Source: Teichococcus aerophilus
Lineage (GTDB): Bacteria; Pseudomonadota; Alphaproteobacteria; Acetobacterales; Acetobacteraceae
Assembly: GCF_014490485.1 (NCBI RefSeq)
Contig: NZ_JACTVA010000017.1
Span: 1-64,000 of the forward strand
Direction: 5' to 3'
DNA length: 64,000 nucleotides
A program made the position numbers and the translations under genes. Under the pieces are notes generated by a model that ran no database searches, was not told where the DNA came from, and saw nothing but the letters and a program-made list of their open reading frames with translations. Each line of letters begins with the position of its first letter. Within the stretch, counting starts at the first letter, position 1. Below, one piece after another: positions 1-64,000 of this stretch.

Positions 1-74
1 CAGAGGGGTACGGCTTGCGGGCACTCATGCCCCTCAGCCTGATCATTACCCGCCCAAAGGTCCATAACAGCCTC
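1..74 (-). mobile_element. IS5-family element, end fragment
   Basis: The first 74 bases match the transposase-start end of the IS copies at 32396-33255 and 37855-38646, including the terminal repeat AGGTCCATAACAGCCTC and the following TA. The rest of the element lies outside the window, so it may be a full copy or a remnant. It has the same orientation as the copy at 37855-38646. Confidence 0.75.
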
Positions 75-254
75 TAGTTGCCTCATAGACTCGCGAAAGA
101 AGATGGGGGTCTGGGGGAATTCCTTCCCCCAGCCTCCGTTCTACACCGACCATTCCTAGGAATATATTGACATGATCTTCTCTGGGTCCTACTCAACAGG
201 GGTCGACGCCATAGTCGCGCCCTCCGCCCAGCGACCCTGAAAGGCCGGCCAGAT

Positions 255-615
255 TATCGGAGGCGAAACCCCGAACCGCTGATGGCATGGCCGTCTGCCG
301 CGCTGAAGGTAGCCGATCGACGGCTGCTTCAGCAGGCCGGATGGGTGCAAAGACAGGGGTAGAAGCGGGCAGCGAGGCCGTCTCGCGGCAAAATCGCACC
401 TAAGCGCGGGGAAGTGCCGGTCCATTGAGAATCGGAGTCGATGCGACTCCGATTCCGGGGCTATTTTCGGAGCCGATACCCCGAATCGCGACACCTCTCC
501 CGGCCCGCGCAGATGCGCTTCTAAACGCCAGCGGCGGTCGAATTCGCTGCTAATTGGGGTTTTCGGAGGCGAAACCCCGAATCTTTGTCCCGCTTTCGGA
601 GGCGAAACCCCGAAC
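255..615 (+). repeat. Iteron array, putative plasmid origin
   Basis: Four copies of a 22-bp repeat with core TTTCGGAGGCGAAACCCCGA lie at 255-276, 465-486, 561-582 and 594-615. The second copy has two internal mismatches. All are in the same orientation. The copy at 561 is preceded by GGGG, so it can form a hairpin with its own CCCC. Iterons just upstream of an RPA-type initiator gene are the usual binding sites for that initiator, so this is the likely origin and incompatibility region. Shadow translations across it carry no gene. Confidence 0.75.
429..455. promoter_or_regulatory. 12-bp perfect inverted repeat inside the iteron region
   Basis: GAATCGGAGTCG, a 3-bp spacer ATG, then CGACTCCGATTC form a perfect inverted repeat. 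It shares the TCGGAG half with the iterons. In iteron plasmids an inverted iteron often serves as the autoregulatory operator of the initiator gene, and that is the suggested role here (inference). Confidence 0.5.
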
Positions 616-686
616 CTACCCCCTCGCGATCCCGCTGGGGTTATGCATGCTGGCGACAGAACAGAGCAGAACACCCGTTTCCAGCG

Positions 687-1721
687 ATGGCACGCCAACC
701 CACCTCGCGGCAGGAGCCCCCGGCGGACTCCGAAAAGCCCCCCTCCCCGCCCGTGCGGGGCAAGGCGGCCGCGCCCGCGCGTGCCCGCAGAGTGCGGGAA
801 GCCTTGCCGGACCTGTTCGACAGCCCACTGCGGGGCAAGGTGCGTGGCCAGCGCAGCGTCATGGCCTATCCGTTCTTCCACCTGGGCAAGACGGCGCCCA
901 CGCGCGACGTGCTGCGCTACGACGACGGCCAGGTGCGTATCGAGGTGGCGCCTGGCCCGTCCGGGATGGCCACCATCTACGACAAGGACCTGATCCTCTA
1001 CATCGCCTCCCTGATGGCCGAGAAGCTGCGGCGGGGCGAGCTGCGGGTCGATGACCCGAAGCCGGACCGGGAATTCACCTTCACCGCGCATGATTTCTTC
1101 CGTGTCGCCGGGCGGGATACCGCCGGCAAGGCCTATGACCGCCTGCTGCAGATGCTGCAGCGGCTGCAGGGTACCCAGGTGCGGACGAATATCGAGATGG
1201 CGGGCGAAGGCGCCGATGGCGTGTTCTCCTGGATCGACGCGGTGAACACCCGCTACCGCCGCAACGCGCGGAAGGAGAAGGAGCTGGTCAGCGTCTCGGT
1301 GACGCTGTGCGCCTGGCTCTATCGCGGCATCCTGAGCGATGCGCGGCTGCTGACCTTCTCCGACGGGTATTTCGACCTCGCGCCGCTGGAGCGCCGTCTC
1401 TACGAGATCGCCAAAGCCGAGGATGTCGACGAAGCCGGCTGGACGATCGGGATCGAGGACCTGCACGCCCGCGTCGGCACCAAGGGCCTGCTGCGGCACT
1501 TTGGCCAGTTCCTGAACGAGCTGGAGCAGACGCAGCGGCTTATCGAGTTCGATATCGGCCTGCATCGCCCGGCGGCTGAGCCGCAGCGGCGTGGACGGCC
1601 CGGCTATGAAGGCACGATCGTGACCTTCACCGCCCGGGCCAAGGCCCCGCAACCGCGCCGCCTGGATGCGGCTGGCGGAGACACACCAGCAACCGAGATG
1701 GAAGGACCCGCACGGGACTGA
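687..1721 (+). CDS. Plasmid replication initiator, RPA family
   Basis: This 344-aa protein resembles replication initiator protein A (the RPA family), which binds iterons and opens the plasmid origin. The conserved block starts near residue 50 with LFDSPLRGK and SVMAYPFFHLGK. It continues through a winged-helix-like region (YDKDLILYIASLMAEK, FTAHDFFRVAGRD), and the C-terminal half carries LTFSDGYFDLAPLERRLYEIA. The frame stays open upstream to a TTG at 585, but that would run through the last iteron. The ATG at 687 leaves the iterons free and gives a normal family length. The N-terminal 50 residues are rich in Pro, Arg and Ala. It lies upstream of a second initiator gene of the RepC type. The family call is from recalled motifs. 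Confidence 0.82.
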   Translation: MARQPTSRQEPPADSEKPPSPPVRGKAAAPARARRVREALPDLFDSPLRGKVRGQRSVMAYPFFHLGKTAPTRDVLRYDDGQVRIEVAPGPSGMATIYDKDLILYIASLMAEKLRRGELRVDDPKPDREFTFTAHDFFRVAGRDTAGKAYDRLLQMLQRLQGTQVRTNIEMAGEGADGVFSWIDAVNTRYRRNARKEKELVSVSVTLCAWLYRGILSDARLLTFSDGYFDLAPLERRLYEIAKAEDVDEAGWTIGIEDLHARVGTKGLLRHFGQFLNELEQTQRLIEFDIGLHRPAAEPQRRGRPGYEGTIVTFTARAKAPQPRRLDAAGGDTPATEMEGPARD

Positions 1722-1752
1722 CCCAGACCAGGCAAGGCCTGGAAACGCAAAA

Positions 1753-1772
1753 CCCCGCTTTGGCGAGCGGGG
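1753..1772 (+). terminator. Weak hairpin after the RPA initiator gene
   Basis: CCCCGCT and AGCGGGG form a 7-bp GC-rich stem around a 6-base loop 30 bases after the initiator stop codon. No T-run follows, so it may be an attenuator or a Rho-dependent site rather than an intrinsic terminator. Confidence 0.35.
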
Positions 1773-1923
1773 CTTGCTGAACATACCGAAGTTAGGCCGG
1801 TGGCCTAGGGGATGTCCTGAACACTCATCCATCTAGGTATCCGTGAGCTGATGGTCAAGCACGAAACCTGTTTTCGGCGCTGATGCATGCTCGTGCCCGC
1901 TTCGGTTTCTCTGATCCGAAGGA

Positions 1924-3237
1924 ATGGGCAACGTGGAACCTCTGGTATCCGTGCGGGCATCCGTGCGCGGGCTGCGCAAGCTAACCCCCAATCATCTGCT
2001 GGCCGCAAGGCTGGTGGAACAGGCCACCGGCCTGCCGCCGGGCGTCAAGCACCCCAACCAATTGCTGGCGACGCTGCGGCGGGCCGCCCCGTATCTGGGC
2101 TGCCACAGCCTGTTGCCGCTGATGGAAGCACTGTTCCGATGGACCCAGCCGCAGGATTGGGAACCGGGCGAGGACCCCATCGTCTGGCCGGGGAATGAGG
2201 AGCTGGCTAGTGCGCTGGGGTGCAGCGAGCGGCATGTCAGCCGGTTGATCGCCGCCGCCATCGAGGCGCGGCTGCTGGCGCCGAAGGATGGCAGCGACCG
2301 CCGCCGGCGCGGGGTACGGCAGAATGGCCGGATCCTCTGGGCCTGGGGTTTCAATCTGCGCCCGATGGCGGCGCGCCATGCCGAATTCCAGGAAGTGATC
2401 GAGGCCGGGGAGCTGGCACGGCGGCAATGCCGCGCGCTGCGCAGGGAAGCCTCGGCATCCTGCCAGTCGCTGGAGCAGTTCCTGGCCCTGGCACAGCAGA
2501 ACGGCCTTGAGGCCGAGATGCTGGGCGCGTGGCGGAACGAGGCGCAGCACCTGCGCGCCGGCCTGAGACGGATGGAAGAGCCGACGGCGCTGGAAGCGGT
2601 CGTCGCGCAGCTTCGCAACCTCGCGGCATCGGGCCTGGCCTGGCTGGAACAGGCCCTGGAAAACGCGGATATGTCAGGCTCGGCTGACGACGATGTCAGG
2701 CCTATTTTAACTACAATTCACTCCAGGGATCCTGAAAGGACTACGGTAGTGGCATTGAGGGAAGCCAGGACAGGTGGCGCCCTCCCCTCCCCGCTTCCAG
2801 CCATGGAGCTGGTGGCACAGCCGCCCTGCACGGTCTCGGCCGAGGAATTGGTCCGGCTGGCGCCAAAGCTCGGGCGGTGCCTGACCACAGATCGGCCTGA
2901 TCGGCCTGATTGGGCGGATGTAGCGGATGCGGCAGCGGTGCTGGCGCAGGACATGACCATCCCCCGAGTGCTGTACGCGGAAGCCTGCCGGCTGCTGGGA
3001 CGCCGAATGGCGGCGGTTGCCGTCGCGATCATCTCCACCAAGGCCGCGGGGCATTTCCGACAGGCGGGGCCAGGAGGCTACCTGCGCGGCATGCTGCGAA
3101 AGGCGCGGGAAGGATCCCTGCATCTCGACCGGAGTATTTTCGGGCTGCGGGAGGCCCAGGCCCCGGCTGTTCGTGGACATGCGCGACGGAGCGCGTGGAT
3201 GGCGAGGCGCCCCGGCACTGAACAGGCGTTTGCATGA
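1924..3237 (+). CDS. repC: Plasmid replication initiation protein RepC
   Basis: This 437-aa protein has the layout of RepC, the initiator of repABC plasmids. A conserved N-terminal block (residues 20-60, LTPNHLLAARLVEQATGLPP) is followed by a winged-helix region (NEELASALGCSERHVSRLI, near residues 90-110) and then the diagnostic WGFNLRPMAARHAEF. A linker of about 100 residues follows, and a C-terminal domain carries ADVADAAAVLAQDM. RepC usually acts on an origin within its own gene. Here the gene is upstream of repA and repB instead of last in a repA-repB-repC operon, and it follows a different kind of initiator. The ATG at 1924 sits directly after GAAGGA, which is very close for a ribosome site, so the GTG at 1933 is an alternative start. 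Confidence 0.8.
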   Translation: MGNVEPLVSVRASVRGLRKLTPNHLLAARLVEQATGLPPGVKHPNQLLATLRRAAPYLGCHSLLPLMEALFRWTQPQDWEPGEDPIVWPGNEELASALGCSERHVSRLIAAAIEARLLAPKDGSDRRRRGVRQNGRILWAWGFNLRPMAARHAEFQEVIEAGELARRQCRALRREASASCQSLEQFLALAQQNGLEAEMLGAWRNEAQHLRAGLRRMEEPTALEAVVAQLRNLAASGLAWLEQALENADMSGSADDDVRPILTTIHSRDPERTTVVALREARTGGALPSPLPAMELVAQPPCTVSAEELVRLAPKLGRCLTTDRPDRPDWADVADAAAVLAQDMTIPRVLYAEACRLLGRRMAAVAVAIISTKAAGHFRQAGPGGYLRGMLRKAREGSLHLDRSIFGLREAQAPAVRGHARRSAWMARRPGTEQAFA

Positions 3238-3804
3238 CGCCGGGCGTGCGTTCAGCGCTGTGACAGGTCTCGGAGAGGAACCGGAGGCGAGGATGTCGTG
3301 CCGCAAGCTCGCCAATCGTCACGGTGGTGGGAGGAGAGGTCAAAGGAAAGAATTCCCTTAAAATCGCCGCTTTGTTTTATGGGCTGGCGTAGTGCGTCAG
3401 GACCGACAGTTGGCGCTGTGAGAAAGACTATGGCCTGACCTTTCGGTGTTACCCCTGCCTAGGCCGAGAGGCTGGACCTCTCCACCAGCCAGGCCCACAG
3501 AGCCGCACGTCAGGAAGCTCCGGATAGTTCTTTGCTCGACCTTCCCGCCTAGGTCCGGGTCTCGACCGGCCCTGGCGCTGCACTTTCCGCACCGGTTCCT
3601 TCAGGCAAAGGCAAAGCCAGGATGACGCGGTCAAGGCAGTGCTGCAGGACACCTGATGGTCGCTCTGAGCGTCTTCATGGGGAAATTGTGCAGTTGACGG
3701 CCGTCAACTCGCTACTGAACGCCGAGGCCTGGCTTTCAAGCCCTGGACTTAGATGCGATATTGCCCCCCATATGCTCCTGAAGCCGCATTTGCGAGTGAA
3801 CGAC
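3238..3804. other. Intergenic region between repC and repA with a parS-like site
   Basis: No convincing gene is seen. The stretch holds the first 16-bp parS-like palindrome (3693-3708) and the probable repA promoter. The repA frame is open from 3622, so translation could begin upstream. Position and content fit an origin or incompatibility region, but no hairpin or antisense RNA could be assigned by eye. Confidence 0.5.
3693..3708. promoter_or_regulatory. parS-like centromere site 1
   Basis: GTTGACGGCCGTCAAC is a perfect 16-bp palindrome and fits the parS consensus of repABC plasmids, GTTNNNNGCNNNNAAC. The identical 16-mer recurs at 5058-5073, inside repB. It lies 97 bp before the chosen repA start. 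It is probably the binding site of the RepB encoded downstream. Confidence 0.75.
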
Positions 3805-5016
3805 ATGAATGGCCCAGCTGGCAACCGCAAGGTCGCGGATATCGACACCATCATCAGCGCCCAGGCACAGGAATTGTCCGAGCGGCTGCAAGCACACCGG
3901 CTGGAACTGTTCCCGCCCGCGGCACAAAAGCCGCTGCGCTCATTCCAGGCTTCGGAAGTGGCCAAGCTGCTGGGAGTGAAGAGCGGCTATCTGCGCAACC
4001 TGTCCCTGGAAGGCAAAGGCCCCTCCCCCAGCGTTACCAGCTCCGGCCGGCGCTTCTATGCGGCGGAACAGGTACAGGAACTTCGCGCCTACCTGGACCA
4101 GACCGGCCGACCGAGCCGCCGCTACGTCCCGCATCGCCGGGGCAAGGAGCATATCCAGGTCATCGCCGTCGTCAATTTCAAGGGCGGCAGCGGCAAGACG
4201 ACGACGACGGCGCATCTGGCCCAGCACCTGGCCCTGACCGGGCACCGCGTCCTGGCGGTGGATCTTGACCCGCAGGCCAGCCTGTCCGCCCTACATGGCT
4301 TCCAGCCGGAATTCGACCTGGGGCCGAACGAGACGCTCTACGCAGCACTCCGCTATGACGACGAGGCCCGCCCGCTCTCCGAATTGATCCGGCCGACCAA
4401 TTTCCCCGGGCTGCATATCGTCCCGGCGAATATCGAGCTGATGGAATTCGAGTACGATACGCCGCGCGTGTTGGCGACGCATGAAGGCGGCGCCACGGGG
4501 CGGGATTTCTTCGCCCGGCTGGATAATGCCCTAGCCACCGTGGCTGATGACTACGACATCGTCGTCATCGACTGCCCGCCGCAGCTTGGCTACCTTACCA
4601 TGGCGGCACTCTGTACGGCGACGGCAGTACTGATTCCGGTGCATCCGCAGATGCTGGACGTCATGTCCATGTGCCAGTTCCTGCTGATGCTGGGCGACGT
4701 GCTGAGCCATCTGAAATCCGCGGGCGGCAATCTGCGCTACGACTGGATGCGCTACCTCGTCACCCGCTACGAGCCGAGCGACGGGCCGCAGACCCAGATG
4801 GTCGGCTTCATGCGCTCCTTGTTCGGGGAACATGTGTTGACCCATCCGATGCTGAAGAGCGTCGCCATTTCCGATGCCGGCATCACCAAGCAAACCCTGT
4901 ACGAGGTGGAGCGCCGGCAGTTCACACCCGCGACCTACGACCGGGCATTGGAATGCCTGGATGCAGTGAATGGCGAGGTCGAACAACTGGTCCACCAGGC
5001 CTGGGGGAGGGGATAA
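3805..5016 (+). CDS. repA: Plasmid partition ATPase RepA (ParA family)
   Basis: This 403-aa Walker-type ATPase moves plasmid copies apart together with RepB and parS, and usually also represses its own operon. An N-terminal region (about residues 45-100) carries a MerR-like helix-turn-helix (FQASEVAKLLGVKSGYLRNLSLEG). The deviant Walker A motif KGGSGKTTTT is near residues 126-135, then DLDPQASLS, and the Walker B region IVVIDCPPQLG. The ATG at 3805 gives the usual family length of about 400 residues. The frame is open to 3622, so an extended start (for example ATG at 3772) is possible. The stop codon is followed at once by the repB ATG (TAA-ATG), so the two are co-translated. Confidence 0.9.
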   Translation: MNGPAGNRKVADIDTIISAQAQELSERLQAHRLELFPPAAQKPLRSFQASEVAKLLGVKSGYLRNLSLEGKGPSPSVTSSGRRFYAAEQVQELRAYLDQTGRPSRRYVPHRRGKEHIQVIAVVNFKGGSGKTTTTAHLAQHLALTGHRVLAVDLDPQASLSALHGFQPEFDLGPNETLYAALRYDDEARPLSELIRPTNFPGLHIVPANIELMEFEYDTPRVLATHEGGATGRDFFARLDNALATVADDYDIVVIDCPPQLGYLTMAALCTATAVLIPVHPQMLDVMSMCQFLLMLGDVLSHLKSAGGNLRYDWMRYLVTRYEPSDGPQTQMVGFMRSLFGEHVLTHPMLKSVAISDAGITKQTLYEVERRQFTPATYDRALECLDAVNGEVEQLVHQAWGRG

Positions 5017-6105
5017 ATGGCCCGCAAGAACCTGCTCACCGGCTTGACGGCCCCAAAGTTGACGGCCGTCAACTCCGATACGCCAACCACCAGCGCGCCC
5101 ACCCGTGCGCCCGGCCTGGCCTTCGCCAGCCGCGGCGCGGTGGGTGCGGTGACACGGAGCATCGAGGATCTGGCCGCCAAGGCCAATGCGGCGAAGGAAC
5201 TGGAAGCCAAGCTGATTTCCGGCCAGGTAATCGTCGATCTGGACCCGGCAACGGTGGATGCATCCTTCGTCGCTGACCGCATGGCGCAGGATGATGGCGA
5301 GTACCAAGCGCTGCGGGACAGCATCGCCGCCAGCGGGCAGGATTCGCCCATCCTGGTACGCCCGCATCCGGAAGGGCAGGGGCGCTACCAGGTTGCCTTC
5401 GGGCACCGGCGGTTGCGGGCGGCCAAGGAACTTGGCAAGCCGGTGCGTGCGGTGGTGCGGCCACTGTCCGACCGGGAATTGGTGCTGGCGCAGGGGCAGG
5501 AGAACAGCGCCCGGGCCAACCTGTCCTTTATCGAGCGCGCGCGCTTCGCGCACCGACTAGAGCAGGGAGGCTACGACCGGGAGACGATCATGCTGGCGCT
5601 GAGCGCCGACAAGACCACGGTCTCCCGCCTCATCACCGTTATCGAGCGTATTCCGCCTGCCGTGGTGGACGCGATCGGCGCCGCGCCGGCAACCGGCCGC
5701 GACCGGTGGGTCGAGCTGGCGAACCTGTTTCGGCAGGAGCAGGCCGAGGATCTGACGACGCTGGTTGAAAGCGCGCCGTTCCAGGGCCTGGATTCTGACG
5801 CCCGTTTCCAGCAGGTGCTGGGCCGGCTCAGCCAACCGGACCCTGTTGCGGCGCCTGTGGCCGAGCCTGAGCCGCAAAGGCCAGCCCGGGCAGGGGAGGG
5901 GGCTTCGTTCCGCCACTGGGCCCATTCCAGCGGCACCCGGGTGCTGAAGGTGGCAACTGGCGAGCGGGCGACGACTTTGACCATCGATAACCGCCGCGTG
6001 CCGGGCTTCGACGCCTTCCTGTTGGAGCGGATGGAGGAACTCTACTCCGCCTTCATCAAGACGGCGGGCACGGCTGCGCCCAGGAAGAAGGGTGGACGAG
6101 GGTAG
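5017..6105 (+). CDS. repB: Plasmid partition protein RepB (ParB family)
   Basis: This 362-aa centromere-binding protein has the ParB/RepB order. A short basic N-terminus for contact with RepA comes first, then the ParB nuclease-like fold at about residues 70-160 with GQDSPILVRPHP, the box FGHRRLRAAKEL and the ENSARANLSFIERARFA box. A helix-turn-helix follows near residue 190 (LALSADKTTVSRLITVIERIP). The Ala/Pro-rich linker near 285 leads to a C-terminal dimerisation segment. Codons 14-19 contain the second parS-like palindrome, so the gene carries its own binding site. It starts directly after the repA stop and ends before a long gene-free stretch. Confidence 0.9.
   Translation: MARKNLLTGLTAPKLTAVNSDTPTTSAPTRAPGLAFASRGAVGAVTRSIEDLAAKANAAKELEAKLISGQVIVDLDPATVDASFVADRMAQDDGEYQALRDSIAASGQDSPILVRPHPEGQGRYQVAFGHRRLRAAKELGKPVRAVVRPLSDRELVLAQGQENSARANLSFIERARFAHRLEQGGYDRETIMLALSADKTTVSRLITVIERIPPAVVDAIGAAPATGRDRWVELANLFRQEQAEDLTTLVESAPFQGLDSDARFQQVLGRLSQPDPVAAPVAEPEPQRPARAGEGASFRHWAHSSGTRVLKVATGERATTLTIDNRRVPGFDAFLLERMEELYSAFIKTAGTAAPRKKGGRG
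5058..5073. promoter_or_regulatory. parS-like centromere site 2, inside repB
   Basis: This is the same 16-mer GTTGACGGCCGTCAAC as at 3693-3708. It lies within the first 60 bases of repB, and a half-site TTGACGGCC lies just before it at 5044. It encodes Leu-Thr-Ala-Val-Asn in the repB frame. Confidence 0.75.
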
Positions 6106-6984
6106 GGGCGGTTCTGCCGGCTAGACCAGGGCAGCTATAGAGCTCCGCCCCCTCTCCAGCATCCCTGCTGTCCTCATGCGCCTGTGGTTGGGTAAGGCCC
6201 TCCTCAGGCAGCGCTACTGATCCGCGGCGCCGGTGTGCCCGGCCGCTGCGGCAAGCCCGCTGCTGGCAGGCCTATGAGGGCGGACCGCTCCCCACCAGCC
6301 TTCCTGTGTGAACGATCGATCCATCCGTCACAGCCGCCTGAACGGTGTGGCCACTTGTCCCTGCCGGTCATGGCCCGCTCCACGCTCGGGCGGCGCTGCG
6401 TGTGAGTTGATAGGGGAGGGGCCGACGGCACGGTTGGGCCGGTACCGTCAGCGTTCATGGCGGAGTCCCTTATAGCCCAAAGGCTGTCTGGAACTTCGGC
6501 GACTGATGGCGCGGCTGGGATTTTTCGTGCCAGCGCAGGGGTGGCACTGGCCAAATGCGGGGACACTTGGCCAAGCCGCCGACGGAGCGGGTGCTGCAAA
6601 GCCCGTCGTAACCGACCGGTCAGAGCTTCCAGACGGTCTCTAAGCCCACCCGACCTCAACGAAGCCTAAGCCCGGGATTTTGGCTCTCCATCGTATCCGC
6701 AGGCTTGGCGTCCCTATAACCAGTGCCACGTGACCCCTTTGGCGGCTTCCCGGAATACTTACTGAAGAACACCTGGCACGGGTTCCCAAAGGCCTCAGGC
6801 CTTTGGCGGAGAGAGTTCGAGAGGGGCGGCGCCCCTCTCAAGGCAGCGCAGCAAGCCAAGAAAGCCTGCAAAACAGGACTGCCCTAACTCGTGATAACGC
6901 CTATTATCGCGAGTAAGCCTGTTAACACCGCTTGCCCAGCCTCCAGACGACCGGCACATTGGCGCGTCGAGGCAGGGGAGCAGC
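6106..6984. other. Gene-free region between repB and the recombinase
   Basis: No open frame here has convincing protein features. The only recognised element is the dif-like site at 6887-6914. The bases just before it (about 6790-6880) are less GC-rich than the flanks. The stretch may also hold the recombinase promoter. Confidence 0.5.
6887..6914. promoter_or_regulatory. dif-like 28-bp recombination site
   Basis: ACTCGTGATAA, a 6-bp centre cgccta, then TTATCGCGAGT. The 11-bp arms are inverted repeats with one mismatch (10 of 11), giving the 11-6-11 layout of XerC/XerD dif, cer and psi sites, with the inner GATAA/TTATC next to the centre. It lies 70 bp before a tyrosine recombinase gene, so it is the likely substrate for resolving plasmid dimers. 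No second copy was noticed by eye. Confidence 0.65.
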
Positions 6985-7980
6985 ATGGGCGGCGAGATCG
7001 CGATCGGCAGCGCGCAGGCGGCGCAATGGGTGGCGGAGCCGACGGAGCAGGGGCTCGCCGCGTTGCTGGCGGCCGAGGAATATCTGCAGCTCTCCTTCGC
7101 GCCGGCGACGCAGCGCGCCTACAGCGCCGACTGGAAGGATTTCCTGCGCTTCTGCGCCGAGATGGGCTTCGTCGCCATGCCCGCGACGCCGAAGACCGTG
7201 GCCGCCTACCTGGTCAGCATCGCCAAGCTGCGCTCGCCCGCCACGGTGCGGCGGCGGCTGGCGGCCATCCGGCTCGCGCACCGCCTGGCGCGGGAAGCAG
7301 CACCGGCCGAGGATGCGGAGGTGCAGATCGCGCTGAAGGGCACGCGGCGCCGGCATGGCCGCCCGGTGCAACAGGCCGCGGCCATCCGCCTGACGGAATT
7401 GCGCCGGCTGCTGTCGACCTGCACGGAGGATGCGACCGGACGGCGGGACCGGGCGCTGTTGCTGCTGGGCTTCGCCGGGGCGCTGCGACGTTCGGAGTTG
7501 GTGGCGCTGGACGTGACGGACCTGACGCACACGATGGAGGGGCTGCGGCTGCGCATCCGGCGCAGCAAAACCGACACGGCGGCGGAGGGGGTGGAGCTGG
7601 GCATCCCACGCGGGCGGAACCCGCTGACCTGCCCGGTGCGGGCGGTGGAAGCCTGGCTGGCCACGTTGAAGCACCGCACCGGGCCGCTGTTCCGTGCCGT
7701 GCACCAGACCGGCGCCATCGGGCGGGAACGGCTGCACGCGGATTCGGTGCGCTTCATCCTGCAAGCCCATGCCAGGAAGGCCGGGCTGCCGGTGACCGGC
7801 CCCAAGCGCATCACCGCGCATGGCCTGCGCGCCGGCTTCATCACCGAGGCGTATGACCGCGGCCTGCGCGACCGCGACATCATGCAGCACAGCCGGCACC
7901 GGGACCTCAAGACGATGCACGGCTATGTCCGCCTGGCCCGGCTGCTGACCGACAGCCCGGCGGGCGAGGTCGGGTTGTGA
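6985..7980 (+). CDS. Tyrosine recombinase (XerC/D-like integrase)
   Basis: This 331-aa site-specific recombinase has an N-terminal core-binding SAM-like domain (about residues 25-105, FAPATQRAYSADWKDFLRFC) and a C-terminal catalytic domain from about residue 135. All catalytic residues can be seen: Arg168 in GALRRSEL, Lys195 in RRSKTD, His279 and Arg282 in HGLRAG, His305, and the nucleophile Tyr314 in HGYVR. A dif-like site lies just upstream. Its stop overlaps the GTG start of the next gene (GTGA), and that gene overlaps scpA, so the three form one transcription unit. The likely role is resolution of plasmid multimers; an integrase of a past mobile element is the alternative. Confidence 0.85.
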   Translation: MGGEIAIGSAQAAQWVAEPTEQGLAALLAAEEYLQLSFAPATQRAYSADWKDFLRFCAEMGFVAMPATPKTVAAYLVSIAKLRSPATVRRRLAAIRLAHRLAREAAPAEDAEVQIALKGTRRRHGRPVQQAAAIRLTELRRLLSTCTEDATGRRDRALLLLGFAGALRRSELVALDVTDLTHTMEGLRLRIRRSKTDTAAEGVELGIPRGRNPLTCPVRAVEAWLATLKHRTGPLFRAVHQTGAIGRERLHADSVRFILQAHARKAGLPVTGPKRITAHGLRAGFITEAYDRGLRDRDIMQHSRHRDLKTMHGYVRLARLLTDSPAGEVGL

Positions 7981-8720
7981 GCAGCTTCCGGTTTCCGTGG
8001 GAGGACGAGGCTGCCCCGTCCGCCCCGGCGCCAAACCCCCCGGCACCCAACACCCCGGCGCCCAACACCCTGGCGCCCGTGCCGAAGCCCCGCCCGGGGC
8101 GGCCGAAGGGACTGGGCCGCGCCGGGGCGATCCTGGCCCGGCAACCACCGGTGGAGCCGGCGGCGGACACGGCGGCACGCCACACGGAATGGTTGGCCTG
8201 CCGCCTGGATGTCTCGGGGCCGGAGGACGCATTGCACGCCTTCGCTGTGGCGGCAGCCGGAGCCGGGGTGACGCCCTGGGCGCGCGATTTCGCCGCCGAG
8301 GAAGAGGATGTGTTCCACCTGCTGGCGGCACGCGCGCCCCAGGACGGGCGGCTGTCGCTGGAGGCCTGCCGCATCTTCGCCGCGCAGTTCCGGGAGCGCT
8401 TGCAGGACCACCACGATCGCGCCCTGGCCCGCCTCGACCACAGCCGCGCCTGCCCGTTCGACCTGCAGGCGCTGCTACCGGTGCCGGCGCCGATCCTCGG
8501 CCTGGGCGTGCGGCATCCGGACGCGGCACGCTGGCTGGCGGCGCATTGGGGCACAACGGAACTCCGCAAATCCATGCTGCATCCCGGCAAGGCGCGGCAG
8601 CGCCCGCTGGCCACGCTGCGCTACAGCTTCTTCGCCGCCGATACGCTGCCGCGGGCAGCGGTGCGGCGCCTGGCGAGGGCCTGGCCGCACCTGGCGCTGG
8701 ACCTGGGCGGCGCCGGGTGA
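7977..8720 (+). CDS. Unrecognised protein between recombinase and ScpA
   Basis: This 247-aa protein starts at a GTG that overlaps the recombinase stop and ends overlapping the GTG of scpA. I do not recognise the family. Residues 12-40 are a low-complexity Ala-Pro-Asn segment encoded by a 15-bp tandem repeat, followed by a basic patch (RPGRPKGLGRAG). The remainder is probably alpha-helical and Ala/Arg/Leu-rich, with no membrane segment or known catalytic motif. Tight coupling on both sides argues for a shared task in recombination or plasmid segregation. A DNA-binding adaptor is possible from the basic N-terminus, but this is only inference. Confidence 0.6.
   Translation: MSSFRFPWEDEAAPSAPAPNPPAPNTPAPNTLAPVPKPRPGRPKGLGRAGAILARQPPVEPAADTAARHTEWLACRLDVSGPEDALHAFAVAAAGAGVTPWARDFAAEEEDVFHLLAARAPQDGRLSLEACRIFAAQFRERLQDHHDRALARLDHSRACPFDLQALLPVPAPILGLGVRHPDAARWLAAHWGTTELRKSMLHPGKARQRPLATLRYSFFAADTLPRAAVRRLARAWPHLALDLGGAG
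8024..8083 (+). repeat. Four 15-bp tandem repeats in the unknown gene
   Basis: The unit CCCGGCGCCCAACAC is repeated four times with small changes (8024, 8039, 8054, 8069). Because 15 is a multiple of three, copy-number change keeps the reading frame. It encodes a Pro-Ala-Pro-Asn-Thr linker. Confidence 0.7.
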
Positions 8721-9502
8721 CACCAGCGGCGGAGGTGCAGGGCGCCACGCTGGTCGTCCACCTGGAGGGCTATGACGGGCCGATCGACCTGCTGCTGGAG
8801 CTGGCGCGGGCGCAGAAGGTGGATCTGGCCCGGCTGTCGCTGCGCGACTTGATCGACCAGTACCTGGCGGCGGTGGAGGCAGGTCGCGGCGTGGCATCGC
8901 TGGCCGAACGCAGCGAGTGGCTGATCGCCGCCAGCCGGCTGGTGTTGCTGAAATCCCGGCTGCTGGTGCAGGCGGAGGACGCGCCCGCGCCGGCCGACGC
9001 GGACCGCCTGCTGGAGGAGCTGGCCCGCGCCGCGCAGCGGCAGCACGCTCGGGCGCTGGCGGCCTGGCTGGAGGCACGGCCGCAACTCGGCCACGACATC
9101 TTTGCCCGCGGCCGGCCGGACGCGCCGCGGCAGGCGGGCTACCAGGGCGATATCCTCGACCTGCTGCTGGCGTGTTTCGACCTGCTGGAACCGCCCCGCC
9201 CGCCCGCCCCGCCGCCGCGCTACACGCCGCCGAGCCTGGATGTCTGGACCCTGGCCGAGGCGTTGCAGCACTTGCAGGCGCAGTTATCCCAGCACCCGGC
9301 GGGCGGCGCGCTGCAGCACTTCGTCCCGGAGCGGGAAAGCGGCGAAGCCGGCGGCCTGCGCCGCCGTTCCGGCGTGGCCAGCACCTTCCTGGCGGGGCTG
9401 GAACTGGCCAAGCAGGGCAGGGTGGTGTTGCAGCAGCAGGAGAATTTCGGCGTCCTGCAGGTGCGGCTCAGCGCGGACGCGGGTGCGCCGGCAGCGGTGT
9501 AG
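8717..9502 (+). CDS. scpA: Segregation and condensation protein ScpA
   Basis: This 261-aa ScpA/kleisin protein links SMC heads in bacterial condensin. The N-terminal signature LEGYDGPIDLLLELARAQKVDLARLSLRDLIDQ (seen from residue 15) and the following EWLIAASRLVLLKSRLLV helix are diagnostic. The C-terminal winged-helix part ends with VASTFLAGLELAKQGRVVLQQQENFGVLQV. The GTG at 8717 overlaps the previous stop and gives the usual ScpA length; the frame is open further upstream but only as a shadow of the previous gene. No ScpB or SMC gene follows, so it would have to work with chromosomal partners or with the unknown protein encoded before it. Confidence 0.9.
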   Translation: MTPAAEVQGATLVVHLEGYDGPIDLLLELARAQKVDLARLSLRDLIDQYLAAVEAGRGVASLAERSEWLIAASRLVLLKSRLLVQAEDAPAPADADRLLEELARAAQRQHARALAAWLEARPQLGHDIFARGRPDAPRQAGYQGDILDLLLACFDLLEPPRPPAPPPRYTPPSLDVWTLAEALQHLQAQLSQHPAGGALQHFVPERESGEAGGLRRRSGVASTFLAGLELAKQGRVVLQQQENFGVLQVRLSADAGAPAAV

Positions 9503-9692
9503 GGCGGCGGGGGTGCGTCTGATAACAGATCTTTTCAGACGGAATGGGGGATGAGGTCAGCTGATGGCCGGAAGCGGACTCATGAACGAACTGAAGGTGT
9601 AAAGTGGCAGCCGCAGGCTGAAACAAGGAACTGTTGCGTCGCAGCCGGATGGGTCAAGCGGATGGAGGGTGCCACCCGCCCGACCGCTTCCC

Positions 9693-10664
9693 TCAGTCGG
9701 CGTATTCGTTGGCTGCCTGGATGATCGGACGCCAGCGGGCAATCTCCTCGGCCAGGAAGCGGCGGTGATAGGCCGGCGTGGCCCGCTCCTCCGTGACCGG
9801 CTCCGTCACCAGTTCAGCGAAGCGCTGCCGTAGCCGCTCGTCACGCAACGCGGCGCGAAGCGCGACCGACAGGCGCTCCTGCACCTCGAGCGGGGTATTG
9901 GCCGGCGCGTACAGGCCGTGCCAGGTGCTCATCACCAGCCCCGGCCGCCCGGCCTCTGCCGTGGTAGGCAGGTCGAGGCCGGCCACCCGCTGAGGTGCCG
10001 TAACTGCGTAGCCCCGGACGTTGCCGTCGCGGATGAACGGAGCCGTGCTCGTGGCTTGATCGCAGAACACGTCCACGCGTCCGGCCACCAGCTCGGTCAG
10101 CGCCGGCCCTCCGCCACGAAAGGCCACTGGGGTCATTGCCGTCCCTACCGTCTGCTGGAGCAGCAGGCCGCAAAGATGGTTGGCGGCGCCGATGCCAGCG
10201 TGCGCCAGGTTCAGCCGGTCCCCCTGGCGCTGGATCTCGGCAATGTAGCCGGCAAGGTCAGTGGCCGGAAAATCCCGCCGCGCCACCAGGGTCATGGCCG
10301 CGTCCGAAACTAGGCCCAGCGGTGCAAAGCTGTCGGTCACGCTGTAGGGCAGCCGGCGGTACAGGGTGGCGCTGGTGGCGTGGCCAATATGGTGCATCAG
10401 CAGGGTGTGGCCGTCGGCCCGGGCGTTGGCCACGCGCGCCGCGCCGATGGTGCCGCCGGCTCCACCCGCGTTCTCCACCACCACCGGCTGTCCGAGGTCG
10501 CGGCCCATGGGCTCGGCGATAAGGCGGGTGATGGCGTCGGAAGAACCGCCGGCGGCGAAGGGCACGATGATCGTGATGGCTCGGTTCGGAAACGGCTGCT
10601 GCGCCCGAACGGCGGGGGTGCAGAGCAAGGCCGGCACGGCGGTCAGCAAGGCGCGACGCTTCAT
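9693..10664 (-). CDS. Bug/TctC-family solute-binding protein
   Basis: This 323-aa periplasmic receptor belongs to the Bug (tripartite tricarboxylate transporter) family. The chosen start (position 10664) follows a strong GGAGGA ribosome site and gives a clear signal peptide, MKRRALLTAVPALLCTPAVRAQ. Family hallmarks follow: FPNRAITIIVPFAAGGSSD, GQPVVVENAGGAGGTIGAARVANARADGHTLL and GIGAANHLC. It lies just downstream of D(-)-tartrate dehydratase on the same strand, so tartrate or a related hydroxy-diacid is a plausible ligand. The membrane subunits TctA and TctB are not in the window. Confidence 0.85.
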   Translation of the reverse strand: MKRRALLTAVPALLCTPAVRAQQPFPNRAITIIVPFAAGGSSDAITRLIAEPMGRDLGQPVVVENAGGAGGTIGAARVANARADGHTLLMHHIGHATSATLYRRLPYSVTDSFAPLGLVSDAAMTLVARRDFPATDLAGYIAEIQRQGDRLNLAHAGIGAANHLCGLLLQQTVGTAMTPVAFRGGGPALTELVAGRVDVFCDQATSTAPFIRDGNVRGYAVTAPQRVAGLDLPTTAEAGRPGLVMSTWHGLYAPANTPLEVQERLSVALRAALRDERLRQRFAELVTEPVTEERATPAYHRRFLAEEIARWRPIIQAANEYAD

Positions 10665-10800
10665 GTGTGGCTCCTCCGTTATTGCTTTTGCTTGGACGTG
10701 TAAGCGTGAGGTGAGCTCGAAAGGCGACCCCGGATCGGGAGGCGGGGCCCCTGGTGGCCCCCGCGAGGAGCCACCATTGGCCACGCACACTCCGCGGTCG

Positions 10801-11964
10801 CTAGGACGCCAGTTCCCGCATCACCTGGATGAGGTCCGACTTCCCCTCGAACCCGATGCCCGGCAGCTCGGGCATGGTCACGCGGCCGTTCTCCACCCGC
10901 ACGCCATCGGGGAAGCCGCCATAGGGCTGGAACAGATCGGGGTAGCTCTCATTGCCACCCAGCCCCAGCCCCGCCGCGATCATCAGCGACATCTGGTGCC
11001 CGCCATGCGGGATGCAGCGCGACGGCGACCAGCCGAACTGCTTCAGCACCTCCAGCGTGCGTAGATATTCCACCAACCCGTAGCTTAGGGCGCAGTCAAA
11101 CTGCAGCCAGTCGCGGTCGGGGCGCATGCCGCCGTAGCGCAGCAGGTTGCGCGCATCCTGGTGGGAGAACAGGTTCTCGCCGGTGGCCATGGCGCCGGGA
11201 TAGAATTCCGAGATCGCGGCCTGCAGCGCATAGTCCAGCGGATCGCCGATCTCCTCGTACCAGAACAGTGGATAGTCGCGCAGCATCTTGGCGTAGGCGA
11301 TGCCGGTTTCGAGGTCGAAGCGTCCGTTAGCGTCCACCGCAAGCTGTGCCCGGGAGCCGATCTCCTTCAGCACGGCCTCGATGCGCCCACGGTCCTCCTC
11401 GAGCGAGGCACCGCCGATCTTCATCTTCACCACATTGTAGCCGCGGTCGAGGTAGCCGCGCATCTCGGCGCATAGCGCGGTGTTGTCCTTGCCCGGGTAG
11501 TAGTAGCCGCCGGCGGCGTAGACGAAGACGCTGGGGTTTGCCTCGCGCCCGTGGCGCTCGGCTAGCAGGCGGAACAGCGGCTTGTTCTCGATCTTGGCCA
11601 CCGCGTCCCACACCGCCATGTCGAGGGTGCCGACCGCCACAGACCGCTCGCCGTGCCCACCGGGCTTCTCGTTCTGCATCATCGCTGCCCAGACCTTGGC
11701 CGGGTCGATGTTGTCGCGCGCGTCGTCCAACAGGCTCTTGGAATCGGCCTGGAGGATGCGGTCACGGAATCGCTCTCGGATCAGCCCGCCCTGGCCGTAG
11801 CGGCCATTGGAGTTGAAGCCGTAGCCTACCACCGGCTTGCCGTCTCGGATCACGTCGGTGACCACGGCCACGAGGCTCGCGGTCATCTTGCTAAAGTCGA
11901 TGTAGGCGTTGCGAATGGGGGACGCGATGGGTTTAGTCACCTCGCGGACTTCGACGATGCGCAT
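10801..11964 (-). CDS. tarD: D(-)-tartrate dehydratase
   Basis: This 387-aa member of the enolase superfamily dehydrates D-tartrate to oxaloacetate in the cytoplasm. It closely matches my recollection of the Bradyrhizobium enzyme in sequence and length. Active-site residues are in place: Lys182 in KMKIGG, metal ligands Asp211 (VDANGRF), Glu237 (EEIGDP) and Glu263 (GENLFS), and His320 in PHGGHQMS. Conserved substrate segments include NAYIDFSKM and GYGFNSNGRYGQGG. A good ribosome site (GAGGAGG) precedes the ATG. A LysR gene is divergent and a Bug-type binding protein follows, which makes a compact tartrate-use cluster. Confidence 0.92.
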   Translation of the reverse strand: MRIVEVREVTKPIASPIRNAYIDFSKMTASLVAVVTDVIRDGKPVVGYGFNSNGRYGQGGLIRERFRDRILQADSKSLLDDARDNIDPAKVWAAMMQNEKPGGHGERSVAVGTLDMAVWDAVAKIENKPLFRLLAERHGREANPSVFVYAAGGYYYPGKDNTALCAEMRGYLDRGYNVVKMKIGGASLEEDRGRIEAVLKEIGSRAQLAVDANGRFDLETGIAYAKMLRDYPLFWYEEIGDPLDYALQAAISEFYPGAMATGENLFSHQDARNLLRYGGMRPDRDWLQFDCALSYGLVEYLRTLEVLKQFGWSPSRCIPHGGHQMSLMIAAGLGLGGNESYPDLFQPYGGFPDGVRVENGRVTMPELPGIGFEGKSDLIQVMRELAS

Positions 11965-12045
11965 CCGGCATACCTCCTCGTTGACTGGGAGCCGGGGCTC
12001 CGGCCTTACGCCCTGAGCGGCGCTTCACTAGGACACGGGGCTCAG

Positions 12046-12059
12046 ATACGGTCGCGTAT
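12046..12059. promoter_or_regulatory. Inverted repeat between tarD and its LysR gene
   Basis: ATACG, four bases, CGTAT lies between the divergent tarD and LysR genes. LysR-type regulators usually bind an interrupted palindrome at this position, so this is a candidate site. It was picked by eye. Confidence 0.35.
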
Positions 12060-12113
12060 GGATCAATCTCCAATGCCAAGAGTCGCAATCGTTATGCAGG
12101 ATCGGCATCGGCC

Positions 12114-13022
12114 GTGGACCTGAACTGGCTGGAGGATTTCCTGGCCTTAGCCGAGCACCGGAACTTCTCCCGCGCGGCCGAGGCGCGGAACGTCACCCAG
12201 CCGGCCTTCAGCCGACGCATCCGGGCGCTCGAGGAGTGGGTCGGCACGCCGCTCGTCGCGCGCCTGCCTCAGGGCGTGGCACTGAACGCCGCCGGAGAGT
12301 TCCTGCGCGAGCAGGCGGAGGGCCTGACCCGCGACCTGCACCAGATGCGGCGCGGCGCCCTCAAGGCGGCGGGGCGCGAAGGGGCGGCGCTGGCGATCGC
12401 CGCCACCCACGCGCTGTCCTTCACCTTCTTTCCCGGCCTGATTCGCGCACTGCCGATGCAGGAAAGCCTGGGCACGCTGAACCTGATCTCGGACACGATG
12501 GCGGCCTGCGAGCGGGTACTGTTGGCCGGCGACGCCGATTTCCTGCTGTGCCATGCGCGCAGCGGCGTACCGACCCGGCTAACGCCTGATGCCTTTACAC
12601 ACCTGGTGGTCGGCAGCGACCAGCTCGTGCCGGTCTCGGTGCCCAACGCGTCCGGGGCCGCGCAGTGGACGCTGCCAGGAACGCCGTCCTCGCCCGTGCG
12701 CCTGCTGGCCTACAACTCGGCCTCCGGCCTCGGCCGCATCCTGGAGGCGACACAGCGGCAGTTCGCCCACCCGCCCTCGCTCGATCCTGTGTTCACCGCC
12801 CCCCTCGCAGCCGCCCTGCACACCATGTCCCGCCAGGGGCAGGGGATGGCGTGGTTGCCGCGCACCATGGTCGCGGATGATCTGGCAGCCGGGCGGCTCG
12901 TCGAGGCCGGGGGCGAGGAGTTCTCGATCGCACTCGAGATCCGGCTGGTCCGCCCCCTGCGCCGGCAATCGAAGACGGCCGAGGGCTTCTGGGCAGCAGT
13001 ATCCAGGCTGGCGATGCCCTGA
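12114..13022 (+). CDS. LysR-family regulator, probably of tartrate use
   Basis: This 302-aa protein starts with GTG (VDLNWLEDFLALAEHRNFSRAAEARNVTQPAFSRRIRALEE), a standard LysR helix-turn-helix in residues 1-60. A C-terminal co-inducer domain follows (about 90-295). It is transcribed away from tarD across a 149-bp gap that contains an inverted repeat, the usual arrangement for a regulator that controls its neighbour and itself. The inducer is likely tartrate or a product (inference). The co-inducer domain shows no clear substrate motif. Confidence 0.85.
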   Translation: MDLNWLEDFLALAEHRNFSRAAEARNVTQPAFSRRIRALEEWVGTPLVARLPQGVALNAAGEFLREQAEGLTRDLHQMRRGALKAAGREGAALAIAATHALSFTFFPGLIRALPMQESLGTLNLISDTMAACERVLLAGDADFLLCHARSGVPTRLTPDAFTHLVVGSDQLVPVSVPNASGAAQWTLPGTPSSPVRLLAYNSASGLGRILEATQRQFAHPPSLDPVFTAPLAAALHTMSRQGQGMAWLPRTMVADDLAAGRLVEAGGEEFSIALEIRLVRPLRRQSKTAEGFWAAVSRLAMP

Positions 13023-13153
13023 AGCACCACAGCGTATCGGGCAGCAACACGGCTTCCCTAGAGCGCCGATATCCGTATCCTGATAGCCGGCGCCGTGGGT
13101 TCTTAGGGTCGCGGCAGGCTGAGCAACGACAGCCTGCCTGATGTGCGAGGCGG

Positions 13154-13783
13154 CTAGGTCCGGCGCATCTGCTGCCGCACCACGTCGGCAACTGGGTGCA
13201 GGATGCTGGGTGGCAGGCTGCCCACTAGGCTGTAGCCGTTCCCCTCCGTGGCCCAGGTGAAGGCCTGCACCGCGCTGTCGTCGCGATGGGCCATGGGGGT
13301 GTCGCGTTCTAGCGCCATTGGCCGGGTGAGCAGCACCAGGCGGCTACCGGCGTCGTTGTCGAACATGACCAGCACGGCCGCGCCCTGCGGCGTCGGCACC
13401 AGCCGCCCGCCCATCAGCCGGTATCCCTGCGCCGAGGGGTCTGGCAAGGTCACCTCCCGCCCCAGCTGCCCAGAGGCCCAGCTGACCAGCGTGGCGCGGT
13501 CGGCGGCGCGCAGCTCCACCGGCCGCTCCCGGTCCGGGCTGAACACGGCGTAGCTCTCCGCCGCCTGCTGCGCCAGCGCGGCGATGCCTAGCGGGGCCGG
13601 CCGTACCGCAGCCACCAGCCGCTGCCGCCGCCTCGGCATAGGACAGGTCCTCGACGGCGACCAGGAGCAGCACGCTGCGCTGGTCCTCCGGCAGGTCGTC
13701 CAGCGCGCGCGGCAGGTCGCGCTGCCGGCGGCTTCATCGCTTAGGTCGCCCAACAAGGAAGTGGACAGGGTGCGGCGGCTCAT
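13154..13783 (-). pseudogene. Remnant of an ECF sigma / anti-sigma pair
   Basis: The 3' part of this 209-codon frame (from about residue 75, AESYAVFSPDRERPVELRAADR, through GYRLMGGRLVPTPQGAAVLVMFDN) matches the periplasmic C-terminal half of anti-sigma factors. The anti-sigma N-terminal domain and membrane segment are missing. In another frame at about 13627-13704 (same strand) lies a piece of sigma-70 region 4, LDDLPEDQRSVLLLVAVEDLSYAEAA. The two genes thus appear joined by an internal deletion, leaving neither product functional. Confidence 0.6.
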
Positions 13784-13876
13784 CGGTCATCTATAGCACT
13801 TTGCCAGCGCTCCTTCGGCCGACATGAGTGTTATCCAGAGAAGGCGCCTGATGGAAACGGCCGCAACTCTACCTCC

Positions 13877-15073
13877 CTACGAGGCCGTTGTTTCTGCCTG
13901 CACTGCACCGAAGGCCAATGGCACGGTGCCACCAACGCAGTTCCGGCCTGCCCGCTTCGCATCGTACAGCGCGAGGTCTGCTTGATTGACAAGGTCTTGT
14001 AACCTGGCACGGCTTGTGATGTCGGACGCCAAACCAAGGCTCATGGTGGCACGAACCGTGTGGCCACCGGCTTCCATGCCCGCTTGCTCGAACGCGCGCC
14101 GCAAGCGCTCTGCCAGCCAATGGCCCTGCTCGAGCGCCGTGCCTGGCAGAACACAGAGGAATTCCTCACCGCCCATGCGAAAGACCCGGTCTGTCGACCG
14201 GAACACTTTGTGCGCAGTGGCTACAGCGGCCTGTATGATCTTATCGCCAGTGTCATGGCCGAAACGGTCGTTGACTTGCTTGAAATGGTCGAGGTCGAAA
14301 GCAATGACGGTCACCATGACGGGTGCTGTCGAACTACTTCCATCGAGATCCTGCGCCAGCTCGTCGAAGGCCCTTCGGTTGAAGGCACCGGTCAGAGGAT
14401 CCTTGAGGGACAATGTCTGGTTGCGCATCGCAGTCCTCTCCCGCGACAGAGCGATGAGAAGCGCCGAGACGAGCAGAACCTGTGTGACAGAAGCGAGGTT
14501 ATAAGCGACGACCGCCCAGACTTCCGTCGGCCGCCCACCAAGCGGCATGGGGAGATAGTTGGACAGCACGACCCGCAGGGCCGAGAAGCCCGTGAAGAAA
14601 ACGAAGGTGCCCCAGAGAAGCGGCCTGGAAGGCAAGCTTTCCGCCCGGCTCCTCGTCATTTCCCAGGCGCACAGGCCGTTGAACAAGGTGAAGATCAGCG
14701 TGCGTGTGATCGCGCCTTCCACGGCCATACGCCAGGGCCCAAAGATGACGAGCGAGACCACTAGCCACGCCGCCGGTATCCCGATGGCCCAGCCCAGGAC
14801 GGATGATCGCCCATTGAAGGAACGGACCACCTGCCAACCGCAGCCAAAGGCTGCAAGCAGGAAGGCGGTACCAAGATGCAAGGCAGCGCGGTTGGGCAAA
14901 ACCTTGTCGTTAACGAGCAGAGCGCAGCCAATGAACCCCATGAGAAATGGCAAGCTGCAAGTCATGAACCAGCGGCGGGATTCACTGAATGCGCCCGCAA
15001 ACAGCATGATGATACTAACCAAGCATAGAAGAATGGCTGTATAGCCGAGCAAGGTCGGCACATTGATGTACAA
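13877..15073 (-). CDS. Membrane-bound diguanylate cyclase (GGDEF)
   Basis: This 398-aa protein makes cyclic di-GMP from two GTP. The N-terminal 210 residues contain about six hydrophobic segments. The GGDEF domain starts near 223 (DPLTGAFNRRAFD), has the active loop GGEEF at 301-305, and the product-inhibition site RxxD as RSTD at 292-295, at the normal distance. The metal-binding FDLDHFKQVNDRFGHDTGD is intact, so an active, feedback-inhibited enzyme is expected. No EAL domain is present. The membrane part may sense a signal, but no named sensor domain is recognised. It stands alone between a broken sigma locus and a gene-free region. Confidence 0.9.
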   Translation of the reverse strand: MYINVPTLLGYTAILLCLVSIIMLFAGAFSESRRWFMTCSLPFLMGFIGCALLVNDKVLPNRAALHLGTAFLLAAFGCGWQVVRSFNGRSSVLGWAIGIPAAWLVVSLVIFGPWRMAVEGAITRTLIFTLFNGLCAWEMTRSRAESLPSRPLLWGTFVFFTGFSALRVVLSNYLPMPLGGRPTEVWAVVAYNLASVTQVLLVSALLIALSRERTAMRNQTLSLKDPLTGAFNRRAFDELAQDLDGSSSTAPVMVTVIAFDLDHFKQVNDRFGHDTGDKIIQAAVATAHKVFRSTDRVFRMGGEEFLCVLPGTALEQGHWLAERLRRAFEQAGMEAGGHTVRATMSLGLASDITSRARLQDLVNQADLALYDAKRAGRNCVGGTVPLAFGAVQAETTAS

Positions 15074-15931
15074 GCGCAGAATCCCCCGGCCCAGTGCTCT
15101 TCAAGCCAATATTGGGCGGGCATATACGACTGACGCCGCAACAAAAGATAGAGATTTTAGACGGATCAACTTAAGATGATGATGCGGCCCAGAAGATTAT
15201 CTTGCCGTCACGGGTACTGATTGGCCGGATCACTAACTTAGGGTTGCAGATTCTCAGGAGGAAAGTATTGCGGGATGCCGACGAAGAGATAGATTTTCCT
15301 GTCAGACGTTTGTTGCGGATATGACATCATACCTACAGTAGAACGCGTGAGTGGAGCATCGCAAAGCCATACACCGGCCGACCGTTTGGACCTGCTCAGC
15401 TATTTCTGACCAAAACTGATCTACACCTTGAGTTATCGTATCCTTCGGCATCAGGGATCTTGATCCAGCCGGAAATAGAGTTGCGAAATGACGGCCCCTG
15501 CGCCCGTCTCCAGACGATTTTTCTCAGCTTCGACGTCAACCCGGTCAATGTCGGGAAGACGCATCAGGCGTGGTTGCGTCCTCCCAGAGCGAATCAAAGG
15601 AGGAAGTTTCTGACGCAATGATGACTATGCGCCCTCCTGACTGAATGGAATCACCAGGCGGAAGACGGGGCGCGACGTCGCGCTACCAGCCTGTGAACGT
15701 CAGCTTGCCAAAGTAGCGATGGTCAGCCCCGCCCCGGAACGCTTTCATTAGCACACCCTCGAACCTCCGCCCGCCTGCGGCCTCACAGGCCATCGCACCA
15801 CGGTCGAGTATGGGCAAAGGGACGCTGGCGTTAGGGAGGCTGGCGAAGCACCATTTGGTCCGAAAAAGCGGATCATAGGATGGAGCGACATGGATCGGCG
15901 GATCAGCTCAGCACCAGGCACAAACTCGAGT
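15074..15931. other. Gene-free region, AT-richer than its flanks
   Basis: About 860 bases hold no convincing gene on either strand. The part at about 15130-15520 is visibly less GC-rich than its surroundings and has many stops in all frames. A 68-codon frame at 15748-15954 on the minus strand has no recognisable features. The stretch may hold the promoter of the cyclase gene and decayed sequence. Confidence 0.5.
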
Positions 15932-17593
15932 TCAGAGTTCGCCGTGGACGACACGGCCTTCGAAGACCGTCGCTATGACCTGTGTTCCGGCGATCTCCAT
16001 GGGGTTGATCCTCGTCACGTCCCGATCGAGTACGATCAGATCGGCGGAAAAGCCGGGTGAAAGTTGGCCTGTCCGATCGCCGATCCGCAGGGCCCGGGCC
16101 GGGCCGCGTGTGTAGAGGGGCAAAGCCTCCTCCACGCTGAGCGCCTGGTCGAGCCTATGCGCGCCGGGGAAGCGGCCGCTGCCGTCCCGCCGCGTCACCA
16201 TGCCGCAGAGCGAGAGCCAGGGGTCCAGCTCGGCCGAAATGGTCATCCAGTCGGAGCCCACGGCGATATCGGCGCCCGAGGCGACCATGTCCCGGATCGG
16301 CCAGGCCTGGGCGTAGCGCTCATTCCCTACCACCCGCTCATGCGTCAGGCTGGCGGAGTTGGGGAACCATAGCGGCGGGTTCATGTCCGCCAGGACGTTC
16401 AGTGCCTGCAGCCGCGGGATATCCTGCTGCCGGATGAACTGGCCGTGCGCAATCTGGTGCTGCACGCCGGCGCCGTTGCGCGCCCGCACGCGTTCCACCG
16501 CATCCAGCACCGTGAGGATGGCGCGGTCACCGATGGCGTGCACCTTCACGCCGATGCCCTCGGCATCGAAATCGGCGATTGCATCGGCCAGCTGATCAAT
16601 ATCCAGCATCATGGCGATGGGCGGCTCGCCTGGCGGGGCGGTAACATAGGGTTCCAGCATGGCGGCGGTCCGCAGCGATGGGACGCCATCGAGGAAGATC
16701 TTGGCGAAATCGGCCACCATGTGCGGCCCGCACAGCGCCTTGCGGGTGCGGCGGAGCTCGGCCGCCTCGGCCGGGTCGTAGCCCATGCTGGTTGGGCTGA
16801 GCGCAAGGTTGAAGCCGGCCCAACAGGTCAGGCGCCCCTCGTCGTCCAGCGCCCTGAAGGTCCGCAGCATATCCAGCGTGGCGCTGGCATCGGCGAAGCC
16901 GGTCAGGCCCAGGCCGTTGAGGTAGCCCATGGCGTCCCGCGCCACCTGCCGCATCTCCGCATCCGTCAGGGCGGGGATGGCGTCCCGCACGGGCCAGCTC
17001 GCCGTTTCATGCAGCAGGCCGGTGGCTTGGCCGGCGGCGTTGCGGATGATCTCTCCATCCGGTGGGTTGGGCGTGGTGGCGTCGATGCCCGCACGGGCCA
17101 GTGCCTCGGTATTGGCGAAGCGCCCATGGGCGCTGACATGCGTGAGGGAGACCGGGCGGCCCTGGCTGACGGCATCCAGCGCCGCCAACGCGCCAGGCCG
17201 CTCCATCGCTTCCAGCGCGGCCGGGCCATAGGGGCCGGCGGTCACCCATTCCCGCCGTCCCGGAACCTTCGCCGCGGCGCCGACCTTCGCCAGCACCGCC
17301 GAGAAATCGTCGGCTGGGTCCAACGGCGTGGAGTACAGGCGCGTCGTCATGCTGGTCAGTAGGTGCATGTGGAAGTCGATCACGCCCGGCATCACCATCC
17401 GGCCACCGAGATCGACCCGCCGCGTCCCCGGGCCGCACAGCCCTTCCAGCGCCGTCGCATTGCCCAGCGCCAGGATGCGGCCGCCGCCGATGGCCATGGC
17501 CTCGGCGGTCGGGTTGGCGGGGTCCATGGTGCGGATCACGCCATGGTTCAGCAGCAGGTCCGCGTAGGTGGGCATTGGCCTCATCCCGCTCAT
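15932..17593 (-). CDS. Amidohydrolase family 3 enzyme (YtcJ-like)
   Basis: This 553-aa metal-dependent hydrolase has the family pattern: an N-terminal sheet segment (ADLLLNHGVIRTMDPANPTAEAMAIGGGRILALG), the metal motif DFHMHLL near residue 90, HVSAHG and KVHAIGDRA in the middle, and AVGSDWMT near the C-terminus. It ends with SADLIVLDRD. The natural substrate is unknown; N-acyl or cyclic amides are typical of the family. The ATG at 17593 overlaps the stop of the upstream binding-protein gene (ATGA), so the two are translationally coupled and the enzyme probably acts on the imported compound. Confidence 0.85.
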   Translation of the reverse strand: MSGMRPMPTYADLLLNHGVIRTMDPANPTAEAMAIGGGRILALGNATALEGLCGPGTRRVDLGGRMVMPGVIDFHMHLLTSMTTRLYSTPLDPADDFSAVLAKVGAAAKVPGRREWVTAGPYGPAALEAMERPGALAALDAVSQGRPVSLTHVSAHGRFANTEALARAGIDATTPNPPDGEIIRNAAGQATGLLHETASWPVRDAIPALTDAEMRQVARDAMGYLNGLGLTGFADASATLDMLRTFRALDDEGRLTCWAGFNLALSPTSMGYDPAEAAELRRTRKALCGPHMVADFAKIFLDGVPSLRTAAMLEPYVTAPPGEPPIAMMLDIDQLADAIADFDAEGIGVKVHAIGDRAILTVLDAVERVRARNGAGVQHQIAHGQFIRQQDIPRLQALNVLADMNPPLWFPNSASLTHERVVGNERYAQAWPIRDMVASGADIAVGSDWMTISAELDPWLSLCGMVTRRDGSGRFPGAHRLDQALSVEEALPLYTRGPARALRIGDRTGQLSPGFSADLIVLDRDVTRINPMEIAGTQVIATVFEGRVVHGEL

Positions 17594-19176
17594 GCCGGCT
17601 TCACGTTCCAGAACAGCGGGAAGCCCTTGGAGAGGCCGGTGATCTCCCGGCGCCACGCCGCCTGCGGGCGGAACTGGCCGAGCGGGATGTAGGGCACGTC
17701 CTTCCACGCCTGTAGCTGCAACTCACGGCAGATGCGCTGCTGGGACGCCAGGTCCGGTGCCTCGAACCACGCGGCGCGCAGGCGCTCGATCTCGGGCGAC
17801 TCCAGCCAGCCGCCAGCGCCCTTGCCATCGCCGCGCAGCGTGACACTGACGGCGGGATTCGCGAGATCATTGCCGGACCAGGTACCGACGAAGCAGCTCC
17901 AACCACCCTTGTCCGTCGGCTGGTTGCTGGTACGCCGCTGCATGACGGTGCCCCAGTCGGTGGAGACATAGTCCACGTTCATGCCGATGCGGGTGAGCGT
18001 GTCCTGCACCACCATGCTCATGGCATTGATGGCTTCGATGTTGGAGGCGCCGAGCAGCACCACCTTCTCCCCCTTGTAGCCGGCGGCGGCCAGGGCCTGC
18101 CTTGCTTTCTCCAGGTCGCGCGGGCCGGTCATCACCTCGGTGCCGGCATCGGAGGCCATGGGCGTATCGGGCGTGAAGAAGCCGACATCGGCGCGCCAGA
18201 GCGCCGCGTCATCGCCGGCCACCGCCGTCATGCAGGATTTCTGGTCCAGCGCGCCCAGTAGCGCGCGCAGGATGGCGGGATTGTTGAAGGGCGCATGCTG
18301 GTGGTTGATGCGCAGCACACCGATCGTGCCCGTCGGGTCGATATTCTGCACCACGACGTTGCGGTTGCGCTGCAGGGGTGGCAGCAGGTCGAAGCTCGGC
18401 GTCTCCAGCCAATCCACCTCGCCGGCCTGCAGGGCGGCGGCGGCGGTGCCGCTATCCGGTACGCTGTGCCATTCGACGCGGTTGAAATGCACGATCTTGC
18501 GCCCGGCTAGGAAGCTGGAGGCGCCCGGCGCCGGCACGTACTTCTCGAACTTGCCGTACACGGCGCGGGAGCCGGTGACGCGCTCATCCGCCACGAAGCG
18601 GAACGGGCCGCTGCCGACCATCTCCGTCACCTGCGTGGTGGCGGGCGTCGCGGCCAGACGCGCCGGCATGATGGCGCACATTAGCGGGCTGCCCTTGGCC
18701 AGTGCCGTCGGCAGCAGCGGGAACGGCCGGCGCAGGCGGAAACGGATCTCCTTGTCGCTGGGCGCGGAGAGTTCCTCCGTCACCGCCATCAGCATCTGGC
18801 CAAAAGCGTCGATGCTGGCCCAGCGGCGGATGGAGGCGACGCAATCGGCCGCCAGCACCGGCGTGCCGTCATGGAACAACAGGCCGTCCCGCAATGTCAG
18901 CCGCCAGAGCAGGCCGTCATTGTCCACGACATGGCCGGCCACCATCTGCGGCTGCGGCATGAAATGCTCGTCCAGCCCGTAGAGCGTGTCGAACACCATG
19001 AAGCCGTGGTTGCGGGTGACATAGGCCAGCGTCCAGATCGGATCGATGATCGCCAGATCGCTGCTGGGGACGAAGCGCAGCGGCCGCGCGGCCTGGGCGT
19101 GCGCGAGCCGTGGGGCTGAGAGGGGCACGCTGAGGGCGGCGGCGCCCATGGCGCCCAGAAGATGACGACGACGCAT
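17590..19176 (-). CDS. ABC transporter substrate-binding protein, family 5
   Basis: This 528-aa periplasmic binding protein of the peptide/nickel type has a signal peptide from the ATG at 19176 (MRRRHLLGAMGAAALSVPLS), preceded by AGGAGG. Family features include the LFHDGTPVLAADCVASIRRW block and EVDWLETPS. It resembles the binding protein at 48690-50285 along its length (for example PQPQMV, FHDGTPVLA, DCVASI, RRPFPLLP), so the two are paralogues. No permease or ATPase genes accompany it, and the amidohydrolase gene overlaps its stop. It must use a transporter encoded elsewhere. Confidence 0.87.
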   Translation of the reverse strand: MRRRHLLGAMGAAALSVPLSAPRLAHAQAARPLRFVPSSDLAIIDPIWTLAYVTRNHGFMVFDTLYGLDEHFMPQPQMVAGHVVDNDGLLWRLTLRDGLLFHDGTPVLAADCVASIRRWASIDAFGQMLMAVTEELSAPSDKEIRFRLRRPFPLLPTALAKGSPLMCAIMPARLAATPATTQVTEMVGSGPFRFVADERVTGSRAVYGKFEKYVPAPGASSFLAGRKIVHFNRVEWHSVPDSGTAAAALQAGEVDWLETPSFDLLPPLQRNRNVVVQNIDPTGTIGVLRINHQHAPFNNPAILRALLGALDQKSCMTAVAGDDAALWRADVGFFTPDTPMASDAGTEVMTGPRDLEKARQALAAAGYKGEKVVLLGASNIEAINAMSMVVQDTLTRIGMNVDYVSTDWGTVMQRRTSNQPTDKGGWSCFVGTWSGNDLANPAVSVTLRGDGKGAGGWLESPEIERLRAAWFEAPDLASQQRICRELQLQAWKDVPYIPLGQFRPQAAWRREITGLSKGFPLFWNVKPA

Positions 19177-19276
19177 TCCTGCAAGCCTCCTGTACCGGTC
19201 GGGAATCTGGGCCGTGAACGGCCCTCCCCACCGGTTTCCCCGGCTTGTGCGGAAGGGCCGGCGTGGTCGCGCCGCT

Positions 19277-20674
19277 TCAGCCGTCCTGGCGCAGCCAGGC
19301 GAGGGTCTCGTCCAGCCCCTCGGCCACGGCGTTGAGGATGATGTCGATCTCGGCTTCGTTGATGATGAGCGGCGGGGAGAACAGCAGCGCGTCGTCACGC
19401 CCGCGCAGCAGCACGCCGCGCCGCTGCACGGCGGCGGCCAGGTAGCCCGGCACCTTCCGCGCGCTGGGGAAAGAGGCGCGGGTGCCCTTGTCCTGCACCA
19501 GCTCCACTGCGGCCATCAGGCCAACGCCGCGCACCTCGCCCACCAGCGGGTGGCTTTCCAGGGCGCGCAGTCCATCCAGCAGGCGCGGCGAGACCTGGCG
19601 GACATGGCCGACGATGTCGCGCTCGCGATAGATCGCCAGGGTCTCCAGCGCCACGGCGGCGCCGACCGGATGCCCGCCATAGGTGAAGCCGTGGGAGAAA
19701 TTGCCGAGCTTGTCGCTCTCCACCAGCATCGCCTCGTAGATCGCCCTGGAGACCAGCGTGGCCGAGATGGGGAAATAGGCGGAGGAGAGCTGCTTGGCGC
19801 AAGTCAGCATGTCCGGCTGGATGCCGAAGCGCTCGCAGCCCCACATCTCGCCGGTGCGGCCGAAACCGCAGATCACCTCGTCGGCGATCATCAGCACCTC
19901 GTGCCGGCGCAGTACCTGCTGGATGCGGGCGAAGTAGCCCTCCGGCGGCACGACCACGCCGCCCGTGCCCATCACCGGCTCCGCGATGAAGGCGCCGATC
20001 GTCTCCGGCCCCTCGGCCAGGATCAGCGATTCCAGTTCCTGCGCCAGGCGCTCCACGAACTCAGCCTCAGTCTCCCCGGGCTTTCCCTCCCGGTAGAAAT
20101 GCGGGCAGGTGACATGCAGCACGCCCGTCAGCGGCAGGTTGAAGTCCTGGTGCATGTTCGGCAGGCCGGTGAGGCTGGCCGAGGCAATCGTGGTGCCGTG
20201 ATAGCCGCGGCGGCGCGAGATGATCTTGCGCTTCTCCGGCTTGCCGATGGCGTGGTGGTAATACCAGACCAGCTTCATCGCCGTGTCGTTCGCCTCGGAC
20301 CCCGAGCAGGCGAACAGGGCTTTGTCCATGCACTCCCCGGCGCTCGGGCCTGGTGCCATGGTGGTGAGCTGGCTGGCGAGGTCGATGACCGGGCCGGTCG
20401 AGCGATGCGCGAAGACCTGCATGTAGGGCAGGTGCCGCATCTGCCGCGCGGCGGCGTCGGCCAACCGGGTCTCGCTGAAACCGAGCGAGGTGCACCACAT
20501 GCCGCCCATGCCCTCGATCAGCCGCTTGCCGTCCGCGTCGATGACGTAGACGCCCTCCCCCCGGTCGATCAGCAGCGGGCCTTCGCTTTCGTGCAGGCGG
20601 AGATTGGTCTGCGGATGGATGTGGTGCGCGATGTCGCGCGCGAAGGGGGAATTCAGGTCCAGCGGCATCTTCAC
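19277..20674 (-). CDS. Class III PLP-dependent aminotransferase
   Basis: This 465-aa aminotransferase is of the omega-amino acid:pyruvate type. It has the expected residues: SGSEANDTAMKL, Tyr158-His159 stacking on the cofactor, Asp265 in ADEVICGFGRTG, and the PLP lysine Lys294 in TCAKQLSSAYFPISA. It probably moves an amino group from an omega-amino acid or amine to pyruvate or another keto acid. It lies beside the binding-protein and amidohydrolase genes on the same strand with a 100-bp gap, and opposite an IclR gene. The set may release an amine from an imported amide and transaminate it (inference). Confidence 0.88.
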   Translation of the reverse strand: MKMPLDLNSPFARDIAHHIHPQTNLRLHESEGPLLIDRGEGVYVIDADGKRLIEGMGGMWCTSLGFSETRLADAAARQMRHLPYMQVFAHRSTGPVIDLASQLTTMAPGPSAGECMDKALFACSGSEANDTAMKLVWYYHHAIGKPEKRKIISRRRGYHGTTIASASLTGLPNMHQDFNLPLTGVLHVTCPHFYREGKPGETEAEFVERLAQELESLILAEGPETIGAFIAEPVMGTGGVVVPPEGYFARIQQVLRRHEVLMIADEVICGFGRTGEMWGCERFGIQPDMLTCAKQLSSAYFPISATLVSRAIYEAMLVESDKLGNFSHGFTYGGHPVGAAVALETLAIYRERDIVGHVRQVSPRLLDGLRALESHPLVGEVRGVGLMAAVELVQDKGTRASFPSARKVPGYLAAAVQRRGVLLRGRDDALLFSPPLIINEAEIDIILNAVAEGLDETLAWLRQDG

Positions 20675-20786
20675 GCTCCGACACTCGGGTTAGTTGACGT
20701 GCGCAACGATGTTGGAATGGAGCAGGTGTTGTCAAATATGAAATTCGATTCTATCTATTGATAATAAAACAACTACGAGGACCGCC

Positions 20787-21560
20787 GTGAAGACAGCCCG
20801 CAAGACCCTTCAGTTGCTGAGGCTCTTCAGCGCGCGGGAACCCGAGCTCGGCGTCAGCGAGGTCGCCCGGCGGCTGGAGATGGACCGGGCGGGCGCGCAC
20901 CGATTGCTGCGCGCCATGGCCGAGGAGCGCTTCATCGAACAGGACCCGCAGAGCCGCCTCTACCGCCTCGGGCTCGGCGTGCTGGATGTGGCCTCGGTGC
21001 GGATCAGCCAGCACGGCCTGCTTTGCATCGCCATGCCGCATCTGGACCGGCTGCGGGACGAGGTGGGGGAGACCGTGGCGCTGCTGGTGGCCGATGGGCG
21101 GGATGCGGTGTGCCTGGCGGTGGTGGAGAGCCGCCACCCGATGCGCGTGGGCTACGACATCGGTGAGCGGATCCCACTGCACGGCTCGGCCGGCGGCCAG
21201 GCCCTGTTCGCCTACCTGGCGCAGAGCGAGCGGGACGCCCTCTACGCCGGCGGGCTGAAGCGCTTCACGCCCCGGACCCCGGTTGAGCCGGAGACGCTGG
21301 AACCGATGCTGGCCCGCATCCGGGACGAGCGTGCGTGCTGGTCCCAGGAGGGCTACATCGAAGGGGTGGTCAGCGCGGCCGCGCCCGTGATGGACCCGAA
21401 GCGGAGCCTGGCGGGCGCCATCGCCATTGCCGCGCCTTCTTCGCGCATTGGCACTGCGGCGCTACCCGGCCTGGCGCGCGCGGCACGGGGCGTCGCGGAT
21501 GCCATCGAGGCGGAGTGGGCAGGCTTCGCTGCGCGGAGTACGTCGACGCGCATTGTGTAG
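20787..21560 (+). CDS. IclR-family regulator
   Basis: This 257-aa protein starts with GTG. An N-terminal winged helix is present (ARKTLQLLRLFSAREPELGVSEVARRLEMDRAGAHRLLRAM), followed by the IclR effector domain (VGETVALLVADGRDAVCLAVVES, HGSAGGQALFAYL, EGYIEGVVSAAAPV). It is divergent from the aminotransferase gene with a 112-bp AT-rich gap containing TATCTATTGATA, so it probably controls that gene and the downstream binding-protein and amidohydrolase genes. The C-terminal 15 residues run towards the edge of a decayed recombinase gene and may not be original. Confidence 0.87.
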   Translation: MKTARKTLQLLRLFSAREPELGVSEVARRLEMDRAGAHRLLRAMAEERFIEQDPQSRLYRLGLGVLDVASVRISQHGLLCIAMPHLDRLRDEVGETVALLVADGRDAVCLAVVESRHPMRVGYDIGERIPLHGSAGGQALFAYLAQSERDALYAGGLKRFTPRTPVEPETLEPMLARIRDERACWSQEGYIEGVVSAAAPVMDPKRSLAGAIAIAAPSSRIGTAALPGLARAARGVADAIEAEWAGFAARSTSTRIV

Positions 21561-21609
21561 CACTGCCAGGACGCGTTCAATCTGGCAGCCATCCAGGCAG
21601 CGCACCGGC

Positions 21610-22320
21610 TAGCCGGCTTGGCGCTGGATCTCGGAGATGCTCTCCTGCGTACGGTGCTGGAACGCATCAGCCACAGCACCGGCACAAGGCCGCGCCGGCA
21701 GGCTGCTGCCGCCACCCCGATCTGCTGCGTAAGATGCTGGCGACCCGGCCGGCGGCCACCACACCGCTCGGCGACCGCGACCGCGCGCTGCTACTGCTCG
21801 GCTTCGGCGCGGCGCGGCGCTGCGCCGTGCCGAGCTGGTCGGTCTGACGCTGGGCGATGTGGTGGCCGTGGTGGGGAAGGGGCTCCAGGTCGCCCTCTGG
21901 GCCAACCCGGCCGAGCCCTTCTGCTGCCCGCTGGCGGCGTGCAGGCCTGAACGAGCTTCCGGCGGGACGCTGCGTACTTTTGCGGCGGCGCCTCGGATGC
22001 GGCGCTGCCGCTGTTCGTTGGGCTGGGCAAGGCAGGCCGCTTCTGCACCGCTCAGCTGTCCGACAAAGCGGTCTGGCGCCTGGTGCGCGTGGCGCGGCCA
22101 GGATGCCGGGCAGGCGGGCCGGGAGCGTTTCTCCGGGCATTCCCTGCAGGCAGGGCTGGCGACGGCGGCTGGCGAGGCGAGGGCGGGCTTGGCGCAGATG
22201 ATGCGGCAGACCCGGCGCCGCTCGGCCGAGGTCGCCATGGGCTACCTGCGGCCGGCAGAGATCTGGCGGCAGAATCCTTCTCAGAAGATCTGGGCAAAGC
22301 CGGCGGCGTCGGACAGGTAA
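21610..22320 (+). pseudogene. Broken tyrosine recombinase
   Basis: Fragments in different frames match the tyrosine recombinase at 6985-7980. The first (about 21725-21845) reads MLATRPAATTPLGDRDRALLLLGF and ends in a broken version of the first Arg box. The second (21859-22320) ends with ERFSGHSLQAGLATAAGEARAGLAQMMRQTRRRSAEVAMGYLRP. The second catalytic Arg is replaced by Gln (HSLQAG in place of HSLRAG), although the Tyr box GYLRP survives. At least one frameshift separates the pieces, so no active enzyme is made. It marks an old integration event. Confidence 0.75.
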
Positions 22321-22351
22321 GCGCCGCCGCTCATAAGCGGCGCCAAGTGCA

Positions 22352-22703
22352 TCAGGCCAGATAGAAATCAGACGGGAGCGCAACATTGCCCGTGTAGATC
22401 TGGGCATCGCGGTATGTCGCGGCCTCATCCGAGGCAAGAAAGCCGAATGCGACCCGATCACGGCCAGCACAGGCGTCGAGCGCAGCGACATGCCAATCTC
22501 GCTCACTGGCGTCCGCATCGCGGTGCAGAACATCCTGGTACAGGACATCCACGTAGGCAGCGTTATTAAGCTGGGCAGTACGCTGCTGGAACTCTTGCGA
22601 GTTCACCACCGCGATGACCACGGCTTGTTCGTCGAGCCCGGTATGCATCAAGTCCAGAAAAAAGCGGAGGCCGCCGAGATCTGCTTGGCGCCCGAGAAGG
22701 CTA
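22352..22703 (-). pseudogene. DUF4214 protein, 5'-truncated by an IS
   Basis: About 115 codons of a DUF4214 domain remain (LGGLRFFLDLMH, NNAAYVDVLYQDVLHRDADASERDWHVAALD, FLASDEAATYRD), ending at a normal stop. DUF4214 domains are common near the C-terminus of secreted calcium-binding and adhesin-like proteins. The reading frame runs straight into the IS at 22704, and its apparent N-terminus is IS sequence, so the original gene has lost its start and no other half was found beyond the IS. Confidence 0.7.
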
Positions 22704-23546
22704 GGCTCAGGACTCGCTAATCCAGAAGAGGACGGTGGCTGCGAGGCAGATGGCTGAGAAGAAAGCATGTGCGCAGCGGTCGTAGCGCATGGCGACGCGG
22801 CGCCAGTCCTTGATGCGGCCAAACATGTTCTCGATGCGGTGCCGCTGGCGGTAGAGCGCTTTGTCATAGGGAATGGGCTGCTTGCGGTTCCGCTTTGAAG
22901 GAATGCAGGGCTCAATGCCGCGTTCGATCAGGTCCTGGCGGAAGCGGTTGCTGTCATAGCCTTTATCGCCCAGTAGGTCCTTGGCCCGCGGCAGGTGCCG
23001 CAGCATCGAAGCCGCACGCACCCTTGTGGTCGCTCATCCGGCCTTCGGTGAGCAGCAGCAGGACGGGGCGGCCCTGGCCGTCGCAGACGGCATGCAGCTT
23101 GGAATTCAGCTCGCCCTTCGTCCGACCGATACATCGGGGTAGAGCCCCTTTTTGAGCAGGCTGGCCGCCGTGCGGTGTGCTTTGAGATGGGTCGCATCGA
23201 TCATCAGCCGATCGGGCTGGCCTCGTCGGCCTGCCAGGCCTGCGAAGATCCGGTTGAACATGCCCATCTGGCTCCAGCGGATGAAGCGGTTGTAGAGCGT
23301 CTTGTGCGGGCCGTACTCGGCAGGCGCGTCGCGCCAACGCAGGCCATTGCGGATGACGTGGATGATCCCGCTGACGACACGCTGGTCGTCCACCCGCGGC
23401 ACGCCGTGCGACAGCGGGAAGAGAGGCGAGATCCGTGCGACCTGCGCCTCCGTCAACCAGAACAGGTCAGCCATGGCAGCACCTCCGGACGCCATGGAAT
23501 CACAGCATCATCAGAGCGCAAGGGCAGATTTAATAGGTCCTGAGCC
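22704..23546 (-). mobile_element. IS5-family element, type B (copy 1)
   Basis: This 843-bp element is bounded by inverted ends GGCTCAGGAC and GTCCTGAGCC, with TA duplicated on each side inside a CTAG target. It carries a transposase gene broken by frameshifts. A second copy of the same type lies at 33258-34083 in the opposite orientation. Confidence 0.85.
22707..23474 (-). pseudogene. IS5-family transposase, frameshifted (type B copy 1)
   Basis: The frame starts MADLFWLTEAQVARISPLFP, includes HKTLYNRFIRWSQMGMFNRIF and LMIDATHLKAHRTA, and reaches a run of AAAAAGGGG. After this the homologous sequence continues in another frame (GRTKGELNSKLHAVCDGQGRP). A second shift follows at about 23010 before LLGDKGYDSN and YRQRHRIENMFGRIKDWRRVA. 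One shift could be programmed, as in some IS5 groups, but two shifts imply decay. The DDE residues are spread over three frames. Confidence 0.75.
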
Positions 23547-23742
23547 TAGCGGACGCGCTGGTCACCAGGCGCTAAGCCCGTCGTGCTACAGCCGGATGAT
23601 CCTGATTCGCCGTGCACTGCTGACCTTGCTGTTGCTGACCGCCTTGACCAACGCGATCGTCAGGGAGTTGAACCGGCCGGAATGAATCACGCGATGGAAC
23701 AGGGGGGTGGGCGAGAGCGCCGCCGCACCCCCATCTTCGGGT

Positions 23743-24696
23743 CTAATCCCGCTCGGGCTCTTCGACAGGATCTCCCGCGATCGTGGATATGGCGGCCTCT
23801 GTTTCCGCGATACGGCGGCGCAGGAGTGCCGCGAAGGTCGCGATGACGTCCGCCGCGGCAGCATTGGTGGGAACGAGCAGCGCGTATTCCGCACCGGGAA
23901 CCTGGACGCCGGGATGGAACTGCCGTAGCCGGCCTCGCGCGATGTCCGGCTGTGTCAGCAGCGTCGGCGCGACGATAACTCCTTCCGCCGCCACGGCGGC
24001 CTCGTACGCGGTATAGAAGTGGGAGAAGCGTTGCCGAGGGAAGCCGACCTTGGTGATGCCCGCGGCGGTGAGCCAGCGGTCCAGGTCACCCGGCCTTGTG
24101 CGGCTTTCGATGAGGGGCAGCATCCTCAGATCCTGCTCCAGCGATGGGCTGCTCCGCAGCCCAGGGGCGATGAAGGCCGAGAGCCGCTCGCGGAACAGCG
24201 TCTCCCGTTTGTATCCCTCCGGCACGAAGCCGTCGCGCCGGATGGCGGCATCGTGCGGGATGGCAACCCAGTCCTCGCCCGTATGCGTGGCATGGATGCG
24301 GATCCGCAGATCCGGCGCCTCCTGCTCCAGGCGGGGCAGGCACGGGATCAACCAGTTCACCGAAAGGCTGGCGGGCGCCAGGATGCGCAGCTCTGTGGGT
24401 GGCCCGCGGACGGCGGCGATCTCGGCGATGCCGGTGTGGATCGTCTCGAAGCCCACGGTGACGGACATCGCCAGGCGGCGGCCCGCCGCCGTCATCGCCG
24501 TGCCCAGGCGTAGGTCCCCGGTGAACAGCTCCACGCCCAGCCACTGCTCCAGCGCGCGCAACTGCTTGGTCACGGCACCCAGGGTGACGTTCAACTCCGC
24601 GGCGGCCTCGGTGCGCGAGCCGAGGCGCGCCACGGCCTCGAAGGTGGCGATCATGCGCAGGGGCGGCATGCGCTCGCGCCCGGTTGCCCGCGTCAT
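23743..24696 (-). CDS. LysR-family regulator of the phosphonoacetate cluster
   Basis: This 317-aa LysR protein resembles GcvA. Its helix-turn-helix is in residues 10-70 (MIATFEAVARLGSRTEAAAELNVTLGAVTKQLRALEQWL), with a co-inducer domain after residue 95 (LRILAPASLSVNWLIPCLPRLEQ). It is divergent from phnA across 134 bp. LysR proteins next to phnA are known to induce phosphonoacetate use in pseudomonads, so the same role is likely. The gene lies just after an IS, but its end appears complete. Confidence 0.87.
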   Translation of the reverse strand: MTRATGRERMPPLRMIATFEAVARLGSRTEAAAELNVTLGAVTKQLRALEQWLGVELFTGDLRLGTAMTAAGRRLAMSVTVGFETIHTGIAEIAAVRGPPTELRILAPASLSVNWLIPCLPRLEQEAPDLRIRIHATHTGEDWVAIPHDAAIRRDGFVPEGYKRETLFRERLSAFIAPGLRSSPSLEQDLRMLPLIESRTRPGDLDRWLTAAGITKVGFPRQRFSHFYTAYEAAVAAEGVIVAPTLLTQPDIARGRLRQFHPGVQVPGAEYALLVPTNAAAADVIATFAALLRRRIAETEAAISTIAGDPVEEPERD

Positions 24697-24830
24697 GACG
24701 GAACGGTGACGACTGTGTTGCAGTTAGCAGACATGAAGAAATTCCGTCGCCCTGAACGTGAAGTTAAGTCGCTCGCGCGTCCTCCTCCTACTCCGTAAAC
24801 GCTCCGTCGAGAACTCGTCGGAGGCGCGGC

Positions 24831-26111
24831 ATGCAACTTGTCATTGAAACCCGGACAGCGTCGGTCGACGTCAATGGCCGCACCTACCGCCTGCCCCAAC
24901 GCCCCGTGGCGGTGATCTGCTTCGACGGCTGCGACCCCGCGTACCTCGAGACCGGTTTCAAGGCGGGTGACCTGCCCTTCCTCGCACGCTGCGCCGGGGA
25001 AGGTTTCGGTGGCAGCGCCCTGGCCGCCATGCCGACATTCACCAACCCCAACAACGCCTCCCTCGTCACCGGCGTGGAGCCGGGCGTGCACGGGGTGTCC
25101 GGCAACTACTACCTGGATCGCGTGACGGGGGAGACGGTCATGGTGACCGGCGATGCCGAGATGCGGGCTCCCACCATCCTGGCAGCAATGGCGGCGGCAG
25201 GCGTGCCGACCGCCGTGGTGACGGCTAAGGACAAGCTGCGCGCCGCGTTGGCCAAGGGCCTGCCGATCGGCCGCGGCATCGCCGTCTCCGCTCAGCACGC
25301 CGCCTCGGTGCGGGAAGAGACGCATGGGATCGGCGACCTCACGGCGCTGCTGGGCCAGCCGGAGCCGGACCAGTACTCGGCGGAGCTCTCGCTCTTCGTG
25401 CTGGATACCGGGATTGCCCTGGCCCGGCAGGGGCGGTCGCGGCTGATGTATCTCTCGCTCTCGGATTACGTCCAGCACCGGCACGCCCCGGATAGCGCAG
25501 AGGCGCGTGCCTTCATGCGCGCCGTTGACGAGCGCCTTGGCAAGTTGGCGGCGCTCGGCTGCCTCGTGGCCACCACGGCGGACCACGGTATGACCGACAT
25601 GGCCCGCTCCGACGGCTCGCCAGAGATCGTCTTTGTCGGCGATGTGCTGGATGCCCGCTTCGGCCCCGGCGCCACCCGGGTGATCTGCCCCATCACCGAT
25701 CCCTTCGTGCGGCACCACGGTGCACTCGGCGGCCTGGTGCGGGTCCACCTTCGTCCCGGCCCGGACGCACCCGACCTCGGCGCAGTCCTCGCGACGCTGC
25801 GGGACGAACCGCGGTTGATGGAGGTTCTGCCTGGCGCCGAGGCTTGTGCCAGATACGGCATGGCGCCGCACATGGAAGGCGACCTGACGGTCATCGCCCG
25901 GCGCGGCGTGGCGCTGGGCGGCCGCGCCACCGAGCATGACCTGTCTCAGCTCGCGGGCGAAAGGCTGCGCTCGCATGGTGGGCTGGCGGAGCAAGCCGTG
26001 CCCTTCCTGTTGTCGGAGCCGCTGAGGCCCGAATGGTTGCATGCGCATCCCCGACTCCGCAACTTCGACATCTTCGATGCCGCGCTGAACGGCGTGGAGA
26101 CAGAGCGGTGA
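24831..26111 (+). CDS. phnA: Phosphonoacetate hydrolase
   Basis: This 426-aa zinc enzyme of the alkaline phosphatase superfamily splits the C-P bond of phosphonoacetate to acetate and phosphate. It has the first metal aspartate in CFDGCDPAY (Asp32), the family motif PTFTNPNNASLVTG with the nucleophilic Thr (probably Thr71), the metal site DYVQHRHAP near 220, TADHGMTDM near 252 and the last histidine in LRSHGGL near 385. A GGAGG ribosome site precedes the ATG. Its stop overlaps the start of a second superfamily member (GTGA), and a peptide-type ABC transporter follows. Confidence 0.88.
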   Translation: MQLVIETRTASVDVNGRTYRLPQRPVAVICFDGCDPAYLETGFKAGDLPFLARCAGEGFGGSALAAMPTFTNPNNASLVTGVEPGVHGVSGNYYLDRVTGETVMVTGDAEMRAPTILAAMAAAGVPTAVVTAKDKLRAALAKGLPIGRGIAVSAQHAASVREETHGIGDLTALLGQPEPDQYSAELSLFVLDTGIALARQGRSRLMYLSLSDYVQHRHAPDSAEARAFMRAVDERLGKLAALGCLVATTADHGMTDMARSDGSPEIVFVGDVLDARFGPGATRVICPITDPFVRHHGALGGLVRVHLRPGPDAPDLGAVLATLRDEPRLMEVLPGAEACARYGMAPHMEGDLTVIARRGVALGGRATEHDLSQLAGERLRSHGGLAEQAVPFLLSEPLRPEWLHAHPRLRNFDIFDAALNGVETER

Positions 26112-27367
26112 AGCGCGCCGTCGTCGTCGTGCTGGACGGGTTGCGGCGGGACCTGATCTCGGCCGAAGACACGCCCGCATTGCTGGATTTCAGCCACGCG
26201 GCGGCCCGCTTCGCCGCCCACCGTTCCGTGTTCCCCTCCGCCACCCGGGTCGTGTCGGCCAGCTTCGCGACCGGCTGCTTCCCGCGGCGCCATGGCCTGC
26301 AGGGCAATTCCGTCGCGCTGATGGATGAGGGGCGACTGGTGGTCCACGACGTCGGCAAGCCGGAGTTCATGGACGAATGGCGGCAGCTGCGCGGCCGCAC
26401 CCTGGCGGTGCCCACCCTGGCCCAGCGCCTGGCGGCCGACCGGCGCCCGGCCAGCATAGTGTTCAGCAACGTCTCGCCCGGGGCGGCGCGGGCGCACGAC
26501 CCGGATGGCCATGGCTGGGTGTTCCACCGCGCCTGCTCCTTCGCTCCGGGGCCCCGCCCGCTGGAAGGAGAGGAAGCGGTGTCCGACATCACCCTGGATA
26601 CGGACGGCGACGGCAGGCTCACCACCCGCTTCATCGCCCAGGCCGTCCAGCGTGACGCCGCCTTGTCGGTGCTGTGGCTGGGTGAGCCGGACCACGCGCA
26701 GCACGAGGCGCCGCTGGGCTCACCTGCCTGCCGCGCCGCCATTGCGGGTGCCGATGCCTGCTTCCAGCGTGTGCGGGAAGCGGTGGAGCGGCAACGGGCG
26801 CGGGGCGAGGACATTCTCCTCATCGCCTGCTCCGACCACGGGCACCAGACGGTGACCGAGGTCGTCGATATCGATGCCGCGTTGGCTACGGCTAGGCTGG
26901 ATGAGGGCGTGGCGGTCGCTTCCAACGGCACCAGCGCCCTGGTCTACCTGCATCCGGGCCACATGGCGCGGGCCGACGCCATCCTTGCTTTCCTCGGGGC
27001 GCAGCCCTGGGCCGGGGAGGTGATCTCCGGCGAGGATCTTGGCCGCATCGGGCAGGCGTCCGCCGATGCCCTGCTCTGCGCCGTCTCCATGCGGGGGGAC
27101 GCGCTTGCCAATGAGTTCGGGGTGCCGGGACGCGCCGCCGCCGTGAAGCCCGCGCAGGGCAAACCGGACCGCCTGGGCTGCGGCCAGCATGGCGGCCTGA
27201 ATCCGTTCGAGCAGATGCCGTTCCTGATGATCCAGGGTGACGGCTTCGCTGCCGGGCGGGAGAGCCTGGCACCGACCTGCGTGGTTGATCTCGCCCCCAC
27301 CATCCTGCGCCACCTAGGCCTGTCCGACATGGGCTGTGACGGCCGGGCGCTGCAGAACCAGGAGTAG
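26108..27367 (+). CDS. Alkaline phosphatase superfamily enzyme (NPP-like)
   Basis: This 419-aa phosphodiesterase/pyrophosphatase-like protein starts at a GTG overlapping the phnA stop. It keeps the superfamily metal and nucleophile pattern: Asp10 in VVLDGLRRD, Thr46 in PSATRVVSASFATG, GEPDHAQHE near 200, CSDHGHQ near 240 and GQHGGLNP near 360. It lacks a signal peptide, so it is cytoplasmic. It may release a phosphonate or phosphate from a larger imported ester before phnA acts, or it may be a second phosphonate hydrolase with another substrate (inference). Confidence 0.8.
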   Translation: MKRAVVVVLDGLRRDLISAEDTPALLDFSHAAARFAAHRSVFPSATRVVSASFATGCFPRRHGLQGNSVALMDEGRLVVHDVGKPEFMDEWRQLRGRTLAVPTLAQRLAADRRPASIVFSNVSPGAARAHDPDGHGWVFHRACSFAPGPRPLEGEEAVSDITLDTDGDGRLTTRFIAQAVQRDAALSVLWLGEPDHAQHEAPLGSPACRAAIAGADACFQRVREAVERQRARGEDILLIACSDHGHQTVTEVVDIDAALATARLDEGVAVASNGTSALVYLHPGHMARADAILAFLGAQPWAGEVISGEDLGRIGQASADALLCAVSMRGDALANEFGVPGRAAAVKPAQGKPDRLGCGQHGGLNPFEQMPFLMIQGDGFAAGRESLAPTCVVDLAPTILRHLGLSDMGCDGRALQNQE

Positions 27368-27373
27368 TATCGG

Positions 27374-28918
27374 ATGACCTTCTCCCTTTCCCGCCGCGCG
27401 GCACTTGGTGGCCTGGCCTCCCTGCCGCTAGCCGGCATGGCCCCGGCCTTCGCCCAGCCATCCGCTCCACAGGCTCCGCGCCGGGGCGGGGTGCTGCAAT
27501 ACGCCACCCTCGGCCTCGATACCTCGGACCCGCACCGCCACACCGGCGCGATTGGGGTGCAGCAGGCCTTCGTCGAGGGCCTGACGAGCATCGCCGCCAA
27601 TGGCAGCGTGGAGCCGTTCCTGGCCGAAGCCTTCGAAGTCTCGGCCGATGGCAAGACCTACACCTTCCGCATCCGCCCAGGTGTGCGCTTCCACAATGGC
27701 GACGTGCTGGCCGCCGCCGATGTCGTCGCGAACATGGAACGGGTGAAGACCAAGGTGAAAGGCGGCTGGCTGACCAGCGCCATGCGCCAGGCGGAGAGCA
27801 TGGAGGCACCGGACGAGCGCACCGTCGTGCTGCGCCTGAAGGAGCCGTTCGCGCCGCTGCTGAACCTGGTGTCGGAGCTGTGGATCCTGTCGCCGAAATC
27901 GCCCGGTTGGGAGGAGACGATCACCCAGCCGATCGGGACCGGCCCCTTCACCTTCGGCACCTGGCAGCCCAAGGTCCGCTTCCAGGCCCCGGCCTTCGAA
28001 GGCTACTGGCAGCAGGGCAGGCCCTACCTCTCGGCGGTGGAGTTCGATCTGCGGGAGGTGGCCGACCCGGGCCTCGCGCTGCGCGCCGGGGACCTGCACG
28101 TCGCCTCCGTGACGCGCGACAAGCTGCGCCCGCTGCAGCGCGACGCCGCGATGAAGCCGGCGCCCATCCGCGACACGACCTGGTACTTCGCGTCCTTCAA
28201 CAACCGCAGGCCGCGCGCGCCGCTGCAGGACCCGCGCGTGCGCCAGGCCATCGGCCACGCCATCGACAAGCGCGCGCTGATGACCTTCGCGGCCGGGCCG
28301 GATGCCATCGTCACCAACCAGATGGTGATCCCCGGCAATGTCTACTTCGACCAGGCCACGCATGACGCCGACGCCTACGCCAAGCCCGACCTGGACCGCG
28401 CGCGCGCCCTGCTGCGCGAAGCCGGGGTGAACCCGGCACAGCACCGGCTGGAAGTCGTCTCCTGGCAAAGCGCCTGGCCGCAGGCCGTGGTGCAGATGAT
28501 CAAGAAGCTCGGCTTCGAGGTGAACCACGTGCCGTTGGATGATGTCGGCGCGCAGCGCCGCCTCGGCCAGTACGACTGGGACATCGCCCTGATGGAATCC
28601 GGCCCGCGCGCCGACATCTTCCTGCGCTACGTCCGCCTGACCAGCGATGGGCCCAACCCCGTGCTGTGGGGCGGCATCCAGGACGAGGCGCTGGACGGGC
28701 TGATTGACAGGGCCGTGGCCGAGCCGGACCAGACGCGCCGCGTGGCCAACTACCTCGCGGCCTGGAAGCGCATCATGGAGAAGGACTACTTCTACGTCCT
28801 CGGCCATGAGCAATCGATCATCGTCAGCCGCGCCGAGGTGCAGGGCTGGGAGCCGGGCTTCACCTGGTCCCCGCACTGGGCCAGCGGCGGCCTGGCGCAG
28901 ACCTGGCTGAAAGCGTGA
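27374..28918 (+). CDS. ABC substrate-binding protein, family 5, with phnA cluster
   Basis: This 514-aa periplasmic receptor has a twin-arginine-like signal (SRRAALGGLASLPLAGMAPAFA). Family-5 features include FLAEAFEVSADGKTYTFRIRPGVRFHNGD and the pattern of DppA/OppA-type proteins throughout. It begins 6 bases after the previous gene and its TGA overlaps the permease ATG (TGATG). Binding proteins of this family carry peptides, nickel, opines and also organophosphonates, so phosphonoacetate or a phosphonate ester is the expected ligand, given the two hydrolases in the same operon. Confidence 0.85.
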   Translation: MTFSLSRRAALGGLASLPLAGMAPAFAQPSAPQAPRRGGVLQYATLGLDTSDPHRHTGAIGVQQAFVEGLTSIAANGSVEPFLAEAFEVSADGKTYTFRIRPGVRFHNGDVLAAADVVANMERVKTKVKGGWLTSAMRQAESMEAPDERTVVLRLKEPFAPLLNLVSELWILSPKSPGWEETITQPIGTGPFTFGTWQPKVRFQAPAFEGYWQQGRPYLSAVEFDLREVADPGLALRAGDLHVASVTRDKLRPLQRDAAMKPAPIRDTTWYFASFNNRRPRAPLQDPRVRQAIGHAIDKRALMTFAAGPDAIVTNQMVIPGNVYFDQATHDADAYAKPDLDRARALLREAGVNPAQHRLEVVSWQSAWPQAVVQMIKKLGFEVNHVPLDDVGAQRRLGQYDWDIALMESGPRADIFLRYVRLTSDGPNPVLWGGIQDEALDGLIDRAVAEPDQTRRVANYLAAWKRIMEKDYFYVLGHEQSIIVSRAEVQGWEPGFTWSPHWASGGLAQTWLKA

Positions 28919-29778
28919 TGGGCGGCGCCGCGATCCTGCCCGTGGATGTCGCCGGGCGGCATGGCCCATCGGGCCGCCTCCTGGTGGGGGCTGCCCTGGT
29001 GCTGCTGGCGCTGGCTCCGGGGCTGGTCCGCCTGCTCCTCGGCGGCGCCGATCCGCTGGACCAGGATCTGCTGGCGCTGAACCTGCCACCAGGTGCCGGG
29101 CATCCGCTCGGCACCGACCATCTTGGCCGCGACGTGCTGGCGCGCCTGACCGTCGGCACGTGGCTGACGCTGGGCACAGGCATCGGCGGCGTGCTGCTGG
29201 CGGCGCTGGCCGGCGGCGTGGTGGCGCTGCTGGCGCTGACGCTGGGCGGCGCCGCCCGCGCCACGGCCTACGCCGTCTTCGACCTGCTGCGGGTGCTGCC
29301 CGGCGTTCTGCTCGCGCTGCTGACCGCTGTGGCGCTGGGCAATGGCGTCGGGCCGGTGACGCTGGCACTGGGCCTGTCCTTCGCACCGCTCTTCGCCGAG
29401 GTGGTGCGCGCCACCCACGAACGCGAGATGGCGGCCGACTACGTGGCGGCGGCCCAGGTCTTCGGACTGGGCCGGCTGGCGGTGCTGTGGCGGCACGTCC
29501 TGCCCAACTTGGCCGGGCCGGCGGTGACGCTCTGCGCCATCGTGCTGCCGCGCTGCATCGTCACGGAATCCGTCCTGTCCTTCCTCGGCCTCGGCGTTTC
29601 CCCCGACCAGCCGAGCTGGGGGCGGATGATCGCCGATGCCAGCGGCTTCGCCGAGGACGCGCCGCACGCAGTCCTGGCGCCTATGCTGGCGCTCGCCCTG
29701 CTGACGCTCGGCCTGTCCCTGCTGGGCGAGGCGGCGCGGCGACGCTTCGACCCGCTGCGCCGGGAGCAGCGCCCGTGA
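28918..29778 (+). CDS. ABC permease, DppC-like
   Basis: This 286-aa inner-membrane protein has about six hydrophobic segments and the DppC signatures HPLGTDHLGRDVLARL near 65, the EAA-type loop AADYVAAAQVFGLGRLAVLWRHVLPNL and SVLSFLGLGVSPDQPSWGRM. ATG at 28918 overlaps the previous stop; a GTG three bases earlier is an alternative. Its own stop overlaps the next GTG (GTGA). The usual order DppB-DppC is reversed here. Confidence 0.87.
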   Translation: MGGAAILPVDVAGRHGPSGRLLVGAALVLLALAPGLVRLLLGGADPLDQDLLALNLPPGAGHPLGTDHLGRDVLARLTVGTWLTLGTGIGGVLLAALAGGVVALLALTLGGAARATAYAVFDLLRVLPGVLLALLTAVALGNGVGPVTLALGLSFAPLFAEVVRATHEREMAADYVAAAQVFGLGRLAVLWRHVLPNLAGPAVTLCAIVLPRCIVTESVLSFLGLGVSPDQPSWGRMIADASGFAEDAPHAVLAPMLALALLTLGLSLLGEAARRRFDPLRREQRP

Positions 29779-30686
29779 GGGCCTTTCTTCCCCTGGGCAT
29801 CAGCCTGCTGCGCGCGCTGGTGCTCGTGGCCACCATCACCTTCATCGTCTTCCTGCTGATCCGCGCGGTGCCGGGCGACGTCGTGGACGTGCTGGCCGCC
29901 CAGGGCGACCTGACACCGGCGCAACAGGCCGCCCTGCGCGTGGATCTCGGCCTTGATGGGACGGTGGCCGAGCAGTTCCTGCGCTGGCTGCGCCAGGCGG
30001 TGGCAGGCGACCTCGGGCAGTCCGTCCGCTTCGGCCGACCTGTCATCGGCATGGTGGAACAGGCCATCCCCTCCACCATCGTCTTCGCCGCCGCCGCATT
30101 CTCGTTCGGACTCTGTCTCGCCCTGGTCCTGGCGCTCGGGGCGCTGATGGCGCCGCGCTCGCCGCTACCAGCGCTGGTGGAGGCCATCAACCTGTGGTCC
30201 ATCGCGGTGCCGACCTTCGTCGCGGGCATGGCGGCGATCCTGGTCTTCTCCATCTGGCTGGGCTGGCTGCCGGTGATCGGCAACATGGTCGCGCCGGTGG
30301 TGATCCTCGGGCTCGACATCGCCGGGCAACTCGCCAAGCCGCTGCTGGAGGAACTGCGCGAGGCGAGGCTCGCGCCGCATGTCCGCGCAGCCCGGGCGCG
30401 TGGCATCCACCCCGTGCTGGTCGCGGCGCGGTACGTGCTGCCCAAGACGGTTCCGGTGCTGCTGGCGCTGTCCTCCATCAGCCTGGCATCGCTGATCGGC
30501 GGCACCATGACCATGGAAGCGCTGTTCGGCCTGCCCGGGTTGGGCAGCCTGGTGCTGAACGCCGTCAGCGGGCGCGACTACCCGGTGCTGCAGGCGGTGG
30601 TCATGGTACTCGCCCTGGGCGTCGTGCTGATCAACGCGGTGGCCGACCTGGCGCGCCGCCTGACCGACCCGAGGATGCGCGCATGA
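29775..30686 (+). CDS. ABC permease, DppB-like
   Basis: This 303-aa permease starts at a GTG overlapping the previous stop. It has the DppB pattern: an N-terminal helix with FIVFLLIRAVPGDVVDVL, GDLGQSVRFGRPV near 75, several transmembrane segments and an EAA loop (HVRAARARGIHPVLVAARYVLP). It ends LTDPRMRA and overlaps the ATPase ATG (ATGA). It forms the membrane channel with the DppC-like subunit. Confidence 0.87.
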   Translation: MRAFLPLGISLLRALVLVATITFIVFLLIRAVPGDVVDVLAAQGDLTPAQQAALRVDLGLDGTVAEQFLRWLRQAVAGDLGQSVRFGRPVIGMVEQAIPSTIVFAAAAFSFGLCLALVLALGALMAPRSPLPALVEAINLWSIAVPTFVAGMAAILVFSIWLGWLPVIGNMVAPVVILGLDIAGQLAKPLLEELREARLAPHVRAARARGIHPVLVAARYVLPKTVPVLLALSSISLASLIGGTMTMEALFGLPGLGSLVLNAVSGRDYPVLQAVVMVLALGVVLINAVADLARRLTDPRMRA

Positions 30687-32329
30687 GCATCGAGACCGCC
30701 TCTCCCCTGCTGCGCATTTCCGGCCTGCAGGTGGGGTTCCCCGGCGCGGCGCCGCTGGTGCGCGACCTCGGCTTCACCCTCTCGAAAGGGGAGGTGCTGG
30801 GGTTGGTCGGCGAGTCCGGCAGCGGCAAGTCGCTCACGGTATCCGCGCTGATCGGCCTGTTGCCGGATGGCATGGCGGCGCGGGGCAGCGCCATGTTTGA
30901 TGGGCAGGACCTGCTGTCCCTGCCGCCGCAGGGCTGGCGCGCGCTGCGAGGGCGGCGGATCGGCATGGTCTTCCAGGACCCGCTGGCGGCGCTCAACCCC
31001 TTCATGACGATCGGTGCGCAACTGGCCGAGGCGATCAAGGCCCATCACCCGCTGCGCGGCCGGGATCTGCATGCACGCGCCGAAGAACTGCTCGGCGAGG
31101 TGGGCCTGGAGCGGACTTTCCTCGGCCTTTATCCGCATGCTCTCTCGGGGGGGCAGCAACAGCGGGCGGTGATTGCCCTGGCGCTTTCGGGCGACCCTTG
31201 CCTGCTGCTGGCGGACGAGCCGACCACGGCGCTCGATACGGTCGTGCAGGCACAGATCCTGGCCCTGCTGCGGCGCCTGGTCGCATCGCGAGGGTTGGCG
31301 GCGGTCTTTATATCCCACGACCTCGGGGTGGTCGCGCGCATCGCCGACACGGTCGGCATCATGTGCCAGGGCGAGTTGCTGGAGGCCGGACCGACCGCGC
31401 AACTGCTGTCCGAACCGTCCCATTCCTACAGTCGTAGCCTCGTTGCCGCCTGCCGCGACCTGCCGGGCTGGGAGGAGGCACCCATCGCCGATGTTCCGGC
31501 CCTTCGCCTGCGCAACCTGATCGTCAGCTACGGCTCGGGAGGCCTGTTCCGCCAACCGCGCCAGGTGGTGCACGGGATCGACCTGGATGTCCCGGCAGGC
31601 GGGGTGCTGAGCGTCGTCGGCGCATCCGGCGGCGGCAAGAGCAGCATCGCCCGCGCGCTGGTGGGGCTGGCCGGGGCGAAGGCCGATGTCTGCGAGATCG
31701 GCGGCGTATCCATGCCATTGGGGCCGCGGGGGCGGCGCAGCGACGTGGCACAACGCGTCCAGATCGTCTTCCAGAACCCCACGGCGTCGCTCAACCCGCG
31801 CATGACGGTGGCCCAGGTGTTGGCAGAAGCCCTCAGGCGCCTGGGGCTGCCGCGCGGGGAGGAGCAACGCCGCATGGTCGCCGCGCTGGACGAAGTTGGG
31901 CTCGGCGGCGAATATCTGCGCCGGTTTCCCCATCAACTCTCCGGCGGGCAGAAGCAGCGTGTCGCCATCGCCCGGGCCTTGCTGACCGAGCCGACGCTGT
32001 TGATCTGCGATGAGATCCTCTCGGCCTTGGACGCCACGGTGCAGGCGCAGATCCTGCGGCTCCTGTGCCGGCTGCGGCTCGAACGCGGCCTCGCACTGCT
32101 CTTCATCGGGCACGATCTCGGCGTCGTGCGGACCCTGGGTGGTTCGGTCGCGGTGATCGAGGCGGGACGTATCGTCGAAAAGGGCAGGGCTGCCGAGGTG
32201 CTGGCCCAGCCACGGCACAGCTTCACGCAGCGCCTGGTGGCAGCCGAAGTCTCCGTCTCGCCGCAGTGGAGCCAGACCCAAGTCGCGGCGGAGTACCCTG
32301 GTCTTCAGCGTGCGGTCGTCGCTGGCTGA
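30683..32329 (+). CDS. Fused dual ABC ATPase (DppD-DppF type)
   Basis: This 548-aa protein holds two complete ABC domains, so it replaces the usual separate DppD and DppF. Domain 1 has Walker A GESGSGKS near 45, signature LSGGQQQRAVIALAL and Walker B LLLADEPTTALD. Domain 2 starts near 275 with Walker A GASGGGKSS, signature [15 protein letters not shown] and Walker B LLICDEILSALD. In domain 2 the usual GESGSGKST is changed to GASGGGKSS, and Walker B has Ile-Leu-Ser after DE, where Pro-Thr-Ser is common. The C-terminal tail (about 20 residues) runs up to an IS and may be altered. Confidence 0.87.
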   Translation: MSIETASPLLRISGLQVGFPGAAPLVRDLGFTLSKGEVLGLVGESGSGKSLTVSALIGLLPDGMAARGSAMFDGQDLLSLPPQGWRALRGRRIGMVFQDPLAALNPFMTIGAQLAEAIKAHHPLRGRDLHARAEELLGEVGLERTFLGLYPHALSGGQQQRAVIALALSGDPCLLLADEPTTALDTVVQAQILALLRRLVASRGLAAVFISHDLGVVARIADTVGIMCQGELLEAGPTAQLLSEPSHSYSRSLVAACRDLPGWEEAPIADVPALRLRNLIVSYGSGGLFRQPRQVVHGIDLDVPAGGVLSVVGASGGGKSSIARALVGLAGAKADVCEIGGVSMPLGPRGRRSDVAQRVQIVFQNPTASLNPRMTVAQVLAEALRRLGLPRGEEQRRMVAALDEVGLGGEYLRRFPHQLSGGQKQRVAIARALLTEPTLLICDEILSALDATVQAQILRLLCRLRLERGLALLFIGHDLGVVRTLGGSVAVIEAGRIVEKGRAAEVLAQPRHSFTQRLVAAEVSVSPQWSQTQVAAEYPGLQRAVVAG

Positions 32330-32395
32330 CGCCAAAGGATCACAGCGTATCGGACGTTTCCCAGAGCGGCCATGCTCCCGGTACGAATGCTGCTA

Positions 32396-33255
32396 GAGGC
32401 TGTTATGGACCTGCGGGTGGGTAACGATCAGGCTGCAGGGGATGTGTGCCCGCAAGCCTTACCCCTCCGACGTTTCTGATGACGAATGGGCGCTGGTCGC
32501 GCCCTACCTGACGCTGCTGCCGGAGGCGGCCGGGCAGCGCGAGCATAGCTTGCGCGAGGCGTTCAACGGCCTGCGCTATGTCATCAAGACCGGCGCGCCC
32601 TGGCGCTGGATGCCGAACGACCTGCCGCCTTAGGCCGCTGTCTATCAACAGGCGCAGCGCTGGCTGGCAGCGGGCTGCTTTGAGGCACTGGCCGAGGATC
32701 TCAGGGCGGTGCCGCGGCGGGCAGCCGGAAGAACAGCGCAGCCCAGCGCTGCCATCCTGGACAGCCGTACGCTGCGCTCATCGCCGGAAAGCGGTGAGCG
32801 AGCCGGATATGACGGCGCCAAGCGCAAGAAGGGCTCGAAGCTGCATCTGGCGGTCGACACGCTGGGCCACCTGCTGGCGCTGCACGTCACACCTGCCAGC
32901 GCAGATGACCGCGTCGAGGTTGGGCGCCTGGCGCAGGCGGTGCAGGCTTCCACCGGGCAGAGTGTCGATCTGGCCTATGTCGACCAGGGCTATACCGGCG
33001 CACGGGCGGCCGAGGCCGCCAGGGCGCATGGCATCGCGTTGGAAGTGGTGAAGCTGCCAGAGGCCAAGCGCGGCTCCGTGCTGCTGCCGCGGCGCTGGGT
33101 GGTCGAGCGATCCTTTGCCTCGGCCACCCGTTTCCGGCGGCTGGTGAAGGACTACGAGCGCTATGCCAGCACCCTTGCCGATCTCCACCTCATCGCCTTC
33201 GCCTGCCTCATGCTCAAGCAGGCCGCTCTACTCACCCCAGGTCCATAACGGCCTC
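32396..33255 (+). mobile_element. IS5-family element, type A
   Basis: This 860-bp element has ends GAGGCTGTTATGGACCT and AGGTCCATAACGGCCTC and TA on both sides. It is the least damaged of the type A copies (others at 1-74 and 37855-38646). It is directly followed by the type B element at 33258, which uses the right-hand TA as its target. Confidence 0.88.
32442..33248 (+). pseudogene. IS5-family transposase with an amber stop
   Basis: The DDE transposase would be 268 aa (MCARKPYPSDVSDDEWALV...), but codon 64 is TAG at 32631-32633, where the copy at 37855 has TGG (LPPWAAVYQQA). The frame continues unbroken after the stop to RFRRLVKDYERYASTLADL and a normal end. DDE residues can be read through: LDSRTL, YVDQGYTGARA and VVERSFA. 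A single point mutation appears to have inactivated it unless the stop is suppressed. Confidence 0.8.
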
Positions 33256-33257
33256 TA

Positions 33258-34083
33258 GGCTCAGGACCTATTAAATCCGGTTTCTGCGAATTGATGATGC
33301 TGTGATTCCATGGCGGCGGAGGTGCTGCCATGGCGGATTTGTTTTGGCTGAATGAAGGGCAGATCCAGCGGATCTCGCCCTTTTTCCGCTCTCCCACGGG
33401 CGGAAGACCAGCGTGTCGTCAGCGTCTCCTCCACGTCATCCGCAAGGGCCTGCGCTGGCGTGACACGCCCGCCGAGTACGGTCCGCACAAAACCCTCTAC
33501 AACCGCTTCATCCGCTGGAGCCGCATGGGGGTCTTCAACCGCATCTTCGCCGGGCTGGCCGGACGCAAAGGCCAGCCGGACCTGCTGATGATCGATGCCA
33601 CCCACCTCAAGGCGCATCGTACAGCCGCCAGCCTGCTCAAAAAGGGGCTGTACCCGCCGTATCGGGCGCACCAAGGGCGGCCTGAACTCCAAGCTGCACG
33701 CCGCCTGCGACGGCCAGGGCCGCCCGCTCGTCTTGCTGCTCTCGAAAGGTCAGATGAGCGACCACAAGGACGCCATCCTGATGTGGCCCAGCCTGCCACC
33801 CGCCAAAGCCCTGCTGGGCGACAAGGGCTATGACAGCAACCAGCTCCGCCACACCCTCATCGACCGCGGCATCGAACCCAACATTCCTTCAAAGCGGAAC
33901 CGCAAGCAGTCCATTCCATATGACAAGGCGCTTTGCCGCCAGCGGCACCGCATCGACAACATGTTCGGACGGCCGAAAGACTGTCGGCGCATCGCCATGC
34001 GTTACGACCGCTGCGCCCACACCGTCTTCTCCGCCATCTGCCTCGCCTGCTCCGTACTCTTCTGGATCAATGAGTCTCGAGCC
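33258..34083 (+). mobile_element. IS5-family element, type B (copy 2)
   Basis: This 826-bp element begins GGCTCAGGACC and ends CTCGAGCC, with TA on both sides. Its left TA is the same TA that flanks the right end of the type A element, so it was inserted exactly at that boundary. Confidence 0.85.
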
Positions 34084-34086
34084 TAA
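33330..34086 (+). pseudogene. IS5-family transposase, frameshifted (type B copy 2)
   Basis: The first frame (MADLFWLNEGQIQRISPFF) runs to 33833 but loses homology after SLLKKGLYP at about 33655. The rest (IGRTKGGLNSKLHAACDGQGRPL, LLGDKGYDSNQLR, RHRIDNMFGRPKDCRRIAMRYD) is in the frame 33595-34086. The switch occurs at an AAAAAGGGG run. Small compensating indels near 33400 changed the early sequence compared with copy 1. The frame used after the switch differs between the copies (+1 here, -1 in copy 1), which favours decay over a conserved programmed shift. Confidence 0.7.
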
Positions 34087-34099
34087 GAGAACCGCAGGA

Positions 34100-35011
34100 T
34101 CAGTGTCGTAGCGCCTCGGCCAAGTAGTCGACGAAGACGCGCACCCGTGCCGGCATGTTGGCGCCGCCGACGAAAACGGCGTGGATCGGCTCAGCATCGC
34201 CCGGATTGAACGCCTCCAGCAGCGGCACCAGCCGGCCGGAGGCAATGTCCTCCACCACGCCGAAATTGCCGATGCGGGTGACGCCGACGCCCGCCAGTGC
34301 CAGTTGCCCCAGTGTCTCGCCGTTGTTGGCCTCGATGTCACCGGTCACGGTCAGCGCATAGTCTCGTCCGTCACGGCGGAACGGCCAGGTCGGCTCGGCG
34401 CGGCGGAAGTTGAAGTTCAAACAGTTGTGTCGGTGCAGGTCCTCCGGCACGCCCGGCGTACCGCGCCGGGCCAGATAGTCGGGCGAGGCAACGATGCTGC
34501 GACCGGTCTCACCCAGACGGCGGGCCGTCAACGGGCTGTCGGCCAGCGGACCGAAGCGGACGGCGACGTCGGCCTCGCCGCCCATCACGTCCACCACCGT
34601 GTCGGTCAGGCCTATATCCACCAGGATATGAGGGAAGCGCCGTACGAAGTCGGCCAGCAGCGGCACGATACACAGCCGGCCATGCGTGAAGGCCGCGCTG
34701 ACCCGCAGCCGCCCGCGCGGAGCGCCGCGGTCGGCAATGATCCGCTCGGACTCGTCGAGGTCGGCCAGGATGCGCCGTGCCGCCGCGAGATAGCTGTGAC
34801 CCTCCGCCGTCAACATGATGGCGCGCGTAGTGCGCAGCATCAACCGCACGCCGAGCCGCGCCTCGATGCGGTCGATCCTGCGGCTGACGGCCGAGGGTGT
34901 GAGCCCCAGCGCGCGCCCGGCTGCGGACAGGCTGCCGCCCTGCGCCACGGCCGCGAACACTTCCAGTTCCCGTGCGCGGTCGGTCCCGGTGTCGTCCACC
35001 TTTGCGTCCAT
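34100..35011 (-). CDS. LysR-family regulator
   Basis: This 303-aa LysR protein has its helix-turn-helix in residues 13-75 (ELEVFAAVAQGGSLSAAGRALGLTPSAVSRRIDRIEARL) and a co-inducer domain from about 100 (RGRLRVSAAFTHGRLCIVPLLADFVRRFPHI). It is divergent from an aldo-keto reductase and MFS exporter pair with a 95-bp gap, and its 3' end is 16 bp from an IS. LysR, reductase and exporter sets commonly respond to toxic small molecules; the inducer is not known. Confidence 0.87.
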   Translation of the reverse strand: MDAKVDDTGTDRARELEVFAAVAQGGSLSAAGRALGLTPSAVSRRIDRIEARLGVRLMLRTTRAIMLTAEGHSYLAAARRILADLDESERIIADRGAPRGRLRVSAAFTHGRLCIVPLLADFVRRFPHILVDIGLTDTVVDVMGGEADVAVRFGPLADSPLTARRLGETGRSIVASPDYLARRGTPGVPEDLHRHNCLNFNFRRAEPTWPFRRDGRDYALTVTGDIEANNGETLGQLALAGVGVTRIGNFGVVEDIASGRLVPLLEAFNPGDAEPIHAVFVGGANMPARVRVFVDYLAEALRH

Positions 35012-35106
35012 GTCAAAGATCCTTGGCCTCCGTACTCACTACCGCTGCGTCTCCGGCCCGTCCATCTGTGCGTCTAAGGACGACCAACGGATCTCGGATC
35101 ACTATC

Positions 35107-36141
35107 ATGGAATATCGTCAACTCGGACGCTCGGGCCTGCGGGTCCCCGTCCTCAGCTTTGGCACCGGCACCTTCGGCGGCACCGGGCCCCTGTTTGGCG
35201 CCTGGGGGCGAAGCGACGCGCGCGAAGCACGGCGGCTGCTCGACATCTGCCTGGACGCCGGCGTCAACCTGTTCGATACGGCGGACGTGTACTCCGAAGG
35301 CGCCTCGGAGCAGGTGCTGGGCGAGGCCATCAAGGGCCGACGCGACGCCGTGCTGATCTCCACCAAGACCGGCCTGCCGACGGGCGAGGGCGCCAACGAC
35401 TGGGGCGCCTCGCGCGCCCGGTTGGTACGCGTGGTGGACGGCATGCTGAAGCGCCTCGGCACCGACCATATCGACCTGCTTCAGCTGCACGCCTTCGATG
35501 CCTCGACCCCGGTCGAGGAGCTGCTGGAGACGCTGGACCGGCTGATCGGCGCAGGCAAGCTGCGTTACGCAGGCGTTTCCAACTACCCCGGCTGGCAGCT
35601 GATGAAGCTGCTGGCCGCCGCTGACCGCGACGGCCGGCCGCGCCCCGTGGCGCACCAGGTGTACTACTCGCTGATCGGCCGCGCCTACGAAGCCGACCTG
35701 ATGCCGCTGGGCGCCGATCAGGGCGTGGCCGCGCTGGTATGGAGCCCGCTTGGCTGGGGCCGCCTGACCGGTCAGATCCGCCGCGGCGCGCCAATCCCGC
35801 CTACCAGCCGCCTGCACGCGACTGCCGCCTTCGCGCCGCCGGTGGAGGACGAGCACCTGTTTCGGGTGGTGGACGCGCTGGAGGCCGTGGCGGCCGAGAC
35901 CGGCCGGACGGTGCCGCAGGTGGCCATCAACTGGCTGCTGCGGCGCCCGACCGTCGCCTCGGTGATCATTGGCGCGCGGGACGAGGCGCAGCTGCGGCAG
36001 AACCTCGGCGCCGTCGGCTGGAGCCTGACGTCCGCGCAAGTGGCCGCGTTAGACGCCGCCAGCGACGTGCTGCCTCCTTATCCGCACACGCCCTACCGCC
36101 AGCAGGAAGGCTTCGCGCGGCTGAATCCCCCGCTGGTTTAG
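35107..36141 (+). CDS. Aldo-keto reductase
   Basis: This 344-aa NADPH-dependent oxidoreductase reduces aldehydes or ketones. The catalytic tetrad is Asp57 (FDTAD), Tyr62 (VYSEG), Lys87 (ISTKTG) and His128 (LQLHAFD). The C-terminal cofactor site shows SVIIGARDEAQLRQNLGAVGW. The ATG at 35107 (MEYRQLGRSGLRVPVLSFG) is the standard family start, although the frame is open further upstream. It precedes an MFS exporter by 140 bp and faces a LysR gene. Confidence 0.9.
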   Translation: MEYRQLGRSGLRVPVLSFGTGTFGGTGPLFGAWGRSDAREARRLLDICLDAGVNLFDTADVYSEGASEQVLGEAIKGRRDAVLISTKTGLPTGEGANDWGASRARLVRVVDGMLKRLGTDHIDLLQLHAFDASTPVEELLETLDRLIGAGKLRYAGVSNYPGWQLMKLLAAADRDGRPRPVAHQVYYSLIGRAYEADLMPLGADQGVAALVWSPLGWGRLTGQIRRGAPIPPTSRLHATAAFAPPVEDEHLFRVVDALEAVAAETGRTVPQVAINWLLRRPTVASVIIGARDEAQLRQNLGAVGWSLTSAQVAALDAASDVLPPYPHTPYRQQEGFARLNPPLV

Positions 36142-36281
36142 GGCGCCTTCGAGAGGGCGGTGTCACCTCGACCACCCGGCAGGGGATGCCGGTCCCTTGT
36201 AACTGCGCCTCGAAGGAATGGGTGTCCGGAAGCCCCAGGCCTTTCACGCTCTCAGGCAACACCCTGAACGGATCGACAATC

Positions 36282-37454
36282 ATGAATCTGAACTTCCCGT
36301 TGCTCGCCCTGGCGATCGGGGCCTTCGGCATCGGCGTCACCGAGTTCGCGCCGATGGGCCTGCTGCCGGTGATCGCCGGCGACCTCGACGTCTCCATCCC
36401 GACCGCTGGGCTGCTGATCAGCGCCTATGCCGTCGGCGTCATGCTCGGTGCGCCGCTGATGACGCTGGCCTTCGCGCGCGTGCCGCGCCGCAGGCTGCTG
36501 GTCGGGCTGATGGCCATCTTCACGCTGGGCAATCTGCTCGCCGCCATGTCCACCGGCTACGGCATGCTGCTGGCGGCGCGGCTGCTGACCTCGCTCAACC
36601 ACGGCGCCTTCTTCGGCGTGGGCTCGGTGGTCGCGGCCGGGCTGGTGCCGGCGAACCGGAGGGCCGGCGCGGTCGCCACCATGTTCATGGGCCTGACGGT
36701 CGCCACCGTGCTGGGCGTGCCGCTGGCCACCTGGGCTGGCGACCAGGTGGGCTGGCGCGCCACCTTCTGGGGCATCGCGGGGCTCGGCGTGGTCGCCATG
36801 GCGGCGTTGCGGCTGACCCTGCCGGCCGTTGCTGCCGACGCGGGCGGCGACATGCTGGCCGAGCTGCGCATGCTGGGGCGCGGCCCCGTACTGGCGGCGT
36901 TGACGCTGACGGTACTGGGTGCCAGTGCGATGTTCACGGTGTTCACCTACATCGCGCCGATCCTGCAGGAGCAGACCGGCGCGTCGATCGGCTTCGTCAC
37001 GGCGATGCTCGTGACCTATGGCGTGGGACTGACGGTGGGCAACTGGCTGGGCGGGCGCTTCGCCGACCGCTCGGTGGACCGCACGCTCATCGTCATGCTG
37101 GCGGCGCTGGTGGTGGTGCTGCTGCTTTTTGCCCTGGCGATGCCCTTCACGGTGCCCAGCGCGGTTCTGATCTTCCTTTGGGGCGTGGCAAGCTTTGCCA
37201 TCGTGCCGCCGTTGCAGATGCGCGTGATGACGGCGGCCGCGGGCGCGCCCAACCTCGCCTCCGCGGTCAACATCGGCGCCTTCAACCTGGGTAACGCCAT
37301 CGGCGCCGCGCTGGGTGGCGCGGTGATCGGCGGCGGGCTGGGCTATCCCGCCGTGGCCGTGGCCGTGGCGGGTGCGGCCGCCGCGGCTTGCGGGCTGGCC
37401 TTCATCCTGCTGCTGAAGCGGCACCGCACCGGCGTGACCACGGCACCCTCCTGA
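36282..37454 (+). CDS. MFS exporter (DHA1/AraJ type)
   Basis: This 390-aa, 12-helix transporter belongs to the drug-proton antiporter 1 group. It starts MNLNFPLLALAIGAFGIGVTEF, followed by PMGLLPVIAGDLDVSIPTAG and the motif A-like loop FARVPRRRLL. It has no signal peptide, and the C-terminal tail is basic (KRHRTG). It probably exports a sugar-like or aromatic compound. It is likely co-transcribed with the aldo-keto reductase. Confidence 0.85.
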   Translation: MNLNFPLLALAIGAFGIGVTEFAPMGLLPVIAGDLDVSIPTAGLLISAYAVGVMLGAPLMTLAFARVPRRRLLVGLMAIFTLGNLLAAMSTGYGMLLAARLLTSLNHGAFFGVGSVVAAGLVPANRRAGAVATMFMGLTVATVLGVPLATWAGDQVGWRATFWGIAGLGVVAMAALRLTLPAVAADAGGDMLAELRMLGRGPVLAALTLTVLGASAMFTVFTYIAPILQEQTGASIGFVTAMLVTYGVGLTVGNWLGGRFADRSVDRTLIVMLAALVVVLLLFALAMPFTVPSAVLIFLWGVASFAIVPPLQMRVMTAAAGAPNLASAVNIGAFNLGNAIGAALGGAVIGGGLGYPAVAVAVAGAAAAACGLAFILLLKRHRTGVTTAPS

Positions 37455-37854
37455 TGGCAGGTCGCGGCAAGGCCCGTCACCTGCCGCGACCGGCACGCGC
37501 TGGCCGGGCCGCCGGCAGACCTTCCTAGCCAGGCTGGTAGGGAGCGTTGTACGACCCGCTGGCCCTCATCAATGGTGTGACGGAGAAATCTCGATGGAGG
37601 ATTGTTGTTTAGAGCGGCTAACAGAACGGCACCAGCCAGCGATCCAGGTCAGCGCCGCCACCATGAACGGTCGCCATCCTCGCCTCCCGCCGCATTGCTC
37701 GACAGGAGGGAACCTTCCAGCCTCAAAGTGACCGAGTAGTGCTACGTCTCAAGGCCCCTGCGAAGGGGTCGCCAACGGCGGCCAGCGACGTGACTCGGAC
37801 CTCGCGTAAATGGGCTGATATGCGCAGTATCGTTTCATCACGAGATATGCACGA
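37455..37854. other. Gene-free region before a type A IS copy
   Basis: No gene, hairpin or repeat could be supported in these 400 bases. The IS at 37855 begins at its right edge without a TA on that side, so part of this sequence may have been moved or deleted. Confidence 0.4.
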
Positions 37855-38646
37855 GAGGCTGTTATGGACCTGCGGCCCGTCGAGCGGCTTGCTTGAGCAT
37901 GATGCAGGCAAAGGCGACGAGGTGGAGATCGGCAAGAGTGATGGCGTAGCGGTCGTAGTCCTTCACCAGCCGCCGAAAGCGGTGGCCTAGGCAAACGATC
38001 GCTCGACGACCCAGCGTCGCGGCAGTAACACGAAGCCGCGCTCCGGCAACTTCACGACCTCCAGTTCGATGCTGTGCGCCCTGGCAGCCTTGGCAGCCAG
38101 CGCGACGGTGTAATCCTGGTCGACATGGGCCAGTTCGACGCGCTGCCAGGTAGAGGCCTGCACCGCGCCCTGGCCAGCCGAGCGTGTCGATCGCCAGGTG
38201 TAGCTTGGAACCCCTCTTGCGCTTGGCGCCGTCATACCCCACCCGCTCGCCACTCTCAGGAGATGAGTACAGCGTCCGGCTGTCCAGAATGACAGCGCTG
38301 GGCTGCGCCTTTCGCCCCGCGGCCAGTCGCAGCACCGTCCGCCGATCCTCGGCCAGTGCTACGAGGCAGCCTGCCGCCAGCCAGCGCTGCGCCTGCTGAT
38401 AGACGGCGGCCCAGGGTGGCAGATCGTTCGGCATCCAGCGCCAGGGCGCGCCAGTCTTGATCATGCAGCGCAAGCCGTTGAACACCGCGTAAGCTGTGTT
38501 CTCGCTGCTCAGCATGCTCTGGCACTAGCGTCAGATAGGGCGCGACCAGCGCCCATTCGTCATCGGAAACGTCAAAGGGGTAGGGCTTGCGGGAACGCGT
38601 GCCCCGCAGCCTGATCGTTACCCACCCGCAGCTCCATAACAGCCTC
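37855..38646 (-). mobile_element. IS5-family element, type A, deleted copy
   Basis: This 792-bp copy has both ends (GAGGCTGTTATGGACCTG and CAGCTCCATAACAGCCTC) but lacks about 70 bp in the middle compared with the 860-bp copy. TA is present only on the right side; the left side reads ACGA, so the left flank was rearranged after insertion. Confidence 0.82.
37862..38610 (-). pseudogene. IS5-family transposase, multiply broken (type A)
   Basis: Homology to the transposase at 32442 is spread over several frames: KPYPFDVSDDEWALVAPYL, then IKTGAPWRWMPNDLPPWAAVYQQAQRWLAAGC and [24 protein letters not shown]. After an internal deletion next to DTLG it resumes as [10 protein letters not shown], and finally RFRRLVKDYDRYAITLADL. 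The start codon is also lost. It cannot make transposase. Confidence 0.8.
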
Positions 38647-39905
38647 TAGTATGTCCTGAAGTCTTCAGTGCCACGGAGTGACTTGTCACGGACTTCGGCC
38701 GCGGCGGCAGACACATCGGCGATATAGGCTTGGGCATTGGTGGCGTGAATGGTGTTGAGCGCCAGGTGAATGGCTTTGGGCCTCACATTGCGCCCCACAA
38801 ACCAGCCGCGTGTGCCCAAGCGCTCGGCCAGCGCATCGAGGTCCAGCGCCGGATCGGTGGAGCGGTAGAGCAGCATGCAAAGGTCTGAAGGTCGTACCAC
38901 CTCCAACCCGGGAATGGACTCGATGCCCGCCACCAGGCGGGTCTTCGCGTCCATGATCAGGCGCGCATGCTCCCGGTAGCCCTCGCGGCCGAGGTGATTG
39001 ACCATGGCCCAGGCGGCGGCGATCGAGCCGCCAGGCCGCGTGCCGGAAAAGGTCTCGGTGGCATAGGTGCCGCGCGGCCAGGCATCGAACTCGAAGGTGT
39101 GGTGGCGCTTCAGCGCGGCATCGCGTAACAGCACCAGCGACGCGCCCTTCGCCGCGTAGCCGTATTTGTGCAGGTCGGCTGATAGGCTGGTCACGCCGGG
39201 CACGCGGAAGTCGAAGTCGGGCAAAGCCTCACCCAGCTCTCGCCAGAAGGGCGCCAGGAAGCCGCCGACACAGGCATCGACGTGGAACCACATTCCGCGC
39301 TGCTGCGCGACGGCGCCGATCGCGGCGATGGGGTCGAAGACGCCATGCGAATAGCCGGGCGCGGAAGCCGCGAGCATCACCGTGTTCTCGTCGATCGCCG
39401 CCGCGATGGCCGCCGGATCGGCGCGGAAATCGGTGCCCATTGGCGTGCGGACGACATCCAGGCCGAGGAAGGACGCCGCCTTGTTGAAGGTGGCGTGCAG
39501 CGTCTCGCAGGCGACGATGTTGGGGCGGCCGCGTACCGGCTTCGCATTGCGGGCGGCCAGCACCGCCAGGAAGATGCTTTCGGTGCCGCCGCTGGTGAAG
39601 GTGCCGCCGGCGCCCGGCGGGGCCTCGAACAATGACAATCCCATCTCGACCAGCTCGGTTTCCAGCCGTGCCAGCGAGGGAAAGGCGCGCTTGCCCAGCG
39701 CGTTCTCGCTGAAATACAGCGCATACGCATCCTGCGCCACGCGCAGCAGCGCGTCGTCGCGGTAATAGGTATAGACGGCCAGTTTGCCATTGCGCCAGTC
39801 GATGTCGGACTGCTTGGCCTCGGTCAGCGTGGCTTCCAGCGCTGGCCAGGCCGTGCCAGAGTCCGGGAAGGGGCGGCGTGTCGCCGCGGCGATGGTGTCT
39901 GGCAT
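38646..39905 (-). CDS. PLP-dependent decarboxylase/lyase, 3' end cut by an IS
   Basis: This 419-codon protein belongs to the group II decarboxylase / sphingosine-phosphate-lyase-like fold. It has TFTSGGTESIFLAVLAAR near 105, the cofactor residues His208 and Asp210 (FHVDACVGG) and the PLP lysine Lys247 in SADLHKYGYA. Its last codons read DFRTY and then TAG, where the TAG (38648-38646) is made by the IS flanking TA plus the first IS base. The native C-terminus is therefore lost, probably only by a few residues, because the catalytic and C-terminal small domain are otherwise present. Substrate unknown. A GntR gene lies 14 bp upstream. Confidence 0.8.
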   Translation of the reverse strand: MPDTIAAATRRPFPDSGTAWPALEATLTEAKQSDIDWRNGKLAVYTYYRDDALLRVAQDAYALYFSENALGKRAFPSLARLETELVEMGLSLFEAPPGAGGTFTSGGTESIFLAVLAARNAKPVRGRPNIVACETLHATFNKAASFLGLDVVRTPMGTDFRADPAAIAAAIDENTVMLAASAPGYSHGVFDPIAAIGAVAQQRGMWFHVDACVGGFLAPFWRELGEALPDFDFRVPGVTSLSADLHKYGYAAKGASLVLLRDAALKRHHTFEFDAWPRGTYATETFSGTRPGGSIAAAWAMVNHLGREGYREHARLIMDAKTRLVAGIESIPGLEVVRPSDLCMLLYRSTDPALDLDALAERLGTRGWFVGRNVRPKAIHLALNTIHATNAQAYIADVSAAAAEVRDKSLRGTEDFRTY

Positions 39906-39919
39906 GTCGTGAACTCCTG

Positions 39920-40582
39920 TCAGGGTTTGGACGCCGCGCCCTCATCCAACCGAAGGGCGAGCCATGTCAGCGCGGGGCCGATATCGGCTTCGATCTCCGC
40001 CCGGGCGGCCGCGGCGTCGCGCCGGGCGATGGCGTCGATGATCCGGCGGCGCCCCTGCCCATGTTCCGGGCGATGGGCGTAGTCGGGAAACAGCAAGGCG
40101 ACGTAAGGGCCCGTGCGCAGCCAGAGCGAGGCGATCATCGCCTCCAACGCCGGCATGCCCGCCCCCGCGTAGAGCGTCGCGTGGAAGTCGCGGATGCCGC
40201 GTACATCGGCGGCAACATCGCCGCGTTCGCGCGCGGCGCGGATGCCCAGGGCCAGGGCGCGCAGCTCGGCCACCAGTTCCGGCGTCGCGGCCTCGGCGGC
40301 CCGGGCGGCGGCCAGGCCTTCCAGCGCCATGCGCATGTCGCGCAATTCCCGCAGCTGCGCGCCGTTGAGCAGTGGCACGCGCACGGATCGGCGGTCGCGC
40401 GATTCCAGCGCGCCCTCGGCCGAAAGCCGGTTGAGCGCCTCGCGCACCGGCATTGGCGAGACGCCCAGATCAGCGGCGACGGTGCGCAGGGTCAGCTTCT
40501 GTCCCGGCGCGAAGCGCCCCGAGGACAGCGCGAGACGCAACGCCTGATAGGCCTGGGCATGCAGGGCGGTATCCTCGCTCAT
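39920..40582 (-). CDS. GntR-family regulator (FCD domain)
   Basis: This 220-aa protein has an N-terminal winged helix (YQALRLALSSGRFAPGQKLTLRTVAADLGVSPMPVREALNRL) and a helical FCD effector domain (about 80-210) with the metal-type residues in FHATLYAGAG. Its start overlaps the stop of the M81 peptidase gene by 4 bp, so the two are co-transcribed from the M81 promoter. Two GTGATCAC palindromes at that divergent promoter are its probable operators. The PLP decarboxylase follows by 14 bp, so the regulator sits inside the operon it controls. Confidence 0.87.
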   Translation of the reverse strand: MSEDTALHAQAYQALRLALSSGRFAPGQKLTLRTVAADLGVSPMPVREALNRLSAEGALESRDRRSVRVPLLNGAQLRELRDMRMALEGLAAARAAEAATPELVAELRALALGIRAARERGDVAADVRGIRDFHATLYAGAGMPALEAMIASLWLRTGPYVALLFPDYAHRPEHGQGRRRIIDAIARRDAAAARAEIEADIGPALTWLALRLDEGAASKP

Positions 40583-42105
40583 GGCGCGGCGCTGCCATCG
40601 GAGGGGGCGCTGCGGCCAAAGCGGCGCAGGCGCAGCGACGGCAGCGGCAGATCCGGCTCCTCCGGCCAGAGGCGGGAGCGGGAATAGGGGAAGAAGCCCG
40701 GCCGATAGGCGGACAGGCCGGGGGTCGCGACCACCATCGGCGTCGCCACCCCGGCGAAGCTCAGTTTGAAATGATTGCCCGATTTGGCGACGACCAGATC
40801 GAACCGCGACAGGTCAATGCCCTGCGCGGTGAAGGCGGCTGGGTCCTGCGTCATGCCGGCGGCGGTAGTGGCCAGGATCAGGTTGCCATGGGCTTCCTCC
40901 AGCACCGCGCAGGGGCCCAGCGTGCTGCGCTGGCCGGCCTGATACGGCCCCTTCTGCACGAAGCCGCCGACCGGATCGGTGTGCCGGACTGTCAGGGTCA
41001 GCGGTAGCGGCATGAAGCCGGGCGTCATGGTACCGCCGACGGGCCGCGTGATGATGGCGCCGGGGCCCGCCGCGATGGCGGCGGCGGCGGTGTCGGGATC
41101 GGTGACGGGGAAGACGCCGCGCAACGGCAGGCCGCTGGCCAGGAGCCGCTCCAGCAGATGCAGCCCGTCGCCGGGCGCGCCCGCTAGCACTCGGTCGCCC
41201 TGGTCGGCCAGCACGAAGGGCCGCTGGGCGGCCTGGGCATGCACCATGTCCAGCGCGGCATCGGCCTCCGGGAAGGTATGGCTGAACCGCGCGCGCCAGG
41301 CCCATAGGGGACGCGCGACGGCCAGGGCCGCCTCGTCGGCCGCGCCGTGGTCGTCCGCCGCGATGGCGATGACCGTCTGCCCCATATCGGGCACGTCGCG
41401 GAAGGGATGGACGTTGAAGATCGAGATGTCGCGCAGCCGGGGATCGGCGGCCAAAGCGGCGCGCGCGATGGCGTGCAGGTCGGCCAGCGGGCGGTCCACC
41501 GTCTCGGCGCCGCCGCGCAGCAGCATGGGCAGCTTGATCATGGTGGTGGCGGGGCGTAGCCCGCCTGCCAGAATTTCCAGCGCCAGGTCGGCCGCGCGTT
41601 CCCCTGCCTCGACGACATCCGAATGCGGGTTTTCTTTGCAGGCGGTGACGATGTCGCAGGCTGCCATCAGGGCATCGGTGACATGGCCGTGCAGGTCCAG
41701 CCCGACGGCGATCACCGCGCGCGGCCCCAACAGCGCGCGCAGGCGGGTCATCAGATCGGCCTCGGGGCTGTCATGGCCCTCAGCGGTCATGGCGCCGTGC
41801 AGTTCGAAGACAGCGCCGTCCAGGGGGCCGGCGGCCTGCGCGGCGGCCAGGACGGCGTCGCGGAAGGCTTCGTAGACGGCGCCTTCCACCCGCCCGCCGG
41901 GACGGGCGCGGGCGGCCAGGGTCGGCACCACCTCCACCCCCGCGCGGGCCAAGCGCCGCAGGATGCCGCCCAGCGTGCTGCCGGCCTGGGCATTGGCGGT
42001 GAGCATCGCTGCCCCTTCCTCGACCGCGAAATCGCTGCGGCGGGTCAGGACGGGGTTGAAGTCGTGGCTCTCCTGCCAGAGCTGGCAGACCAGGATGCGC
42101 GTCAT
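40579..42105 (-). CDS. M81-family metallopeptidase (MlrC-like)
   Basis: This 508-aa zinc-type hydrolase resembles MlrC, which degrades linearised microcystin peptides. It shows the family start MTRILVCQLWQESHDFNP, GAVFELHGAM, AVGLDLHGHVTD, KENPHSDV and NVHPFRDVPDMGQTVI. It probably cleaves a small peptide or peptide-like compound. A family-5 binding protein is divergent from it, and a GntR and a PLP decarboxylase follow, so import, hydrolysis and decarboxylation of a peptide-like substrate is a reasonable model (inference). Confidence 0.87.
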   Translation of the reverse strand: MTRILVCQLWQESHDFNPVLTRRSDFAVEEGAAMLTANAQAGSTLGGILRRLARAGVEVVPTLAARARPGGRVEGAVYEAFRDAVLAAAQAAGPLDGAVFELHGAMTAEGHDSPEADLMTRLRALLGPRAVIAVGLDLHGHVTDALMAACDIVTACKENPHSDVVEAGERAADLALEILAGGLRPATTMIKLPMLLRGGAETVDRPLADLHAIARAALAADPRLRDISIFNVHPFRDVPDMGQTVIAIAADDHGAADEAALAVARPLWAWRARFSHTFPEADAALDMVHAQAAQRPFVLADQGDRVLAGAPGDGLHLLERLLASGLPLRGVFPVTDPDTAAAAIAAGPGAIITRPVGGTMTPGFMPLPLTLTVRHTDPVGGFVQKGPYQAGQRSTLGPCAVLEEAHGNLILATTAAGMTQDPAAFTAQGIDLSRFDLVVAKSGNHFKLSFAGVATPMVVATPGLSAYRPGFFPYSRSRLWPEEPDLPLPSLRLRRFGRSAPSDGSAAP

Positions 42106-42112
42106 TGGTATA

Positions 42113-42122
42113 TGTGATCACA
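42113..42122. promoter_or_regulatory. Candidate GntR operator at the M81 start
   Basis: TGTGATCACA is a perfect 10-bp palindrome 8 bp before the M81 start codon. Its GTGATCAC core recurs at 42183-42196 on the other side of this 80-bp divergent promoter. It would block transcription or translation initiation of the M81-gntR-decarboxylase operon. Confidence 0.55.
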
Positions 42123-42182
42123 AACTTGACTTCCCGGCAAGAGGAGTCTCACAGTGAGGCCTGAATTGGGAATCAGGGGAAG

Positions 42183-42196
42183 AACGTGATCACGTT
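42183..42196. promoter_or_regulatory. Candidate GntR operator over the binding-protein start
   Basis: AACGTGATCACGTT is a perfect 14-bp palindrome overlapping the GTG start codon of the binding-protein gene. It shares GTGATCAC with the site at 42113-42122, 70 bp away. Confidence 0.55.
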
Positions 42197-43784
42197 TAAG
42201 CGCCTCGCCACCGCCGGGATCGTCCTCTCGCTTGCCCCGGCCGCTTTGGCCCAAGATCTGCGCATGGGCGTCGCGCTGATGACGACCTCGATGGACCCGC
42301 ATTGGCATAATCTCGGCTCCAACAACGGCCTGCTGCAGCAGGTCTATGAGCCTCTGATCCTCGAGGATCACACCGGCGCGCTGCAGCCGCGCCTGGCCAC
42401 CGCCTGGCGGGCGGTGGACGACACCACCTGGGAAATCACCCTGCGGGAGGGGGTGCGCTTCCAGGACGGCACGCCCTTCACGCCCGAGGATGTCGCCTTC
42501 ACCCTGGCGCGGGTGCCGCAGGTGCAGGGCTCGCCGGGACCCTTCACCGCCCAGACGCGGCCGATCACCGGGGTGGAGGTCACCGGGCCGCTGACGCTGC
42601 GCCTGCGTACCGCGGCTCCTCATCCGCTACTGCCGCGGGATCTGTCCTACGTGATGATGCTTTCGCGGCACCTGCATGCCGGCAAGACGCCGGAGGATTT
42701 CAACGCCGGCACCGCCGCCATCGGCACCGGGCCCTATCGCTTCAGCAGCTATGCGCCCGGGGAGGCGCTGACCCTGGCCCGCTTCGATGGCTATTGGGGC
42801 GGCCCGCAGCCCTGGACCCGCGTCACCATCCGCCAATTGCGGCAGGACAGCGCGCGGGTGGCCGCCGTGCTGTCGGGCGATGTCGATGTGATCGACCGCG
42901 TGCCGCTGCAGGACCTGGAGCGGCTGCGGCGCGACCGGCGTTTGGCGATCGCCTCCGCCCCAGCGGCGGAGACCTACTATCTGTTCCTCGATGCGGTGCG
43001 GGAGGCGACGCCCTTCGTCACCGCCAGGGATGGCGGCGCGCTACCCGTCAACCCGCTGCGCGATCCGAAAGTGCGCCAGGCCCTGTCGATGGCGATCAAT
43101 CGCGACGGCATCGTCGAGCGCGTCATGGATGGTTCCGGCACGCCGGCCGGTCAGCTGGTAGCGCCGGGGGTCGATGGCGCCGCGCCCGATCTGCGCCCGC
43201 TGCCCTATGATCCGGCCACTGCCCGGCGCCTGCTGGCCGAGGCCGGCTATCCGGAGGGTTTCGCCATTACCCTGCATGGGTCGGCCGGCTTCGTGGTCAA
43301 TGACGACCGGGTGCTGCAATCGGTGGCGCAGATGCTGTCGCGCATCGGCGTCCTGGCGAGGGTCGAGACCTTCCCCGCCAATGTGCTGCTGCCCCGCGCC
43401 GGGAACCGCGAGTTCTCGGCCTTCTTCTCCTCATGGATCGCCTCGACGGCGGTCAATCCACTGCGCGCGCTGGTGGCGACGCGCGACGCCGCACGGGGGA
43501 TGGGGCCGGCCAACCGGCAGCATTACAGTAACCCGGCGGTGGATACCGCCCTGGGCACCGCGCTGGTGACGCTTGACGATACCGCCCGGAACGCACAGCT
43601 CGGCCAGGCCATGCGGCTGGCGATCGCGGATGCCGCGATCATCCCGGTGATCCACCCGGCCAATAACTGGGCCACGGTCGCGGCGCGTGTGACCTATACG
43701 GCTAACCCGCTGGGGCGGAATCAGGCGATGCTCGCCCGCCCGGCGGAAGGCAAGGCACCCACCTCGCCTTCACCAGGGCCCTGA
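42186..43784 (+). CDS. ABC substrate-binding protein, family 5 (M81 cluster)
   Basis: This 532-aa periplasmic receptor starts at a GTG after the ribosome site AGGGGAAG. The signal peptide is ITFKRLATAGIVLSLAPAALAQ. Family features are LATAWRAVDDTTWEITLREGVRFQDGTPFTPEDVAFTLARV and the lobes that follow. It is divergent from the M81 peptidase gene and no permease follows, so it depends on transport subunits made elsewhere. A weak hairpin follows its stop. Confidence 0.85.
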   Translation: MITFKRLATAGIVLSLAPAALAQDLRMGVALMTTSMDPHWHNLGSNNGLLQQVYEPLILEDHTGALQPRLATAWRAVDDTTWEITLREGVRFQDGTPFTPEDVAFTLARVPQVQGSPGPFTAQTRPITGVEVTGPLTLRLRTAAPHPLLPRDLSYVMMLSRHLHAGKTPEDFNAGTAAIGTGPYRFSSYAPGEALTLARFDGYWGGPQPWTRVTIRQLRQDSARVAAVLSGDVDVIDRVPLQDLERLRRDRRLAIASAPAAETYYLFLDAVREATPFVTARDGGALPVNPLRDPKVRQALSMAINRDGIVERVMDGSGTPAGQLVAPGVDGAAPDLRPLPYDPATARRLLAEAGYPEGFAITLHGSAGFVVNDDRVLQSVAQMLSRIGVLARVETFPANVLLPRAGNREFSAFFSSWIASTAVNPLRALVATRDAARGMGPANRQHYSNPAVDTALGTALVTLDDTARNAQLGQAMRLAIADAAIIPVIHPANNWATVAARVTYTANPLGRNQAMLARPAEGKAPTSPSPGP

Positions 43785-43818
43785 TCCCGACCAAGCAGGC
43801 GGGCGGTCCTGGATCCTC

Positions 43819-43840
43819 ATTCGCCAGACGGCGGGCGAAT
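43819..43840. terminator. Hairpin between convergent genes
   Basis: ATTCGCC and GGCGAAT form a 7-bp stem with an 8-base loop between the ends of the binding-protein gene and the MFS gene. No T-run follows on either strand. It could act as a shared bidirectional stop, but the evidence is thin. Confidence 0.3.
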
Positions 43841-43943
43841 AGAAAGTTGCGCGAGCTGACCTCTGGTACGACGTTCCCAGGATGCTCGGATGGCCTCCAC
43901 CTCTCAACGCGCAACTGGGGCCGTTGAGGTCGCGGGCTCAGGC

Positions 43944-45488
43944 CTACGACGGGCACAACGGTTCATCGGCCTCGTCCGGGCGTTCGGTCGCCGCCTCCGC
44001 TTCATATCCCAGGAAGACGAAGACGACGATCGCGGTCACGATCGTGACGGCGCAGAGCATCAGCAGCAGCATGGCGAAGGCGTCGTCATAGGCTCGCACC
44101 AGAACCGTGCCGCCGATCCGCGGCAAGGCCTCGGCGGCGCTGGCGAGATTGCCGGTCACCAACCGCTGCGCGGCCTGGCTCGTATTTGCCGGAGCCCCGG
44201 TGCCTGCCAGATGCCCGGCCGTCAAAGCCGACAGCACGGCGCTGACCACGGCGAGCGCGACGCCCTCTCCCGCGACGCGGGTGGTGCTGAAGATTCCCGT
44301 CGCCATGCCAGCACGCTCCCTGGGCACGACGCTGACGGCGAGCCCGTCCATCAACCCCCAGGGCAAGGCGATGCCGATGCCGATCAGCGCCATCGGCGCA
44401 ATCAAGCGCAGGACGTCGCCGCCGATGGGCATACGGCTGAGCCAGAACAGGCCGAGCGCGGAGACCAGCAGACCGACCCCGCAAATCGTCGCCGGGGCGA
44501 ACCAGCGTGTCAGCAACCCGGCCGCGATGGGCAGGATCAGCAGCGGTGCCGAGAGCGCGATCATGAGGCGGCCTGCTACGATCTCGCTCAGTCCCTCGAT
44601 GCCGATGAAGCGCACCGGCAGCAGGATCAGCAGCACCACGAAGGCATAGGCCGGCGCCGCCGCCAGCAATTGCACGCCAACGAAGCGCGGATATCGGAAC
44701 AAGGTCAGGTCCAGCATCGGCCGGGGGACGCGCCGTTCGATGGCACCGAAAGCCACGAACATTACCATTGCACCGGTCAGCAGGCTGGCGACTCCCGGAT
44801 CTGTCCAGCCGCGTTCGGGCGCCAGCAGCACGCCATAGGTGAAGAGTGCCAGCGCCGCCGTGAAGCTGAGCGCGCCTCGGCCATCGAGCCCGGCGGCATT
44901 GGGATCGCGGGATTCCTTCAGGAAGCGCGTGCCCAGCAGGAAGGAAAGCACGGCCAGCGCGACCACGAGCCCGAAGATACTGCGCCAGCCGAAAGCGTCG
45001 ATCATCAGCCCGGACGCGACCGGGCCGAAGGCCAGGCCCACGCCGAAGCTCGTGCCCACGATGCTGAAGGCGCGGATGCGGGCCGGCCCGTCGAACTCCT
45101 GAGCGAGTGCCGCCATGCCACCGGAGAAGGCGGCGGCTGCGGCGACGCCCTGCGCGGCGCGCCCGAGATCGAACCAGAGAATGTCGGGCGCGGCGGAGAG
45201 TGCCATGGAAAGGATCGCGAAGGCGCCGACACCAATGAGGAAGACGCGCTTACGGCCATAGGCATCGGCCAGCGCGCCCGCCGCCATCAGGCTCGACCCG
45301 AAGGTCAACATGAAGGCGTTGGTGACCCAGTTCAGCGCGATAGGACTGCCGCCGAGCGCCCGGCCGATCGCAGGCAGCGCCACTGCCGGTCCGGTGAAAG
45401 TCAGCGGCATCGCCGCCGCGGCGAGGCAGACGGTGAGAAGGATGAGCGCCGGCCGGGCCATGGCCGCCCGCAGATCGGTCTTTGTCAT
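43944..45488 (-). CDS. MFS multidrug exporter (DHA2, 14-helix)
   Basis: This 514-aa transporter of the drug-proton antiporter 2 group starts at the ATG at 45488 (MTKTDLRAAMARPALILLTVCLAAAAMPL). It has motif C-like segments (FTGPAVALPAIGRALGG, NWVTNAFMLTFGSSLMAAGALADAYGRKR) and about 14 hydrophobic stretches, ending in an acidic tail. It probably exports organic compounds using the proton gradient. It is divergent from a LysR gene that likely controls it. Confidence 0.87.
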   Translation of the reverse strand: MTKTDLRAAMARPALILLTVCLAAAAMPLTFTGPAVALPAIGRALGGSPIALNWVTNAFMLTFGSSLMAAGALADAYGRKRVFLIGVGAFAILSMALSAAPDILWFDLGRAAQGVAAAAAFSGGMAALAQEFDGPARIRAFSIVGTSFGVGLAFGPVASGLMIDAFGWRSIFGLVVALAVLSFLLGTRFLKESRDPNAAGLDGRGALSFTAALALFTYGVLLAPERGWTDPGVASLLTGAMVMFVAFGAIERRVPRPMLDLTLFRYPRFVGVQLLAAAPAYAFVVLLILLPVRFIGIEGLSEIVAGRLMIALSAPLLILPIAAGLLTRWFAPATICGVGLLVSALGLFWLSRMPIGGDVLRLIAPMALIGIGIALPWGLMDGLAVSVVPRERAGMATGIFSTTRVAGEGVALAVVSAVLSALTAGHLAGTGAPANTSQAAQRLVTGNLASAAEALPRIGGTVLVRAYDDAFAMLLLMLCAVTIVTAIVVFVFLGYEAEAATERPDEADEPLCPS

Positions 45489-45647
45489 GTGTGATGCCCT
45501 GTTCGATGCTTGGCGGCCGCGCGGCGCTGCGAGAGGTCGCCTTCTTGTGCAGACAGGATAGACTTGAAGGAATGGTCGTCGAGGATGGGTTCCTTCCGAT
45601 CTTAACGGAATAGAACGCTCGAATGCCGCATGCCGGAAGGGCACATT

Positions 45648-46571
45648 ATGGATTCGTTGACTGGCTTGATGGCCTTTGTTCGCACCGCCGATCTCGGCAG
45701 CTTCGTCGCGGCGGGACGGGTGCTGGGCTTATCGGCTTCGGCCGTCGGCAAGGCGGTCACCAAACTGGAACAGCAGCTGGAGATCCGCCTGTTCCAGCGT
45801 TCGACCCGCAGCCTGCGTCTCACCGAGGAGGGCCGGGCCTTCCACGAACGTTGCCGACGCATCCTCGACGATCTCGACGATGCCCGCGCCATGCTCTCCC
45901 GCACAATGGAGGCCCCCCGTGGCAGGCTGCGCGTCAGCACGCCGATCGTGAGCTACCACCTTCTGCTGCCGGTTCTGCCGGAGTTCATGGCTCTTTATCC
46001 CGACATCGAGGTCGACCTCGACTTCAGCGATCGCATCGTCGATCTGATCGACGAGGGCGTCGACGTCGCCATCCGCAGCGGCAATCTACCGGACTCGCGC
46101 CTGATGACGCGTCGGTTGCGCCCGTTCCAGATGCGGCTGTGCGCGGCACCCTCCTATCTGTCGCGTCACGGCACGCCGGCCTGCCCGCGCGATCTCGACG
46201 GGCATTCAGGCATCCGCTTCCGCTACCCCAACAGCGGCAAGATCCAGGCTTGGCCGCTGACCTTGGCGGCGGAGGAAGCCGAGCTGCACATGCGCACGGT
46301 GATGACCTGCAACAACATGGAGGCGCTGCGTGGCGCCACCGTCGCGGGGCTCGGCATCGGCTGCATGCCGGACTTCCTGGCGCGCGGGCCGCTGGCGCGG
46401 GGAGAGCTGTGCACCCTGCTCGACGAGTGGACCGGCCAGCCCGGCCATTTCAGCCTGATCTGGCCCTCTAATCGCAACCTCTCGCCGAAAGTCCGCGTCT
46501 TCGTCGACTTCATCGGCGAAAGGCTGTTTGCTACGCAGTGCGAACGCCTGACCGGGGCCGAAAGTCCGTGA
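45648..46571 (+). CDS. LysR-family regulator of the MFS exporter
   Basis: This 307-aa LysR protein is of the type that includes many efflux and reductase regulators. Its helix-turn-helix is MDSLTGLMAFVRTADLGSFVAAGRVLGLSASAVGKAVTKLEQ and the co-inducer domain starts near 90. The ATG at 45648 is preceded by GGAAGG at the right distance; an ATG 18 bp earlier is an alternative. It is divergent from the DHA2 exporter over about 160 bp. Confidence 0.87.
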   Translation: MDSLTGLMAFVRTADLGSFVAAGRVLGLSASAVGKAVTKLEQQLEIRLFQRSTRSLRLTEEGRAFHERCRRILDDLDDARAMLSRTMEAPRGRLRVSTPIVSYHLLLPVLPEFMALYPDIEVDLDFSDRIVDLIDEGVDVAIRSGNLPDSRLMTRRLRPFQMRLCAAPSYLSRHGTPACPRDLDGHSGIRFRYPNSGKIQAWPLTLAAEEAELHMRTVMTCNNMEALRGATVAGLGIGCMPDFLARGPLARGELCTLLDEWTGQPGHFSLIWPSNRNLSPKVRVFVDFIGERLFATQCERLTGAESP

Positions 46572-47349
46572 ACCGGCTTACGTCGTTCAGCGTCTGCTGA
46601 CAGCCTCCGCCTTGACCTACGCCGATCGCCGGCATGATCCCGAGGACTTGCAGACCCCCACTCCCAAGATGCCAGCATTCGCTCCTCGGAAGTGAAGCCA
46701 TAGTCCGCGCCGAGCATGGGCTCGACGCGATTGCGCTGCCGATAGAGGACGTCTTCGCAGGGGCGTGATGCCGCTGTGAAGGCAAGTTTGACCCGACACT
46801 TCGCGGGCAATCGTCACATCGGCACGCGCGATACTTCTGGAGGACGCTCTCTCACCTGCCAGTCGGACAAAGCTTGAAGCGTGGATGGTCAACTGCAAAC
46901 CGGGCTTGCTGCGGCTCCGTGTGGCCCCGACCGGCTGCATGGGTTGCTGGCCATAGGCCAGGGACAAATGTGGACGGTCAAATCAATGACTAAGTGATTA
47001 TAAGACGCCTGCCTGGGCGTGGCTTTCGTCGATCACCGATGAAAGCCACGCGCTGAAGTTACCGTCCGCGCTTACACGACCGATTCGGCGCAGTTCGGGG
47101 TCGTGGACGGGAGCTGGTGCCGGCGCGGCCCGAGCTTCTGGGCGAGCGCCTCGCGGAGCTCCGCGAGGGCTACACCTGCGCCGGAAGATCGCCGGCATTG
47201 CCAGCGCCCGTCAGCTGGCCGGACATCCGCTGGATTCCCGCCACATGTCCAGCCACAGGCCTGCTGCCAGGCAAGGTGCGGCTGTTCATCGCGGCGCGCT
47301 GCGTTGCCGGAGAGCGGCAAGGGCTAAGCCGGCATCGTGGCTACGGGGT
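46572..47349. other. Gene-poor region with possible IS scraps
   Basis: No intact gene is seen in about 780 bases. On the minus strand at about 46690-46770, CEDVLYRQRNRVEPML resembles the C-terminal part of IS5-family transposases (compare YRQRHRIENMF in the IS at 22704), so a short transposase scrap is likely. A minus-strand frame at 46998-47198 shows HDPELRRIGRVSADGNF, which I do not recognise. Confidence 0.35.
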
Positions 47350-48693
47350 TCAGCAGCTGAATGCATCGGCCGGAGTCTTCAGGCCGAGATTGCCGCGCAG
47401 GGTGGTGCCCTCATACTCCTCGCGGAACAGACCGCGGCGGCGCAGTTCCGGTACCACCAGGCGGATGAAGCGCTCCAGCCCGGTCGGCACGACGGGGGCG
47501 GCGATCATGAAGCCGTCGCAGGCCTTCGTGGTGAACCATTCCTCCATGGTGTCGGCGATGGATTTCGTGTCACCCTTGAACATATTGCCGCCCATCTGCG
47601 GCAGGATGCGCTTGTAGGTCTCGCGCACCGTCAGTTTCTCCTCGTAGGCTACGCGCAGGATGCCCTTGCCGATGCCGGTATGGCCGACATGGTCGTCCTC
47701 GAAGATTGGCATGGGCTCATCCAGCGGATAGTCGCGCATGCGGTGGCCCAGCATCTTCGACAGATAATCGACGCCGACGGCAGGGGAGACCAGATCCTCC
47801 AGCTGCTGGAACAGCGCATCGGCTTCCGCCGCGGTCTCGCCGACGAAGATTGTGACTCCGGCCAGGATGCGCATATCCGCCTCGGCCCGGCCAAATTTTG
47901 GAAGCCTGCCTTTGATGTCGGCATAGAGCCGCTGCGCATTGGCCAGATTGCCTTCGATGGCGAAGACGCAATCGGCGTGTTGGGCGGAAAGGTCCTTGCC
48001 CGCCTCCGACTGACCGGCGGAGAAGATCACTGGATGGCCCTGCGGTGGGCGAGGCGCGTTCAGCGGACCCTGCACCTGAAAATGCTCGCCCTTGTGGTGC
48101 AGCCGGCGGACCTTTTCCGGCAGCAGGAATGTGCCGCTCTCCTTGTCCTGCGGGAAGGCGTCATCCGCCCAGCTGTCCCAGAGCCCCTTGACCACGCTGG
48201 CGAACTCGGAGGCGCGGGGATAACGCGTGTCGCGCGCCATGTGTTCCGTATGGCTGAAGTTCAGCGCATCCTCGGGGTTGGAGGTGGTGACCAGGTTCCA
48301 CCCGGCACGCCCGCCGCTGAGATGATCCAGCGAGGCGAAGCGCCGCGCCACATGGAAGGGCTCGTCATAGGTGGTGGTGGCGGTGGCCACCAGGCCGATA
48401 TGGCTGGTGGCCATGGACAGCGCCGCCAGCAGCGTCACCGGCTCGAACACGCCGGGGCGGTCGGAGGGACTGGTGGCGCGGAACAGATCCGGCTTGTCCA
48501 GCTGCCGCACGCCATTGCCATCGGCCAGGAAGAGCAGGTCGAACTTCCCCGCCTCGGCGATCTGCGCCAGGCGGATGGCGTTCTGCAGATTGGCGGCGGG
48601 GCGGTCCCAGGCCTCGGGATGGCGCCATTCGCCGACATGGCTGCCCGCCGCATTGGCATTGGCTGCCAGAACCATCTTTCTCATCGCAATCAT
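47350..48693 (-). CDS. Flavin-dependent monooxygenase (NtaA/DmoA group)
   Basis: This 447-aa luciferase-like oxygenase uses reduced FMN from a partner reductase. It has the group pattern KMVLAANANAAGSHVGEWRHPEAW, FDLLFLADGNGV, LAALSMATSHIGLVATATTTYDEPFHVARRFASLDHLSGGRAGWNLVTT, and PVIFSAGQSEAGKDLSAQHADCVF. Relatives split C-N or C-S bonds of compounds such as nitrilotriacetate, dimethyl sulfide and dibenzothiophene sulfone. The ATG at 48693 overlaps the stop of the upstream binding protein (ATGA), so it probably acts on the imported ligand. No flavin reductase gene is nearby. Confidence 0.87.
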   Translation of the reverse strand: MIAMRKMVLAANANAAGSHVGEWRHPEAWDRPAANLQNAIRLAQIAEAGKFDLLFLADGNGVRQLDKPDLFRATSPSDRPGVFEPVTLLAALSMATSHIGLVATATTTYDEPFHVARRFASLDHLSGGRAGWNLVTTSNPEDALNFSHTEHMARDTRYPRASEFASVVKGLWDSWADDAFPQDKESGTFLLPEKVRRLHHKGEHFQVQGPLNAPRPPQGHPVIFSAGQSEAGKDLSAQHADCVFAIEGNLANAQRLYADIKGRLPKFGRAEADMRILAGVTIFVGETAAEADALFQQLEDLVSPAVGVDYLSKMLGHRMRDYPLDEPMPIFEDDHVGHTGIGKGILRVAYEEKLTVRETYKRILPQMGGNMFKGDTKSIADTMEEWFTTKACDGFMIAAPVVPTGLERFIRLVVPELRRRGLFREEYEGTTLRGNLGLKTPADAFSC

Positions 48694-50285
48694 CCCCGCC
48701 TGACGTTCCAAAAGACCGGAAAGCCCTGCACGATCCCGGTCAGATCCTTGCGATGCGCGATCGGCGCGAAGAACTGGCCGAGCGGCACATAGGGCACATC
48801 CTGGAAGGCACGCGCCTGCACCTCCCGCGCCACGCGCTGCTGCGCGGCCAGGTCCGGCGCATCCAGCCAGGACTGCCGCAGGGATTCCAGCTCTGGCAGG
48901 GTTGGCCAACCGGTCCAGGCATCATTGCCGGTGCCCTGCAGCGACTGGTGCACGGCGGGGTTGATGACGGACAGCCCGCTCCAGATGCCGAAATAGACGC
49001 TCCATCCGCCCTGCTCCGGTGGCTCCTTCTTCACCACCCGGGCGCTGACTGTGCCCCAGTCAGCCACCTGGTAGTCGACATTGAAACCCATGCGTGCCAA
49101 CTGGTCGGCGGCCACGTCGCTGGCGGCCTTGACCGCGGCGCGGTCGGCCGGGCCCAGCACCACGATGCGCTCGCCCTTGTAGCCGGCGGCGCTCAGCGCG
49201 CGCTTCGCCTGCTCCATGTCCGGCGTGTCGGTGATGCCGGAGAGACCGACATCCGAGGCATAGGGCGTGCCCGGCGGGAAGAAGCCGACACCGGTGCGGT
49301 AAAGCGCCGGATCCGTGCCCGCCATGGCATTCATGAATTCCATCTGGCTGGTGGCGCGCAGCACGATGCGGCGGATTTCCGGATTGTCGAAGGGCGGGTT
49401 CAGAAAGTTGAACCGCATGATCGGCATGCCGCCGGAAGTGTCGTTGATGGAGACGGCGATGTTGCGATGCCGGGTTAGCATCGGCAGGTAGTCTGGGGTG
49501 GGAGTTTCCCACCAGTCCACCTCGCCATTCTGCAGCGCGCCGGCGGCAGTCGCGGCATCGGTGATGATCACCCATTCCACCCGGTCGAAATGCGCCACCT
49601 TGGGGCCCGCGGTCCAGCCCAGCTCGCCGTCGGGGCGCGGGCGATAGGCCTCGTGCTTCGCGAAGACGACACGGGCGCCGATGACGCTCTCGTTCTGCAT
49701 CAGCTTGTAGGGTCCGCTGCCCATCACCTCCGTCACCTGCTGGTGTGGCGAGAGCTTCGCCAGCCGCTCCGGCATGATGGCGACCATATTGGCGGTCGAT
49801 TTCGCGAGAGCGAAGGGCAGCAGCGGGAAGGGTCGCTTCATGCGGAAGCGGATGGTGCGGTCATCGGCGGCCGAGACCTCGTCGGTTGCCGCCATCAGCA
49901 GCTTGCCGAAACTGTCCCGCGCACCCCAGCGCTGGATGCTGGCCACGCAATCCCGTGCCAGCACCGGCGTGCCGTCATGGAAGATCAGGCCGGGCCGCAG
50001 CGTGATGCTCCAGCGCTTCTGGTCGGCATCGACTTGCCAGCTTTCGGCCATCTGCGGCTGTGGGAGCAGGTTCTTGTCCAGGCCGAACAGCGTGTCATAG
50101 ACCAGGTAGGCGTAGTTCCGCGTTACCTGCGTGGAGGAATAGACCGGGTCGAAGCCGGTGATATCCGTCTGCGGGATGAATCGCAGCACACGCTGCGATT
50201 GCGCCGCCACCAGGGCCGGCGTCCCAAGGGTGGCCCCGCCAGCCAGGGCGCCTGCCAGGGCCAGGGCCCGTCTTCGTCCTATCAT
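48690..50285 (-). CDS. ABC substrate-binding protein, family 5 (monooxygenase cluster)
   Basis: This 531-aa periplasmic receptor has a signal peptide (MIGRRRALALAGALAGGATLG) and family features such as LIFHDGTPVLARDCVASIQRWGARDSFGKLLMAATDEVSA and GEVDWWETPTPDY. It is a paralogue of the protein at 17590-19176. Its gene is coupled to the monooxygenase and has a candidate GntR operator 90 bp upstream, overlapping the end of the GntR gene. No permease or ATPase genes accompany it. Confidence 0.86.
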   Translation of the reverse strand: MIGRRRALALAGALAGGATLGTPALVAAQSQRVLRFIPQTDITGFDPVYSSTQVTRNYAYLVYDTLFGLDKNLLPQPQMAESWQVDADQKRWSITLRPGLIFHDGTPVLARDCVASIQRWGARDSFGKLLMAATDEVSAADDRTIRFRMKRPFPLLPFALAKSTANMVAIMPERLAKLSPHQQVTEVMGSGPYKLMQNESVIGARVVFAKHEAYRPRPDGELGWTAGPKVAHFDRVEWVIITDAATAAGALQNGEVDWWETPTPDYLPMLTRHRNIAVSINDTSGGMPIMRFNFLNPPFDNPEIRRIVLRATSQMEFMNAMAGTDPALYRTGVGFFPPGTPYASDVGLSGITDTPDMEQAKRALSAAGYKGERIVVLGPADRAAVKAASDVAADQLARMGFNVDYQVADWGTVSARVVKKEPPEQGGWSVYFGIWSGLSVINPAVHQSLQGTGNDAWTGWPTLPELESLRQSWLDAPDLAAQQRVAREVQARAFQDVPYVPLGQFFAPIAHRKDLTGIVQGFPVFWNVRRG

Positions 50286-50374
50286 CTCTTGTCCAGTCCC
50301 CGCTCGCGATGCGCCGTGCCCGGGGTTTTCCCCTGTTGCGAAGCGACACTAGAGAAGGGGGGGCAGCGGTCAAG

Positions 50375-50390
50375 GAATTTTCGAAATTAT
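50375..50390. promoter_or_regulatory. Candidate GntR operator upstream of the binding-protein gene
   Basis: The sequence GAATTTTCGAAATTAT contains TTTCGAAATTAT, identical to the right 12 bases of the perfect palindrome at 51075-51090. It lies in the promoter region of the binding-protein and monooxygenase operon, so the GntR protein encoded between the two sites probably represses both. Confidence 0.5.
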
Positions 50391-51064
50391 TCGCGCTGGA
50401 GCACCGCCATGATGGCGGCGGCGCCATGCCGGATATGCCGCCGCAGGATCAGCACCGCCATTTCTGCGTCCCGTGCCAGGATGGCCTCCGTCAGGCGGGC
50501 ATGATCTTGCTTCAGCACTGCCTCCTCCAGCGGCGGCGGCCGTAGCAGGTTGCGGTAGCGGCTCCAGTGGTCCCACAGCAGCTGATGGAACATGTCCTGC
50601 AAGAAATGGCGGCTGCCCGATAGGGTCTGATAGTGAAAGTCCTGATGCGCCTGGCGCCAGACCAGGTTCAGCACGGAGCCATCCCGCGCGGCATACATGG
50701 GCAAGGCCTGCAGCCGATCATGCGCCTCCGCCACCTGCCGCAGCCAAGCCGCATCCCCGGCGCGGATGGAATCCTCCAACATCAGCGTTTCGAGCCGTTC
50801 GCGCGTGCTCAGCACCTGTTCGAAATGCGCCAGGTTGAGGGCGGCGACGCGGAAGCCGCGCTGGTCGTGCGCCTCCACCAGCAAAGTGGCGGAAAGCCGG
50901 TACAGCGCTTCCCGCAGTGGGGTCATGCCGATGCCGTATTGCGACCGCAGCCGGTCCAGCGCCAGCTTTGAGCCGGGCGGCAGCACGCCGGCGATCACAT
51001 CCTCCCGCAGCCGGCCATAGATGCGAGAGGCGAGAGTCGCGGCTGCTTCGCGCGCATCGGACAT
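50387..51064 (-). CDS. GntR-family regulator of the monooxygenase operon
   Basis: This 225-aa protein has a winged helix (ASRIYGRLREDVIAGVLPPGSKLALDRLRSQYGIGMTPLREALYRL) and an FCD domain with FHYQTLSGS and a C-terminal RRHIRHG. The ATG at 51064 (MSDAREAAATLASRI) has a GGAG ribosome site 7 bases before it; the frame is open further upstream through the palindrome at 51075-51090. Autoregulation through that palindrome and control of the downstream operon through the site at 50375 are predicted. Confidence 0.85.
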   Translation of the reverse strand: MSDAREAAATLASRIYGRLREDVIAGVLPPGSKLALDRLRSQYGIGMTPLREALYRLSATLLVEAHDQRGFRVAALNLAHFEQVLSTRERLETLMLEDSIRAGDAAWLRQVAEAHDRLQALPMYAARDGSVLNLVWRQAHQDFHYQTLSGSRHFLQDMFHQLLWDHWSRYRNLLRPPPLEEAVLKQDHARLTEAILARDAEMAVLILRRHIRHGAAAIMAVLQRE

Positions 51065-51074
51065 AGCTCGCTCC

Positions 51075-51090
51075 ATAATTTCGAAATTAT
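51075..51090. promoter_or_regulatory. Perfect palindrome before a GntR gene
   Basis: ATAATTTCGAAATTAT is a perfect 16-bp palindrome 10 bp before the start of the GntR gene, in an otherwise GC-rich sequence. It is the likely autoregulatory operator. A 12-base part recurs at 50379-50390. Confidence 0.65.
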
Positions 51091-51120
51091 AGGCAAGATA
51101 GCCGCTCAGGGCACCCGCCG

Positions 51121-51810
51121 TCACTCACCCATCATATAGGCCTGGATGAACAGGATATGCGCCCGCATGGTCTGGCGGGCGCCCTCCCGGTCGCGGGCCC
51201 GCAGCGCCGCCACCATCGCGTGGTGCTGCGTCTGCAGGGTGGCGCGATGACCCGGCGTATTGCCGCGCGCCTTTAGCTGACCCCAATCGGTGCGCTCCCG
51301 CACCCGCGCCAGCGAGCGGCTCATGCCGACCACCGCTGCGTTGTGCGTGGCCTGGGCGAAGGCGTCGTGAAGCGCCGCGTCCCAGTGCTCGAATTCCGCC
51401 AGCGTCCCAGCCGCATCGGTGCCGTGCAGGCAATCCTCCATCCGCACCAGATCGGCGGGAGTGGCACGCAGCACGGCCAAGGCAAGCATTTCCGGCTCCA
51501 GCAGCAGCCGGCTTTCCAGCACGGCGGCGGGGCTGAGCGCTTCCTCTTCCGGTGTCGAGGCAGGGGACGCGGCCTTGCGGAAGGTACCGCGCCCGACATG
51601 GCGCTCCAGCAGCCCGGCGCGTTCTAACCCGTCCAGCGCCCGACGCAGCGTGTTTCGCGCCACGCCATAGGTCTCGCTCAGGGCGCGCTCGGTCGGCAGC
51701 CTCTCGCCCGGCTGCCAGCGGCCTGCCTGCAGCGCCGCGGCCAGGGCTTGCTGAAGCCGGGCGGCGGTGCGGTCTGCGGGCTTGACTGGATCAACCATAC
51801 CATGAACCAT
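51121..51810 (-). CDS. GntR-family regulator of the FAH/Bug operon
   Basis: This 229-aa FCD-type GntR protein has a winged helix in residues 15-75 (ARLQQALAAALQAGRWQPGERLPTERALSETYGVARNTLRRALDGLERAGLL). Its effector domain contains RLLLEPEMLALAVLRATPADLV and HDAFAQATHNAAVVG. A start at the second ATG (51798) is also possible. It is divergent from the FAH-family hydrolase gene across 53 bp that include CCAAATTGG (51836-51844), a small palindrome that may be its operator. Confidence 0.85.
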   Translation of the reverse strand: MVHGMVDPVKPADRTAARLQQALAAALQAGRWQPGERLPTERALSETYGVARNTLRRALDGLERAGLLERHVGRGTFRKAASPASTPEEEALSPAAVLESRLLLEPEMLALAVLRATPADLVRMEDCLHGTDAAGTLAEFEHWDAALHDAFAQATHNAAVVGMSRSLARVRERTDWGQLKARGNTPGHRATLQTQHHAMVAALRARDREGARQTMRAHILFIQAYMMGE

Positions 51811-51863
51811 AGCTCATTATTGGATCACTTTGAAGCCAAATTGGTATAGTTGGAGAGACAGAG

Positions 51864-52757
51864 ATGCGCTTGGCCATGATCCGGATCGATGGGGTGCCGC
51901 AGCCGGCACAGGTGGATGCCGAAGGCCGCCACTACTGGCCCCTGGCCGAGCTGGCGCCGGACCTGCCCGCCGACATGGCGGGGGTGATCGCGGCGCTGAC
52001 CGGCGGCGCGCGCATCCCGGAGCCGGGTAGCCCAGGCCGGCCGTTGGCCGACGATCTGCTGACGGCGCCGCTGCCCAATCCGCCGCGCAACATCTTCTGT
52101 GTCGGCAAGAACTACCATGCGCATGCGCGGGAGTTTGCCCGCAGCGGCTATGACTCCTCCTCGACCAGCGCGGCGGACGCCATCCCCAAGGCGCCGATCA
52201 TCTTCAGCAAGCCCTTCACCGCGATCTCCGGCCCTTGGGACAACATCCCGCTCTGGCCGGGTTTGGACCAGGGCGTGGATTACGAGGCGGAGCTGGCGGT
52301 GGTTATCGGCCGCGGCGGCCGCAACATTGCGCGCGACCAGGCGCTGCAGCATGTCTTCGGCTATACCGTGGTGAATGATGTGACGGCCCGCGACCTGCAG
52401 GGCACGCACAAGCAGTGGCTGCTGGGCAAGGGCATCGACGGCTTCTGCCCCATGGGGCCCTGGATCGTCACCGCCGATGAGATCGGCGACCGCCCGCTGC
52501 GCATCACCTGCACGGTCAATGACGAGGCGCGGCAGGATGCCTCCACCGCCGATCTGATTTTCGACGTGCCGGAGCTGATCCAGACCATTTCCCGAAGCAT
52601 GGCGCTGCTACCGGGCGACGTCATCGCAACCGGCACGCCGGAAGGCGTCGGCATTGGCTTCAAACCGCCGCGCTTCCTGCGCGATGGCGATGTGGTGGAC
52701 TGTGCGATCGAGGGCATCGGCCGCATCCGTAACCGGCTGTGCCGCATGCCGGGCTGA
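51864..52757 (+). CDS. Fumarylacetoacetate-hydrolase-family enzyme
   Basis: This 297-aa metal-dependent hydrolase or hydratase acts on beta-diketo or oxo-enoic acids from aromatic or sugar-acid breakdown. It shows FCVGKNYHAHAREF, the metal site DYEAELAVVIGRG, VVNDVTARDLQ, KGIDGFCPMGPW and TGTPEGVGIGF. GGAGAG precedes the ATG. A Bug-type binding protein follows after 48 bp, so uptake of an acid and its cleavage are probably linked. The substrate cannot be read from the sequence. Confidence 0.88.
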   Translation: MRLAMIRIDGVPQPAQVDAEGRHYWPLAELAPDLPADMAGVIAALTGGARIPEPGSPGRPLADDLLTAPLPNPPRNIFCVGKNYHAHAREFARSGYDSSSTSAADAIPKAPIIFSKPFTAISGPWDNIPLWPGLDQGVDYEAELAVVIGRGGRNIARDQALQHVFGYTVVNDVTARDLQGTHKQWLLGKGIDGFCPMGPWIVTADEIGDRPLRITCTVNDEARQDASTADLIFDVPELIQTISRSMALLPGDVIATGTPEGVGIGFKPPRFLRDGDVVDCAIEGIGRIRNRLCRMPG

Positions 52758-52805
52758 ACCAACAAGTCCGGGCGGGCCAACCGCCCCGTTAGAGGGAAAA
52801 GGATC

Positions 52806-53786
52806 ATGCTGTCTCGTCGGAAGCTGCTTGCGGCCTCGGGGGCCTCGGGCCTTATGCCTTTCGCGGCGCGGGCGCAGGAGACCTGGCCTAGCCGCGTCAT
52901 CCAGATGGTGGTGGCCTTTCCGCCCGGCGGCCAAGCCGATGTCGCGGCCCGGCCCACCGCGGCCGCGCTGGAGCGGGTCTTCGGCCGCGCCGTGCCGGTG
53001 GTCAACCGCCCTGGCGCCGGCGGCATCCTCGGCAGCGCAAGCGTCGCCCGGGCGGCGCCGGATGGCTATACGGCGCTGATGGCACTCTCCTCCCTCAGCG
53101 TGCTGCCGGAAAGCGAGCGGCTGATGGGCCGCGTGCCGGCCTATGAGGTGGCGCAGCTGGCGCCGGTCGCGCGCATCACCGCCGATCCCACCGTGCTGCT
53201 CGTGTCGGCCGATGCGCCCTGGAAGACGCTGGAGGAGTTCGTCAGCGCCGCCCGCGCGCAGCCTGGCAGAATCACCTATGGCTCGGCCGGCAACTATTCC
53301 ACGCTGCATGTGGCCATGGCCATGCTGACCGGCGCGGCGGCGATCGACCTGCTGCATGTGCCTTTTCAGGGCGGCGGGCCAGCGCTGACGGCACTGCTCT
53401 CGGATACCATCCAGGCGCTGGCTTCCGGTCCCGGCCCAGCCTTGCCGCATGTTCGGGAAGGGCGGCTGCGCGCCCTGGCCTGCTGGGGCCGTCAGCGTAT
53501 CCCCGGCTTCGAGGCGGTGCCGACCTTCATCGAGCTGGGCTACAGGGAGGTCGAATTCTATATCTGGTCCGGGGTCTTCCTACCCGCCGCTACTCCGGCC
53601 CCGGTCCAGGAGCAATGGCGTCAGGCCCTGCGCTTGGTCTGCGCCGAGGATGCAGCCCTGCAGCGCGCCCTGCAGGCTGCTGGCAGCCCGCTGGCCTATC
53701 AGGATGGCGAGGCCTTCCGGCAGTTCATGACCGAGGATACCGCGCGGCTGACCCGGGCGGTGCAGCGCATCGGGCGACTGGACTGA
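52806..53786 (+). CDS. Bug/TctC-family solute-binding protein
   Basis: This 326-aa periplasmic receptor of the tripartite tricarboxylate transporter family has a signal peptide (MLSRRKLLAASGASGLMPFAARAQ). The usual motifs follow: VIQMVVAFPPGGQADVAARP, VVNRPGAGGILGSASVARAAPDGYT and VPFQGGGPALTALLS. It follows the FAH-family gene on the same strand and is likely in one operon under the divergent GntR. TctA and TctB partners are not in the window. Confidence 0.86.
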   Translation: MLSRRKLLAASGASGLMPFAARAQETWPSRVIQMVVAFPPGGQADVAARPTAAALERVFGRAVPVVNRPGAGGILGSASVARAAPDGYTALMALSSLSVLPESERLMGRVPAYEVAQLAPVARITADPTVLLVSADAPWKTLEEFVSAARAQPGRITYGSAGNYSTLHVAMAMLTGAAAIDLLHVPFQGGGPALTALLSDTIQALASGPGPALPHVREGRLRALACWGRQRIPGFEAVPTFIELGYREVEFYIWSGVFLPAATPAPVQEQWRQALRLVCAEDAALQRALQAAGSPLAYQDGEAFRQFMTEDTARLTRAVQRIGRLD

Positions 53787-54037
53787 CGGCTGGACTTCGG
53801 GCTCCGCGGTGCCAGCATACATGACCTGACTCGTCGTGATCCATGCGGCGACTATCAGAATCGTCTTCACCTGCCTGAACAATCCATGCGGCCGCATGCT
53901 CTGTGACGTGAGCGGACATGGAGTCTTCGGTCGGCAGCGTGGCGACTTCTACGACACCGCGACGGCGCCGTGCTGGGATCAGGCCGCGCAAGACGGCATG
54001 GTCCTCGACATCCCATCTTGGCGGCACGGCGATACAC

Positions 54038-54445
54038 CTATGAAGCGTATGCGAGGTCTTCGTAGTAGCCGAGGTGGCGTTGCTTCCTGTCCGCCATGAT
54101 GAGTGCCTGGTGGCAGCCGGTCTTGCGGCAGGAGCCGACACCACGCACACCCGTCTTGTTGTCATGACGAAGACGGCGGTTGCGGCTATTCTCGGCCGGG
54201 CTCGCGGCGCGCAGATTGGCGCATCGGTTGTTCCGCTTGTCGCAGTCGTCGTGATCGATGAACTCGGCGGGCCACTCGCCTGTCATATACAGATATACGG
54301 GGTGGTGAGCCGCGTGACTCACGCCGTGCAGGCAGATGTAGAGATAGCGGTTGCTGAGATGGCCGGGTGTTTCGCCCGTCGTCCGGTGCGTGAATACCCC
54401 ATCGGGATTGTAGTGCAGGATCGACCGGCGTTAAGCGCGTCTGTT
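54038..54445 (-). pseudogene. HNH endonuclease, 5' end lost
   Basis: The frame reads LHYNPDGVFTHRTTGETPGHLSNRYLYICLHG, then HHPVYLYMTGEWPAEFIDHDDCDKRNNRCANLRAASPAENSRNR and HDNKTGVRGV. This is the pattern of small HNH nucleases, including the DH and N-N pair and an AP2-like tail (RKQRHLGYYED). The frame opens after a TAA at about 54446 with no start codon before a GTG at 54322, inside the conserved region. The N-terminal sequence seems to continue in another frame, so it is probably broken. Confidence 0.7.
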
Positions 54446-54514
54446 TTGCGCTAAGAAATGCGAGGTACGGTGTGATGCTCGGATGGCCCTCGGCAGGGGA
54501 CAGGTGAGCATCTC

Positions 54515-54638
54515 GACACCGGCGAGCGGTTCATTAGCGAACTCGAACGCGGCAAGCCGACCTGTCCAATTCAGCAAAGCCCTGGCAGTGGCCGCTTGGC
54601 TCGAAATCTGCTTCGAAGCGGCTAAGGACGGTCTGTGA
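54515..54638 (+). pseudogene. hipB-like antitoxin remnant
   Basis: A short piece reads TGERFISELERGKPT and, one frame over, FSKALAVAAWLEICFEAAKDGL and then TGA. Together these are the C-terminal part of a HipB-type helix-turn-helix antitoxin. The N-terminal half is missing and a frameshift lies near 54576. Its TGA overlaps the GTG of a hipA fragment, the normal hipBA arrangement. Confidence 0.65.
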
Positions 54639-54735
54639 CAGAACTCGCCGTCTACTACGAGGGCAAGCTGGTCGGCGTCGCCACAAACGGTGGTACAGGC
54701 CCTAGTTTTGCCTACAGCGCTGTCTGGCTGGCCTC
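54635..54735 (+). pseudogene. hipA toxin remnant, N-terminal 30 codons
   Basis: The frame begins at GTG 54635 overlapping the hipB stop and reads TELAVYYEGKLVGVATNG and then SFAYSAVWLAS. This matches the N-terminal subdomain of HipA serine/threonine kinases. Homology stops near 54735, where the 3' end of a HAD phosphatase gene on the other strand begins. The kinase domain is gone, so the toxin is inactive. Confidence 0.65.
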
Positions 54736-54743
54736 CGAGACGG

Positions 54744-55391
54744 TCAGCCAAGCATCCGGCGAACTTCATGGAGGTCGGCCACAACGAGATGGCAGAGAAG
54801 CCGGATTTCATCGGTGGCTGGGAGCATGTCAGGAACCATGACGGTACGCATGCCCGCGGCGGCGGCCGAGCGTACGCCATGATGGGAGTCCTCGAGCGCC
54901 AGGCACTCTTCCGGGGCGACGCCGAGCAGCTCCGCCGCTCGTAGGAACGGGTCTGGCGCTGGCTTGCCCCGTGCATAATCACCGGCTGCGATCACAACAT
55001 GGAAGCGATGGACCAAGCCGTGCAGCGCCAAGTTATGCTCCACCTCCTCCCGGCTTGAGGAGGTGCAGATCGCGCGTGGCACGTTGAGTGCATCGAGCCG
55101 GTCCAGAAGTTCCACCACTCCGGTCTTGAGGGCCAGGAAGTGCCTCATGCCCTGGTAGTGGCGGGTCCATGCCGTCCTGAACGCCTCGACGTCCCCATCC
55201 GGGCCGATATGCTCCTGGAGCGCGGCGCGGTTTATCGGCCATGGGCGGCCAACCAGCTTGAGGAAGTCTTCAGTCGTAAAGCTGTGCCCGAGCTCCTTGG
55301 CCGCAGCCATGATGGCGTTGTGGTAGAGCAGCTCGCTGTCAAACAGCAGCCCATCCATGTCGAAGATAACGGCGGCGGGATGTGCTGACAT
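54744..55391 (-). CDS. HAD-superfamily phosphatase (beta-phosphoglucomutase-like)
   Basis: This 215-aa cytoplasmic phosphatase or phosphomutase has motif I FDMDGLLFDSE with Asp11 and Asp13, motif II CTSSS, motif III GKPAPDPFLRAA and motif IV ALEDSHHGV. A helical cap lies between residues 20 and 85. The substrate is probably a sugar phosphate or a related small phosphate ester. It is isolated from transport genes and ends next to the hipA remnant. Confidence 0.88.
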   Translation of the reverse strand: MSAHPAAVIFDMDGLLFDSELLYHNAIMAAAKELGHSFTTEDFLKLVGRPWPINRAALQEHIGPDGDVEAFRTAWTRHYQGMRHFLALKTGVVELLDRLDALNVPRAICTSSSREEVEHNLALHGLVHRFHVVIAAGDYARGKPAPDPFLRAAELLGVAPEECLALEDSHHGVRSAAAAGMRTVMVPDMLPATDEIRLLCHLVVADLHEVRRMLG

Positions 55392-55580
55392 GGCGGCCTT
55401 CAGAGTGTGGACGCCGATCTATGAAGTCTGGCCTGGCATCCAGCAAATGACGTTGCGGTTTCAACGCAAAGCTGTCTGTCACCGGGTTGGCCCAGGTGGT
55501 TGCCGCACCCGCCTGCTGTCGTGACCATTCGCGGCGCGGCCATACCCGCGCCCGGCCTTGCCGATCAGCGCCTGATACAC

Positions 55581-56297
55581 CTATCGACCCGTGGCGCGGC
55601 CCAGTGTCGTGGGGCTGGCAGGGGCCCAGGAGGGATCGTGCGAACGCTGCCAGATATCGGCCAGCCGCCGCCCCGCCCGCAACACATGCTCCCGCATCAA
55701 CGCCTCTGCCCTGGCGCCCTGGCGGCTCAACACGCAGTGCAGGATCTCCTCATGCTCGTCCTGCCCCCGCCGGGCCAGCGCCGCGTCATGCCAGCGGAAC
55801 CGCATGGGCACGGGCAGCAGCAGAGTACGGGCGCGCTCCATCGCCATCACCAGATGCGGGTTGGCGCAGGCGGCGAACAGCGCCCGGTGGAAGGCCTCGT
55901 TCACCCCGGCCCATTCCGCCGGCATGGCGGCCTCTGGAATTCGCCGGCCAAACAGCGCCACACCCTCCGCCACGGCTGCCTGCAGGGGCGTGGCCTGCGC
56001 GTCGGAAAGTCCGGCCTCCGCCACCAGGCGCGTGCACAGCCCCTCCAGCGAGGCCCTCACTTCGTAGATATCGAGGAAATCCTGCGCCACGAAGGGGCGG
56101 ACGACATAGCCGCTATTGGGCCGGTAGCTGAGCAACCCCTCGGCCGCCAGGATGCCCAGCGCCGCCCGCACCGGAGTGCGGGAAACGCCGAAGCCATTGG
56201 CCAACTCCACCTCGTGCAACCGGGCGCCGGGCTCGTAAGTGCCGGACACCACAGCCTCCCGCAGGCGGCTGACGATGTCCTGCGCTCGGGTCACCAT
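55581..56297 (-). CDS. GntR-family regulator of the amidase/transport locus
   Basis: This 238-aa protein has a winged helix (VTRAQDIVSRLREAVVSGTYEPGARLHEVELANGFGVSRTPVRAALGIL) and an FCD domain with FHRALFAACANPHLV and HEEILHCVLSR. ATG at 56297 has GGGGGAG about 9 bases before it; an ATG 6 bp earlier is also possible. It lies at the 3' end of the transporter and isochorismatase operon, separated by a strong hairpin, so it may have its own promoter. Its operator may be the palindrome at 62965-62981. Confidence 0.85.
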   Translation of the reverse strand: MVTRAQDIVSRLREAVVSGTYEPGARLHEVELANGFGVSRTPVRAALGILAAEGLLSYRPNSGYVVRPFVAQDFLDIYEVRASLEGLCTRLVAEAGLSDAQATPLQAAVAEGVALFGRRIPEAAMPAEWAGVNEAFHRALFAACANPHLVMAMERARTLLLPVPMRFRWHDAALARRGQDEHEEILHCVLSRQGARAEALMREHVLRAGRRLADIWQRSHDPSWAPASPTTLGRATGR

Positions 56298-56434
56298 GTG
56301 CATTCTCCCCCGGGGACCTCTGCGGGGCCGCCCACAGCAGGGGAGGTAGAGGATCAGGGAGCTCAAGCCAACGGCGCGCGTGGCAGGTTGGGGTCAGCGC
56401 CGTGAGAGGAGCGCCGCCCTTTCGGACTCTCCCG

Positions 56435-56456
56435 CCAAAGCCCCCGGGGCCTTTGG
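56435..56456. terminator. Hairpin after the isochorismatase gene
   Basis: CCAAAGCCCCC and GGGGCCTTTGG form an almost perfect 11-bp stem with one mismatch, between the isochorismatase stop and the gntR start. The near-symmetric stem could stop transcription on either strand. No long T-run follows. Confidence 0.5.
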
Positions 56457-56529
56457 AAGCCCATTCAGCGCAGGCAGGCCGCATCGTGCGGGGGAACCCG
56501 AAGCGGCAGCGCTTCCCGGGCCCGGACCG

Positions 56530-57231
56530 TCAAGCCGCCCCTTGCCGTGCACCCGCCAACAACCCGGCCTCGACCTCGTCGGTGCTCAGCACGTCGCCGA
56601 AGAACGAATAGAAGCTGATCAGCGAGGCGTTATGCTCCGCATCCGTCAGCGCGGCATTGGCATCACTGACCATGACGGTGTGGAAGTTCAGCATCATCGC
56701 GTCCCGCGCTGAGGATTCGCAGCACACATTGGTCAGGGTGCCGGCGATCAGCACGGTGTCGTAACCCCGCTGTCGCAGGATGGCTTCCAGATCGGAAGCC
56801 CCACGGATAAACGCACTGTAGCGGTACTTGGGAACGATGCTGTCCTCGGCACGGATATCGAGGTCCGGCCAGAACTCATGCCCCACCGCGCCCGGGGAGA
56901 CGGAGCGGATGCGCGCCGCCCGCCGCGCCGGGCTCGCCTGCGCTTCCAGCACCGACCATTCCTGCCGCGAGCGTTCATCGGACGCATTCTGCACCCAGAA
57001 CACCCCGCCACCCGCCTGGCGCACATGGGCGGCCAGCCGGTTGATGGTCGGCACGATCTCCACGGCCATCGGCACGCAGGCATGGCCGACATCGGCGCGC
57101 ATATAGCCATTCTGCATGTCGATGACGACCAGCGCGGTACGCCGGGGCTCCAGCACGGCATAAGGGTGCGGCGTGCCGCAGCGGGCGATGACGCGCTGCA
57201 CGACATGGTCGGGGATATCGATCCTGTGCAT
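56530..57231 (-). CDS. Isochorismatase-like cysteine hydrolase
   Basis: This 233-aa hydrolase has the triad Asp38 (VVIDMQNGY), Lys135 (VPKYRYS) and Cys170 (GTLTNVCCES). Relatives cleave amides, ureas and carbamoyl groups (for example biuret, N-carbamoylsarcosine and ureidoacrylate) as well as isochorismate. The ATG shares one base with the stop of the upstream ATPase gene (TGATG), so it is the last gene of the transporter operon. With the amidase encoded divergently, amide or ureide breakdown is the likely role, not isochorismate hydrolysis. Confidence 0.85.
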   Translation of the reverse strand: MHRIDIPDHVVQRVIARCGTPHPYAVLEPRRTALVVIDMQNGYMRADVGHACVPMAVEIVPTINRLAAHVRQAGGGVFWVQNASDERSRQEWSVLEAQASPARRAARIRSVSPGAVGHEFWPDLDIRAEDSIVPKYRYSAFIRGASDLEAILRQRGYDTVLIAGTLTNVCCESSARDAMMLNFHTVMVSDANAALTDAEHNASLISFYSFFGDVLSTDEVEAGLLAGARQGAA

Positions 57232-58244
57232 CAGGCGAACTCCATCAAGGGTTGCGCCCCCGCCACCCGCAGGCAGCGGGCGACGCGGCCGGGGGAAGGG
57301 CTGACCGGCGGCGGTACCGCCAACTGGCAATCCCCCGCCGCTTGCGGGCAGCGCGGCGCGAAGCTGCAGCCGGGCGGCAGGTTGCGCATGTCGGGCGGCG
57401 CGCCGGGAATGGTCTCCAACTCCCGATCCCGCGGCTGGTCATGCACGGTGGAGGCCAACAGCCCGCTGGTATAGGGGTGCAGCGGCGCCTTCAGCACATC
57501 CCGCACCGAACCCGTCTCGACCACCCGCCCCGCATACATGATGGCGACGCGGTCGGCGATCTCCGCCGCCACGCCCAGGTCATGCGTGACGAAGATCACC
57601 GACATGCCCAGCTCCTGCTGCAGCTTCCGCAACAGGATCAGGACCTGGATCTGCACCGTGGCATCCAGCGCCGTCGTCGGCTCATCCGCCAGCAACAGCT
57701 TCGGCTCGCAGGACAGCGCCAGGGCGATCATCGCCCGTTGCCGCAGGCCGCCGGACAGCTCGTGCGGATAGGCATCCAGCCGCCGCTCGGGGGAGGGGAT
57801 GCGCACCAGCTCGAACAGATCCAGCGCCCGCCTGCGCCCTTCGCGCCGGCTGACGCCCCGGTGTTGCGCCACCACCTCGGCAATCTGGTCGCCCACGCGC
57901 ACCACCGGGTCGAACGCCGTCATCGGCTCCTGGAAGATCATGGAGACGGTGCCGCCGCGCATCCGCCGCAGCGCCGCGTCGCCCATTGCCTGCACATCCT
58001 GCCCGGCGATGCGGATGCGGCCGCGAATGACGCTGCGCTTCGGCGGCAACAGCCGCATCAGTGCCCGCATGGTCACGCTCTTGCCGGAGCCGCTTTCCCC
58101 CAGCATGCACATCACTTCGCCCGGCATCATGGTGAAGTTGACGCCGTTGACGGCGCGGACATCGCTCTCGCGTGTGACGAAATTGACAGAGAGGTCCTCG
58201 ACCTCGACCAGCGGTACGGACATGGTCATCGGCGTCTCCCTCAA
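57231..58244 (-). CDS. ABC ATPase, DppD-like
   Basis: This 337-aa subunit couples ATP hydrolysis to peptide-type import. It has Walker A GESGSGKS near 50, Q-loop MIFQEPMTAFDP, signature ELSGGLRQRAMIALALS, Walker B LLLADEPTTALD and the C-terminal oligopeptide motif PPGCSFAPRCPQA with its cysteines. Its start overlaps the stop of the DppF-like gene by 4 bp. Starts at the sixth or eighth residue (both Met) are possible. Confidence 0.9.
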   Translation of the reverse strand: MRETPMTMSVPLVEVEDLSVNFVTRESDVRAVNGVNFTMMPGEVMCMLGESGSGKSVTMRALMRLLPPKRSVIRGRIRIAGQDVQAMGDAALRRMRGGTVSMIFQEPMTAFDPVVRVGDQIAEVVAQHRGVSRREGRRRALDLFELVRIPSPERRLDAYPHELSGGLRQRAMIALALSCEPKLLLADEPTTALDATVQIQVLILLRKLQQELGMSVIFVTHDLGVAAEIADRVAIMYAGRVVETGSVRDVLKAPLHPYTSGLLASTVHDQPRDRELETIPGAPPDMRNLPPGCSFAPRCPQAAGDCQLAVPPPVSPSPGRVARCLRVAGAQPLMEFA

Positions 58245-59320
58245 TGCAGCGCCGGCAGCACGGGCCGACCGGCCAGGCTATGGCCGGACGCCGGGTTCTG
58301 AATATGGCAGGCCGCCAGGTGCGCGCCTGCCGCCGCATCCCCCAGCACCGGCGCGCGGGCCGAGCAAACCCGCTCGGCATGAGGGCACCGTGTATGGAAG
58401 CGGCAGCCGGGGGGCGGATTGACCGGGTTGGGTGGGTCGCCGCTCACCGGCGCCTCCTCCCGCCGCCGGTCCGGGTCCATCGAGGGGCGGGAGGCCAACA
58501 GGGCTTGGGTGTAGGGATGCTTCGGCGCGGCATACAACGCATCAGCGGGGCCGATCTCCACCACCTCGCCCAGATACATCACCATCACCCGGTCGCTGAT
58601 CCAGCGCACCACGCCGAGATCGTGGCTGATGAACACATAGGTCAGGCTGAGTTCGCGCTTCAGCACCTGCAACAGATTCAACACCTGCGCCTCGACGCTC
58701 TTGTCCAGCGCCGACACCGCCTCATCCAGAATCACCATGCGCGGCTTCAGCGCCAACGCCCGCGCGATGTTCACCCGCTGCTTCTGGCCGCCCGACAGTT
58801 CATGCGGATAGCGCCCGCCAAACAGTGCGGGGTTGAGCCCGACCTTCGTCAACAACTCCCGCGCCAGCGCCGTGGCATCGGCCTTCGGCATGCCGAATGC
58901 CATCGGCCCGAAAGCCACCGAACCCTGCACCGGCATGCGCGGATTGAGCGAGGAGGAGGAATCCTGGAACACCATCTGCGCCTGACGCCGCAGGTCCTTC
59001 ACGCTGATGCCGCCCTGCACGCCGACGGCATCGCCATCGAAGATCTGCTCGCCGGCATCCGGCACGATCAGGCGCATCAGCAGCCGCGCGAGGGTAGACT
59101 TGCCGCAGCCGGATTCACCGACGATGCCCAGCGTCTCGCCCTTGTGCACGGTGAAGGAGACACCGTCCACCGCGCGCACATGAGCTGCGACGCGCCCCAG
59201 CACGCCGTTGCGGATGGCGAAGTGCTTCTGCAGACCGCGCACCATCAGCAGAGGCTGCTGTGGCCCGCCACGATCGCGCGGATCGGCAGGCGGCCAGATC
59301 GGGGAGGTGGCGAAGGACAT
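58241..59320 (-). CDS. ABC ATPase, DppF-like
   Basis: This 359-aa ATPase partners the DppD-like protein. It has Walker [10 protein letters not shown] near 80, [14 protein letters not shown], signature [17 protein letters not shown] and Walker [13 protein letters not shown]. The C-terminal oligopeptide domain has [13 protein letters not shown]. The ATG at 59320 follows the permease stop by 5 bp. Confidence 0.9.
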
Positions 59321-59325
59321 GGCGT

Positions 59326-60225
59326 TCAGCTCCGCACATCCATGGCGGAGCGAAGACCATCGCTGACCATGTTCAGGCTGACAGATGTGATGAAGATGGC
59401 GATGCCAGGCAACGCGGCGATCAGCGGATTCACATAGATGGCCTGCCGCAGCGCATTGAGCATCAGGCCCCAGTCCGGCTCCGGCGGCTTCACCCCCAGC
59501 CCGAGGAAGGACAATCCCGAAGCCAGGATGATGCCGACGGAAATCAGGCTGGAGGCATAGATCAGCACCGGGCCCAGCACATTGCCCAGCACGTGGTGCC
59601 ACAGCACCAGCCGAAGCGGTGCACCAGTGGCGCGCGCGGCATCGACGAAGTCCAGGTTGCGCACCTGCGTCGTCGCCGTCTCCGCCACGCGGCAGAGTGG
59701 CGGGATGAACACCAGCGTCAGCGCGATCATGCCATTGGTCACGCCGCCGCCCATCGCGCCGGAGATGGCCACCGCCAGCAGCACGGATGGGAAGGCGTAG
59801 AACACATCCATGGTGCGCATGATCAGGGTGTTGACGATGCCGCCGGCGAAACCCGCCACCACGCCCAACCCGCCGCCGATCAGCGTGGCGATCACCACGG
59901 GCACCATGCCCATCAACAGCGTCAGCCGGCCGCCATAGAGCAAGCGGGAGAGCATGTCCCGCCCCAGCTCATCGGTGCCCAGGATATGCCCCATGTAGCC
60001 GGGACCCTTCAGGCGGCGGATGATGCTTTCCTGATACGGGTCCGCCGGCGCGATCCAGGACGCGAAGACCGCGGCGAGGATCACCGAGAGCAACACCGCC
60101 CCGAAGAACAGCGTCACCGGATCGTAGCGCAGCCGATACCCGACCGTGCCCCAATAGCCACGCTGCCGTGGCGCGGCCATGGCGGCGTTGCCGGTGGGTG
60201 GCGCATTGCTGACCGTGGTGGACAT
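59326..60225 (-). CDS. ABC permease, DppC-like
   Basis: This 299-aa membrane protein has an N-terminal cytoplasmic tail, about six transmembrane segments, HILGTDELGRDMLSRLLYGG near 80, an EAA loop (VDAARATGAPLRLVLWHHVLGN) and SGLSFLGLGVKPPEPDWGLML. The ATG at 60225 has GAGGAGG upstream, which supports this start over an earlier in-frame one. Confidence 0.9.
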   Translation of the reverse strand: MSTTVSNAPPTGNAAMAAPRQRGYWGTVGYRLRYDPVTLFFGAVLLSVILAAVFASWIAPADPYQESIIRRLKGPGYMGHILGTDELGRDMLSRLLYGGRLTLLMGMVPVVIATLIGGGLGVVAGFAGGIVNTLIMRTMDVFYAFPSVLLAVAISGAMGGGVTNGMIALTLVFIPPLCRVAETATTQVRNLDFVDAARATGAPLRLVLWHHVLGNVLGPVLIYASSLISVGIILASGLSFLGLGVKPPEPDWGLMLNALRQAIYVNPLIAALPGIAIFITSVSLNMVSDGLRSAMDVRS

Positions 60226-60238
60226 GCCGTGCCTCCTC

Positions 60239-61186
60239 TCAGGCGCGCCGGATGCGCGGATCAACCGAGGATTGGAACAGATCCACGGTCAGATTGGTGA
60301 AGACGAAGATCAGGGCCAGGACCAGGATGGTTCCCTGCAGCACCGGGATGTCGCGCGTCAGGATGGCCTTGCTCAGCAGGAAGCCGCTGCCGGGCCAGCT
60401 GAACACCGTCTCCACCAGGATGGAGCCACCCATCAGCGTGCCGAATTGCAGCCCCATCACCGCCAGCACCGGCGGCAGCGCGTTCTTTAACGCGTGCCGC
60501 AGAACCCGCCACTCCGGCAGCCCGTTGGCCCGTAGCGTGGTGACGAATTCCTGATTCATCACCTCCGACACCGCCGAGCGGGTGGTGCGCGCGATGATCC
60601 CGACCGGGATCATCGACAGCGTGATCACCGGCAGGATCAGGTATTGCACATGCTCCCAGCTGGTCGGATCGAAACGTCCATCGCCCATGCCGGATGCCGG
60701 CAGCGCCATCATCTCCACCGAGAAGATGATCACCAGCACGATGCCCAGCCAGTAATTCGGTACGGACACGCCGACCACGGCGACGCCCGTCACCACCCGG
60801 TCCAGCCACCCGCCGGCGTGGCGGCCGGCGATGGTGCCCAGCACGAAGGCGATGCTGAACGCCACCAGCACCGACAGCCCCGCCAGCAGAACGGTGTTGC
60901 CGAGGGAACGGAAGATCTCATCCGCGACCGGTCGGCCGGTCGCGATCGAGCGGCCGAAATCTCCCACCATCACCCGCCCCAGCCAGGTCAGGTACTGCAC
61001 CGGTAGCGGTTGATCGAGCCCGTACATGCGCTTGACCTGTGCTACCGTCTCGGCATCCGCGTCCGGCGGCAGCAGCGTCTGTACCGGGTCGCCCGGCGCC
61101 AGATACACCAGCAGGAAGCAGACGACCGAGACACCGAAGGCGATGGGGACGGCGGATAGCAGCCGCCGCAGGATATAGCCGAACAT
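60239..61186 (-). CDS. ABC permease, DppB-like
   Basis: This 315-aa permease starts MFGYILRRLLSAVPIAFGVSVVCFLLVYLAPGDPVQTLL, the standard DppB N-terminus. It also has GDFGRSIATGRPV near 95 and an EAA-type loop in VTTLRANGLPEWRVLRHALKNALP. It follows the binding-protein gene by 19 bp and forms the channel with the DppC-like protein. Confidence 0.9.
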   Translation of the reverse strand: MFGYILRRLLSAVPIAFGVSVVCFLLVYLAPGDPVQTLLPPDADAETVAQVKRMYGLDQPLPVQYLTWLGRVMVGDFGRSIATGRPVADEIFRSLGNTVLLAGLSVLVAFSIAFVLGTIAGRHAGGWLDRVVTGVAVVGVSVPNYWLGIVLVIIFSVEMMALPASGMGDGRFDPTSWEHVQYLILPVITLSMIPVGIIARTTRSAVSEVMNQEFVTTLRANGLPEWRVLRHALKNALPPVLAVMGLQFGTLMGGSILVETVFSWPGSGFLLSKAILTRDIPVLQGTILVLALIFVFTNLTVDLFQSSVDPRIRRA

Positions 61187-61205
61187 GCCGGGCCCTCCTC
61201 GAGGT

Positions 61206-62792
61206 TCAGCGCGCTTCGACGGTGATGGGCGTCAGATCCTGGAACCAGCTCTGCGCCTGCACGAAGCCCCGCACCCGGGGCGACATGGCGCGCGGATTGA
61301 GGTCATGGGCCACCCACAGCATCACCGCGTCCTCGCTCATCTTCTCGTGGATGCGCGCCAGGATCGGCAAGCGCCTCTCCTCGTCGAAGGTGGAGAGCGC
61401 CTCGTTGATCAGCGCGTCCATCTCCGGGCTGTTGTAGTGGCCCCAGTTGGAGCCACGCGGCGCCGCCTGGCTGCTGGCCACGAAGCGCAGCATGCCGTTG
61501 AACGGGTCCTGCGTCGCCCGGCTGATATTGATGCCGTTGACACCCTGGTGCCGCTCACGCCCCTCGCGACCCAGTTGCAGAAGGGCGTTCCAGTCCATCA
61601 CTTGCAGATTCACCCGGAAGCCGGCCGCTTCCAGCTGCGACTTGACCAGTTCGTTCATCGGCATCGGCTGCATCTGGCCAGAGCCAGAGGTGGAGATGGC
61701 GAAGGTAATCTGGCACGGCATGCAGCCCGCTTCCTGCAACAGCGCGCGCGCCTTGGCCGGGTCGTACTCGTAGCGGACCGGATTGCCGTAATAGGCTGTG
61801 GAGGGCGGCAAGGTCGCGTAGCCTTCCAACGCCACGCCGCCCAGCATCTCCTTCATATCGGCCCGGTTCAGCGCATGGTTCGCCGCGCGCCGCACCCGGA
61901 TGTCGGCGAAGGGACCATCCACGAAGTTGAGCTGATACGCCCAGTTATGCGGATACGGGTTGGTGACGATCTGCATGCGGGAAGAGCGCAGGCGCGGAAT
62001 GGCATCCGGCGGCGGCGCCTCGATCCAATCGACCTGGCCCGAGAGCAGGGATGCCACGCGGGTCGAGGCTTCCGGCATCGGCAGCAGCACCAGCCGGTCG
62101 TGCCGGGGAATGCGCGCCTTGTCCCAGTAATCGGCGTTCCGCACCAGTTCCAGCCGCTCCCCCGGCACCATGCGGGCGAAGCGGTAGGGGCCGGTGCCGG
62201 ATGGGTTGCGCGCGAAGGCATCGGCATCGTTGCCGACTTCCGCCGAGCGGCGCGGGCTGACCATCATCAGGAAGCTGAGATTGTAAGGAAACAGGCTGTC
62301 CGGCTGCTTGGTGGTGAAGGCCACCGTATGGGCGTCCACCACCTCCACCGATTCGAAGTTCGTCAGGTAGCCGCGCGCGAAGGCGAACTGGCGCGGGTTG
62401 AACTGCGGCGTCCCTTCCTTGGTGAAGCGCTCGAAGTTCCACACCACGTCCTGCGCCGTGAAGGGCGAGCCGTCATGGAACTTCACGTCCTGCCGCAGTT
62501 GGAAGATCCATCGCCGGTTATTGGCGGGGTCCACCGACCACCCCGTCGCCAGCCCTGGCTTGATATCCGCGATCCGGTCGCCGCGCGACAGGTCCCACAA
62601 CACCAGGGAATCGTACAGGTTGTAGCCGACGAAGCGCCAGCCTTCGAAGCCCTGGTCCGGGATGCCCGCCGTCAGCGGGATATCGCCCGCCGTCATGGCC
62701 ACACGCAGTACGGTCTCCGCCCGTGCGGACGGTGTCGAGAGGTTCGCTACAATCGCCAGAGCGGCACCGAGCAAGGCAAGGCGTTGCTTCAT
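61206..62792 (-). CDS. ABC substrate-binding protein, family 5 (amidase locus)
   Basis: This 528-aa periplasmic receptor starts at the ATG at 62792, with GGAGACGAC before it, and has a signal peptide (MKQRLALLGAALAIVANLSTPSARA). Family features include DVKFHDGSPFTAQDVVWNFERF and QVDWIEAPPPDAIPRL. It is the first gene of the operon continuing through both permeases, both ATPases and the isochorismatase-like hydrolase. A frame open to 63173 is only the extension into the divergent promoter. Confidence 0.88.
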   Translation of the reverse strand: MKQRLALLGAALAIVANLSTPSARAETVLRVAMTAGDIPLTAGIPDQGFEGWRFVGYNLYDSLVLWDLSRGDRIADIKPGLATGWSVDPANNRRWIFQLRQDVKFHDGSPFTAQDVVWNFERFTKEGTPQFNPRQFAFARGYLTNFESVEVVDAHTVAFTTKQPDSLFPYNLSFLMMVSPRRSAEVGNDADAFARNPSGTGPYRFARMVPGERLELVRNADYWDKARIPRHDRLVLLPMPEASTRVASLLSGQVDWIEAPPPDAIPRLRSSRMQIVTNPYPHNWAYQLNFVDGPFADIRVRRAANHALNRADMKEMLGGVALEGYATLPPSTAYYGNPVRYEYDPAKARALLQEAGCMPCQITFAISTSGSGQMQPMPMNELVKSQLEAAGFRVNLQVMDWNALLQLGREGRERHQGVNGINISRATQDPFNGMLRFVASSQAAPRGSNWGHYNSPEMDALINEALSTFDEERRLPILARIHEKMSEDAVMLWVAHDLNPRAMSPRVRGFVQAQSWFQDLTPITVEAR

Positions 62793-63163
62793 GTCGTCTC
62801 CTTTGCCGGCGAGGAATCGCCGGGCTGGAAGCAGGGGTCCTGGCGGTCTGGCGGGCGGGCCCTTCCCCTGGCCTCCACCGTCCATCCGCGATCTGGTCTG
62901 GAAGCCTAGGACCAGCGGGATTGTATCCACAACGAAGAAATTGCCGCCTTGGCTGCCCAAGCATGGTGCAGTCGCTGCACCGCAATAATGCACAACCGTG
63001 ACGAATAGATCGCGAACTATCCTGGCCATAACTCGTTCAACGGAATCATGAGGGTGAGACGCGCACCGTATTGCCGAATCTATGGGCGAGACAAAATCTT
63101 CCCGGACGACTAACCTCTCCGAATTGCATCCAATTTCCGGATGTCGGACAGAGGAGGTTGCTG
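62793..63163. other. Divergent promoter region of the amidase and transporter operons
   Basis: About 370 bases separate the binding-protein start (minus) from the small-subunit start (plus). They hold the palindrome at 62965-62981 and an AT-richer part around 62985-63120, suitable for two promoters. No gene is seen. Confidence 0.6.
62965..62981. promoter_or_regulatory. Palindrome in the divergent promoter
   Basis: GGTGCAG, TCG, CTGCACC form a perfect 7-3-7 inverted repeat between the divergent operons. Regulators of the GntR type bind short palindromes of this kind, so the GntR gene at 55581 is the candidate partner. A hairpin or another regulator is also possible. Confidence 0.5.
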
Positions 63164-63376
63164 ATGGACCCATCCCCCGAGGAGCGGGACGCGGAGCTTG
63201 ACCTGTTGCTGCGGCGCGCAGGCCTCACCATTCCGCCCGAGCGTTATCCTGCCATCCTGCTCGGCTATCGTGAAATCCAGGCCATGATGCCGCTGCTGCG
63301 CAGCCCGCGCACCGCCGCGTCTGAACCTGCCGGCACCTATGTGCTGGATACCGTGACACGGGAGAGAGCGGCATGA
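63164..63376 (+). CDS. Small amidase subunit, AtzG/GatC-like
   Basis: This 70-aa protein (MDPSPEERDAELDLLLRRAG...) follows a strong ribosome site (GAGGAGG). Its pattern of a helical N-terminus, LTIPPERYPAILLGYREIQAMMPLL and a short tail resembles AtzG and, more distantly, GatC, small subunits that wrap around amidase-signature enzymes. Its TGA overlaps the amidase ATG (ATGA), as expected for subunits of one complex. The family call is tentative because the protein is short. Confidence 0.6.
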   Translation: MDPSPEERDAELDLLLRRAGLTIPPERYPAILLGYREIQAMMPLLRSPRTAASEPAGTYVLDTVTRERAA

Positions 63377-64000
63377 GCACGCCCGATCTGCACGATCTGC
63401 ACGATCTGCCCATCGCCGAAGCCGGGCAGCAACTCCGGGACGGCAGCCTGACCTCCCAGCGCCTGACGCGGCACTTGTTGGACCGCATGGCCACGCTGGA
63501 GCCCAGCCTGCACAGTTTCGTCCTGGTCACCGAGGAGCGCGCGATGGCCGATGCCACCCGCGCCGACGCCGAGCTGGCCGCGGGCACCGATCGCGGTCCG
63601 ATGCATGGCATCCCCTACGCGCTGAAGGATATCTACGACACCGCCGGCATCCGCACGACCTGTCATTCCAAATTGCTCATCGAGAACATTCCCGCCAAGG
63701 ACAGCGTCGTCGCCGGGAAGCTGGCTGGCGCCGGCGGCGTGCTGCTCGGCAAGCTCGCCACCCATGAATTCGCCCTTGGCGGTCCCAGCTTCGACCTGCC
63801 ATTCCCGCCCGCGCGCAACCCGTGGAATACCGACCACATCACCGGGGGCTCTTCCTCCGGCTCCGGCGCCGCCGTCGCCGCCCGGCTGGTGCGTACCGCC
63901 ATGGGCTCCGACACCGGTGGCTCCATCCGTGGCCCCGCCGCCTATTGCGGGACCGTCGGCCTGAAGCCGACCTACGGCCTGGTCAGCCGGCGTGGCGTCT
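63373..64000 (+). CDS. Amidase-signature enzyme, 3' end outside the window
   Basis: The first 209 codons show the amidase-signature family: the catalytic Lys85 in YALKDIYDTAG, the cis-Ser at about 160 in GGSSSGSGAAVA and the nucleophile Ser184 in GSDTGGSIRGPA. The family hydrolyses amide bonds of small compounds; AtzE-type members act on carboxybiuret or related ureides and need an AtzG partner. Coupling to the small subunit and the divergent uptake operon support that type of role, but glutamyl-tRNA amidotransferase A is related in sequence. The end lies beyond position 64000. Confidence 0.85.
   Translation, partial: MSTPDLHDLHDLPIAEAGQQLRDGSLTSQRLTRHLLDRMATLEPSLHSFVLVTEERAMADATRADAELAAGTDRGPMHGIPYALKDIYDTAGIRTTCHSKLLIENIPAKDSVVAGKLAGAGGVLLGKLATHEFALGGPSFDLPFPPARNPWNTDHITGGSSSGSGAAVAARLVRTAMGSDTGGSIRGPAAYCGTVGLKPTYGLVSRRGV

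Follow-up and report, generated by a model that had tools for sequence, protein, structure and literature searches.

A conserved operon of a tyrosine recombinase, a predicted YubB-like protein and a plasmid-type ScpA beside a dif-like palindrome: a candidate plasmid maintenance module of the Acetobacteraceae

The operon described here is formed from three overlapping genes that encode a tyrosine recombinase, a middle protein with a predicted YubB-like fold and a plasmid-type ScpA kleisin. Together with a 28-bp palindrome ahead of the recombinase gene, this trio is read as a conserved Acetobacteraceae plasmid maintenance module in which dimer resolution would be coupled to recruitment of the host SMC-ScpB, a reading that we hold to be evenly balanced between acceptance and doubt. 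The existence of a conserved module is well supported by sequence comparison, and a coupling of dimer resolution to plasmid condensation is inferred. Plasmids may in this manner call the host condensing machine to a site of their own choosing.

The stretch analysed (the window) comprises positions 1 to 64,000 of NZ_JACTVA010000017.1 (assembly GCF_014490485.1, Teichococcus aerophilus); the contig with the operon, C50, has a length of 90,262 bp. The operon is found downstream of repC-repA-repB (Table 1). As the earlier note had described, the three genes overlap stop to start; each overlap is of 4 bp (7977-7980 for the recombinase and middle genes, 8717-8720 for the middle gene and scpA). Its observation that this ScpA is not accompanied by an scpB or smc of its own also holds: the genome has a single ScpB match, which lies beside another ScpA on a different contig (C94), and no PF02463 (SMC_N) match falls on C50 among the 48 genome matches listed. 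The host genome contains SMC and one ScpA-ScpB pair.

Table 1. Replication, partition and operon features of the window
Feature	Position	Strand	Basis
RPA-type replication initiator	585..1721	+	PF10134, 179.4 bits
RepC replication protein	1924..3237	+	NF040974, 185.6 bits (cut-off 150); PF03428
RepA/ParA partition ATPase	3622..5016	+	TIGR03453, 649 bits (cut-off 348)
RepB/ParB partition protein	5017..6105	+	TIGR03454, 369 bits (cut-off 201.5)
28-bp dif-like palindrome, ACTCGTGATAA-CGCCTA-TTATCGCGAGT (11-6-11)	6887..6914	.	Palindrome comparison across loci
Tyrosine recombinase (331 aa)	6985..7980	+	PF00589; six catalytic residues present
Middle protein (247 aa), predicted divergent YubB/Api92-like ferredoxin-fold with helical insert	7977..8720	+	AlphaFold2, Foldseek BFVD, hhalign
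Plasmid-type ScpA kleisin (261 aa)	8717..9502	+	PF02616, PDB profile matches, fold, tree

The earlier note had singled out the trio as a possible undescribed system that should recur elsewhere, and a survey of gene neighbourhoods finds it to be widely conserved, mostly in Acetobacteraceae. Used as the query of a scan, the middle protein finds 114 relatives, and the counts that follow rest on the 80 genome-contig loci listed of these. Acetobacteraceae names are attached to 74 of the 80. The recombinase is adjacent to or fused with the middle gene in 75 (71 by the neighbour rule plus 4 fusions), and ScpA lies directly downstream in 64, a rule-based figure that overlooks L030 and L033, both of which have ScpA there. 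In one genome (G017) the middle protein is present and a PF02616 match is absent. The 44 PLSDB records with the middle protein, 15 of which were fetched, are all from Acetobacteraceae genera. Contigs of more than 300 kb carry 2 of the 80 loci, one contig being of 5.4 Mb, and RepA/RepB relatives occur inside the fetched flank of 4 of the 80 genome-contig loci and 1 of the 15 PLSDB loci. Purifying selection on the recombinase, middle gene and scpA is evident in the sequences, with dN/dS medians of 0.23-0.32 taken over pairs of 60-98.5% identity and dS below 2.5 that are not independent of one another. A phage origin was considered and set aside, as 27 stretches of viral contigs gave a match and none of them could be confirmed to be a relative. 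No description of a plasmid ScpA paired with a recombinase was found in the open-licence literature.

The recombinase matches Phage_integrase (PF00589) with 50.3 bits against a cut-off of 27.1 and retains by motif an RKHRHY set (Arg169, Lys195, His279, Arg282, His302 and Tyr314), which we take to be the catalytic residues of a tyrosine recombinase. The palindrome, which ends 70 bp before the recombinase ATG, is probably the recombination and binding site of this enzyme. Its pattern was derived from the window itself, so that a shuffle control of 0 is no test alone; the test is comparison across loci. Similar palindromes are found upstream of the recombinase in 57 of the 85 loci with enough upstream sequence, the same search finding no site in the other 28, and core palindromes are approximately 19-fold denser upstream (67 in 172 kb) than elsewhere (16 in 763 kb). 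Among loci with the core, the centre is 6 bp in 25 and 7 bp in 41. Arm sequences vary from locus to locus while self-complementarity is kept: of the 6 positions of the outer arms 4.82 pair, and dealing the arms among sites lowers this to 2.87 (maximum of 2000 shuffles 3.48). Moreover, the distance between sites tracks the distance between recombinases (r 0.50, with 0 of 2000 permutations as high). As the arms differ between loci and yet remain self-complementary, each recombinase seems to have evolved together with its site. This enrichment and covariation support the earlier note in its idea that dimers are resolved at a dif-like site, and recombination would take place at the palindrome. Further relatives of the recombinase are encoded in the host genome, two of them at about 220 bits, and could act at such palindromic sites.

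The plasmid ScpA matches SMC_ScpA (PF02616) with 50.3 bits against a gathering score of 24.6, and comes nowhere near the equivalog cut-offs that NCBIfam sets for ScpA (best score 63.8 against 234). In a phylogenetic tree the 54 trio ScpAs separate from 34 chromosomal-type ScpAs at a support of 1.0 with none misplaced. A profile built from trio ScpAs alone finds 4i98, ScpA of the ScpA-ScpB complex (E 2e-21), and 3zgx, the SMC-bound N domain (E 4e-16) in the PDB. By sequence, the match of the C domain is a weak one (5h66, E 0.03). In the fold search no PDB match of the plasmid ScpA reaches E 0.001, and the best neighbours of the predicted C domain are ScpA C domains bound to SMC heads (4i99, E 1.3e-3; 5h66, TM 0.84 of target), with 5xg3 also among the best. 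Most residues conserved in chromosomal ScpA are kept by the trio ScpAs, and at 42 positions the two groups share an identical residue that is conserved to 80% or more. The earlier note had asked whether the residues that contact SMC are lacking; at the level of profile, fold and domain comparison both SMC-binding domains appear to be kept, so that an N domain for the SMC neck and a C-terminal winged helix for the SMC head are probably retained. On sequence evidence the earlier interpretation thus withstands both of the conditions that were set to refute it, and is supported in part.

No family of Pfam or NCBIfam matches the middle protein at E up to 1, and a match to PF18406 is absent in the 15 and in the 72 members scanned. 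Its AlphaFold2 model is of low confidence over the first ~65 residues. Searched against BFVD with Foldseek, the model gives YubB ferredoxin-like proteins in 8 of the first 12 rows, the best match having E 1.2e-4, a probability of 1.00 and a TM of 0.38 of query and 0.55 of target; a search of PDB folds gave nothing significant. Alignment of its profile to YubB relatives with hhalign gives a probability of 91.6 (E 8e-7 for a single comparison, uncorrected for a database), and three other profiles used as controls remain at 0.1-0.2. Judged by predicted structure and profile, the middle protein has a ferredoxin fold of a divergent, YubB-like type. Matches in PHROGs were at chance level, and a plasmid search with one YubB relative as query gave no match. 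Two other identities were discarded. DUF1403 gave two matches under the curated cut-off in 60 family genomes, to proteins that seem unrelated by eye, and ScpB or another kleisin partner is disfavoured by a fold that is ferredoxin-like and not winged-helix, and by an hhalign probability of 0.2 to ScpB.

The operon recombinase is without its catalytic end in 17 of the 80 listed loci, all of which have a ScpA match downstream and where the middle protein and ScpA are both retained. Three loci that miss one or two catalytic residues (L033, L047 and L071) and four with the recombinase in broken pieces (L060, L077, L082 and L091) are outside this class. In seven truncated-recombinase loci the site lies between the operon recombinase and a second, divergent recombinase, which misses at least one of the six catalytic residues. 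With two PLSDB loci included, 13 of 19 have a site under a looser rule, which allows up to 5 arm mismatches, a 6-8 bp centre and a weaker core than the scan of the 85 loci. The truncated recombinases also appear to be kept under purifying selection; the group of 20 loci compared includes L047, which is outside the truncated class (17 + 2), L063, with its recombinase split over two frames, and fused Komagataeibacter and Novacetimonas ORFs, in which the segment may extend beyond the recombinase part, and the unfused pairs concur (L066/L085, 0.20; L098/L101, 0.21). Recombinases may, this suggests, be reused as DNA-binding subunits. Neither these loci nor the YubB-like fold of the middle protein had a place in the earlier account of the trio.

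The operon could instead serve plain dimer resolution and dosage, with ScpA no more than an additional condensin subunit to match the added plasmid DNA, mechanically uncoupled from the site, and the middle protein an accessory factor of the recombinase. Once rule misses and a contig end are allowed for, ScpA is not directly downstream in 13 of the 80 loci (including L105, where it is downstream on the other strand), and a recombinase is present in 11 of these 13 (one recombinase in pieces). In L118, from another family, the recombinase and middle gene likewise occur with no ScpA, and DarT/DarG-like genes come after them. The recombinase-middle pair can therefore do without ScpA, and the partner of the middle protein is the recombinase rather than the kleisin, which favours this reading. 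Nevertheless we find this explanation doubtful, since 12 of the 14 annotated PLSDB copies have an scpA that overlaps the middle gene, the trio ScpAs form a separate clade, ScpB is not supplied in most loci (it is near three of the related loci searched, L014, L105 and L107), and all parts are retained where the operon recombinase is without its catalytic end.

It is unlikely that the plasmid ScpA is a decoy or antagonist, which would enter the host SMC-ScpB and weaken or redirect it, so that the plasmid is shielded or the host does not segregate before plasmid partition has taken place. In the absence of ScpB or SMC, such a kleisin copy could indeed be dominant negative, and the trio ScpAs are divergent, with 25-59% identity to the window copy; however, conservation of the SMC-binding domains and of the segment that is part of the ScpA-ScpB core in 4i98 is more in keeping with a bridging kleisin than with a fragment-like inhibitor, and the linked site is left unexplained. 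Highly improbable is a mobile-element integrase that moves the operon between plasmids from the palindrome as attachment site with ScpA as cargo, for although the enzyme is a tyrosine recombinase, some genomes hold several copies and toxin-antitoxin cassettes lie between site and recombinase in L018-L020, the window has a single site, just upstream of the recombinase and with no second copy, its geometry is dif-like, it appears to co-evolve with the recombinase and the gene content recurs across loci.

In the maintenance module that we prefer, the recombinase would bind its own 28-bp site and resolve plasmid dimers, and the identity of arms and spacer would keep co-resident plasmids apart. The YubB-like protein would bridge the site-bound recombinase and the kleisin, and the plasmid ScpA would join the SMC and ScpB of the host, which would bring about assembly or loading of condensin at the plasmid site. 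Condensin placed there would individualise sister plasmids and help the two sites of a dimer to pair, with an expected effect on plasmid stability. A more specific form is offered tentatively, as possible: the site-bound recombinase, via the YubB-like adaptor and the plasmid kleisin, may be a dedicated platform at which host SMC-ScpB is loaded. The recombinase of several lineages would have lost catalysis and been left as the site-binding subunit, perhaps with the divergently encoded second recombinase for strand exchange. Another replicon may also have the site by itself and be served in trans, as is suggested by a palindrome with the same arms on contig C96 of the host genome. To our knowledge, little is described of how low-copy plasmids acquire SMC activity, and ParB at parS is the described means of reaching a defined SMC loading site. 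If true, a plasmid kleisin tied to a recombination site would be a second route of SMC loading, dimer resolution and condensation would be linked within one operon, and a natural site-specific condensin loader would become usable in experiments. We know of no established function for the YubB family, and its fold gains a setting in which its role can be tested.

MksBEFG/Wadjet, which defends against plasmids, combines in a single operon the genes of an SMC ATPase, a kite protein and a nuclease; none of the SMC_N matches listed for the genome is on C50. A defence system was also discarded because PADLOC gives no match for the recombinase or middle protein and just a weak one for ScpA (BrxD, 17.8 bits). 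Chromosomal ScpA of the SMC-ScpAB condensin shares PF02616, the N-terminal domain, the C-terminal winged helix and an RPxLGxDVFxRG segment with the plasmid ScpA, which differs in its separate clade, the usual absence of scpB nearby and the link to a recombinase and site. The YubB/Api92-like proteins (DUF1281_C, PF18406) and the middle protein have in common a b-a-b-b-a-b core and a P(V/I)P ... HWGT ... W(S/T)P region; the middle protein is distinguished by falling below Pfam detection, by inserted helices and by the tyrosine recombinase that adjoins it in most listed loci. Plasmid dimers are resolved by tyrosine recombinases in Cre/loxP of P1 and ResD/rfsF of F. Like these and like Xer/dif (PMC5357621, PMC2731167), the operon has a recombinase gene beside a 28-bp palindrome, made up of two 11-bp arms around a 6-bp centre (in relatives the centre is 6 or 7 bp). 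It differs from all three by the added YubB-like protein and kleisin and by the lineages that keep a truncated recombinase beside a second one, and from Xer/dif in that the window recombinase is far under the equivalog cut-offs of XerC (51.2 against 335) and XerD (47.7 against 330). Finally, in the recruitment of SMC by ParB-parS (PMC8494293, PMC13342612) a DNA-binding protein bound at its site acts as SMC loader, which is the logic proposed here, with the difference that a recombinase would take the place of ParB at the site and that the kleisin is encoded by the plasmid.

The three ORFs form an overlapping operon, as the earlier note had read them, with a four-base overlap at each junction. 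The first encodes a tyrosine recombinase in which all six catalytic residues are in place by motif. The second, the middle protein, gave no Pfam or NCBIfam match. The third contains an SMC_ScpA domain that scores above the Pfam cut-off and far below the equivalog cut-offs of chromosomal ScpA. The contig (C50, 90,262 bp) is very probably a plasmid, because genes for an RPA-type initiator, RepC, RepA and RepB lie upstream of the trio on the same strand; the first 3 kb showed no repeat of the contig end. RepC, itself 5' of repA-repB, adjoins the other kind of initiator.

Positions of the features discussed
Feature	Sequence	Positions	Strand	Description
RPA and RepC initiator genes	window	585-3237	+	
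Dif-like palindrome	window	6887-6914		28 bp, 11-6-11, one arm mismatch
Recombinase gene	window	6985-7980	+	
Middle gene	window	7977-8720	+	
ScpA-like gene	window	8717-9502	+	
ScpB gene near trio	L105	6574-7224		
ScpB gene near trio	L107	340-975		
ScpB gene near trio	L014	836-1372		
Recombinase, YubB-like, DarT-like and DarG-macrodomain-like genes	L118 (G397:C40)	1-3090		
Second site	L215 (G000:C96)	about 9999-10026		

The trio is conserved beyond the window. By tblastn the middle protein matches 44 PLSDB plasmid records from seven genera, all Acetobacteraceae, of which 15 were sampled for gene order with genes called by annotation or profile. The recombinase lies directly 5' of the middle gene in 14 of the 15 (fused in L008, truncated in L011), and a ScpA-like gene, truncated in some, directly 3' in 14, none being annotated in L012. 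The 5' exception, the R. mucosa AD1 plasmid (L010), retains the middle gene and ScpA and has a VapC gene in the place of the recombinase and a recombinase on the opposite strand; L016 carries an additional middle-ScpA pair without recombinase. Scanning 84,980 species genomes for the middle protein yielded 114 relatives, and 80 of these were listed. By name, 74 of these 80 are Acetobacteraceae or its genera, some of which we take to belong to the family, and the remaining six are MAGs (Rhodospirillales (3), Nevskia, Caulobacteraceae and Proteobacteria). In 75 of the listed loci the recombinase gene neighbours the middle gene or is fused to it, and a contig end cuts two of the other five. By a strict rule ScpA lies directly 3' in 64 of the 80 and both neighbours are present in 57. 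The contigs are at most 300 kb for 78 of the 80. Of 60 genomes sampled from the family, 13 encode the middle protein, as do 2 of 385 in the class sample, with the window's own genome counted in both. Among the 60, it is found in seven of the eight with at least two PF02616 matches against 6 of the 52 others (Fisher p 3e-5, a value that ignores relatedness). Three ScpA matches from outside the family (Azospirillum, Sphingomonas and Sinorhizobium) proved on examination to be conventional scpA-scpB pairs carried by large replicons.

Palindromes of this kind are concentrated upstream of the recombinase. Using the core GRTAA/GRCAA-N6/7-TTAYC/TTGYC and at most four arm mismatches, palindromes were found 5' of the recombinase in 57 of the 85 loci with enough upstream sequence, and seven in 754 kb elsewhere, some being the same site slightly further upstream. 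When the arm filter is dropped, the 172 kb upstream contain 67 cores and the 763 kb elsewhere 16. Between the two arms, the six outer bases pair at 4.82 of 6 positions, compared with 2.87 if right arms are reassigned at random among sites (maximum of 2000 shuffles 3.48); excluding identical sites gives 4.65 and 2.71 (largest shuffle 3.35). Recombinase distance correlates with site distance (r 0.50, 65 loci), which none of 2000 permutations reached. Sites differ among the copies within strains that have several, and three R. pecuniae loci have almost identical arms with a different spacer each; several further multi-copy strains had one copy or more at which the search detected no site. VapC, PemK/MazF or related toxin-antitoxin genes lie between palindrome and recombinase in L018, L019 and L020. 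Contig C96 of the window's genome carries one further site, whose arms are identical to those in the window and whose spacer differs. The 20 kb around it showed no trio gene, and a ParA-like gene lies about 5.4 kb away, so this contig may represent a second plasmid that is served in trans. The genome also encodes other recombinase relatives, two at about 220 bits.

In 51 of the 80 loci the recombinase keeps all six catalytic residues; in 17 it has lost the C-terminal catalytic part, in seven it has one or two residue losses or broken frames, and five loci have no adjacent recombinase. In ten of the 17 the profile match stops at 273-276 of 340, immediately before the HxxR box, and in L050 and L064 inside it; Komagataeibacter and Novacetimonas encode the remnant and the middle protein as one fusion. 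Seven loci (L008, L041, L052, L055, L063, L102 and L103) have a second recombinase, encoded divergently, with the palindrome between the two. In five of these it retains the first Arg, Lys, first His and Tyr, differs at the second His position in all five, and has Lys for the second Arg in three; the L102 and L103 copies are truncated or imperfect. By a looser rule, the site is present in 13 of 19 loci lacking the catalytic part, two PLSDB loci counted. Median dN/dS in the group classed as dead and in the active one is 0.23 (25 pairs) and 0.30 (633 pairs) for the recombinase, 0.27 and 0.32 for the middle gene, and 0.26 and 0.29 for ScpA. Given these medians and the retained site, the truncated recombinase seems to be kept for a role other than catalysis, which would most simply be binding the site and holding partners.

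An AlphaFold2 model of the middle protein (72 sequences) has mean pLDDT 84.5 and pTM 0.70, with a confident core ordered b-a-(helices)-b-b-a-b (block means mostly above 90) and low confidence for residues 1 to about 65. The model gave nothing significant against the PDB, and the 72 members no consistent Pfam match. Against viral models, YubB ferredoxin-like proteins fill eight of the first 12 Foldseek rows (best two E 1.2e-4 and 1.7e-4, probability 1.00, with a modest TM of 0.38-0.40 of the query). In a single hhalign comparison, a profile of 60 YubB relatives aligned with the C-terminal half at probability 91.6 (E 8e-7), against 0.1-0.2 for recombinase, ScpA and ScpB profiles. The protein is taken as a divergent member of this fold group on model and profile grounds; the literature search found no paper on YubB function.

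A profile built from 54 trio ScpAs alone finds the kleisin in the ScpA-ScpB complex (E 2e-21) and the N domain in its SMC-bound form (E 4e-16), and weakly the C domain (E 0.03). The structural model (mean pLDDT 81.5, pTM 0.41) is confident for the N and C domains and poor for the linker; its closest PDB neighbours are ScpA-C on SMC heads (4i99, 5h66, 5xg3) and cohesin/condensin kleisins, none reaching E 0.001. Trio and chromosomal ScpA share the same residue, at least 80% conserved, at 42 positions. The tree places the 54, together with four extra copies, apart from 34 chromosomal-type ScpAs (split support 1.0, none misplaced). Of the fetched chromosomal-type loci of the family, 30 of 31 have scpB in the same 2-4 kb stretch; ScpB was found in three of the trio loci searched, and in L105 it adjoins a further ScpA encoded on the opposite strand. 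A single ScpB match and SMC occur elsewhere in the window's genome. Given these results, the plasmid ScpA would be expected to work with the SMC and ScpB of the host.

The recombinase-middle pair lacks a directly downstream ScpA in 11 of the 80 loci. In L118, from another family of the class, a recombinase and a YubB-like gene (one stop inside the match) precede genes that by eye resemble DarT and the DarG macrodomain, and there is no ScpA. Because of these ScpA-less pairs, gene content suggests that the pair is older and ScpA was added later.

Read most economically, the operon would be a plasmid maintenance module that would resolve dimers at its own site, to which the YubB-like protein and plasmid kleisin would bring host condensin. 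As described for dif, recombination at a 6-bp centre is taken to proceed without accessory proteins, and the 8-bp centre of ColE1-like sites is associated with them (PMC2731167). No published description of this gene combination was found in the open-licence literature. Site-directed SMC recruitment has a known parallel in ParB at parS (PMC8494293; PMC13342612). The parts are of known kinds, and the module is rated a variant of plasmid site-specific recombination modules, with a chance that it is a new kind of condensin loader, for which it is a candidate.
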